Assembly: GCA_902783315.1 (NCBI GenBank)
Contig: CACZQK010000037.1
Location: 1-32,141 of the forward strand
Reading direction: 5' to 3'
Source: an uncultured Erysipelotrichaceae bacterium
GTDB taxonomy: Bacteria > Bacillota_I > Bacilli_A > RF39 > UBA660
DNA length: 32,141 nt
Positions 1 through 32,141 of this stretch are shown here, piece after piece. The notes beneath the pieces are model-generated. The model saw only the letters and a program-made list of their open reading frames with translations. It searched no databases and was not told where the DNA came from. Every line of letters begins with the position of its first letter. The stretch's first letter is position 1. The position numbers were made by a program, and so were the translations under genes.

Positions 1-1046
1 TAATCATAGTTTCCATTTTCATATATGCCCTTGGCTTTTATAATTTCTATTTTCTCCATTTCATTTACTGGTTCTAGTTCTTCTTGATCTGAATTTTCTT
101 CATTTAGCGTTGATTTTGTACTTTCTTCCTGTTCCTTTTGAATTTCTTCCTTTGAATTTTCATCCTGTTTTTGTTCTTCTTGTTTTTCTTCTTTTAATAC
201 TTTTTCCTCTTTTTCCTCTTTTTTATCTGTTTTGTCTTTTTTTAGTTTTTCCTTTATCTTTCCTTGTTGTTTTAAGTCTTTTCCTTCAGTAATAATTTTT
301 TCTCCAAATCTTTTGTAATTTTTAAAGATAAAACTAGTATTTGAAAAATCACTTTTAAATGATAACTTTATCTTTTCTGTTTCGCTATCGTTGTATTTTA
401 TTTCTAAATAGCCTTTAGGAAGATTGGTTGGTCTAAAAAACCATAAAGAATATCCTGAAAAATCAACAATTTTTCTATCAATATCTACATCTTCTGAAAT
501 CAGTTCAGTTTTTCCGTTTTTTTCATAAAATAGTTTTATATTTTCTATTTTTAATTCCTTATCTGCTTTTACGGTTCCAATTTTTAAATATGTTTTTTGG
601 TTAGTGCTAACAAATATACCATCATTTATTCTAAAATGTTCACTTTCACCATATACAGTATATACTCTTATAGTATTATAAGAGTTGATGAAATAGTATA
701 CTAGAAAAAGAAATAGAAGTATTCCTATTATGATTGAAGATATCATTAAATTCTTTTTTATTCTTTTGGTCTTTTTATTGCTTTCATCTACTAAATTTAA
801 TGTAGTAGCTTCTAATTCTTTTAATGAATCATTTTTTAGTCTTTCTCCATTTAGCAATTCGTTAATTGTTACATCAAATAGTTCACTTAGTTTTAAAAGT
901 GTTGAGGAGTCTGGTATTGTTTGTCCTCTTTCCCATTTACTTACGGCTTGTCTGCTAATTGGAATCATATCTGCCAACTGATATTGACTCCATTTCTTTT
1001 CGGTTCTTAATGAATATATAAATTTACCTATTTTGTCTGGATTCAT
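1..1046 (-). CDS. Membrane-tethered XRE-family transcriptional regulator (C-terminus cut by window edge)
   Basis: An open frame of 348 codons reads from an ATG at 1046 off the left edge. The N-terminus is a classic XRE helix-turn-helix (about residues 5-60, with the recognition-helix motif SRQAVSKWERG) followed by a short linker. A single hydrophobic segment (about residues 97-117) follows, then an extracytoplasmic region of about 130 residues. After that comes a stretch of roughly 60 residues almost entirely of Lys, Glu, Gln and Asp, and then more protein that leaves the window. The layout predicts a cytoplasmic DNA-binding head, one membrane pass and an external part. RodZ shares this broad plan, but the HTH here is the regulator-type XRE domain and I do not recognise the external domain. 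It lies downstream of the ftsEX-M23 operon, behind a terminator, and is probably transcribed separately. The DNA target and signal are unknown. Confidence 0.85.
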   Translation of the reverse strand, partial: MNPDKIGKFIYSLRTEKKWSQYQLADMIPISRQAVSKWERGQTIPDSSTLLKLSELFDVTINELLNGERLKNDSLKELEATTLNLVDESNKKTKRIKKNLMISSIIIGILLFLFLVYYFINSYNTIRVYTVYGESEHFRINDGIFVSTNQKTYLKIGTVKADKELKIENIKLFYEKNGKTELISEDVDIDRKIVDFSGYSLWFFRPTNLPKGYLEIKYNDSETEKIKLSFKSDFSNTSFIFKNYKRFGEKIITEGKDLKQQGKIKEKLKKDKTDKKEEKEEKVLKEEKQEEQKQDENSKEEIQKEQEESTKSTLNEENSDQEELEPVNEMEKIEIIKAKGIYENGNYD

Positions 1047-1063
1047 ACTTCTCTCCCAAGTAA

Positions 1064-1091
1064 ATTATATCTTGTGAGCTTATTTTCTAAA
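1064..1091 (-). promoter_or_regulatory. Probable promoter of the XRE regulator
   Basis: On the minus strand a perfect TATAAT (1069-1064) stands 16 bases after TTTAGA (1091-1086), a 4/6 match to the -35 box. The predicted start falls only about 10 bases before the ATG, just at the GGGAG ribosome site, so the leader would be very short. This is a sequence match only. Confidence 0.4.
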
Positions 1092-1107
1092 AGCAACCTG
1101 TTGTTTA

Positions 1108-1138
1108 CAAAAAAAAGAATAATTTCTTATTCTCTTTA
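1108..1138 (-). terminator. Intrinsic terminator after the ftsEX-M23 operon
   Basis: Read on the minus strand, AGAATAA pairs with TTATTCT across a GAAA loop; the stem can be extended by A-U and one G-U pair. It is followed by a run of T. The stem begins at the stop codon of the M23 gene. The stem is all but GC-free, so its strength is uncertain. Confidence 0.6.
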
Positions 1139-2344
1139 TCTATTTGACCAACTTGATGGAAATTTGATTAGGCTTCCTGGATTTATTAGTCTTCCAGTAT
1201 AAGCACTATAACTACAACCACCATTTTTCCAATGACAACTTGAAATCTCTAAATGTAAGTGTGATCCACTAGAACATCCTGAAGTCCCCATATATCCAAT
1301 GATAGTATTTTTGTTTACAATTGAGCCAACATTGATATTTCCATAACTTCTTAAATGAACATATGATGAGTAAATATATTTTCCATTGTAGTTGTGCTTA
1401 ATTACTACAATTTTGGCATTTCCGTTACAAGAGTATCCCATACTTCTACACCAATACTCTGAAGTACAACTGTCTGTGTATATAGCATGCACAGATCCTT
1501 CGGCGATTGGATATATGGCAATCGCTTTATCATTACTACTTAAATCGTATCCTAAATGTCCACCAGTCATTCCTCTAACTAAATATCCATTTTCCATAGG
1601 TCTCGAGAAAAAACCAACACTAGGTAAGGATCCACTTGATGACGATTGGGATACACGATATTCACAAGCTTGAATATCTTCTGATGCTCCACAGCCTAAG
1701 CTTTTATAATATTTGACGCTTGATTGAGCTGATTTAATTTGTTCTTCTATTGATGGCATACTTTCTTTAATCTGTGCTGAATCTGCCTCTATCCTGGCCT
1801 GTTCTTTTTTTAAATTTACTTTTAATGCTTTTAATTCTTCTGTTTTAGCATTTAATTCTTTTTGAGCTTCTTGATTTCTTTTTATTAGTTCTTCTAACTC
1901 TCTCATAACTTTATCATTGTACTCTGTTAATTGTTCAACAATTGACAATCGATAAATCATATCTGTTATATCATTAGCTCCAAAAGCATATTCTAAATAA
2001 GAGTTTTCTCCATTTGCAATTTGATAATAGGAAATAATGTTTTTACTTTCTTCACTTTTCTTTTCAATTTCTTTTTCACTGTCTTCTATTTCCTTTTGTA
2101 AACGTTCTATTTCTGCTTCTGTTTCTTTTATTTGATTTTCAATAGAAGCAATTTTTTTCATTATTTCTTCTACTTCTTGATCATTTTTTGCTAAATTTGC
2201 TTTTTTATTTTCTAATTCTTGAGTATATTTTGAAACCTCTGCTTCAAATTCTTGAATTGTCTTTGCAACAGTATCTACTGGTAGTGCTAAAAAAGATACA
2301 GTTACTAATAAAATAGCAACAACTATTAACAATCTTTTCGTCAT
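1136..2344 (-). CDS. Coiled-coil M23 murein hydrolase (EnvC/PcsB-like), FtsEX partner
   Basis: This is a 402-residue exported peptidoglycan endopeptidase. Residues 5-25 form a signal peptide or anchor. Residues 29-212 form a long Lys/Glu-rich coiled coil, broken near 110-145 by the hydrophobic SYLEYAF hinge typical of PcsB/CwlO/EnvC activators. The C-terminus is a LytM (M23) domain with the zinc motifs intact: GGHLGYD (H263, D267), H330 and HLH (H362, H364). It should therefore be an active enzyme, unlike EnvC, which only activates amidases. The domain carries many Cys residues, unusual for an exported Bacillota hydrolase and suggesting disulfides or a thiol-rich insertion. The start overlaps the ftsX stop by one base (TAATG), implying translational coupling. 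FtsEX in other bacteria drives such coiled-coil hydrolases across the membrane; that role here is inferred. Confidence 0.9.
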   Translation of the reverse strand: MTKRLLIVVAILLVTVSFLALPVDTVAKTIQEFEAEVSKYTQELENKKANLAKNDQEVEEIMKKIASIENQIKETEAEIERLQKEIEDSEKEIEKKSEESKNIISYYQIANGENSYLEYAFGANDITDMIYRLSIVEQLTEYNDKVMRELEELIKRNQEAQKELNAKTEELKALKVNLKKEQARIEADSAQIKESMPSIEEQIKSAQSSVKYYKSLGCGASEDIQACEYRVSQSSSSGSLPSVGFFSRPMENGYLVRGMTGGHLGYDLSSNDKAIAIYPIAEGSVHAIYTDSCTSEYWCRSMGYSCNGNAKIVVIKHNYNGKYIYSSYVHLRSYGNINVGSIVNKNTIIGYMGTSGCSSGSHLHLEISSCHWKNGGCSYSAYTGRLINPGSLIKFPSSWSNR

Positions 2345-3243
2345 TATATTTTCAAATATCTCCTAACTGCGCTAGCACTACCTATCATTCCTACTAAAAT
2401 ACCAATTCCTATTACGATTAAGGATGCTTGATAGATAAACGGTTCTGGTTTGATTAATTGGACCAATTTAGAATATAAATATCCATCAAAATGCTTATAG
2501 AAAGCTAAATATCCATATGTTGTAACTATTACTGGTATGATTGAACCAAATATTCCTAAAATCATCCCTTCAATAATAAATGGTATTTTTATAGTTAAAT
2601 TACTTGCTCCCACTAGTCTCATTATTCCTATTTCTCTTTTTCTTGCAGAAATAGTTAACTTTATCGTGTTAATAATTAGAAATACTGTTACAATTATTAG
2701 GGCAATTACTATTCCGTAAGTAAGCTTTTGTATTGATGAGAAGGCTGTGACCATTTTATCAACCATTCCTTCTCCATAGCGCACTATTGAAACTTTATCA
2801 ATTTTTTCTATCTTTTCGGCTGTATTTCTTATAGCAGTTACTTCTTTTACCTTTACTTGAAAGGTATCTTTTAGTGGGCTATCTTGCTCTTCCCAATTGT
2901 CTAGTACTGCATTAAAGACCTCAGATTCTTCTTGCATTTTTTCTTTTACTTCTTGTTTTGTTTGATATGTATACTTTTCCACATTAGGGATTGCTTTTAT
3001 TGCTTTTTCAATTGTTTTTACATCCTCTTCTTTAGCATCATTATCTAAAAATACAACAATTGTCATATCTTTTTCAATAGCTTCTGTGAAATTTTGAACA
3101 TTAAATGAGGCAATAAGTGCGACTGATACAATAATTAAAGTTATTGTAATACAAGAAATTGAGGCTAGAGAAAGTGAGAAGTTTCTGATTACACTTTTTA
3201 TAGCATCTCGGATGCTTCTTCCTAACATTCTTATTAGCTTCAT
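2344..3243 (-). CDS. ftsX: Cell division ABC transporter permease FtsX
   Basis: This 299-residue protein has the FtsX layout: a cytoplasmic N-terminus, a first transmembrane helix at about 22-46, and a large extracytoplasmic loop of about 120 residues that in this family contacts the coiled coil of a hydrolase. Three more helices follow, at about 174-200, 218-246 and 268-292, the last two around the FtsX/MacB-type permease core. It is not an importer: in the family it relays ATP hydrolysis by FtsE to a periplasmic or wall hydrolase. The ATG overlaps the end of ftsE by four bases (ATGA), and its stop overlaps the start of the M23 gene, so all three are translated as a coupled set. Confidence 0.95.
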   Translation of the reverse strand: MKLIRMLGRSIRDAIKSVIRNFSLSLASISCITITLIIVSVALIASFNVQNFTEAIEKDMTIVVFLDNDAKEEDVKTIEKAIKAIPNVEKYTYQTKQEVKEKMQEESEVFNAVLDNWEEQDSPLKDTFQVKVKEVTAIRNTAEKIEKIDKVSIVRYGEGMVDKMVTAFSSIQKLTYGIVIALIIVTVFLIINTIKLTISARKREIGIMRLVGASNLTIKIPFIIEGMILGIFGSIIPVIVTTYGYLAFYKHFDGYLYSKLVQLIKPEPFIYQASLIVIGIGILVGMIGSASAVRRYLKI

Positions 3244-3929
3244 TCCACATAAGTTCCTTTCTGCTTAAATTTTACAAGATGACCATCTTTCAATGTAATA
3301 ACTTGTTTTTTCATCTTATTTACTATTTCTTTATCATGAGTTGCCATAATTATTGTTGTCCCTCTAGACTTATTTATACTTTCTAGTACTTTCATAATTT
3401 CCATACTCTTTTCAGGATCTAGATTTCCTGTAGGCTCATCGCACAACAACAATTTTGGATCGTTTACGATTGCTCTTGCTATTGCTACTCTTTGTTGTTC
3501 TCCTCCTGATAGATTTCCTGGATACTCATGGACTTTATTTTTTAAGCCAACATCTTCCAATGCTTTTAACACTTTTGTTCTTATAGTATCTTTTTTTTCA
3601 CCAATACATTCTAGTGCAAAAGCCACATTCTCATAGACTGTCAGTTTTGGTAATAAACGATAATCTTGAAATACAATTCCTAATTTTCTTCTTAGTTTAT
3701 ATACTTTTTTGTTTTTTAATTTTGCTACGTCTAAACCTCCTACTATAACCTGCCCTTTTGTCGGTTTTTCTTCTCTATATAGCATCTTTATAAGGGTACT
3801 TTTTCCACTTCCCGAACTACCTATTACAAAGACAAATGATCCTTTTTCAATTGCTAGGTTTAAATCGTAGATGGCTGTTACTCCATTTTTGTATTTTTTA
3901 TCTACATTTCTTAGCCTGATTAAATCCAT
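3240..3929 (-). CDS. ftsE: Cell division ATP-binding protein FtsE
   Basis: This 229-residue ABC ATPase has Walker A GSSGSGKST (37-45), a Q-loop at FQD (about 87-89), the signature LSGGEQQ (140-146), Walker B LLLCDEP (160-166) and the switch histidine in ATHD. It powers FtsX at the division site. The ATG at 3929 has an AAGGTGGTG ribosome site about 10 bases upstream. In Bacillus ftsE often lies near prfB; the same association is kept here with two yitT genes inserted between. A terminator at about 4016-4055 separates it from yitT, and its own promoter lies at about 3958. Confidence 0.96.
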   Translation of the reverse strand: MDLIRLRNVDKKYKNGVTAIYDLNLAIEKGSFVFVIGSSGSGKSTLIKMLYREEKPTKGQVIVGGLDVAKLKNKKVYKLRRKLGIVFQDYRLLPKLTVYENVAFALECIGEKKDTIRTKVLKALEDVGLKNKVHEYPGNLSGGEQQRVAIARAIVNDPKLLLCDEPTGNLDPEKSMEIMKVLESINKSRGTTIIMATHDKEIVNKMKKQVITLKDGHLVKFKQKGTYVE

Positions 3930-3957
3930 CTATTCTATTCACCACCTTAGTTATTTT

Positions 3958-3966
3958 ATTATATCA
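3958..3966 (-). promoter_or_regulatory. Extended -10 promoter of ftsEX-M23
   Basis: The minus strand reads TGATATAAT, that is TG-n-TATAAT, an extended -10 element that can work without a good -35. A TTGACA lies nearby (3978-3973) but only 9 bases upstream, too close to be its -35. The leader would be about 20 bases with the AAGGTGGTG ribosome site. Confidence 0.55.
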
Positions 3967-4015
3967 TACATTTGTCAATAATTGGAGAAATTTCTATATT
4001 ATTATTGTTATTTTA

Positions 4016-4055
4016 TCAAAAAAATAAGTAGTTTCATTCAAAAAATCTACTTATT
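4016..4055 (-). terminator. Intrinsic terminator after the prfB-yitT-yitT operon
   Basis: AATAAGTAG (4055-4047 on the minus strand) pairs perfectly with CTACTTATT (4031-4023) around a 15-base loop, and seven T residues follow. It begins at the stop codon of the downstream yitT gene, so it separates the prfB-yitT unit from ftsE. Confidence 0.8.
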
Positions 4056-4890
4056 ATTTTGCTCCTTCTACTTGATAGGCATCTGTTACAACAAAAAAAG
4101 CATTTTTGTCTATTTTCTTGATTCCTTCTGTAACATAATAATATTCTCTTGAGGGAATAACTGTTAATATTACTTTCTTTTTCTTATCTAAAAATCCCCC
4201 TGTTACATCTAGAATAGTTATCGTATGATTTAAATTATCAATAATATATTTTTTTACTTCTTCTTCTTTTTGAGTGACAATATAGAATGCTTTATTATTT
4301 GAAATTCCTAGTAAGACTTTATCCATTACTATACTGTTTATATATAAAAATATAATGGCATAAAGGGCTTTTGTTGTTCCAAAAAAGAAAGTACCAAATA
4401 ATACTACTATCATGTTTATTATCATACTCGATTTAGCAATCGATATTTTTAGTTTTTCAAATAGGACTTGAGATATAACAGGTAATCCTCCTCTAGTATA
4501 TCCACTTTTATACATCAAACCATTTGCTATTCCACTAAGAACTCCTGCAAATAAAACTAATAATAAAATATCATTTGTATCTATCTTAATAAACTTTGTT
4601 AAACAAGATGTTATCTCTACTAAAAATGGATATATAATACAGGCAATTAAGCTTCCTGCTGTTTTTTCTTTTCCTAGATACATATAACTTATTAGCGAAC
4701 AGGCTGCTGAAATTAGAAAAATCATTAATGCTGGATTAATATTATATAGATAATAAGTTATTGTAGCAATCCCTGCTGCTCCTCCTGTTACTAAGCTTAA
4801 TGGCAATAATAATAGATTATAAAGAATTGCACTTAGCAGTAGTGAAATACTAATTAGAAATAATCTTTTATATTTATCATATTTTTTCAT
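4054..4890 (-). CDS. YitT family membrane protein (second tandem copy)
   Basis: This protein of about 278 residues has five or six transmembrane helices (DUF161) and a C-terminal soluble DUF2179 domain of about 70 residues (from about NNKAFYIVTQKEE to the end). It carries the family motif VTGGAAGIATI near the N-terminus. The molecular function of YitT proteins is not established. The chosen ATG at 4890 sits 8 bases after a good GGAGG and one base after the TGA of the upstream copy. An in-frame ATG at 4914 would add eight residues beginning MKSLEEN. That peptide is identical to the start of the neighbouring copy but has no visible ribosome site, so either start is possible. It is paralogous to the next gene. 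Confidence 0.85.
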   Translation of the reverse strand: MKKYDKYKRLFLISISLLLSAILYNLLLLPLSLVTGGAAGIATITYYLYNINPALMIFLISAACSLISYMYLGKEKTAGSLIACIIYPFLVEITSCLTKFIKIDTNDILLLVLFAGVLSGIANGLMYKSGYTRGGLPVISQVLFEKLKISIAKSSMIINMIVVLFGTFFFGTTKALYAIIFLYINSIVMDKVLLGISNNKAFYIVTQKEEEVKKYIIDNLNHTITILDVTGGFLDKKKKVILTVIPSREYYYVTEGIKKIDKNAFFVVTDAYQVEGAK

Positions 4891-4891
4891 A

Positions 4892-5764
4892 TCATTTTCC
4901 TCCAAAGACTTCATATGTATCTGTAATAATATAAAATGTTTCTGGATCTATTTTTTTAAGACCTTTTTTTAATTTATAATAATGCTTTGTTGGTAATACT
5001 GTCATTAAGACCTTTTGTTTCTTATTTTTATATCCACCAATAGCATCAAGTTCTATATAGCCACAGTTTAATACTTTTACTAGGTATTCCTTTATTTCTT
5101 CTTTGTCTGTAATAATAAAAAAAGCTTTACTATCAGATATTCCTAAAAGAACTCTATCAGAAATCATACTTATTACATATAAAATTAATATAGAGTACAT
5201 CATACTATTTATTCCAAAGAATAATCCTGATATTAGTACTATGGCTCCATCAACAAATAACATACTTTTTCCTATACCTATTTTCGCATATTTACTTACA
5301 ATGTGATTTAGAATATCTGTTCCTCCTGTTGTAAATCCTGCTTTAAATATCAAACCTACTCCTAGACCATAAATAATACCTCCACAAATAGAGGATAATA
5401 ATATTTGAGAGGTATCAAATTGAATCCATACATTTATATTTTCGGTCATTTTAACAAATAATGGAAAAAGAATAGAGCCAAGAACAGTTGCTTTGGTTTT
5501 TTCTTTCCCTAATGACAAAAAACTTGCTATTAAAAGAAAGATATTCATAATCATTATTGTAGTAGAGTTGGTAAAACCAAATAGTCTATTTAATATTGTA
5601 GCAATTCCTCCTACGCCTCCTGGTATTAAATTATTGGGAGTTAAAAAAATATTATATGATGCTGCGACCATAAAACAACCAAAAACAAATATTACTAATC
5701 TTTCAAAATAATTATGTTCTTTTAGATATTTCTTTTGAAAAATATTTTCTTCTAAAGATTTCAT
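4892..5764 (-). CDS. YitT family membrane protein (first tandem copy)
   Basis: This 290-residue paralogue of the following gene has multi-pass DUF161 helices (about residues 22-195) and a C-terminal DUF2179 domain starting near DSKAFFIITDKEE. It has the family motif IPGGVGGIATIL. Both copies end in a similar KKID-x3-F-x2-TD-x-Y motif. The ATG is two bases after the end of prfB, with the ribosome site AAGGGG inside the prfB tail, so it is co-transcribed and probably coupled with prfB. I infer that the two copies form a hetero-oligomer or are specialised duplicates, but the sequence cannot show which. No substrate can be assigned. Confidence 0.88.
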   Translation of the reverse strand: MKSLEENIFQKKYLKEHNYFERLVIFVFGCFMVAASYNIFLTPNNLIPGGVGGIATILNRLFGFTNSTTIMIMNIFLLIASFLSLGKEKTKATVLGSILFPLFVKMTENINVWIQFDTSQILLSSICGGIIYGLGVGLIFKAGFTTGGTDILNHIVSKYAKIGIGKSMLFVDGAIVLISGLFFGINSMMYSILILYVISMISDRVLLGISDSKAFFIITDKEEIKEYLVKVLNCGYIELDAIGGYKNKKQKVLMTVLPTKHYYKLKKGLKKIDPETFYIITDTYEVFGGK

Positions 5765-5765
5765 A

Positions 5766-6864
5766 TTATATCCCCTTTTTTAAATTCCCTTCAATAAACA
5801 AATCTAAATCTCCATCTAATACTTTATTTACATTACTTGTTTCTATATTTGTTCTATGATCTTTTACCATAGAATATGGATGCATAACATAACTTCTTAT
5901 TTGTGATCCGAATTCAATATTTGATTGAGTTCCTTTTATATTATTTAATTCTTGTGCTTGTTCTTCTATCTTTTTTAACAAAAGTTTATTCTTTAACACT
6001 TTTAGTGCTTGTTCTTTATTTTGAATTTGGCTTCTTTCATTTTGACAAGTAACCACTATTTTTGTTGGTAGGTGGGTAATTCTTACTGCTGAATCTGTTG
6101 TATTTACTCCTTGCCCTCCAGCCCCTGTTGAACGATAAACATCTATTTTTAAATCTTTTTCTTCTATTTCAATAGTAGTATCTTGATTAATTTCTGGAGT
6201 TACTTCTACTGAAGCAAATGAAGTATGGCGTCTATTATTAGAGTCAAATGGCGATAGTCGCACTAATCGGTGTACACCTTTTTCATTTTTTAAATAACCA
6301 TAAGCATTCAATCCTTTTATCAAAATTGAAACACTTTTAATTCCAGCTTCATCCCCTTCTTGATAATCTAGGACTGTTACCTTATATTTTTTCTTTTCAC
6401 ACCATCTTAAATACATTCGATATAACATGCTTGCCCAATCGCAAGACTCGGTTCCTCCTGCTCCTGGGTGAATATCTAAGATACAATTATTTTTATCATA
6501 AGGACCACTTAATAGTACTATTAAGTTTAATTCTTTTATTCGTTGTTCTAATTCTTCAATGTCTTTTTCTATCTCTTCTTGAAGTGACAAATCTTCTTCT
6601 AACTTTAGTAGCTCAACCATTTCTGCTATTGATTTTATCTCTTCTTCAATAGAATCTATTTCTTTTATTTCTGTTTTTAAAGCATTTAATTTTGCCAATA
6701 CTTCTTCTGCTTTTATATGATCATTCCAAAAATTAAGTGCTTCTGTTTTTCTTTGTAATTTTTCTATTTCTTTTTTCTTTGATGCTAAGTCAAAGTTCCC
6801 TCCCAATATTTTGTATTTTATTTAAACTATTTTCTATTTGTTTTGTTAATTCTTTTAGTTCCAT
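5766..6864 (-). CDS. prfB: Peptide chain release factor 2 (programmed +1 frameshift)
   Basis: RF2 releases the peptide at UGA and UAA. The gene is in two frames: 24 codons from the ATG at 6864 (after a strong AAGGAGG) reach an in-frame TGA at 6792-6790. A +1 slip on CTT-TGA-C continues the protein as Leu-Asp (DLASKKK), giving 365 residues, exactly the E. coli length. The shifted frame has the helical N-terminal domain, the UGA-reading tripeptide SPF at 204-206 and the catalytic GGQ at 249-251 (E. coli 205-207 and 250-252). The C-terminal half is complete and the gene ends in TAA. The stop is recognised by RF2 itself, so the gene is autoregulated by RF2 level. Two yitT genes follow directly. 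An annotation starting at 6806 would be wrong. Confidence 0.96.
6789..6804 (-). promoter_or_regulatory. prfB: prfB +1 frameshift site with internal Shine-Dalgarno
   Basis: The minus strand reads GGGAGGGAACTTTGAC. The GGGAGGG block (6804-6798) is the internal Shine-Dalgarno-like stimulator, placed a few bases before the slippery CTT and the UGA followed by C, the poorest termination context. This is the classical RF2 arrangement. Confidence 0.95.
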
Positions 6865-6918
6865 ATTTCCTCCTTATCATCTATTATTATTTTACTACAT
6901 TTTTTGTTTTATCGATTT

Positions 6919-6952
6919 AAAAAGTGAATTTAAATGCAAATTCACTTCTTTT
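6919..6952. terminator. Bidirectional intrinsic terminator between the 7053 gene and prfB
   Basis: A perfect 10-base stem (AAGTGAATTT at 6922-6931 with AAATTCACTT at 6938-6947) has a 6-base loop. T-rich tails lie on both sides: about five T on the minus strand and seven T on the plus strand. It probably stops minus-strand transcription coming from the membrane protein gene before prfB. Confidence 0.7.
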
Positions 6953-6999
6953 TTTCTACTTTTTGGTATTTTTTTTGGACTTTTACATATATTAATATT

Positions 7000-7060
7000 G
7001 AGGAAGGTTCACTGTTTCTTGTGAAGATCCTCTGTATATAGATTGAGAGGCTTTATGCCT
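7000..7060. repeat. Cluster of imperfect hairpins beyond the membrane-protein gene
   Basis: An imperfect hairpin at 7000-7032 pairs GAGGA with TCCTC and TTCAC with GTGAA, with small internal mismatches. It is followed at 7046-7060 by GAGGC-TTTAT-GCCTC, which overlaps the stop codon of the 7053 gene and has a T-rich tail only on the plus strand. Together with the terminator at 6919 this makes three stem-loops in about 140 bases. They may be 3'-end structures of the mRNA. No gene lies here. Confidence 0.4.
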
Positions 7061-7640
7061 CTTCTTTTTGTTTGTTAAAATAATTTAATATTATTCCAAC
7101 AAAGTAGCTTCCTCCTAAGATTATAATACTCCAAATAATAGACATTATGATACTTTGCTCTTTTATTCTTAAAAATGGATATGGCCCAACTATAATATTT
7201 AGAAAATTCAAAATAATTAAAATAAAGGAATAAGTAATAGTAAATAGGAAACCTAAGTATTCTTTGAAACTCCTTTTTTCATAAAAAATATACGATATAA
7301 TGCTAATTATTGGACATAAAAGATGAAAAATAAAAAATTCATTTTCTAACATTAAAGCTTTATAATTAAAATTGGCCATTGGAGTTAAAATAAATATTAC
7401 TACTAATATCGTTACGGTTAAACAGCTTGTAGTAATAAAGCGTAAGTCTCTTACTATTTCTTTATCCTTTTTAACGAAAAAGAGGAATAACATTGAACTA
7501 AATAGTGCTAACAAATTACTATCCATTGTGTAATATTGCATTGGAATAGAATGATTAGTACATACATATAAACCAAAACCAATTACTTCTAAAGCCAGTA
7601 TTATAATATTACATATTAAAGCTTTTTTCTGCCTCCTCAT
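7053..7640 (-). CDS. Six-helix integral membrane protein, possibly Pr6Pr-like
   Basis: This 195-residue, very hydrophobic protein has six predicted membrane helices (about 7-26, 43-57, 70-88, 101-118, 128-150 and 162-185) and short charged loops. Features such as YTMDSNLLALFSS in the second helix region, and a conserved-looking His-Leu-Leu-Cys-Pro in the fourth, resemble the bacterial Pr6Pr/AIG1-like membrane family, but this rests on pattern memory only and is tentative. There is no signal peptide, catalytic motif or metal site that I can name. The start has a GGAGGG ribosome site 8 bases upstream. It appears to be a single-gene unit, with a probable promoter at 7671-7699 and stem-loops at its end. 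Confidence 0.65.
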   Translation of the reverse strand: MRRQKKALICNIIILALEVIGFGLYVCTNHSIPMQYYTMDSNLLALFSSMLFLFFVKKDKEIVRDLRFITTSCLTVTILVVIFILTPMANFNYKALMLENEFFIFHLLCPIISIISYIFYEKRSFKEYLGFLFTITYSFILIILNFLNIIVGPYPFLRIKEQSIIMSIIWSIIILGGSYFVGIILNYFNKQKEEA

Positions 7641-7670
7641 AAATCTTTCCCTCCTTTTTTGCCAGAATTT

Positions 7671-7699
7671 AGAGTATCACAAAAAAGGATGTTTAACAA
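7671..7699 (-). promoter_or_regulatory. Probable promoter of the 7053-7640 membrane protein gene
   Basis: TTGTTA (7699-7694) and TACTCT (7676-7671) are separated by 17 bases on the minus strand, with a TGA directly before the -10 box giving an extended -10 pattern. The -10 itself is a poor match. Confidence 0.4.
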
Positions 7700-7759
7700 A
7701 TATTTCTCGTTTTAAGATGTATATTTATTAATAATTTTACAAAAATTAGACATATACTT

Positions 7760-8830
7760 TTATTTAAAAAGATAATCATTAATTACTATTGTACCATTAT
7801 CATAGTCAATCGTTGCTTCTGCATCATAGGGAATGAGACATTTTGGAGTTGCATGTCCAAAATTTACATTGAATAGTACTGGTGTTGATAGGTTTATAAA
7901 TACTTCTTTATAGACATTTTTATATTCATCATAATACTTTTCATCTTGTGGCTTACCTACAATAACGCCTTTTACTGAACTTAGAATTTTACGAGTTTTT
8001 AATTCTATTAGCATTTCTTTTAGTCTCTCTGGGGTTGGTTTTTCATCGCTTGTCTCAATAAAAAGTATTTTTTCTTGCCATTCTGCTTCGGTAGGGAAAA
8101 TTTGATATTTTTCAAATATTTTTGGTTCATCTTTATATCTTATTCCTACAAGATCGTTATAAATAACATCAAGGCACCCACCATAAAGCTTACCGGTTAC
8201 TATCCCTTTACCATTTAATGTTTCAAAACCATGCATTTCTTGATGGCTGATTCTTGGTTTTCCTAGTTCTTCTACACCGAAATTTTCTCTTTCCATATAC
8301 CAAGTTTTGCTTGAAGTAATTTCATATGGCTTTGAATTATCAAAAAACTTTAAAAAATGTTTTTTAGTATATGGTAACATATCATTATCAAGTTCAGCGA
8401 TATCTACAAGTAGACTATGCCCATAAAATGTTGATAAGCCTAATTTATTTAACATCAGATGATTATTCGTTGAATCTGAAAAGCCAGTAAATATTTTAGG
8501 GTTTTCAATTACACTTTTTTTAAATTCTTCATCTTCCATTAAATACGGAATTGTTTTATATGTATCGTCACCACCAATAGCACAAATAATTGCTTTTATA
8601 CTTTTATCCATAAATGCTTGTTTTAAATCTGCGGCTCGTACTTCTGGGTGCTCTTCTAGATATTTCATATCTTTTAAAGCATTGGGCATTAGAACTGGAA
8701 CTAATCCAAATTCTTTTAATCTTTTTATTGCAATATCTAATTGATGTTTGCAAAAAGGCATTCCTAAAAGGCCTCTTGATAAACTTACAATTGCTATTTT
8801 ATCTCCTTTTTCTAACTTTCTTGGTTTCAT
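7760..8830 (-). CDS. S66 family LD-carboxypeptidase / MccF-like peptidase
   Basis: This 356-residue cytoplasmic serine peptidase belongs to family S66. The N-terminal domain begins with the family-typical KGDKIAIVSLS and has the IGGDDTYKTIPYL block. The nucleophile Ser is in GFSDSTNN. In the C-terminal domain the triad Glu is probably in LFIETSDE and the His in NFGHATP. Family members cleave the L-D bond in recycled muropeptides (LdcA) or detoxify microcin C-type peptide nucleotides (MccF). The long form with the GGDD block looks closer to the MccF branch, but the substrate cannot be decided from sequence. The ATG has AAGGAG upstream. It follows the ABC exporter permease by 23 bases, so it is probably in that operon, which fits peptide export plus peptide degradation. 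Confidence 0.88.
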   Translation of the reverse strand: MKPRKLEKGDKIAIVSLSRGLLGMPFCKHQLDIAIKRLKEFGLVPVLMPNALKDMKYLEEHPEVRAADLKQAFMDKSIKAIICAIGGDDTYKTIPYLMEDEEFKKSVIENPKIFTGFSDSTNNHLMLNKLGLSTFYGHSLLVDIAELDNDMLPYTKKHFLKFFDNSKPYEITSSKTWYMERENFGVEELGKPRISHQEMHGFETLNGKGIVTGKLYGGCLDVIYNDLVGIRYKDEPKIFEKYQIFPTEAEWQEKILFIETSDEKPTPERLKEMLIELKTRKILSSVKGVIVGKPQDEKYYDEYKNVYKEVFINLSTPVLFNVNFGHATPKCLIPYDAEATIDYDNGTIVINDYLFK

Positions 8831-8853
8831 ACTTTTCTCCTTTCTTTTTTTCT

Positions 8854-10464
8854 CTAAGAATTTATATTTTTGATACTTTTATCACACGTTTTTATAAGAT
8901 AAATCCATAAACCTGAAGAAATCATTATATATACCATTGTGGTTAATGTGATTATTAAATAATTTTTTATATTAAAATCTAACATTTTCATGATTAAAAA
9001 GCCTGTTATTCCTATTAATCCCATACCAATGAATACGGAAATCATGGAACTTAAGCTTTGCTTTACTATTTCAGTGTCATTTGTGGCATCTAATTTTGGA
9101 TATTTTAAATTGACTGTAATACCAATTAATGAAGAAGTAATTGGTAAAATGATAGATGATATTACTAATAATAGAATCATTAGCCAATCAAATGAAAATT
9201 TTATAAATATTATTATATCACCAATTAAAATACAAGGTATCATTATTATGGTTGCTGCTGCAACCTTATATAAGATAATTTCAATTGGTTTTAGTGGGAG
9301 GCTTTTTAAAATATTAAAGGACTTATTTTCTAAAGAAATCATACTACTTGTAATGGATGTCATTAACGAAGTAAAACAGACTAATCCAAATAGTATTAGT
9401 GGTATTTGATGCTTAAGTTGATTTATTGTAATATTTGAGGATGACTTTAATATACCTTGACTAATTGAATCAAATTTTATTACTCCAAAGATGCATATTG
9501 CAATAAAAAGAACTAATCCAAAGCCTGCATTTGTAATGAATACAGGAGTTGATATAAATCTATTTACTTCTTTTTTTACAAAAGCAGTTATCTTTTTTTG
9601 TGATTTAATTTTATAATTTGTTGTTTTATGTCTTGTAATTGTTCTTTTAAAATTAGAATTTATTTTAAAATATACTTTTCCTAATAAAAAGATACTTATA
9701 AAAAAGATTACTAAATGAAAAAATATATATTGAAATAATTTTCCTATATTAAAATTATCTACTAACGATATATAAGATCCAACTGGATAATATAATCTTG
9801 TAAGTAAATCGTTTATACTAGTTGCTTTTTGAACTATATTTTTAGTAATTGACTTTGTATTATAAGATAGATATAGAATACCTAATAGTAATATCATTGT
9901 AAGTATTGTTTGAGCAATATTTTTTTTCTTAAATTTTGATGAGAAAAATGTTAATAAAAAGCCAATGAAGCAAGAAACAACAACAGGAATTATTGGCAAT
10001 AAAAGCAATGCTACAATAGATGTTAAATAGTATGTCCAGCTAGGATTTATATAATATGCATAGACAATTATAGTGGGAAGTAAGAATAATGAATTATACA
10101 TAAATTCAAAAACATAAAATTTAAAAATACGAATGAATAGTATTGTATTTTTTTTGATTGGTAGTGAAAATAGCAAATTATCATCTTTACAATTGAATAA
10201 TAAATTTCCTGATTTATATATTCCTTCCATCAAAGTAATAAATGATACTGCTGTTGCAAATAAAGTTAATAAGATAAATTCTAAGTGTAATGGTTGTAAA
10301 ATATTTATTAGTTTTGTTGCATATATTCCAATAATAAATAGGAGGTATATTGTAAAAAATATTGGGATTATAAATTTACTTTTGGTGTTTTTTTTCGTAT
10401 ATATTTTGAAGATATTCATATCATGGTTTAAGCTTACTTTTATAAGGGATAGTAATTTATTCAT
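8854..10464 (-). CDS. ABC exporter permease (ABC-2-like, putative ABC exporter family)
   Basis: This 536-residue polytopic protein has about twelve hydrophobic segments arranged as two similar halves. A basic stretch of about 50 residues in the middle (around residues 270-300, KINSNFKRTITRHKT onwards) divides the halves. The N-terminal half contains the run NCKDDNLLFSLPIKK and the second half a matching SFNILKSLPLKP motif. This repeated S-L-P element before a helix is typical of permeases that pair with CcmA/EcsA-like ATPases. The start is one base after the stop of the ATPase gene, with the ribosome site in the ATPase tail, so the two form one transporter. The cargo is unknown; the following S66 peptidase hints at a peptide or an antimicrobial. 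Confidence 0.8.
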   Translation of the reverse strand: MNKLLSLIKVSLNHDMNIFKIYTKKNTKSKFIIPIFFTIYLLFIIGIYATKLINILQPLHLEFILLTLFATAVSFITLMEGIYKSGNLLFNCKDDNLLFSLPIKKNTILFIRIFKFYVFEFMYNSLFLLPTIIVYAYYINPSWTYYLTSIVALLLLPIIPVVVSCFIGFLLTFFSSKFKKKNIAQTILTMILLLGILYLSYNTKSITKNIVQKATSINDLLTRLYYPVGSYISLVDNFNIGKLFQYIFFHLVIFFISIFLLGKVYFKINSNFKRTITRHKTTNYKIKSQKKITAFVKKEVNRFISTPVFITNAGFGLVLFIAICIFGVIKFDSISQGILKSSSNITINQLKHQIPLILFGLVCFTSLMTSITSSMISLENKSFNILKSLPLKPIEIILYKVAAATIIMIPCILIGDIIIFIKFSFDWLMILLLVISSIILPITSSLIGITVNLKYPKLDATNDTEIVKQSLSSMISVFIGMGLIGITGFLIMKMLDFNIKNYLIITLTTMVYIMISSGLWIYLIKTCDKSIKNINS

Positions 10465-10465
10465 A

Positions 10466-11170
10466 TTAAGCCTCTAAATCAAGGAATACTTTTTCTAGTG
10501 ATTTATCTCCCTTTATTTCTTTCATACTTCCCACAGCCATAATTTTTCCTTTTTTTATAATAGCTACTTTTGAACATAATTTTTCAGCAACATCTAGTAT
10601 ATGAGTAGAGAAAAAGATAATTTTTCCTTCCTTCACCATTTCATTCATTATTTTTTTCATATCAAATACAGCTTTAGGATCTAATCCTACAAACGGTTCA
10701 TCCATAATCAAAATCTTAGGGTCATGAGCTAGAGCGCTAATTAACGCTACTTTTTGCTTCATTCCGTGAGAAAAAGAATTTATTGGATCTTTTAAATTAT
10801 TCTCAATTTCAAATAGCTTAGCATATTTCTGAATATTCTTTTCTCTTTTTTCTTGACTTGTTTCATACATATCACAGATGAAATTAATAAAATCTATAGC
10901 TTTCATATTTTCATAAAGTTCTGGATTATCTGGTACAAAAGCAATTTCTTTTTTACAATCTACTGGATTTTCTTTTATTGATTTACCATTAATATAAATA
11001 TCCCCTTCATCAAATTCATGAATACCAACAATAGCTTTAATTAAGGTTGTTTTTCCGGCGCCATTATGACCGATAAAAGCAAATATTTCTCCGTCTGGCA
11101 CTTCAAAAGATACATTATTTAAAGCAATGTTCTCTCCATATTTTTTGGTAACATTTTTTATCTCTATCAT
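10466..11170 (-). CDS. ABC transporter ATP-binding protein (EcsA/CcmA type)
   Basis: This 234-residue nucleotide-binding subunit has Walker A GHNGAGKTT (about 34-42), the signature FSHGMKQK in place of LSGGQ, Walker B ILIMDEP followed by the D-loop GLDP, and the switch histidine in FFSTHILD. The degenerate SHGMKQ signature is common in exporters of the CcmA/EcsA group. It starts at an ATG with AGGAG 8 bases before it and an extended -10 promoter at 11193. It heads a three-gene operon with the permease and the S66 peptidase. Confidence 0.92.
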   Translation of the reverse strand: MIEIKNVTKKYGENIALNNVSFEVPDGEIFAFIGHNGAGKTTLIKAIVGIHEFDEGDIYINGKSIKENPVDCKKEIAFVPDNPELYENMKAIDFINFICDMYETSQEKREKNIQKYAKLFEIENNLKDPINSFSHGMKQKVALISALAHDPKILIMDEPFVGLDPKAVFDMKKIMNEMVKEGKIIFFSTHILDVAEKLCSKVAIIKKGKIMAVGSMKEIKGDKSLEKVFLDLEA

Positions 11171-11192
11171 ATTTAAACTCCTAACTACTTTT

Positions 11193-11201
11193 ATTATATC
11201 A
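11193..11201 (-). promoter_or_regulatory. Extended -10 promoter of the ABC exporter operon
   Basis: TGATATAAT on the minus strand, identical to the elements before ftsE and before the glutathione peroxidase gene, sits about 23 bases from the start codon. There is no clear -35. Confidence 0.5.
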
Positions 11202-11227
11202 CTTATTGAATTTTAAAGTTATTATTT

Positions 11228-13447
11228 TTAATTACTATTATAAGTTACTTTATATATTTTATTATTGATTGTTTCTGTAGCGTTTATAATTTCATTTTCA
11301 TTATCGGTAATATTTCCCAATATAGGATCTGTTATTCCTTTTATCGTCCCATCATAAAAATTGATTGTTCCTGTGCTTATTACTCCATAGGTTTCTCCCT
11401 GAATTATAGGAGTACTGTTATTAATATTACCATCTTTTTGACCAATTGTTAGTAATCCTTCGTTTGAAATAGCTTGTTGGTTTAGTCCAGTTATCGTTCC
11501 GCCATTAATTTTTATCGTTCCCCCTCTTAGATTTTGAACGGTTCCCCTTGAGATTGTTGAGGTATCTGGAGTTCCAGTTGCTGATGATGTAATATTCGAA
11601 TTTTCATTAATTTCTACATAGCCTCTTGATAAATTATAAATTGCTTGTCTTGTTCCTGTTGAGATGACATTGGCACTTACTATTAATTTTGCATTTTCAT
11701 TGTTATCAATGGTTGCTTTTGAAGCATTTGAAATTATGGTTCCATTTATAATATTTAGGGTACCTCTATTATTTACAACTTGGTTTTCGTTATTATTTGT
11801 TAAAGTATAGTTTTGTAAATTTAGAGTTATATTTTGATTGGCATTTATTGTGATATTTTCGTGAGTATTTCTTAAAAGATTTATTGTTGTAGGGGTATTG
11901 TCTTTTGACACGTTATTTATAGCCTCTTGAATTGTATTATATTCTACTCCATTTATTTCAGCCACTGCCTCTTTTACCCAATGGGCATAATAGATAATAT
12001 TATCATTTACTATTGTATCTTCGTTTATTTGTGTTCCGGTAGTAGAATCTGTAAACCAACCAATAAGTATATATCCTGATTTAGTAGCAATTGGTGGAGT
12101 ACATAGCCTTTCTTGCTTTGCTACATTTCTTGTTGTTTCATTTACTGTTCCTCCATTGGCATCAAAGGTTACAGTATATGTTTCAGCTAAAAAAATTACT
12201 TTATATATTCTTTCTTCTATTATTTCTTCTGTTTGAGCAATATTATATCTTTCTTCTTTGTCATTTATATAAGATTGGTTATTTGTTGGGCTTTCCTGTC
12301 CTTTTATACTTCCATTATAAAAATTATAATTTTTGGTAGAATTTATCCCATAAACTTTTCCTTGAATGCTTGGAGAGTTTCTATTAGGATCATCATCTTT
12401 TATTCCAATTATCATATTAGCTTCATTTATTACTGCACTAAAGTTATAAGAAATGATTGTTCCTTCTTTTATTATTAGTGTACCATTATTTATATTTTGA
12501 AGTGTTGGTCTTTGATTTGACGTGGAAGTTAAAGTAGAGTTTCTAGTAATTTCTGCTATTCCGCCATTGTTGTATAAAGCTTGTTTGGTACCTGTTGCAG
12601 TAATATTAAGATTTTCTAATTTTAAGTTCCCAGTTTCTTCATTATTGATAGCACCGTGAGGGGCATTAGTCGTCATTGCTCCATTTTTGATTATTAATGA
12701 ACCATTATTTTCTATGATTGGATTGCTTTGATGATTACTAATTGTGTGGTTTTGTAAATCGATTATTATTTTTTTATTTTGATTAATTTCTAGTAGTTCA
12801 CTTGTATTTTGTAGTAATTCAATTTTGGTCTCTATATTGTCTTCCGTTATAGAATTTATGGCAGACTGTAAGGTATCAAAATAAGTATCATTTATTTTAG
12901 CTACTTTATTTTGGATATTAAATTTAAAATTAATGTAAGAGTTTAAAGTATTATTTGTGATTTCTGACAGCGATTCTTTATACTTAAAAGTGATAGTAAA
13001 TTCTTTTTCTTCTTTTGGATTTAGGATATTTCCAGTGTTTATTCCATTTAAAAAAAATTGAATATCTGTATTATCATATCCAATTTCTGTATCATAGATT
13101 GCTTCTACATATGTTGCTGGAAAGTCTGTATTGTTTTTTATTTTTATTTTAAATGTTATTTCTGATGACAAGTCATTTCCTAAGATAATTTTACTATTCA
13201 TTATTGTTAAGTATGGCTCATTAATAACTGATAATGTATGGTCTGCATTAGTGCTTGTTACATATTTTATATCTGTAACCATAACTTCTTTTGCAGAGTT
13301 TGCAGATGCTTCTCCTTCTATTTTTAAATCAATATTTGCAAATTCAGCATATCCAATTCCTAAGATTAGATTTATAAAAATAATTAATGTCAAAAAAAGA
13401 GGACCTTTTTTGATTATTTGGTCCTTCTTTTGATTTGTTGTTTTCAA
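11228..13447 (-). CDS. Large secreted/surface protein: shared N-domain, two beta-helix modules and one InlB B-type repeat
   Basis: The protein has about 739 residues. The start is probably the TTG at 13447, six bases after GGTGGAG; a GTG at 13459 is also open but overlaps that ribosome site. It has a charged N-terminus, then one hydrophobic helix (about 17-34) ending in GIGYAEFA. A beta-rich domain follows (about 35-180) that is homologous to the whole extracellular part of the next upstream gene. Two copies of a module of about 240 residues come next, full of short Asn/Thr/Ile/Gly strands (for example TLIIKEGTI, TIKINGGTI), which suggests a right-handed beta-helix. Between the copies lies one Listeria-Bacteroides repeat (TVTFDANGG ... 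GYILIGWF ... YYAHW). No LPXTG or C-terminal anchor is seen, and the frame ends in IYKVTYNSN, just where another repeat would begin. A role in surface adhesion is inferred. Confidence 0.8.
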   Translation of the reverse strand: MKTTNQKKDQIIKKGPLFLTLIIFINLILGIGYAEFANIDLKIEGEASANSAKEVMVTDIKYVTSTNADHTLSVINEPYLTIMNSKIILGNDLSSEITFKIKIKNNTDFPATYVEAIYDTEIGYDNTDIQFFLNGINTGNILNPKEEKEFTITFKYKESLSEITNNTLNSYINFKFNIQNKVAKINDTYFDTLQSAINSITEDNIETKIELLQNTSELLEINQNKKIIIDLQNHTISNHQSNPIIENNGSLIIKNGAMTTNAPHGAINNEETGNLKLENLNITATGTKQALYNNGGIAEITRNSTLTSTSNQRPTLQNINNGTLIIKEGTIISYNFSAVINEANMIIGIKDDDPNRNSPSIQGKVYGINSTKNYNFYNGSIKGQESPTNNQSYINDKEERYNIAQTEEIIEERIYKVIFLAETYTVTFDANGGTVNETTRNVAKQERLCTPPIATKSGYILIGWFTDSTTGTQINEDTIVNDNIIYYAHWVKEAVAEINGVEYNTIQEAINNVSKDNTPTTINLLRNTHENITINANQNITLNLQNYTLTNNNENQVVNNRGTLNIINGTIISNASKATIDNNENAKLIVSANVISTGTRQAIYNLSRGYVEINENSNITSSATGTPDTSTISRGTVQNLRGGTIKINGGTITGLNQQAISNEGLLTIGQKDGNINNSTPIIQGETYGVISTGTINFYDGTIKGITDPILGNITDNENEIINATETINNKIYKVTYNSN
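11240..12901 (-). repeat. Internal duplication: two beta-helix modules separated by an InlB B-type repeat
   Basis: Module 1 (about 12901-12194) and module 2 (about 11965-11240) align at protein level. Both start with a KIND/EINGVEYNT-like strand, share a TGT(K/R)QA(L/I)YN segment, then IQG-x2-YG-(I/V), then FY-(N/D)-G-(S/T)-IKG, and end in IYKV. The spacer encodes the DANGG-to-YYAHW repeat. The similarity is evident in amino acids and only partial in DNA, so the duplication is old. Confidence 0.75.
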
Positions 13448-13554
13448 ATATATCTCCACCTTTTATATTTATAAATATACGGACTCTTTAATATTATGTT
13501 TTTCAATTTTCTTTGTTTTATTCCTATATTTTATAAATATATAAAATCCTAATA

Positions 13555-14211
13555 TTATTTATCCTCTTGGTTTACTATATTTGTCTTTTCTTCACTTATT
13601 ACCTTTTCTTGAATAGGTTCAGTAGATGATATTTTATCAATTGGTAAGTTTCCAGTTTCTTCAATGACAGTTTGAATATTATTTACTGGAATAATCTCTT
13701 CTTTTTGAAATTTAAAGTTTAAAAATGAATTTAGAGTATTATTTAATAAAATAGTTCCATTATATTTAAAAGTTATCATTAGTGTTTTTATTTCATTTGG
13801 CTCTATTTTATCCCCTATATTTATTCCTGATACTTCATAAACTATACTTGCATTATCATAAAAATTAGGGTCATATATAACTCCAGCAAAAGTATATGCT
13901 TCATTTAATGTATTTTGGATACTTATTTGGTAAGTAATAGTGGATGCTAAATCGTTATTTAATACTATGGTACTGTCCATAGTTGTTTGATAAAAATCAT
14001 TTATTGTTGATAGATTTTGATTTACATTCGTTCCACTTACATAATTTATACTTGTAATCATAATTCCTTCTTGTTTTTTCATAGTAGCTTTTCCACTAAT
14101 TGTTAAGTCAACAGCTGAAATTTGCGCATAACCTACACCTAAGAAAGTACTAAGAATAACTATTATTCCTAAAAATATTAGCGTTATTTTGGTTTTTTTT
14201 GATAATTTCAA
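13555..14211 (-). CDS. Small secreted/membrane-anchored protein sharing the N-domain of its neighbour
   Basis: This 218-residue protein starts with TTG at 14211, placed after GGGGTG. It has a basic N-terminus, a hydrophobic helix (about 9-27) running into GVGYAQISAVDLTISGKAT, and a beta-rich domain to about residue 170. The domain shares with the downstream gene the pattern SxTNxxxxLSxIN, then NDLxSxI, then NNTLNSxxNFKF. The last 45 residues are acidic and Pro/Glu-rich with no anchor, probably disordered. The GYA...L.I.G.A start is one I associate with secreted proteins of uncultured gut Bacillota; no enzymatic motif is present. The two genes probably act together at the surface, but I cannot name the partner. 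Confidence 0.75.
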   Translation of the reverse strand: MKLSKKTKITLIFLGIIVILSTFLGVGYAQISAVDLTISGKATMKKQEGIMITSINYVSGTNVNQNLSTINDFYQTTMDSTIVLNNDLASTITYQISIQNTLNEAYTFAGVIYDPNFYDNASIVYEVSGINIGDKIEPNEIKTLMITFKYNGTILLNNTLNSFLNFKFQKEEIIPVNNIQTVIEETGNLPIDKISSTEPIQEKVISEEKTNIVNQEDK

Positions 14212-14244
14212 ATTATTTCACCCCTAGTTACTTTTTTATAATAA

Positions 14245-14496
14245 TTATTTCCATCTTTTTAATGTTGGAAATAGTTTTGTACAATAATTCCTCATTTCGT
14301 CATTGGTCATTCCTGCCTGTTCTCCATATTGAGAACACATTTCTATATATTCCTTCATATTTACTTTATCAACAAATTCTCCATCTTTATAACAGTATTT
14401 ACAATAATCATTATTAATCGTTTGATCTTTATTTGTTCCTAAATCATCTTTCTTAGTTATAGGCATTCCACAACTTTGACATATTTGCTTTTTCAT
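14245..14496 (-). CDS. Small zinc-ribbon domain protein
   Basis: This 83-residue protein begins ICQSCGMPITKKDD-LGTN and continues to DYCKYCYKDGEF. It matches the putative zinc-ribbon family (zf-ribbon_2) in which CQSCGMP and YCxYCxxxG bind one zinc, followed by a short helical tail with a third Cys. No enzymatic activity is known for the family. The ATG at 14496 follows the end of the metallo-beta-lactamase gene by 15 bases, with AAGGAG overlapping that stop, so the two were one operon. Confidence 0.85.
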   Translation of the reverse strand: MKKQICQSCGMPITKKDDLGTNKDQTINNDYCKYCYKDGEFVDKVNMKEYIEMCSQYGEQAGMTNDEMRNYCTKLFPTLKRWK

Positions 14497-14511
14497 TACT
14501 TTTCTTTCTCC

Positions 14512-15315
14512 TTATTTTATTTCGATTTCTTCTAATTCATCAGGAACTATTATTTTTCCATTAAAATTATTTTGCCCTTCTTCTATATATAATTTTTTCC
14601 TATTTTTTCCATGAGTTTCTTCTGTATGATATAAAATTAAGTTTTTTACGTTTTTTTTCATTCATTAATTTTGAAACACTTTTTACCGTTGATTTGTTTA
14701 TTTCATAAGGATGAAAAATATCTTTATCAGAATCTAGGCAAAAAGCTTCATGCGTTACATAATCGGCATTTTCTAATCTTGAATATATTTTTTCATTAAC
14801 TGTTTCATCTCCTAAAAAACAACTTTTTTATTTTTTTCAGTAAACTCAAAACCATATTCAATTGTGCTTTTAGCACAAATATTAAAAAATGTATATTCTA
14901 TGCCATTTATGATATGTTTATCTCCATCATTTAAAATTACAAAGTTTATTGATTGATATAAAATATCTGTTAATTTCCTTGGTAAAGTGCGCTCTAATAT
15001 TATTTTTATTGTATCATTTACATCTTGATTTGAATAAATATTTATTTTCTCCAAGTTTTCACCAAACATGATAAGGCAACCTATTTTTTTTAATAACCAA
15101 ATTAGTCCTAAGACATGATCTGTATGAGAATGAGAAATAAAAATATTTTTAATACTTTTATAATCAATACCTGCTTGAGTTAATTTATTCATTATTTCAA
15201 TACTTCCACCAGTATCAATTAAAAAATTACCTTTCTCATTTTGAATAGAAAAACAGGTATTGTATAAAGAAAGTGTGCCCCCATTTCCGACACCTAAAAA
15301 TATTAATTTAGTCAT
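14512..15315 (-). pseudogene. Metallo-beta-lactamase-fold hydrolase (RNase Z-like) with two compensating frameshifts
   Basis: From the ATG at 15315 (after AGGAG) the frame runs 167 codons through GGTLSLYNTCFSI, LIDTGG and the zinc motif HSHTDH, then stops in a run of six T where the family should read VVFLGDE. In the next frame the protein continues correctly through VTHEAFCLDSD and LMNEK. A run of eight A then shifts it back to read NLILYHTEETHGKNR and a proper C-terminus ending in ELEEIEIK with TAA at 14514-14512. Restoring one T and removing one A gives a complete enzyme of about 267 residues. The loss is therefore recent, a sequencing artefact in homopolymers, or a slippage switch. Its family is RNase Z/arylsulfatase-like MBL hydrolases. 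Confidence 0.85.
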
Positions 15316-15364
15316 TCAGTCTCCTTATATTGTACAAAATATTTTTTAATAACTTATGATATTA

Positions 15365-15393
15365 ATTGTATCACTTTTTAAATTTAGAAACAA
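15365..15393 (-). promoter_or_regulatory. Promoter of the MBL-zinc ribbon operon
   Basis: TTGTTT (15393-15388) and TACAAT (15370-15365) are 17 bases apart on the minus strand, with TGA just before the -10 (extended -10). It points to the MBL gene at 15315. Confidence 0.6.
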
Positions 15394-15426
15394 TTCCCTT
15401 TTGTTTGCATTTCGGTATTTCATACA

Positions 15427-15490
15427 TTTAGGTATTTTTTTGTACTCACATGGTGTCACATCAATTGTAACTCTACAAAAAATACCTAAA
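15427..15490. repeat. Long inverted repeat between two divergent promoters
   Basis: TTTAGGTATTTTTTTGTA (15427-15444) is the reverse complement of TACAAAAAATACCTAAA (15474-15490) apart from one extra T, around a 29-base spacer. A smaller hairpin, TTGTA-ACTC-TACAA (15465-15478), uses part of the right arm and would exclude the long pairing. The repeat lies upstream of both -35 boxes, so it looks like an operator or binding site shared by the two genes, not a terminator. Confidence 0.7.
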
Positions 15491-15507
15491 CTCAAATTTT
15501 GTTAATG

Positions 15508-15536
15508 TTGTAATATTGTTATTTTTAAGATATAAT
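15508..15536 (+). promoter_or_regulatory. Promoter of the plus-strand orphan gene
   Basis: TTGTAA (15508-15513), a 17-base spacer and a perfect TATAAT (15531-15536) precede the start codon. The predicted transcript would start only a few bases before the AAAGGTGGTG ribosome site. Confidence 0.65.
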
Positions 15537-15556
15537 TGTCTAAAGGTGGTGCAAAG

Positions 15557-16528
15557 ATGCAGTTTGAAATAGCAGACGAAGGCAATTTAAAAAAATTTAT
15601 AACTTCTTTACCAGAAACATTTCAACAAAATGATAATTTTGTAGAGATGATTAATTCTATTATTAATGGCGTGGATGGTTATTTTAAAAATGGATTTACA
15701 GTTTTTGCGTATGTAGATAAAAATGGTAATACAATATCATTGCGTACTAAAGCTATTCAGAAAATAGAACTCCATGTATCTCCTCCATGCAACTATTCAA
15801 CTATGGAGGGACATGATTTTCAAATAAATGAATTGGGAGATTTATTTCATACTTATTCTTATGGAAATTTGTATGATGCAAATAATTATTGTAAAAGTTA
15901 TAATTTTGATAATCTTAATAATTTTCAAATTAGTGAAGGTGATGCAATTTTAGATGCTAATTATAAGTATGAAAAATTTAATGAAGATGGAATATGTATG
16001 ATAAAATCAGATTTTTATGAAAATATTGTTTTACTAAATAAGGTTAATTATAAAGATTCTGACTCATTTTCTCAACAATTATTTAAACTTCATAAGCCAA
16101 CAAATTTTGATTTTATGGGTGGGCCGATCCTCAGTCAATCCAGTGCAGGTGGACAGGTTCATTCTTCTTTTAGAATTAAATATCCAGGACTTGCTCAGTT
16201 AAATTCTTATAAAGTTGATTCTTGGGGAAACAACAGCAATACGAATTTTATGATTGCTCGTGTAAGTTATGAACATCCAGATTTATTAGCAATATGGTCC
16301 CCTCAGGATTATGTTGCAACATGGGAAAATGGAGGTTGGGCAGTAAATAATGATTATATAAATATCGGTAGAGTCAATTTAGAAGATGCGGAAAACTACG
16401 TAGAAAGAAAGTTTGAAGAAAGCCTACCAGAAAGTGAATTTGCTAAAAATCCAAGAAATAAAAGAAAACTTGAGGGACTGTTTAAACTTACAACTACTGT
16501 AAGTGAAAAATTAGGAACAAAAAAGTAG
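15557..16528 (+). CDS. Uncharacterised protein, only clear plus-strand gene
   Basis: The protein has 323 residues from an ATG at 15557 with AAAGGTGGTG 5-6 bases before it; a TTG at 15536 is open but overlaps the -10 box and is not the start. I do not recognise a family. There is no signal peptide or membrane helix, and it is rich in Asn, Phe and Tyr. The first 65 residues are alternating helix-like, followed by a strand-rich middle. A central block (about residues 185-265) is dense in Gly, Ser, Asn and Trp with runs such as GGPILSQSSAGGQVH and WENGGWAVNND, suggestive of a compact beta domain. The last 55 residues are charged and helical. It stands alone with its own promoter and terminator, facing away from the MBL gene across an inverted repeat. 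It is probably cytoplasmic; its function is unknown. Confidence 0.75.
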   Translation: MQFEIADEGNLKKFITSLPETFQQNDNFVEMINSIINGVDGYFKNGFTVFAYVDKNGNTISLRTKAIQKIELHVSPPCNYSTMEGHDFQINELGDLFHTYSYGNLYDANNYCKSYNFDNLNNFQISEGDAILDANYKYEKFNEDGICMIKSDFYENIVLLNKVNYKDSDSFSQQLFKLHKPTNFDFMGGPILSQSSAGGQVHSSFRIKYPGLAQLNSYKVDSWGNNSNTNFMIARVSYEHPDLLAIWSPQDYVATWENGGWAVNNDYINIGRVNLEDAENYVERKFEESLPESEFAKNPRNKRKLEGLFKLTTTVSEKLGTKK

Positions 16529-16549
16529 ACAATAGTGTCTATTTTTTTC
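16521..16549 (+). terminator. Intrinsic terminator of the plus-strand gene
   Basis: TAGACA pairs with TGTCTA across an ATAG loop, the stem is lengthened by A-T pairs and one G-T pair, and seven T follow. The stem contains the TAG stop codon. Confidence 0.85.
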
Positions 16550-16893
16550 TATTCTATTCAATATCTGAATGATAAATTTGAAAGTAAAAAAGCATTAATA
16601 ATATGTATATATAAAAAAATAAATACTATAAAAGCACGCTGAATTGAAGATGAAATTATTCTAAATATCAATCAAGCTTTAGTTTATTTTTTGTCATATG
16701 TAATCTTTTTAACTAATTTTATTATCACAATCTAATGAGTTAGATGTTGACACAAATAGGTAATTCATTAAATATAAATTAATTTGTTAGAACATGCTAG
16801 ATATAAAAAAAAGACAACTCAATATAAATCTGAATTATGTTTTTTTTACTCTCTTTATAAACCATCTATTTTCATTGATTCATCTTTCTTTTT
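16550..16893. other. Non-coding gap between two convergent genes
   Basis: About 340 AT-rich bases carry no convincing gene. There is a 6-base inverted repeat (ATCTAA-TGAG-TTAGAT, 16730-16745) followed by a lone TTGACA (16747-16752) whose spacing to a TATAAA is too long. At 16808-16838 a weak minus-strand stem with a G-U pair is followed by eight T; it could be the terminator of the histidine phosphatase gene, about 60 bases after its stop. I see no recognisable remnant. Confidence 0.4.
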
Positions 16894-17427
16894 TTATGAA
16901 GTATTCCATCCTGGTTTCCATGATTTTGTTTTTCGCCAGTCATTTGCAATAGCTTCTTCCCAGGTGATATTTTTAGTAATTACTTCTAAGGCTAGTTGTG
17001 GAGCTTTGTGGGCTACTAGAGCTATTGTTTTGTTGTCATAATTTTTTATTAAATAGTAACAAAAATTTCTCAGTCTTTTTTCAACATCCTTTAAAGATTC
17101 TCCATTTGGGAAAGGATCATTAATATATTCTTCATATCTTACAAGTGATGTATCTTCTCCATTATAATCGCCATAGTTACATTCTCTTATTCTACTATCA
17201 TTTAAAATTTCTTTTTGTCCTTTAAAAGTATAGTTTGCAGAATCAATTGCTCTTTTTAAATCCGATGATATTACTAAATCAATATCATCAAGACTAATTT
17301 GATCTTTTAATTTTAAACTTTGTTCTATACCTTTTTCAGATAGTTTTCCTGGAAGCCTTCCTGTTGATTTATGCTCTAAATTATCAGTTGTTGTTCCATG
17401 AACAAAATAAATTATTTTAACCGTTAT
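16894..17427 (-). CDS. Histidine phosphatase family protein without a canonical start codon
   Basis: A complete open frame of about 177 codons begins near 17427 and ends with TAA at 16896-16894. It reads IIYFVHGTTTDN, then STGRLPGKLSEKG, SSDLKRAIDSA, IRECNYGDYNG, and ALVAHKAPQLALE. These are the catalytic first His (in VHG, replacing RHG), the typical glycolytic-mutase-like SDLxRAxxSA, the catalytic Glu in RECNYGDYNG and the second His in VAHKAP. It is about the usual length for a short phosphoglycerate mutase-like phosphatase. No ATG, GTG or TTG exists near its start: after AAAGGA the frame reads ATA-ATA-ACG-GTT, so initiation at ATA is the likeliest, or the gene is broken by a start mutation. 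The substrate is unknown. It follows DUF2000 by 12 bases in one operon. Confidence 0.75.
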   Translation of the reverse strand: MTVKIIYFVHGTTTDNLEHKSTGRLPGKLSEKGIEQSLKLKDQISLDDIDLVISSDLKRAIDSANYTFKGQKEILNDSRIRECNYGDYNGEDTSLVRYEEYINDPFPNGESLKDVEKRLRNFCYYLIKNYDNKTIALVAHKAPQLALEVITKNITWEEAIANDWRKTKSWKPGWNTS

Positions 17428-17439
17428 TATTTTCCTTTC

Positions 17440-17865
17440 TTAATGCCATAATGAGAATTTTTTTGTTATTGGATTTATTATATCTTTTTCTCCAAAAGCG
17501 ACAATACAAAAGTATTCCATATTTTCATCACTGGTTTCTTTTGTTTTAGCTAATTGTTCTTTATAAGTATCACCAGTCATGGTTACTGTGAAATCTGTAA
17601 AATGAACTTTTTGCTCTTGAAATTGTTTTCTAGCTTTTTTTATTTCACCATTACTTCCTCTAAGCACAATTAAAGAGAGTGCTGATATACTCTTATGATT
17701 TGTATCTTTTCCCTCATAGTCTATAAAATTCATTTTTTCTTTTTCTTCTGGGGTTGCAGAATTAACTAATCCCAAACAAGCATGGGCAACGGCATTTAAA
17801 GCTTTTCCACTTTCTATTTTTTTATTTACAATCACTACAAATTTGTAAGCATCTGCATTGTCCAT
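17440..17865 (-). CDS. DUF2000 family protein (peptidyl-tRNA hydrolase 2-like fold)
   Basis: This 141-residue protein starts KFVVIVNKKIESGKALNAVAHACLGL, which is the DUF2000 signature: the strand KFVV, the motif LNA-x-AH and the following GL. The tail holds FTVTMTGDTYKEQ. The fold is related to the PTH2 type of peptidyl-tRNA hydrolase, but no activity is established for DUF2000. The ATG has GGAGGAATATCA before it. Upstream bases contain two TATAAT-like elements with no good -35. It is followed closely by the histidine phosphatase gene, so these two form an operon. Complete and apparently intact. Confidence 0.85.
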   Translation of the reverse strand: MDNADAYKFVVIVNKKIESGKALNAVAHACLGLVNSATPEEKEKMNFIDYEGKDTNHKSISALSLIVLRGSNGEIKKARKQFQEQKVHFTDFTVTMTGDTYKEQLAKTKETSDENMEYFCIVAFGEKDIINPITKKFSLWH

Positions 17866-17943
17866 TGATATTCCTCCTTTTGTAATTATATTATATCTAA
17901 TATCTTTATATAATACTAGTTAATTAAACTATTTTAAAACTTA

Positions 17944-17971
17944 AAAAGCTTATTTTGACAAATAAGCTTTT
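17944..17971 (-). terminator. Terminator after the DUF6512 gene
   Basis: A perfect 12-base stem, AAAAGCTTATTT with AAATAAGCTTTT, has a 4-base loop and begins 10 bases beyond the stop of the DUF6512 gene. The T-tract on the minus strand is short, so part of the stop signal may come from the stem itself. Confidence 0.7.
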
Positions 17972-17980
17972 GAGTGACGA

Positions 17981-18520
17981 TTAATGCTTATGGTGGTGAT
18001 CCATTTCTGTATGTCCTGATAGACCATATTTATGAGAAATAGGGTCTTCAAAAATAAAGTTTTTTACTGGATTGAATGTTAAAAACATATAAGCACATAT
18101 TTCAAAAAATAGTAGTATACAACTTGCGTATGTATATATAAAAGGGATAGATTCAAAGTTTATAAAATAGTAAAATACTAAATTAGAACATATAACTGTT
18201 ATATAAAAGCATATAACATCTACAAATAAAATAGATTTTTTTGTGAATGTTGTATAACTATAAAATAGTATTGGTATTAGTATTATTATCGTTAATAAGC
18301 TTAAAGACTTTCCAATAAAATAATTAGCATTTAGTCCATAAATATATCCATCATATAAACTCCACAAAATAGTTGGAGTCATGCAGATTTTTATATGTTC
18401 CCATGTACTTTCATTTACTGCTGAAAAAATAGCAACAAATTTATTATGATGACTTAATTCATAAGTGAAATGTAAAAGTGTTCCAATAACTGCTATAAAA
18501 AGAATTCCTATATATAACAT
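17981..18520 (-). CDS. DUF6512 family membrane protein with His-rich tail
   Basis: The protein has 179 residues from the ATG at 18520, which is 7 bases after AAAGG; the ATG at 18526 is too close to that site. It has five hydrophobic segments. The N-terminal pattern GTLLHFTYELSHHN followed by FSAVNESTWEHIK is characteristic of DUF6512 proteins: the NESTWEH block sits at the cytoplasmic end of the second region. The C-terminus ends HTEMDHHHKH, a His-rich cluster that may bind a metal. The function of the family is unknown. It follows the surface protein gene by about 12 bases and is probably co-transcribed with it. Confidence 0.8.
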   Translation of the reverse strand: MLYIGILFIAVIGTLLHFTYELSHHNKFVAIFSAVNESTWEHIKICMTPTILWSLYDGYIYGLNANYFIGKSLSLLTIIILIPILFYSYTTFTKKSILFVDVICFYITVICSNLVFYYFINFESIPFIYTYASCILLFFEICAYMFLTFNPVKNFIFEDPISHKYGLSGHTEMDHHHKH

Positions 18521-18532
18521 GTACATACCTTT

Positions 18533-20077
18533 TTATGTGTTTTTCCTTTTCTTCTTTATTAAAAAATTATATCCTATCAGTAAAATAGTAAATAATTCTA
18601 TAATTACTAAAGTTATTGTTGAATAAGTTTTAGGATTTGTTAATATTTCTTTAACTAAATCATCTTTTACTATTACTCTTACTATTATTTCTTTATCGCC
18701 AAAAGTGGTACTAATTATCGTTTCCCCTTTTTTTAAGGGAACAATTATACCATTTTCGATTTTTAATATTGAAGGATCTTCAATTGTCCAAACTAAGCTG
18801 TCTTTATCTATTTCTTCTATATTAATCTCATCAAAGATAGTATTTATTTCTAGATTATTATCTATTTTAATTTCCTTAGTTAATTCATTTTTTTCAACAA
18901 CAAATTTGTAATAGCCATAAGTCGGATTATTATTATAATTATCCGCAATTAATATAGTATCATCATTTTTCAATGATATTTCCATAAGTTCAGTGCTATA
19001 TATTTTATTGCGTAACTGAATACTATTGATAATATTAAAATCATTATCTGTATAATATATGTGTAGCCCTTTTTTATCACCAGTTGAATACTTTGCATTC
19101 ATAAAATATCCATTTGGCACTTTTCTAATTTTTTTAACTGTGGCGCCATCATCTAATAGTTGTTCTTCTTTTATTAATTCTAGATTCTGGCTAAGTTTTA
19201 AATATTTTGTTTTTTCAGTTCCTTCTTCATATACTTCTCTAGTTACGATAAATTCATTTTCTCTGGACTTTGTGATAGAACTTGCCTCTAAATCAACATT
19301 TCCATAAGTATGTAGAAGATTTCCCTGATAATCTATTTTGGCAACACTTCTGTTTGCTATATAAAAGCCATCTTCTTGGAATAGTAAATCTCCTGGTATT
19401 CCACGTATTGTGGCTGACCCTCCAGAACTTGCATATGAAATAAGTTGAGATGTATGACTACTATATATAGTATTGAAAACCACGTCTCCATCTAAAGTAA
19501 TTTTTGCTACTCTGTTATTTCTCAAACAATCATATGTGTATATGGTTCCGCTAAAACTTATTTCTACAGGATTTTCACAACTAAAAAATAAGTAATATAT
19601 TTCATCATTATATATTTTGATATTTTGATTAGCTACGTAAGTATAATTATCAAAAAATAATTTTTTTGCATATACTAAATTTCCAGATGCATCGTATTTT
19701 AATAAATTGGTTTCATCTTTTCTAAAAAATCCACTGATTCCTGGCTCAGAGGTTGTCAAAACTCTATCTGTTGCAATCACATATATGTTGTCATTACTAT
19801 CAACTGCAACGGCAGTTGGTTCTTGAGCTTTAGTTTCATCATCTAAGATGGAAGACTTTTGCCAAATCATATTTTTATTTTTATCATATTTTGTTATTTT
19901 TAGAGTTTTTTGAGAGGTTGTTATAATATTTCCTTGACTGTCTTCTGCTAATCCTAATACTCCTCCTTCATTAATATCTATATTAGTATTTATGTCTGAC
20001 TCTATTTTTGCTTCTGTAAAAAGTGGAATAATTAGCATGATAATTACTAATAGTAATATCTTTTTTAATTTCTTCAT
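18533..20077 (-). CDS. Exported cell-surface protein: beta-propeller-like, Big2-like domain and C-terminal membrane anchor
   Basis: This 514-residue protein has a signal peptide (about 5-23, LLLVIIMLIIPLFTEA). From about 35 to 390 it has repeated blades with the pattern D-x-N-x-N-I-x-V and KITLDGDVVF, resembling SBBP/NHL-type propeller repeats; the order of five to seven blades cannot be counted reliably by eye. Residues of about 395-465 form a bacterial Ig-like (Big2) type domain with WTIEDPSILKIENGIIVPLKKGE and ISTTFGDKE. A C-terminal membrane helix (about 483-505) followed by KKKRK anchors it, so the propeller and Ig-like parts are outside. The ATG at 20077 lies a little far from GAGGG. 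It is the first gene of an operon with DUF6512. A role in binding or sensing at the surface is inferred; no catalytic site is visible. Confidence 0.8.
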   Translation of the reverse strand: MKKLKKILLLVIIMLIIPLFTEAKIESDINTNIDINEGGVLGLAEDSQGNIITTSQKTLKITKYDKNKNMIWQKSSILDDETKAQEPTAVAVDSNDNIYVIATDRVLTTSEPGISGFFRKDETNLLKYDASGNLVYAKKLFFDNYTYVANQNIKIYNDEIYYLFFSCENPVEISFSGTIYTYDCLRNNRVAKITLDGDVVFNTIYSSHTSQLISYASSGGSATIRGIPGDLLFQEDGFYIANRSVAKIDYQGNLLHTYGNVDLEASSITKSRENEFIVTREVYEEGTEKTKYLKLSQNLELIKEEQLLDDGATVKKIRKVPNGYFMNAKYSTGDKKGLHIYYTDNDFNIINSIQLRNKIYSTELMEISLKNDDTILIADNYNNNPTYGYYKFVVEKNELTKEIKIDNNLEINTIFDEINIEEIDKDSLVWTIEDPSILKIENGIIVPLKKGETIISTTFGDKEIIVRVIVKDDLVKEILTNPKTYSTITLVIIELFTILLIGYNFLIKKKRKNT

Positions 20078-20111
20078 TTAACTTTTTCATCCCTCTTTCT
20101 ATCTTATATTA

Positions 20112-20140
20112 ATTATATAAATATAAATTAGTTATGTAAA
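20112..20140 (-). promoter_or_regulatory. Strong promoter of the surface protein-DUF6512 operon
   Basis: TTTACA (20140-20135, 5/6) is 17 bases before a perfect TATAAT (20117-20112). The leader would be about 28 bases. This is the best-scoring promoter by eye in the window. Confidence 0.7.
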
Positions 20141-20173
20141 TAACGCATTTGTTTTTAATTTGTATAATTGTGT

Positions 20174-20201
20174 ATAAAAAAAGATTCTAATCAAAGAATC
20201 C
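20174..20201 (-). terminator. Terminator of the methyltransferase gene
   Basis: GATTCT pairs with AGAATC across a 6-base loop and is followed by seven T on the minus strand, starting about 15 bases after the stop codon. Confidence 0.8.
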
Positions 20202-20215
20202 ATTTTTTATATTTT

Positions 20216-20938
20216 TTAATTACTCTTCTTATATACCGTATATCTAAATACATCATCAAAACATAAATTAGTCAAGAATTTTCTTGATTCAAGAATATTT
20301 TCAATCTTATCTAGCATTTGTTGTTTTTCTTCTTCATTTTCAGGAACATGAACTTCAGCCCACCATGAAAGCATGTCCTCTTTAAATTCTTCTTTAGATT
20401 TATATGGTATTTTGTCAACAGCTTTGTCACATAGTAATAATTTATATCCTTTTTTCTTTAAAACCTTATCAATAAGTTCATTAGACTTTCTTGTTCGCAC
20501 ATCATGTTGTTCAATGGGATTAAATACTTTATATAGTTCAGCAGATAAATTATCAGGATCTATTTCAGCAAATACAATGGTATCACTTAATCTTGCCATT
20601 TCATTTAATATTCTAGTTTTTAATTCTAAGTCCATTTTGAATTCATCTTTTCCACTTAAGTCAAATTCATGAAAACTTGTGCATAGGACGACATCAAAAT
20701 ACTTATCTGAATAGTCTACATTAGCAGCGTCCATTATCTTTAGTTCGACATTATCTAAATCTTTTAAATTTTCTTTGGCTTTCTCATAAAATTCAGGTGA
20801 TATATCTACCCCTACAATATGTTTACAATATCTAGCAAAATATCTCGTATATTTTCCATCATAGTATCCTTCATCAAGCCCTTTTTCACAGCTTAAATAT
20901 GGCTTTAAATCTTCCCACATCTCTTCAAATGTTTTCAT
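20216..20938 (-). CDS. Class I SAM-dependent methyltransferase
   Basis: This 240-residue protein has a Rossmann-type core. Motif I is unusual: instead of DxGCGxG it reads LDEGYYDGKYT, keeping the acidic residue and two glycines. Motif II follows at HIVGVDISPE, with the acidic residue for the ribose hydroxyls; NVELKIMDAANVDY comes next (adenine contact), and FDVVLCTSFHEFD forms motif IV. The C-terminal third, with a Trp-Trp pair in DMLSWWAEVHV, is probably substrate-binding. The substrate (small molecule or otherwise) cannot be determined. The ATG follows AAGGAG. It is a single-gene unit with an extended -10 promoter at 20970 and its own terminator. Confidence 0.75.
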   Translation of the reverse strand: MKTFEEMWEDLKPYLSCEKGLDEGYYDGKYTRYFARYCKHIVGVDISPEFYEKAKENLKDLDNVELKIMDAANVDYSDKYFDVVLCTSFHEFDLSGKDEFKMDLELKTRILNEMARLSDTIVFAEIDPDNLSAELYKVFNPIEQHDVRTRKSNELIDKVLKKKGYKLLLCDKAVDKIPYKSKEEFKEDMLSWWAEVHVPENEEEKQQMLDKIENILESRKFLTNLCFDDVFRYTVYKKSN

Positions 20939-20969
20939 TTTTTCACTCCTTATTTTTTGCTTTTTTATT

Positions 20970-20978
20970 CTTATATCA
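20970..20978 (-). promoter_or_regulatory. Extended -10 promoter of the methyltransferase gene
   Basis: TGATATAAG on the minus strand, a TG-n-TATAAG extended -10, lies about 32 bases before the ATG. The remaining bases up to 21191 hold no gene; a T-run on the minus strand after a short TATGCATA palindrome (about 21135-21152) is not a clear terminator. Confidence 0.45.
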
Positions 20979-21191
20979 TTAGTTAAACCTTTTTGTGATA
21001 AATCTTATTATTTTTATTAAAAAACCATTTAATACTTTTTAGCTAGTTATTATCTAATTCGTTACATTAAAAGTTTTAAGTTCTTATGGTCATCTTTATG
21101 TGTTTATATTTCAAATAAAAAGATTTGGCGCAAAAAAAACGATATGCATAGCTTTTATTATTGTTATTAATATCTTAAATTAGTGATTGTT

Positions 21192-22181
21192 TTATAAAGA
21201 TACATCTTTTCTCTCTGTTTTCTTTCTTTGCTTTCGTATTTTATTAAATAATTTATTAGCATTTTCATAGATAATCTTATACGCAATAGTTTCTCCATAT
21301 TTACCTTTTAATTGAGACATTAGGGTATGGGCAATAGATGAATAATTGTAAATTGCGACTTCTCCATATTCATAATCAGCTTCTTTACAAAAGTCCATGT
21401 CATCTGTGGCACACATCACATTGCTAAAGTCTATAATATTACCAATATGATCAATATGTTCAAGATACTTTTGATATAGTTCTTTTGAGGTCATGCTTTC
21501 TCTTTCCAATTTATCTACAATAAAGTTTTTGTTGGAGAAAACACCTACTAATCCATTAATTTCTTTTATTTTTTCTAATTGATCATCATCTAAATTTCTA
21601 TCTCTAGAGCATAATGTTCGGCTATTAGAATGACTAGCATATGCACAAACATCTTTACCTTCTTTTTGGGCAGTTTTAATTACTTCGACCATATCATAAA
21701 ATGTGTGCTTATTAGCATGACTTAAATCTATTCCTAGACCTAAGTCAATTGCACAATTTAGAAGAATTTTTCCTGCTTCTGTTAACCCCTCTGAACTTCT
21801 ATTCCCTGATGCATATTTACTCTTTGTGTTCCAACATAGTATTAAGGCATCTAGTCCTTCTTGATATAATTCTTGAAGTTCTTTACACCCTCTTATGTAA
21901 TCAGCACCTTCTATACTGTATAGAATGTCTACATTAGGTAAATATGTATCTAATATTTCTTTTGCTATTTTAAACATCCTACATACTGAAACGTCTTTAT
22001 TATAATAATTAGGGTGCAATTCTTCAATCATTTCTTTTTCACTCATAAAATAAAGATTAGCTATGACACCTGTTACATTTTTTTCATTGAAATATTGAGA
22101 TATTTGTTCTAAGTAGGAATAATCATTTTTTAAATGGGCTATATATGCAATCGAAAGCAAGTCGTAATGTGTATCTATCAT
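21192..22181 (-). CDS. M19 family membrane dipeptidase (renal dipeptidase-like)
   Basis: This 329-residue zinc dipeptidase of the amidohydrolase fold shows the metal-ligand motifs: H5 and D7 in THYDLL, the bridging E91 in SIEGAD, H155 in GIDLSH, and H184 in ASHSNSR. A following R/D-rich segment and an ATDDMDF motif near residue 259 complete the site, and the substrate Asp is probably in that last motif. The family cleaves dipeptides including D-residues. No signal peptide is present, so it is cytoplasmic. It ends a run of five co-oriented genes after the ankyrin protein, separated by 56 bases. The ATG has AAAGGA upstream. Basic residues at the C-terminus (KIRKQRKKTERK) are an extension of unknown use. 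Confidence 0.9.
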   Translation of the reverse strand: MIDTHYDLLSIAYIAHLKNDYSYLEQISQYFNEKNVTGVIANLYFMSEKEMIEELHPNYYNKDVSVCRMFKIAKEILDTYLPNVDILYSIEGADYIRGCKELQELYQEGLDALILCWNTKSKYASGNRSSEGLTEAGKILLNCAIDLGLGIDLSHANKHTFYDMVEVIKTAQKEGKDVCAYASHSNSRTLCSRDRNLDDDQLEKIKEINGLVGVFSNKNFIVDKLERESMTSKELYQKYLEHIDHIGNIIDFSNVMCATDDMDFCKEADYEYGEVAIYNYSSIAHTLMSQLKGKYGETIAYKIIYENANKLFNKIRKQRKKTERKDVSL

Positions 22182-22237
22182 AAAATTTTCCTTTCTTAAA
22201 ACTCTCTTTTTTGAATACTATTACATATTTTAACCTT

Positions 22238-23047
22238 TTAATCTTGTGACATGTTTTTATAATCACTAATTATATGTTTTAATTTATCTAAGTCAGTTAT
22301 TTCATTCTTTAAATTATCTATATATTCGTATGTGTTTTGTGAAATACTATTTTCTTGTTCTAAATCTAAGCCATTTTCTAACAATTTTTTAAATATTTCT
22401 ATTTCTTTATCTGTTATTAACTTGTCTTCTGTTATGCGCAATATATATTTTTGGGCAATTGGGAATGTGCTGGAACTTTTGTTAATATCTAATTTTTTTT
22501 GAGATATTAAATATTCAAGTATACTGTCTGAACTATTACAATTTAAGGCATATTCTAGGGTACCATCTTTTTCATCAGTTGATACTTTATTAATATCAAT
22601 ATCTTTTTTTATAAAATAATCTATACATTCTATATTTTGACTATTTATTGCTTGCCCTAAAGGTAGGATTCCATTGAATCCTTTACTATTTATTAATTCT
22701 GGATGCTTTTTTAAATCTTTATCTAACTTCTTTGTATCACACGCTACTATATCTGATTTAAAATCCTCTATTACCGATCTTTTTACTATATAATTTTTTC
22801 CATTATAGTTAATTTTTATCTTGCCAGCATTAACTACAAGGCTTCCCACAACTAATAGTGGTAAGAAAAATATTATTGTTAATATTCCAAAGACATTTTT
22901 AGCAACTTTTCGATTTTTTTTCGTTTTGTCTATTTTACTAAGAATTAAAAATACTATAAAAAAGGTTAAAAATGTGAAAAATAATAATAAACATATTCCT
23001 AAAAGAAAAAATATTATGTTTATTAAAAAAATTCCCATAAATGCCAT
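22238..23047 (-). CDS. Membrane protein with C-terminal ankyrin-like repeats
   Basis: This 269-residue protein has two N-terminal transmembrane helices (about 5-37 and 51-73) separated by a short basic loop, KIDKTKKNRK. The second half is soluble and carries degenerate ankyrin-type repeats: DLKKHPELINSKGFNGILPLGQAI, ECIDYFIKKDIDINK, and ILEYLISQKKLDIN, followed by a KLLENGLDLEQ unit. The helix-turn-helix pattern with a Asn after each pair of helices fits three or four repeats. Ankyrin repeats bind proteins; the partner is unknown. AGGAG precedes the ATG. It lies between a Nudix and an M19 gene, all transcribed in one direction. Confidence 0.7.
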   Translation of the reverse strand: MAFMGIFLINIIFFLLGICLLLFFTFLTFFIVFLILSKIDKTKKNRKVAKNVFGILTIIFFLPLLVVGSLVVNAGKIKINYNGKNYIVKRSVIEDFKSDIVACDTKKLDKDLKKHPELINSKGFNGILPLGQAINSQNIECIDYFIKKDIDINKVSTDEKDGTLEYALNCNSSDSILEYLISQKKLDINKSSSTFPIAQKYILRITEDKLITDKEIEIFKKLLENGLDLEQENSISQNTYEYIDNLKNEITDLDKLKHIISDYKNMSQD

Positions 23048-23089
23048 TTTTTCACTCCTAATTTTATTTTTATTAGAAACTAATTATCA

Positions 23090-23629
23090 TTATAAATTTA
23101 TTTTAGTTTTTATTTCTTTTATTTTTTCTTTCATCATAGGTGCTAATTCTTTTATATAAGAGCAAGTTGTAGATATATCAAAAGTTAAAAATTCATCTAA
23201 TGTTACAAATACTACTTTATCTACTTCACTTTCTTGAATTTTAATATTTTCTAAATTTATGTTTGCATAGGTAATAAAAATATCTACTAACCAATGCTTA
23301 TCAACAAAGTGATTTTCTTTAAATAAAAATATTTGATTTGGTTCTATTTCAATGCCTAATTCCTCTTTTGTTTCTCTTTGAACCGTTTCAATATTTGTTT
23401 CTCCATACTGAATAAGGCCATTAGTTGAACTCCATTTCCCTGGATTATTTTTCTTTGCCATTGCTCTTCTTTGTACTAATAATTTCCCATCTTTATTTAT
23501 TATCCAATTATTTATTCCTACTATATAGCAATCATCTTCACTATCTGGCCAAGGTTCATTACGAATATATATTCTTCCTGTATCTACTCTTTTACCATTT
23601 TCTAGCTTATAAAGACCTATTTTTTCCAA
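23090..23629 (-). CDS. Nudix hydrolase
   Basis: This 179-residue protein has the full Nudix box (GX5EX7REXXEEXG), read as GLIQYGE followed by REXXEELGI, and an N-terminal strand-rich section with KLLVQRRA just before it. Nudix enzymes cleave nucleoside diphosphates linked to another moiety; the substrate cannot be read from this. The likely start is the TTG at 23629, six bases after AGGAGG (MEKIGLYKLENG); a TTG at 23659 is also open but overlaps the previous gene. The NNPGKWSSTNGLI segment suggests the IPP isomerase-like subgroup, but that is only a resemblance. It is in the run from the ASCH gene to the M19 peptidase. Confidence 0.85.
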   Translation of the reverse strand: MEKIGLYKLENGKRVDTGRIYIRNEPWPDSEDDCYIVGINNWIINKDGKLLVQRRAMAKKNNPGKWSSTNGLIQYGETNIETVQRETKEELGIEIEPNQIFLFKENHFVDKHWLVDIFITYANINLENIKIQESEVDKVVFVTLDEFLTFDISTTCSYIKELAPMMKEKIKEIKTKINL

Positions 23630-23643
23630 GCTAACCCTCCTTT

Positions 23644-24393
23644 TTAATAACAGTCCCAATCAACAATGGCTTTTTCAAAATTTTCAGATTTTATATCATC
23701 TTTTGAAATAAAGGAAAAGATTATCCCACTATCTCCTATCATAATACCATTTCCTAAATTACTGTCAATTTTTATAAGACATTCTGTAGTATCTTCTGCT
23801 CCTTTAATAGGCCTTGGATCCATTTGAGTAAAATCTGCATAGCCGCCTATATTTCCAGGAAAAACATTTAGACCATCCAATTCAGTATAAAAGTCCCTGC
23901 CATTCTCTTCAAAAAATTTTTCTATGTCATCCACTTCAACTTTAGCAAGTTCTTTAATTGCTTCTCTCATTAAATTGAAAGAATTATAATTTGAAATTGG
24001 CATGTGTTCTATATCTTTTTTTAGCCGTATCTTTAAAGGCTTTTCATAGATATAATTTTTCATGTTAATTTCTTTTAAATCTTGTTGGTTTTCAGTAATC
24101 TTTTTAAAATATTTTACTTTATAATCACAAGGCCAACTACATTCTCTATCAATAAATATTTCTAAAATCCCTTCTTGTGGATAATTTTCTAGTTTTATAT
24201 TTTTTAAATTTATTTGAATAAGTAAAATCATAGGATTATTATTTCTATCTGTAGGATATTCTTCTCCAATTGGAAAATAGGGAATTCCTCCTATCTTGTC
24301 ATCCATTATATCAGGGTATCCATCCTCAATTTCAATTCTATAGCATTCTTTAGCTGTTTTTTCTTTATATAACTTTATTATTTCTTCTATCAT
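23644..24393 (-). CDS. YwqG-like DUF1963 protein
   Basis: This 249-residue protein has the DUF1963/YwqG pattern: an N-terminal GGIPYFPIGEEYP, then LLIQINL, a central GGYADFTQMDPR and the terminal GNGIMIGDSGIIFSFI followed by AIVDWDCY. The family is common in Bacilli and other bacteria, and a structure exists for YwqG, but no biochemical role is established. The C-terminal GD-x-G-(I/V)-x-x-F-(F/I) motif is the most diagnostic. It is in the middle of the co-oriented run; the Nudix gene begins 14 bases later and the HD gene ends 30 bases earlier. No odd features apart from that overlap of alternative starts. Confidence 0.85.
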   Translation of the reverse strand: MIEEIIKLYKEKTAKECYRIEIEDGYPDIMDDKIGGIPYFPIGEEYPTDRNNNPMILLIQINLKNIKLENYPQEGILEIFIDRECSWPCDYKVKYFKKITENQQDLKEINMKNYIYEKPLKIRLKKDIEHMPISNYNSFNLMREAIKELAKVEVDDIEKFFEENGRDFYTELDGLNVFPGNIGGYADFTQMDPRPIKGAEDTTECLIKIDSNLGNGIMIGDSGIIFSFISKDDIKSENFEKAIVDWDCY

Positions 24394-24423
24394 ATTTATT
24401 GCCTCATTTCTTATTTTTATTTA

Positions 24424-25485
24424 TTAATATGGGATAAATTCAAAATCAAAGTATGTATAGTAACCTCCTTTTGGTAATTTTAGATAGTTATCTATACATT
24501 CTTTTGCCTTTGCAGATACATCATAGATTCTTTCAGCGGTATTATTTTCTATTACAAGTGGGTTTACATATCTTATCTTGGATTTTACATTGGTAAAGTA
24601 TTTACCATCAATTTTCATTTCACTTTTAAATACTTTATCACAATTCGAAAAAGTTTCCCAGGCATTTTTTAAATATTGGTCATCACAGTTTTTGAATTTA
24701 TTGATTATTTCTTTCTCACTTAATGAATATAAATCATCTATATCCAATTTATTAATTTTATTTACTGATTTGCACATATCAGCTATAAATTGCATTACTA
24801 CTCTATCTTTATCACATACCCAAATTGGCCATAATTCAGATATAATTTGAATAAATTCTTCACATATTATTTTATCTTTGAAAGCCAATTCATCTACTCC
24901 TTGTTCGTTTTTTGTTACTATGACGTTAGAGTAGATTTTTCTTATCTTATCAAGTTCCCATACTCGATGAAGGGTTAATCCACTGGAAAAAGTTGATTCA
25001 AATCTATCGGCAGATAGCTGTGGTGTTTCATTATCAGCAATTGGATATATTTTATAATCTGATACTTCTTCTAACTTTATATTATCTCTATCCAATAAAG
25101 CCATTATGTCTTTTGAGTTTTTAATAATATCAGTCGTTCTTTCTTCTGTTGACTCTTGTTTTTCAGAGTCTCCATTCATAAAATCTATGCAATGCTTAAA
25201 AGCTGGGGTTGCTATATCGTGAAATAGACCTGCTAAAGTTTGCTTTTTATCATGGGTAAAGTTCCAAATTATAAGGGCTACTCCAACACTATGGTCTAAA
25301 TTAGAATACCAATATCTAACATTAAAGCATTTGGAATAGTCTTTTCCACAACTTAGGCTAATTTTGTTTATTCTTTGCATTTCTTTTGTAGCAATATAAT
25401 CTTCTAACCATTCAGGAAATTCATTTGATAAAATTTTAAAATATTCTTTTACTTCCTTATTTAGTTGCTTAAAATACTTTCCCAT
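24424..25485 (-). CDS. HD-domain phosphohydrolase
   Basis: This 353-residue protein has the HD metal motif H-x(n)-HD: H65 in LDHSVGVAL, the HD dyad H89-D90 in LFHDIATPAFKH, and an Asp/Glu-rich segment following it (DFMNGDSEKQES). The spacing places it in the family of HD hydrolases similar to dGTP triphosphohydrolases and nucleotidases, but no helix or motif specific to dGTPases is seen. The rest is helical. A divalent metal-dependent phosphohydrolase acting on a nucleotide is the best guess. ASCH and two Nudix genes lie nearby, which fits nucleotide clean-up. ATG preceded by AAAGG. Confidence 0.8.
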   Translation of the reverse strand: MGKYFKQLNKEVKEYFKILSNEFPEWLEDYIATKEMQRINKISLSCGKDYSKCFNVRYWYSNLDHSVGVALIIWNFTHDKKQTLAGLFHDIATPAFKHCIDFMNGDSEKQESTEERTTDIIKNSKDIMALLDRDNIKLEEVSDYKIYPIADNETPQLSADRFESTFSSGLTLHRVWELDKIRKIYSNVIVTKNEQGVDELAFKDKIICEEFIQIISELWPIWVCDKDRVVMQFIADMCKSVNKINKLDIDDLYSLSEKEIINKFKNCDDQYLKNAWETFSNCDKVFKSEMKIDGKYFTNVKSKIRYVNPLVIENNTAERIYDVSAKAKECIDNYLKLPKGGYYTYFDFEFIPY

Positions 25486-25518
25486 AAATATTACCTTTCA
25501 TAATAATAAATATATTTT

Positions 25519-25911
25519 TTATTTGTAATTCCAAATACCTAAGTGTCCTTTAGCAGGAATTGGGTTGTCCAATATCTCGATATTTTTTAAAATCCATGCA
25601 TATCGACCTAAGGCGTATATACCAGATATATATTCATTCTTATTTTCCTTTACTTGATTTATAAAAGAATCTGTCATTTCTATGCAATCAATTAAATCAC
25701 AAGAACAAATAATTTTACCATAATTTAATTCATCTATATTTATTAAAGACATTAATTCTTTGTTGTCTTTAAAACTTTTTGGTATTTTTGTAGAACTAGC
25801 ATGAATATATAATTTACCTCTGTATTTTGTTTTCCAACTTCTTGTTTCAATGGTTTTTATACCATTTTTTATTAAAGTTGCATAAGGCTCAGTTAAACTT
25901 AGTACTTTCAT
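25519..25911 (-). CDS. ASCH domain protein
   Basis: This 130-residue protein has the ASCH fold, with KVLSLTEPYATLIKNGIKTIETRSW near the N-terminus (the GxKxxExR motif), KLYIHASS, a mid segment GKIICSCDLIDC and the terminal KGHLGIWNY. Some ASCH proteins (YqfB) hydrolyse N4-acetylcytidine, and others are thought to bind RNA. The start is the ATG at 25911 following AAAAGGAG; an upstream ATG at 25956 would add 15 residues with no support. It is followed by the HD gene at 33 bases. Confidence 0.88.
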   Translation of the reverse strand: MKVLSLTEPYATLIKNGIKTIETRSWKTKYRGKLYIHASSTKIPKSFKDNKELMSLINIDELNYGKIICSCDLIDCIEMTDSFINQVKENKNEYISGIYALGRYAWILKNIEILDNPIPAKGHLGIWNYK

Positions 25912-25956
25912 TTTTTCTCCTTTTCTTTGCTGCATGCAAATAATAAAATAAGTCAT

Positions 25957-26115
25957 TTAGACATTATTACATTGCTGCTTTAAAGTAAAGCATCCATCAA
26001 CAACTAAAGCTTGTCCTGTTGTGTATGAAGATTCATCTAATAAAAAAAATTATGGAATCGGCAATTTCTTTCGGTTTATCATTTTTTAATAAAACTATTA
26101 TATATTTTTGATATA
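25957..26115 (-). pseudogene. Remnant of a short-chain dehydrogenase (C-terminal fragment)
   Basis: After the Nudix stop the minus strand reads KNDKPKEIADSIIF, then in another frame LLDESSYTTGQALVVDG, ending at TAA 25959-25957. The wording (K-P-x-E-I-A-D, T-T-G-Q, V-V-D-G) is the conserved end of SDR/3-oxoacyl-ACP reductase-like enzymes. A run of eight T (one too many) shifts the frame, and everything before KNDKP is missing, so this is a decayed gene. It contains no start. Confidence 0.75.
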
Positions 26116-26116
26116 G

Positions 26117-26596
26117 CTATTCATTTATAGCATTGTTTAACATTCTTCGGTGATTATCAAAGATATCTAAACTATCTACCTCATTTTCTTTTATCCAAAT
26201 ACATTCGTGTTCTTCTTTTTCTAAGTCTGCTATATCCACTTTCTCTTTTGAATTTAACGTTACTAAAAAAGGATAATATGTAGCTTCACGATTCTGATGT
26301 TTGTGTTCAACAAAAAATCTAAAAATATTAATGCAATCTATTGGAGTTATAGAATCTATATCTAAATATCCTGTTTCTTCAAGGACCTCCCTTTTTACAG
26401 CATCCACCATATTTTCTCCTTTTTCTATGCCACCAGTTACTAACGACTTACTATAATTTACATTATTATATTTTAGTAATAAGTATTCCTCTTGATATTT
26501 TATAATGGCTGCTATATTATCTCTTTTAACAAAGTCAAATCCTTCTCTTGGAGCATATTCTCCTTGTTCATCATATGTAAATACTATATTTCCCAT
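26117..26596 (-). CDS. Nudix hydrolase (second)
   Basis: This 159-residue protein carries an intact Nudix box: GGIEKGE, then seven residues, then REVLEETGY. The segment AAIIKYQEEYLLLKY leads into it, and the C-terminal helices are short. This is an ADP-ribose/NTP-type small Nudix, but the substrate is not readable. It is not close to the other Nudix enzyme in sequence. ATG with AAGGAT upstream. A TATAAT lies at about 26635-26640 without a good -35. The SDR remnant follows directly at its stop. Confidence 0.87.
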   Translation of the reverse strand: MGNIVFTYDEQGEYAPREGFDFVKRDNIAAIIKYQEEYLLLKYNNVNYSKSLVTGGIEKGENMVDAVKREVLEETGYLDIDSITPIDCINIFRFFVEHKHQNREATYYPFLVTLNSKEKVDIADLEKEEHECIWIKENEVDSLDIFDNHRRMLNNAINE

Positions 26597-26684
26597 TGAT
26601 TAACTATCCTTTCTTTCATTTAACTAATTAAATTATAATATATTTTTCGGATTTATCTTGAAAATTAATGCTGTCCAAATTGTT

Positions 26685-27797
26685 TTAATCACTAATGTCT
26701 ATATCTAAAGTAATACTAATTTTATAATCTTTATATTTATTTTGAATCTCATCAAATATTTCTAAATAGACTTCTTTCCTATTTTTTATTTTAAAATCGA
26801 TGATTATATCAAAGCTTATTATTTTATCCTCTTCATTAAAATAGAATCCATGCATTTGTAATATTCCTTTATGGGAAAAGACCATATCTTGTATTTCTTT
26901 TTGCAATTTCATTATTTTCTTATCTTTCGTATTTACTGAATAAACTCCAATCGTATGAAGCATTACTCCATATTTTTCCATTATATTTTTTGTAATTCTT
27001 CTCGATATTTTATCAATATCCGCAACTGTTAGTGTATCAGGAACTTCAATATGGACTGAGCCTGAATACTTATCTGGGCCATAGTCATTTAACAATAAGT
27101 CAAATGCTCCTTGAACCTCTTTTTCTTTTATAATGTCTTTTTTTATATTTCTTGCAAGATTACTCTCAATTCTAATCCCTAACATGTTATCTACGGACTC
27201 TTTTATTAATTCTAAGCCTGCTTTAATTATAAATACTGATAGTAATACTCCAACATATGATTCTAAACTAATGTTAAATATTATATAGATAATTGCTGAG
27301 GCTAGTACAGAAATAGAAAGAATCGCATCATTAAAGGCATCTGATCCACTTGCTATTAAAGAGTTCGAATTAACTTGTTTTCCTTTTGTTTTAACATAAA
27401 TTCCTAATATAAACTTAATTATAATACCTGCAACCAGTATTACTAAAGTACTTGTACTATAATCTACTGATTCTGGATGTATTATCTTCTTTATTGATTC
27501 TACTAGAGCAGTAATACCTGCATATAAAACTATTGCTGATACAATTAATGAGGTCATATATTCAATTCTTCCATAACCATATGGGTGCTTTTTATCAGGA
27601 CCTTTGGCAGCTAGTTTTGTTCCAATTATTGTAATAATACTTGATAAAGCATCACTTAAATTGTTAACTGCATCAGATATAATTGCTACGGAATTAGCTA
27701 CTAGTCCAACAAAGGCTTTAAAAGTTGCTAAAACTATATTTGAAGCAATACTAATTATGCTTGCTTTAATTATTGTTTTTTCACGATTATTCTTCAT
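26685..27797 (-). CDS. Cation diffusion facilitator exporter, Mn-type metal site
   Basis: This 370-residue CDF transporter has six membrane helices in the first 200 residues and a soluble C-terminal domain. Helix 2 carries SDAVNNLSDA with N45 and D49, and helix 5 GSDAFNDA with D153 and D157. An N-D/D-D site instead of H-D/D-H is the pattern of Mn exporters such as MntE. The loop KKHPYGYGRIEY is the family motif before helix 3. The C-terminal part is longer than the usual MntE and has a second ferredoxin-like stretch (from about 290). It follows the glutathione peroxidase by 15 bases, so Mn homeostasis and peroxide defence appear coupled. A downstream terminator is not evident. Confidence 0.88.
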   Translation of the reverse strand: MKNNREKTIIKASIISIASNIVLATFKAFVGLVANSVAIISDAVNNLSDALSSIITIIGTKLAAKGPDKKHPYGYGRIEYMTSLIVSAIVLYAGITALVESIKKIIHPESVDYSTSTLVILVAGIIIKFILGIYVKTKGKQVNSNSLIASGSDAFNDAILSISVLASAIIYIIFNISLESYVGVLLSVFIIKAGLELIKESVDNMLGIRIESNLARNIKKDIIKEKEVQGAFDLLLNDYGPDKYSGSVHIEVPDTLTVADIDKISRRITKNIMEKYGVMLHTIGVYSVNTKDKKIMKLQKEIQDMVFSHKGILQMHGFYFNEEDKIISFDIIIDFKIKNRKEVYLEIFDEIQNKYKDYKISITLDIDISD

Positions 27798-27812
27798 TTA
27801 ATCATCCTCTAA

Positions 27813-28352
27813 TTAAATTAATTCTTTGATTTTATCTTCCATATCTTCTGGTTTATATGTTGGAGAGTATCTTCCTACTATATTGCCATTTCTATCCACT
27901 AGAAATTTAGTGAAATTCCATTTTATATCATTTTTTTTCTTACATGATTGGCTTATTTTTTCTATTGCTTTCATTGCCATTTTATTTTTTATTCCTTCAA
28001 TAGTATCTTCTGAAATAGAATTCTTTAAAAATGTATATAATGGTGATTCTTTTTCTCCATTAACTTCAATTTTAGCAAATTGGTCAAAAGATGTATTGTA
28101 TCTTAAAGTGCAAAATTCATGTATTTCATCATCTGTTCCAGGGGCTTGATTTCCAAATTGATTACATGGAAAATCTAATATTTCTAATCCCTTATCATGA
28201 TATTCATTGTATAGTTTTTCTAACCCTTCATATTGAGGAGTAAATCCACATCCAGTAGCTGTATTAACAATTATTAAAACTTTTCCTTTAAAACTTTCTA
28301 ACGATACTTCTTCATTACTTCTATTTTTTACTTTTAAATCATATATAGACAT
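27813..28352 (-). CDS. Glutathione peroxidase-like thiol peroxidase
   Basis: This 179-residue enzyme has the three blocks of the family: NTATGCGFTPQ with the catalytic C35, FPCNQFGNQ, and IKWNFTKFLVDRNG. The catalytic residue is Cys, not selenocysteine. Such bacterial enzymes reduce peroxides, usually with thioredoxin rather than glutathione. The position is complete and the length typical. A GGTG ribosome site precedes the ATG, and an extended -10 promoter lies at 28374. Co-transcribed with the CDF transporter. Confidence 0.93.
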   Translation of the reverse strand: MSIYDLKVKNRSNEEVSLESFKGKVLIIVNTATGCGFTPQYEGLEKLYNEYHDKGLEILDFPCNQFGNQAPGTDDEIHEFCTLRYNTSFDQFAKIEVNGEKESPLYTFLKNSISEDTIEGIKNKMAMKAIEKISQSCKKKNDIKWNFTKFLVDRNGNIVGRYSPTYKPEDMEDKIKELI

Positions 28353-28373
28353 AATTCACCAACTTTCAAAATT

Positions 28374-28382
28374 ATTATATCA
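28374..28382 (-). promoter_or_regulatory. Extended -10 promoter of the gpx-CDF operon
   Basis: TGATATAAT on the minus strand lies about 22 bases before the gpx ATG, the same nine bases as before ftsE and the ABC exporter. No convincing -35 is present. Confidence 0.5.
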
Positions 28383-28440
28383 TGTATAATGTTAAGCATA
28401 AAGATTTGTTTTTTCAACTTTTGTTAATTCCTTGGATTAT

Positions 28441-28497
28441 TCATTTTTTTCCTTTTCTTAACTCTACAATAAGCTTGCCTATGTTTTCTTGATTCAT
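28441..28497 (-). pseudogene. Remnant of an XRE-type HTH gene (N-terminus only)
   Basis: An ATG at 28497 opens 18 codons that read MNQENIGKLIVELRKGKK and then stop. This is the usual opening of XRE regulators, with the first helix and the start of the second. Nothing matching the rest follows in any frame, and no ribosome site is visible. An overlapping 41-codon frame (28533-28408) is basic and unsupported. The rest of the space to 28590 holds no gene. Confidence 0.45.
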
Positions 28498-28593
28498 AAT
28501 TATTATTTTTTTCGTGATTCACTATATCAGAAGTATTAAGAGCATTCATACAAGACGTATCGTTTAGCTTATATATTTATTTTATCAAATTAT

Positions 28594-28625
28594 CAAAAAA
28601 AAACAGTAGATTTTTTCTACTATTT
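28594..28625 (-). terminator. Terminator of the CPBP protease gene
   Basis: AGTAGA pairs with TCTACT across a 5-base loop, and nine T follow after one G on the minus strand. It lies about 30 bases after the stop codon. Confidence 0.85.
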
Positions 28626-28654
28626 AAATTGAAACATTTTAATATGAGATACTA

Positions 28655-29413
28655 TTAGATAAATATTATCATCAATATATCTGCTATTAAATGGGCTAAG
28701 CCATGGGCAATCATTGCATAGCCAATACCATACTTTCTATACAGATATCCAAATGCTAACCCTATGCCACCATTAAATACGAAACATCTAATAATTATTA
28801 CTGTTGTTAACGTCGTCATAGTAGCTGTTGATGGAAGATGCCCTGCTGCAAAAAGTAATGCAGATGTAATATTGCCAACAAGAAAAACTAAAGTAGGTAT
28901 TTCTTGTTTATTTTTACAGAACATCTTAGAAAGAATGAATATTATTAATGACATAAAGAATAATCTCATCATTACTTCTTCAATAATTCCACCGGCTAAT
29001 AATCCACCAATCATTTTATAAATTGTAGGTTTTTCTAGGTATTGTTCCATTACCCAATTATTTAATGGGCCAAATATTAATTTATCTCCCGGAAATAAAA
29101 CTAATGCACTAAGAACAGTAGTAATTACTGTTATATAAATAGCTTTTTTATCTATTTTAAACTTCTTCCATAATTTAATCTTTTTAGATAGTATTATACC
29201 AATACTAGCGAGTATTACTCCAAATAGTATCCCATATTGAATAGCTGAAGATAAAGCAACTATTTCTTTTGTTATATCTTGATTTTGTAATTCTTTTAAT
29301 AGTTCTTTAGATAAAGAATCATAACTGTATAATCCAATACAATATCCTCCAATTAGTCCACCAAGTAAGACTAACAATAAAAACTGCCAATTTTCTTTTA
29401 TAAATTTTTTCAT
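28655..29413 (-). CDS. CPBP family intramembrane metalloprotease (Rce1/Abi-like)
   Basis: This 252-residue multi-pass protein has seven to eight helices. The diagnostic motifs are EEVMMR (145-150), FAAGHLP with H192, and HGLAHLIAD (H237, H241), which hold the catalytic Glu pair and His ligands of CPBP proteases. In Bacillota such proteins process prenylated or peptide substrates, act in bacteriocin self-immunity or process regulated membrane proteins; the target here is unknown. The ATG overlaps the stop of a short zinc-ribbon frame by one base and has AGGAG upstream. Confidence 0.88.
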   Translation of the reverse strand: MKKFIKENWQFLLLVLLGGLIGGYCIGLYSYDSLSKELLKELQNQDITKEIVALSSAIQYGILFGVILASIGIILSKKIKLWKKFKIDKKAIYITVITTVLSALVLFPGDKLIFGPLNNWVMEQYLEKPTIYKMIGGLLAGGIIEEVMMRLFFMSLIIFILSKMFCKNKQEIPTLVFLVGNITSALLFAAGHLPSTATMTTLTTVIIIRCFVFNGGIGLAFGYLYRKYGIGYAMIAHGLAHLIADILMIIFI

Positions 29414-29508
29414 TATTTCTCCTTTTTACTCATAACTTTTTTAGCCATTGATTTTTTACCACATTTAGGACATTTTTGGTATCTAGAGGTCCCCATATGA
29501 GGAACCAT
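29413..29508 (-). pseudogene. Short zinc-ribbon remnant coupled to the CPBP gene
   Basis: The frame from the ATG at 29508 reads 31 codons, MVPHMGTSRYQKCPKCGKKS and then a basic tail, ending at TAA which overlaps the CPBP start (TAATG). The PHMGTSRYxKCPKCGKKS segment resembles the second zinc-binding half of small zinc-ribbon proteins; the first CxxC half is absent and a stop lies 9 codons upstream. No ribosome site precedes the ATG. It is either a decayed N-terminally truncated gene or a very small real protein whose translation feeds the protease. Confidence 0.5.
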
Positions 29509-29584
29509 TAATAATTTGAGTGATATTATTTTTTATCAATAACTTGCGAATAAGTTGAAATTAATGCTAATCTTTGTAAGATTG

Positions 29585-31996
29585 TTAACAAATAATATTG
29601 ATTATTTTGCCTTTGATATAAATAACTTTTTTAATATCATTTTTAATCAAGTCAGAGTATTCTGATCTAATTATTTTAATAATTTCGTTTTCGTCTTCAA
29701 TGTTTGAATTAACTAAAATTGTTTTCTTCATTTTACCATTAATTTGAATTGGTAGATTTATTTCATTTCTTTTTAGATATTTATCATCATATTTTGGCCA
29801 TTCATCATCAATGATATTTCTACCGAATACTATTTCATATATTTCACTAGTGATATGCGGAGCAAGTGGATTAAGTAGAATAAGAAATATTCTAAATTCT
29901 TCTTTGGTAATAAATTTGTCTTTCTTTATCACATTAATAAATGTCATGAATGCTGCTATTGCAGTATTCAATTTAAGATTTTCAATGTCTTCAGTTATCT
30001 TTTTGATAAGTCCATTTATTTCATAAATGTGTTCTTCTGATATTCCACCATCTTTAACAATATCTTTCAAATCCCAAACTCTATTAATGAAATTAGTTAT
30101 ACCAGTTATTCCATCATAAGTCCAAGGGGTATTGTCTTCATAACCCCCTAGAAAATGAACATGAAGTCTTGCAGCATCTGCCCCATACTTTTCGATAACT
30201 TCCATAGGGGATACACCATTAGTTGAGCTTTTACTCATTTTTTTACCAGTATCATCTAGTATTAGTCCACTACCCATTTTTCTTATAAATGGATTCCTTG
30301 TAGGTACTGCCCCAATTTCATATAGGAAGTTTTGCCAAAAAAATGCATATAGAACATGTCTTGTTATATGTTCAGTTCCACCTGTATAACAATCAACACT
30401 TCCCCAATATTTTAGTTTTTCAAAATCCGCAAGTGCATTTTCGTTATGTGGATCACAATATCTTAGCCAGTACCAAGATGAACCTGCCCAGTTAGGCATT
30501 GTATCTGTTTCTCTTTTAGCTTCTCCACCACACTTAGGACATTTACAATTAACCCACTCATCTATTTTTGAAAGTGGTGAATTACCAGATTCATTAGGCA
30601 TATAGTCATTTGTTCTTGGTAGTGTTAGTGGTAAATCCGAATCAGGAAGTGGTACAGTTCCACATTTTTCACAGAATACTACCGGGAATGGTTCTCCCCA
30701 ATATCTTTGTCTATTAAATGACCAATCTTGCATTTTATAGTTTATTTGTTTTTTACCAAATCCTAGTTTAATTACTTTATTTATTATTTTTTCTTTAGCT
30801 TCCTTAACAGGTATACCATTAAATTCTTCAGAGTTCATCATTATATCATTATTTTTAATATAATCATATTTTTCATATGCTCGTTTACTTACATCTCCAT
30901 CAATTACTTGAATCATTGGTATATTAAACTTTTTAGCAAATTCATAATCCCTCTCATCATGTGTTGGTACTGCCATTACAATTCCAGTTCCATAATTAGC
31001 TAGGACAAAGTCTGAAATATAAATCGGTACTTTATTACTATTTATAGGATTAATTGCATATATTCCATCAAGTACACAACCAGTTTTTTCTTTTTGATCT
31101 GATATTCTATCTAACTCACTTCTATAAGTTGTTTGTTTTTGATATTCTTTAACTTCCTCATAGTTATTAATTGAATCCTTAAGTTCATCAATTAGTTTAT
31201 GTTCTGGGGCCATTACAAAAAATGTTATTCCATATATTGTTTCAATACATGTTGTAAATATTGATGAAGTTGTAAGCTTTTTACCATCTTTATCAACTAT
31301 ATCAAAACTGATTTCCATTCCTTCACTTTTACCAATCCAGTTTCTTTGAAGTTCTTTTAGATTCTCATTCATATCAATTCTATCAATATTTTCAAGAAGT
31401 TTTTCAGAATATTCTTTCATCTTCAAGAACCATACCCATCTTTCTTCTTGAACAACTTTACCATGACATCTATCACATTCACCACCTTGTGAATCTTCAT
31501 TAGATAGAACTGTCTTACAATTAGGACAGAAATTAACAACACCTTTTTGTTTATATGCTTTACCATTCTCTAGAAACTTTTTAAATATCCATTGTGTCCA
31601 TTTATAATATGATGGATCACTTGTACAAATCGTTCTATCAAAATCAAATGATAATCCAAGTTTTCTGGATTGTTCCATTACATTATCCATACCATTTTTT
31701 ACAAAGTCTTCAGGATTAATACCTGTTTTTATTGCTGCATTTTCTGCAGGAAGACCAAATGCATCTCCACCAATTGGGAAAAGTACATTATATCCTTGTA
31801 GTCTTTTCATTCTTGAAAGTGCATCTGCTGGAACTGTACCTTTCAAGTGTCCCATATGAAGATTACCACTTATATTATAAAATTCATAAAGTACATAGTA
31901 TTTTGGTTTCGTCGGATGGAAATCCACTGCTTTAAAACTCTTTTCATTAAACCATTTATCTTGCCATTTCTTTTCTATTTTTTTAAAATTATACAT
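29585..31996 (-). CDS. leuS: Leucyl-tRNA synthetase, divergent, with degenerate editing motif
   Basis: This 803-residue class I synthetase charges tRNA-Leu. The HIGH box is HMGH (47-50), followed by GDAFGLPAE. A zinc finger (CPNC ... CDRC, about 157-177) and a second CxxC pair near 442-445 are present. The catalytic core has FNRQRYWGEPFP, and KMSKS is at 586-590. The CP1 editing domain is present (about 230-420) and keeps HDERD (346-350), but the near-universal TTRPDT reads TTCIET (248-253). Other near-universal words are also changed: YNISG for PYPSG before HIGH, and GGDAF for GWDAF. It may therefore be the sole but divergent LeuRS or a second, possibly inhibitor-resistant, copy. ATG with AAAGGG upstream. 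A structured leader precedes it. Confidence 0.93.
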   Translation of the reverse strand: MYNFKKIEKKWQDKWFNEKSFKAVDFHPTKPKYYVLYEFYNISGNLHMGHLKGTVPADALSRMKRLQGYNVLFPIGGDAFGLPAENAAIKTGINPEDFVKNGMDNVMEQSRKLGLSFDFDRTICTSDPSYYKWTQWIFKKFLENGKAYKQKGVVNFCPNCKTVLSNEDSQGGECDRCHGKVVQEERWVWFLKMKEYSEKLLENIDRIDMNENLKELQRNWIGKSEGMEISFDIVDKDGKKLTTSSIFTTCIETIYGITFFVMAPEHKLIDELKDSINNYEEVKEYQKQTTYRSELDRISDQKEKTGCVLDGIYAINPINSNKVPIYISDFVLANYGTGIVMAVPTHDERDYEFAKKFNIPMIQVIDGDVSKRAYEKYDYIKNNDIMMNSEEFNGIPVKEAKEKIINKVIKLGFGKKQINYKMQDWSFNRQRYWGEPFPVVFCEKCGTVPLPDSDLPLTLPRTNDYMPNESGNSPLSKIDEWVNCKCPKCGGEAKRETDTMPNWAGSSWYWLRYCDPHNENALADFEKLKYWGSVDCYTGGTEHITRHVLYAFFWQNFLYEIGAVPTRNPFIRKMGSGLILDDTGKKMSKSSTNGVSPMEVIEKYGADAARLHVHFLGGYEDNTPWTYDGITGITNFINRVWDLKDIVKDGGISEEHIYEINGLIKKITEDIENLKLNTAIAAFMTFINVIKKDKFITKEEFRIFLILLNPLAPHITSEIYEIVFGRNIIDDEWPKYDDKYLKRNEINLPIQINGKMKKTILVNSNIEDENEIIKIIRSEYSDLIKNDIKKVIYIKGKIINIIC

Positions 31997-32018
31997 TGTT
32001 TATCACCCTTTCTTAAAC

Positions 32019-32119
32019 AAAAAATAGAGCCAATGCTTAAATGTAGTATTGACCCTATTGAATTACTTATTTTATTTTTTTCTTATTAAATAGCACTCAA
32101 AATAGACCCATTACTACAT
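32019..32119 (-). promoter_or_regulatory. leuS leader attenuator with three mutually exclusive segments
   Basis: In the transcript, segment A (32119-32101) can pair with segment B (32059-32041) at 17 of 19 positions including G-U pairs. Segment B's first 12 bases can instead pair with segment C (32034-32023) at 12 of 12 with two G-U pairs, which is directly followed by six T (32024-32019). B-C is thus a terminator and A-B an antiterminator-like alternative. No T-box sequence (AGGGTGGNACCGCG) is visible, but the upstream part is outside the window. Confidence 0.65.
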
Positions 32120-32141
32120 AATCGGTTTAATAATAAGGCTA

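What the first reader, a model, noticed from the sequence alone, without database searches (positions are those of the whole stretch)
15557..16528. Unrecognised standalone gene on the opposite strand
It is the only convincing plus-strand gene, with its own TTGTAA-N17-TATAAT promoter, good ribosome site and terminator. It has 323 residues, no known motif that I can see, and a Gly/Ser/Asn/Trp-rich centre. It faces a decaying MBL gene across an inverted repeat. A self-contained cassette of this kind is a candidate accessory function.
Basis: partly seen in the sequence, partly recalled or inferred. Interest (0 to 1): 0.52.

Follow-up and report, generated by a model that had tools for sequence, protein, structure and literature searches.

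The report
Orphan gene beside insertion-sequence remnant
This is a real, intact stand-alone gene with no relative found so far, sitting in a small stretch of extra DNA next to the broken end of a jumping gene; its function is unknown, and such orphan genes are common in bacteria.

Summary
15557-16528 (+) is a genuine 323-codon gene: far longer than shuffles allow, host-like codon use, TTGTAA-N17-TATAAT promoter, ribosome site and hairpin-plus-T terminator. It encodes a soluble, acidic 37-kDa protein with no membrane span. It is an ORFan: no match in Pfam, NCBIfam, PHROGs, PADLOC, PDB sequences, phage/plasmid/viral collections or GTDB contigs, none in the 38 other genomes of its genus, only chance-level hits in class and order samples. 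Structure prediction without relatives failed. (1) The "inverted repeat" is not part of a cassette: it is the end of a decayed IS481-family insertion sequence; intact 1.1-kb copies flanked by 25-bp repeats exist in another species of the genus. The gene lies just outside the IS end. (2) The gene is one of five in a 3.7-kb block (zinc ribbon, broken MBL, this gene, degenerate histidine phosphatase, DUF2000); the nearest relative has about 90 bp there between the same two flanking genes. Best reading: a lineage-specific accessory gene in an IS-scarred variable block, intact while two neighbours look broken. Its biochemical role is not determined; a protective role is only a guess.

The parts
15557..16528 (+). 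ORFan gene P0001, 323 aa, soluble acidic protein, no homologue found
15508..15536 (+). promoter TTGTAA-N17-TATAAT
   Evidence: consensus match only
15542..15549 (+). ribosome-binding site AAAGGTGG, 7 nt before the ATG
   Evidence: read by eye
16519..16548 (+). intrinsic terminator, 13-bp stem overlapping the stop codon, with a T tract
   Evidence: z -3.78
15399..15478 (-). remnant of the left (transposase-start) end of an IS481-family insertion sequence; the transposase would have read to the left
15452..15477 (-). 26-bp terminal inverted repeat of that IS (TGT... terminus); outer edge faces the gene
   Evidence: compared with 1117-bp copies in G007 (L106, L110)
15427..15490 (.). the 'inverted repeat': 14-nt perfect arms around the IS terminus; left arm inside the IS remnant, right arm in the flank
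14518..15315 (-). MBL-fold hydrolase (RNase Z-like), broken by two opposite frameshifts
14245..14511 (-). zinc-ribbon protein (PF12674)
16894..17439 (-). histidine phosphatase (PF00300) without an ATG/GTG/TTG start and without the Arg of the RHG motif (motif recalled)
17440..17865 (-). DUF2000 gene, absent from the 38 other genomes of the genus
14242..17980 (.). 3739-bp accessory block; nearest relative G059 has about 90 bp here between the same two flanking genes

Best explanation
P0001 is a real, monocistronic, lineage-restricted (ORFan) accessory gene. It lies in a 3.7-kb block that this genome carries and its nearest sequenced relative lacks, directly outside the remaining end of a decayed IS481-family insertion sequence. 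Shown: intact coding sequence, its own signals, host-like codon use, no membrane span, no detectable relative, block absent at the same place in the nearest relative, IS remnant at the MBL/P0001 boundary. Inferred: the gene is transcribed from its own promoter and makes a 37-kDa cytosolic protein; the block arrived by transfer and was trimmed by IS-adjacent deletion; the protein is dispensable. Commitment on function, weak (about 0.2): a stand-alone cytosolic protective protein (against a phage, a mobile element or a competitor's toxin), because it is solitary, not evidently secreted, lineage-specific, in a variable block and intact while two neighbours look broken. No sequence or fold evidence supports that step.
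For: Coding statistics and signals. No family in four libraries (Pfam fragments) or in PDB sequences (one chance hit, E 0.7). No match in 72,556 plasmid and 50,697 phage records; none confirmed in viral contigs or GTDB contigs, scans which find close relatives only. Genus: 0 of 38 other genomes at E <= 0.001 (one 23-residue hit at E 0.2). Phylum sample: 0 of 391 others. prfB-upstream stretches of 20 relatives fetched, plus one stretch: P0001 in 0 of 21. G059, the nearest by prfB (88%), keeps LP218 and DUF6512 as neighbours, and nucleotide homology stops at 14241 and resumes at 17981. IS identity: the repeat recurs in this genome and three others with the same sharp end; two identical copies in G007 carry a transposase that hits NF033577 (IS481) at 6.6e-55 and have TGT...ACA termini. 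Hydropathy: maximum 19-residue mean 0.68, GRAVY -0.59, pI 5.1, 37.0 kDa.
Against: Only one relative (G059) is syntenic across the block, so gain here and loss there cannot be told apart from that pair alone. The genome is a 72%-complete draft in 108 contigs; frameshifts in the neighbours may be assembly errors, which weakens the contrast 'intact amid decay'. Class and order samples gave 20 of 394 and 15 of 384 other genomes with hits at E <= 0.1 per genome, the best 3.6e-4. All 22 loci kept from those two calls were scored again and five of the 22 were read in full; these look like chance: short, mostly not collinear, several in recognisable enzymes or regulators. A distant relative among the unread ones is not excluded. 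No expression or selection data exist, and without a relative dN/dS cannot be computed.
Confidence: 0.78

Rival explanations
1. P0001 is a highly diverged member of a known family (an enzyme or a binding protein), not recognised because no intermediate sequences are available.
For: 323 aa, soluble, mixed predicted helix and strand; single-sequence models are poor (pLDDT 35.7 whole, 68.5 for residues 1-78), so the fold is open. This does not conflict with the genomic reading.
Against: No profile or fold hit at usable significance: Pfam fragments gave one hit at E 0.15; Foldseek with the 1-78 model gave 0 hits at E <= 0.001 in PDB and in BFVD.
Confidence: 0.45
2. P0001 is a phage-derived accessory (moron) gene left by a prophage.
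For: Solitary gene with its own promoter and terminator on the opposite strand to its surroundings, the layout recalled for phage morons.
Against: No PHROG hit, no phage record, no viral contig; the neighbours in the block scanned with Pfam are not phage proteins.
Confidence: 0.12
3. P0001 was carried here as a passenger or as part of a composite transposon of the IS481-family element.
For: It starts 79 bp outside the IS terminus.
Against: It lies outside the terminus, not inside; no second terminus in the window (best other match 16-17 of 26); the 376 bp from 16520 hold no strong repeat of this genome.
Confidence: 0.07
4. The gene is a non-functional remnant or an assembly artefact.
For: Draft assembly; neighbouring MBL and phosphatase look broken.
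Against: Uninterrupted 323 codons with host-like codon use and positioned signals; the genes on both sides of the block are syntenic with G059.
Confidence: 0.06

Closest known systems
Taxonomically restricted (ORFan) accessory genes of bacterial variable regions
   Same: Intact coding sequence, no relatives found, absent at the same place in close relatives, next to an IS remnant
   Different: Nothing distinctive; here the gene has its own promoter and terminator and runs opposite to its surroundings
IS481 family, IS1202 group (for the repeat, not the gene)
   Same: IS481-family transposase hit, TGT...ACA termini, 25-bp direct repeats at intact copies in G007, a length reported for part of the IS1202 group (PMC10045372, passages read)
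   Different: The window keeps only about 80 bp of one end, without transposase; the G007 transposase scores below the NF033577 cut-off (186.6 against 224)
5bmt (uncharacterised protein, PDB)
   Same: 42-residue weak similarity, E 0.7
   Different: Chance level; the rest of the protein is not matched

Membership tests
ORFan / taxonomically restricted gene | No detectable homologue in databases | tested here: met
   class and order hits only chance-like among those read
ORFan / taxonomically restricted gene | Real coding sequence | tested here: met
   length and codon score; signals
IS481-family insertion sequence (for the repeat) | DDE transposase of the family in intact copies | tested here: met
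   rve 3.2e-16, NF033577 6.6e-55, but below the latter's curated cut-off
IS481-family insertion sequence (for the repeat) | Terminal inverted repeats with TGT/ACA ends | tested here: met
   both ends in the G007 copies; the window has one end only
IS481-family insertion sequence (for the repeat) | Target-site duplication at the window copy | tested here: inconclusive
   no direct copy of the outer flank in the window; the element is truncated, so a second copy would have been lost
Prophage moron | Homologues in phages or phage genes nearby | tested here: not met
Anti-phage defence gene | Match to a known defence family | tested here: not met
Anti-phage defence or immunity gene | Protection phenotype | not testable with these tools
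   needs experiment

The most novel reading that the evidence does not exclude
P0001 is the first seen member of a new family of stand-alone cytosolic protective proteins (against phage, mobile element or toxin) in this small-genome lineage, kept intact by selection in an otherwise decaying accessory block.
Probability: 0.1. Interest if true: 0.55.

Novelty: new member of a known kind. Interest (0 to 1): 0.22.

Why it matters
As it stands it is one more intact orphan gene in a small draft genome. It would matter if it proved to be a founding member of a protective or metabolic family. The firmer gain is the correction: the repeat that made it look like a cassette is a transposon end, and the unit that varies between relatives is a five-gene block.

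Tried and rejected
Families: Pfam, NCBIfam, PHROGs, PADLOC for the whole protein, Pfam for four fragments: nothing usable. PDB sequence search, E up to 10: one chance hit. AlphaFold on the single sequence: unusable (pLDDT 35.7); residues 1-78 reached 68.5 but Foldseek gave nothing below E 0.1; not used as evidence of a fold.

Weak six-frame hits in the class and order samples: the 22 loci kept from those calls were scored again; five ORFs were read in full and look like chance. The best-looking by identity (L011, 40% over 42 residues, similar length) is an RpiR-like regulator by my reading, not by a search.

Idea that the inverted repeat is an operator, attenuator or RNA: Rfam gave nothing; dropped when the same repeat proved to be an IS end. 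Idea of P0001 as IS passenger or composite transposon: no second terminus, no strong repeat downstream. Pattern of the IS terminus in viral contigs: none.

Literature: search listings only; passages of PMC10045372 read. Two of these searches (ORFan genes in gut genomes; RF39) gave background only and are not used. That the organism is an RF39-like member of the Bacilli is my guess from genome sizes and kinship; no call names it.

Full report
The gene is real. The plus-strand frame at 15557-16528 codes for 323 residues. The longest stop-to-stop frame in the region is 330 aa, against at most 147 in 1000 dinucleotide shuffles, and its codon score (0.263 bits/codon) lies within the spread of the 30 other window genes, with negative scores in the other two forward frames. 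TTGTAA-N17-TATAAT stands at 15508-15536; such matches as a class are at chance level here (24 found, 22.6 expected), so only the position speaks for it. AAAGGTGG stands 7 nt before the ATG. A 13-bp hairpin overlapping the stop codon, with a T tract, folds at -11.4 kcal/mol, z -3.78.

The protein is acidic (pI 5.1), 37.0 kDa, GRAVY -0.59, with no stretch hydrophobic enough to span a membrane (maximum 19-residue mean 0.68). Residues 185-265 are 37% Gly/Ser/Asn/Trp against 27% overall, a mild bias.

It has no relative that I could find. No hit in Pfam, NCBIfam, PHROGs or PADLOC at E <= 1, none in PDB sequences below E 0.7, none in 72,556 plasmid and 50,697 phage records. Exact-peptide scans, which reach close relatives only, found none in viral contigs or GTDB contigs. 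In whole genomes: 0 of 38 others in the genus at E <= 0.001, 0 of 391 others in a phylum sample. In the class sample 20 of 394 others and in the order sample 15 of 384 others had hits at E <= 0.1 per genome, the best at 3.6e-4. These are short and mostly off-diagonal; the five of 22 loci that I read in full include what look to me like an RNA methyltransferase, an acyltransferase and an RpiR-type regulator, so I take them as chance.

Structure prediction does not help. The single-sequence model of the whole protein has pLDDT 35.7; residues 1-78 reach 68.5, but Foldseek gives 0 matches at E <= 0.001 in PDB and in BFVD.

The surroundings vary between relatives. prfB, about 9 kb away, was found in 34 of 39 genus genomes (own included) at E <= 1e-80. 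I took up to 20 kb upstream of it from 20 genomes and used one more stretch. P0001 occurs in 0 of these 21. The nearest genome, G059 (prfB 88% identical), keeps the order DUF6512, LP218, 743-aa repeat protein, ABC transporter, S66 peptidase, membrane protein, prfB. Nucleotide homology with the window runs to 14241 and resumes at 17981; between, the window has 3739 bp and G059 about 90 bp. Beyond DUF6512 the two genomes differ again. So this genome carries a 3.7-kb block with five genes: zinc ribbon, MBL, P0001, histidine phosphatase and DUF2000. DUF2000 is likewise absent from the 38 other genomes; the MBL has relatives in 5 of 38, the best 56% identical, and none of those genomes has P0001. 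With one syntenic relative, gain and loss cannot be told apart; the absence of P0001 and DUF2000 across the genus favours gain.

Two neighbours look broken. The MBL frame shifts and shifts back between about codons 168 and 218 of its G029 relative. The phosphatase has no ATG, GTG or TTG start and lacks the Arg of the RHG motif (the motif is recalled). The genome is a 72%-complete draft, so assembly error is possible.

The inverted repeat is a transposon end. Its 44-bp core recurs in this genome, and a 136-bp version is matched in 4 of 39 genus genomes (own included), always ending within one base of the same place. Two copies in G007 are identical over the 1117-bp element, carry a transposase (NF033577 IS481, 6.6e-55, below its cut-off; rve 3.2e-16), have 26-bp inverted termini of the TGT...ACA type and are flanked by 25-bp direct repeats, one pair with a mismatch. 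The window keeps a 26-bp terminus at 15452-15477 and sub-terminal sequence to its left, about 80 bp in all. The outer edge faces P0001, and no second terminus is present in the window. So P0001 lies just outside a truncated IS, and the IS marks the seam between MBL and P0001. The perfect 14-nt arms exceed shuffles (0 of 300); why the left arm matches the flank is not explained.

Best account: an intact, separately transcribed, lineage-specific accessory gene in an IS-scarred, partly decaying block. Biochemical function is not determined. If I must commit, I guess a cytosolic protective protein, at about 0.2, by inference from context alone. The finding is a good example of an orphan gene but an ordinary kind of thing.

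Noticed in passing
L106 1502-2618 and L110 1501-2617 (G007): An intact 1117-bp IS481-family element in two identical copies flanked by 25-bp direct repeats (one mismatch in one pair); PMC10045372 gives 6 bp as usual for IS481 and 24-29 bp for part of its IS1202 group, so this is probably an IS1202-group member.
   Followed up: partly
L105 1066-1646 (G000 contig C73); L040 (contig C81): Decayed copies of the same IS with transposase remnants in the window's own genome.
   Followed up: partly
L107 1444-1572 (G018): Two inverted ends of the same IS, back to back, just downstream of a gene that reads like a XerC-type tyrosine recombinase (gene named by eye).
   Followed up: no
window 14518-15315 (-): RNase Z-like MBL gene with two opposite frameshifts: decay or assembly error.
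   Followed up: partly
window 16894-17439 (-): Histidine phosphatase gene with no usual start codon and without the Arg of the RHG motif.
   Followed up: partly
window 15427-15490: The left arm of the perfect 14-nt inverted repeat differs from other IS copies and matches the flank exactly; a template-switch event could explain it, untested.
   Followed up: no
window 11228-14211 (-): Two secreted-looking proteins (743 and 218 aa) with similar N-terminal regions by eye, the larger with a Listeria-Bacteroides repeat; both conserved in G059 at 73-74%.
   Followed up: no
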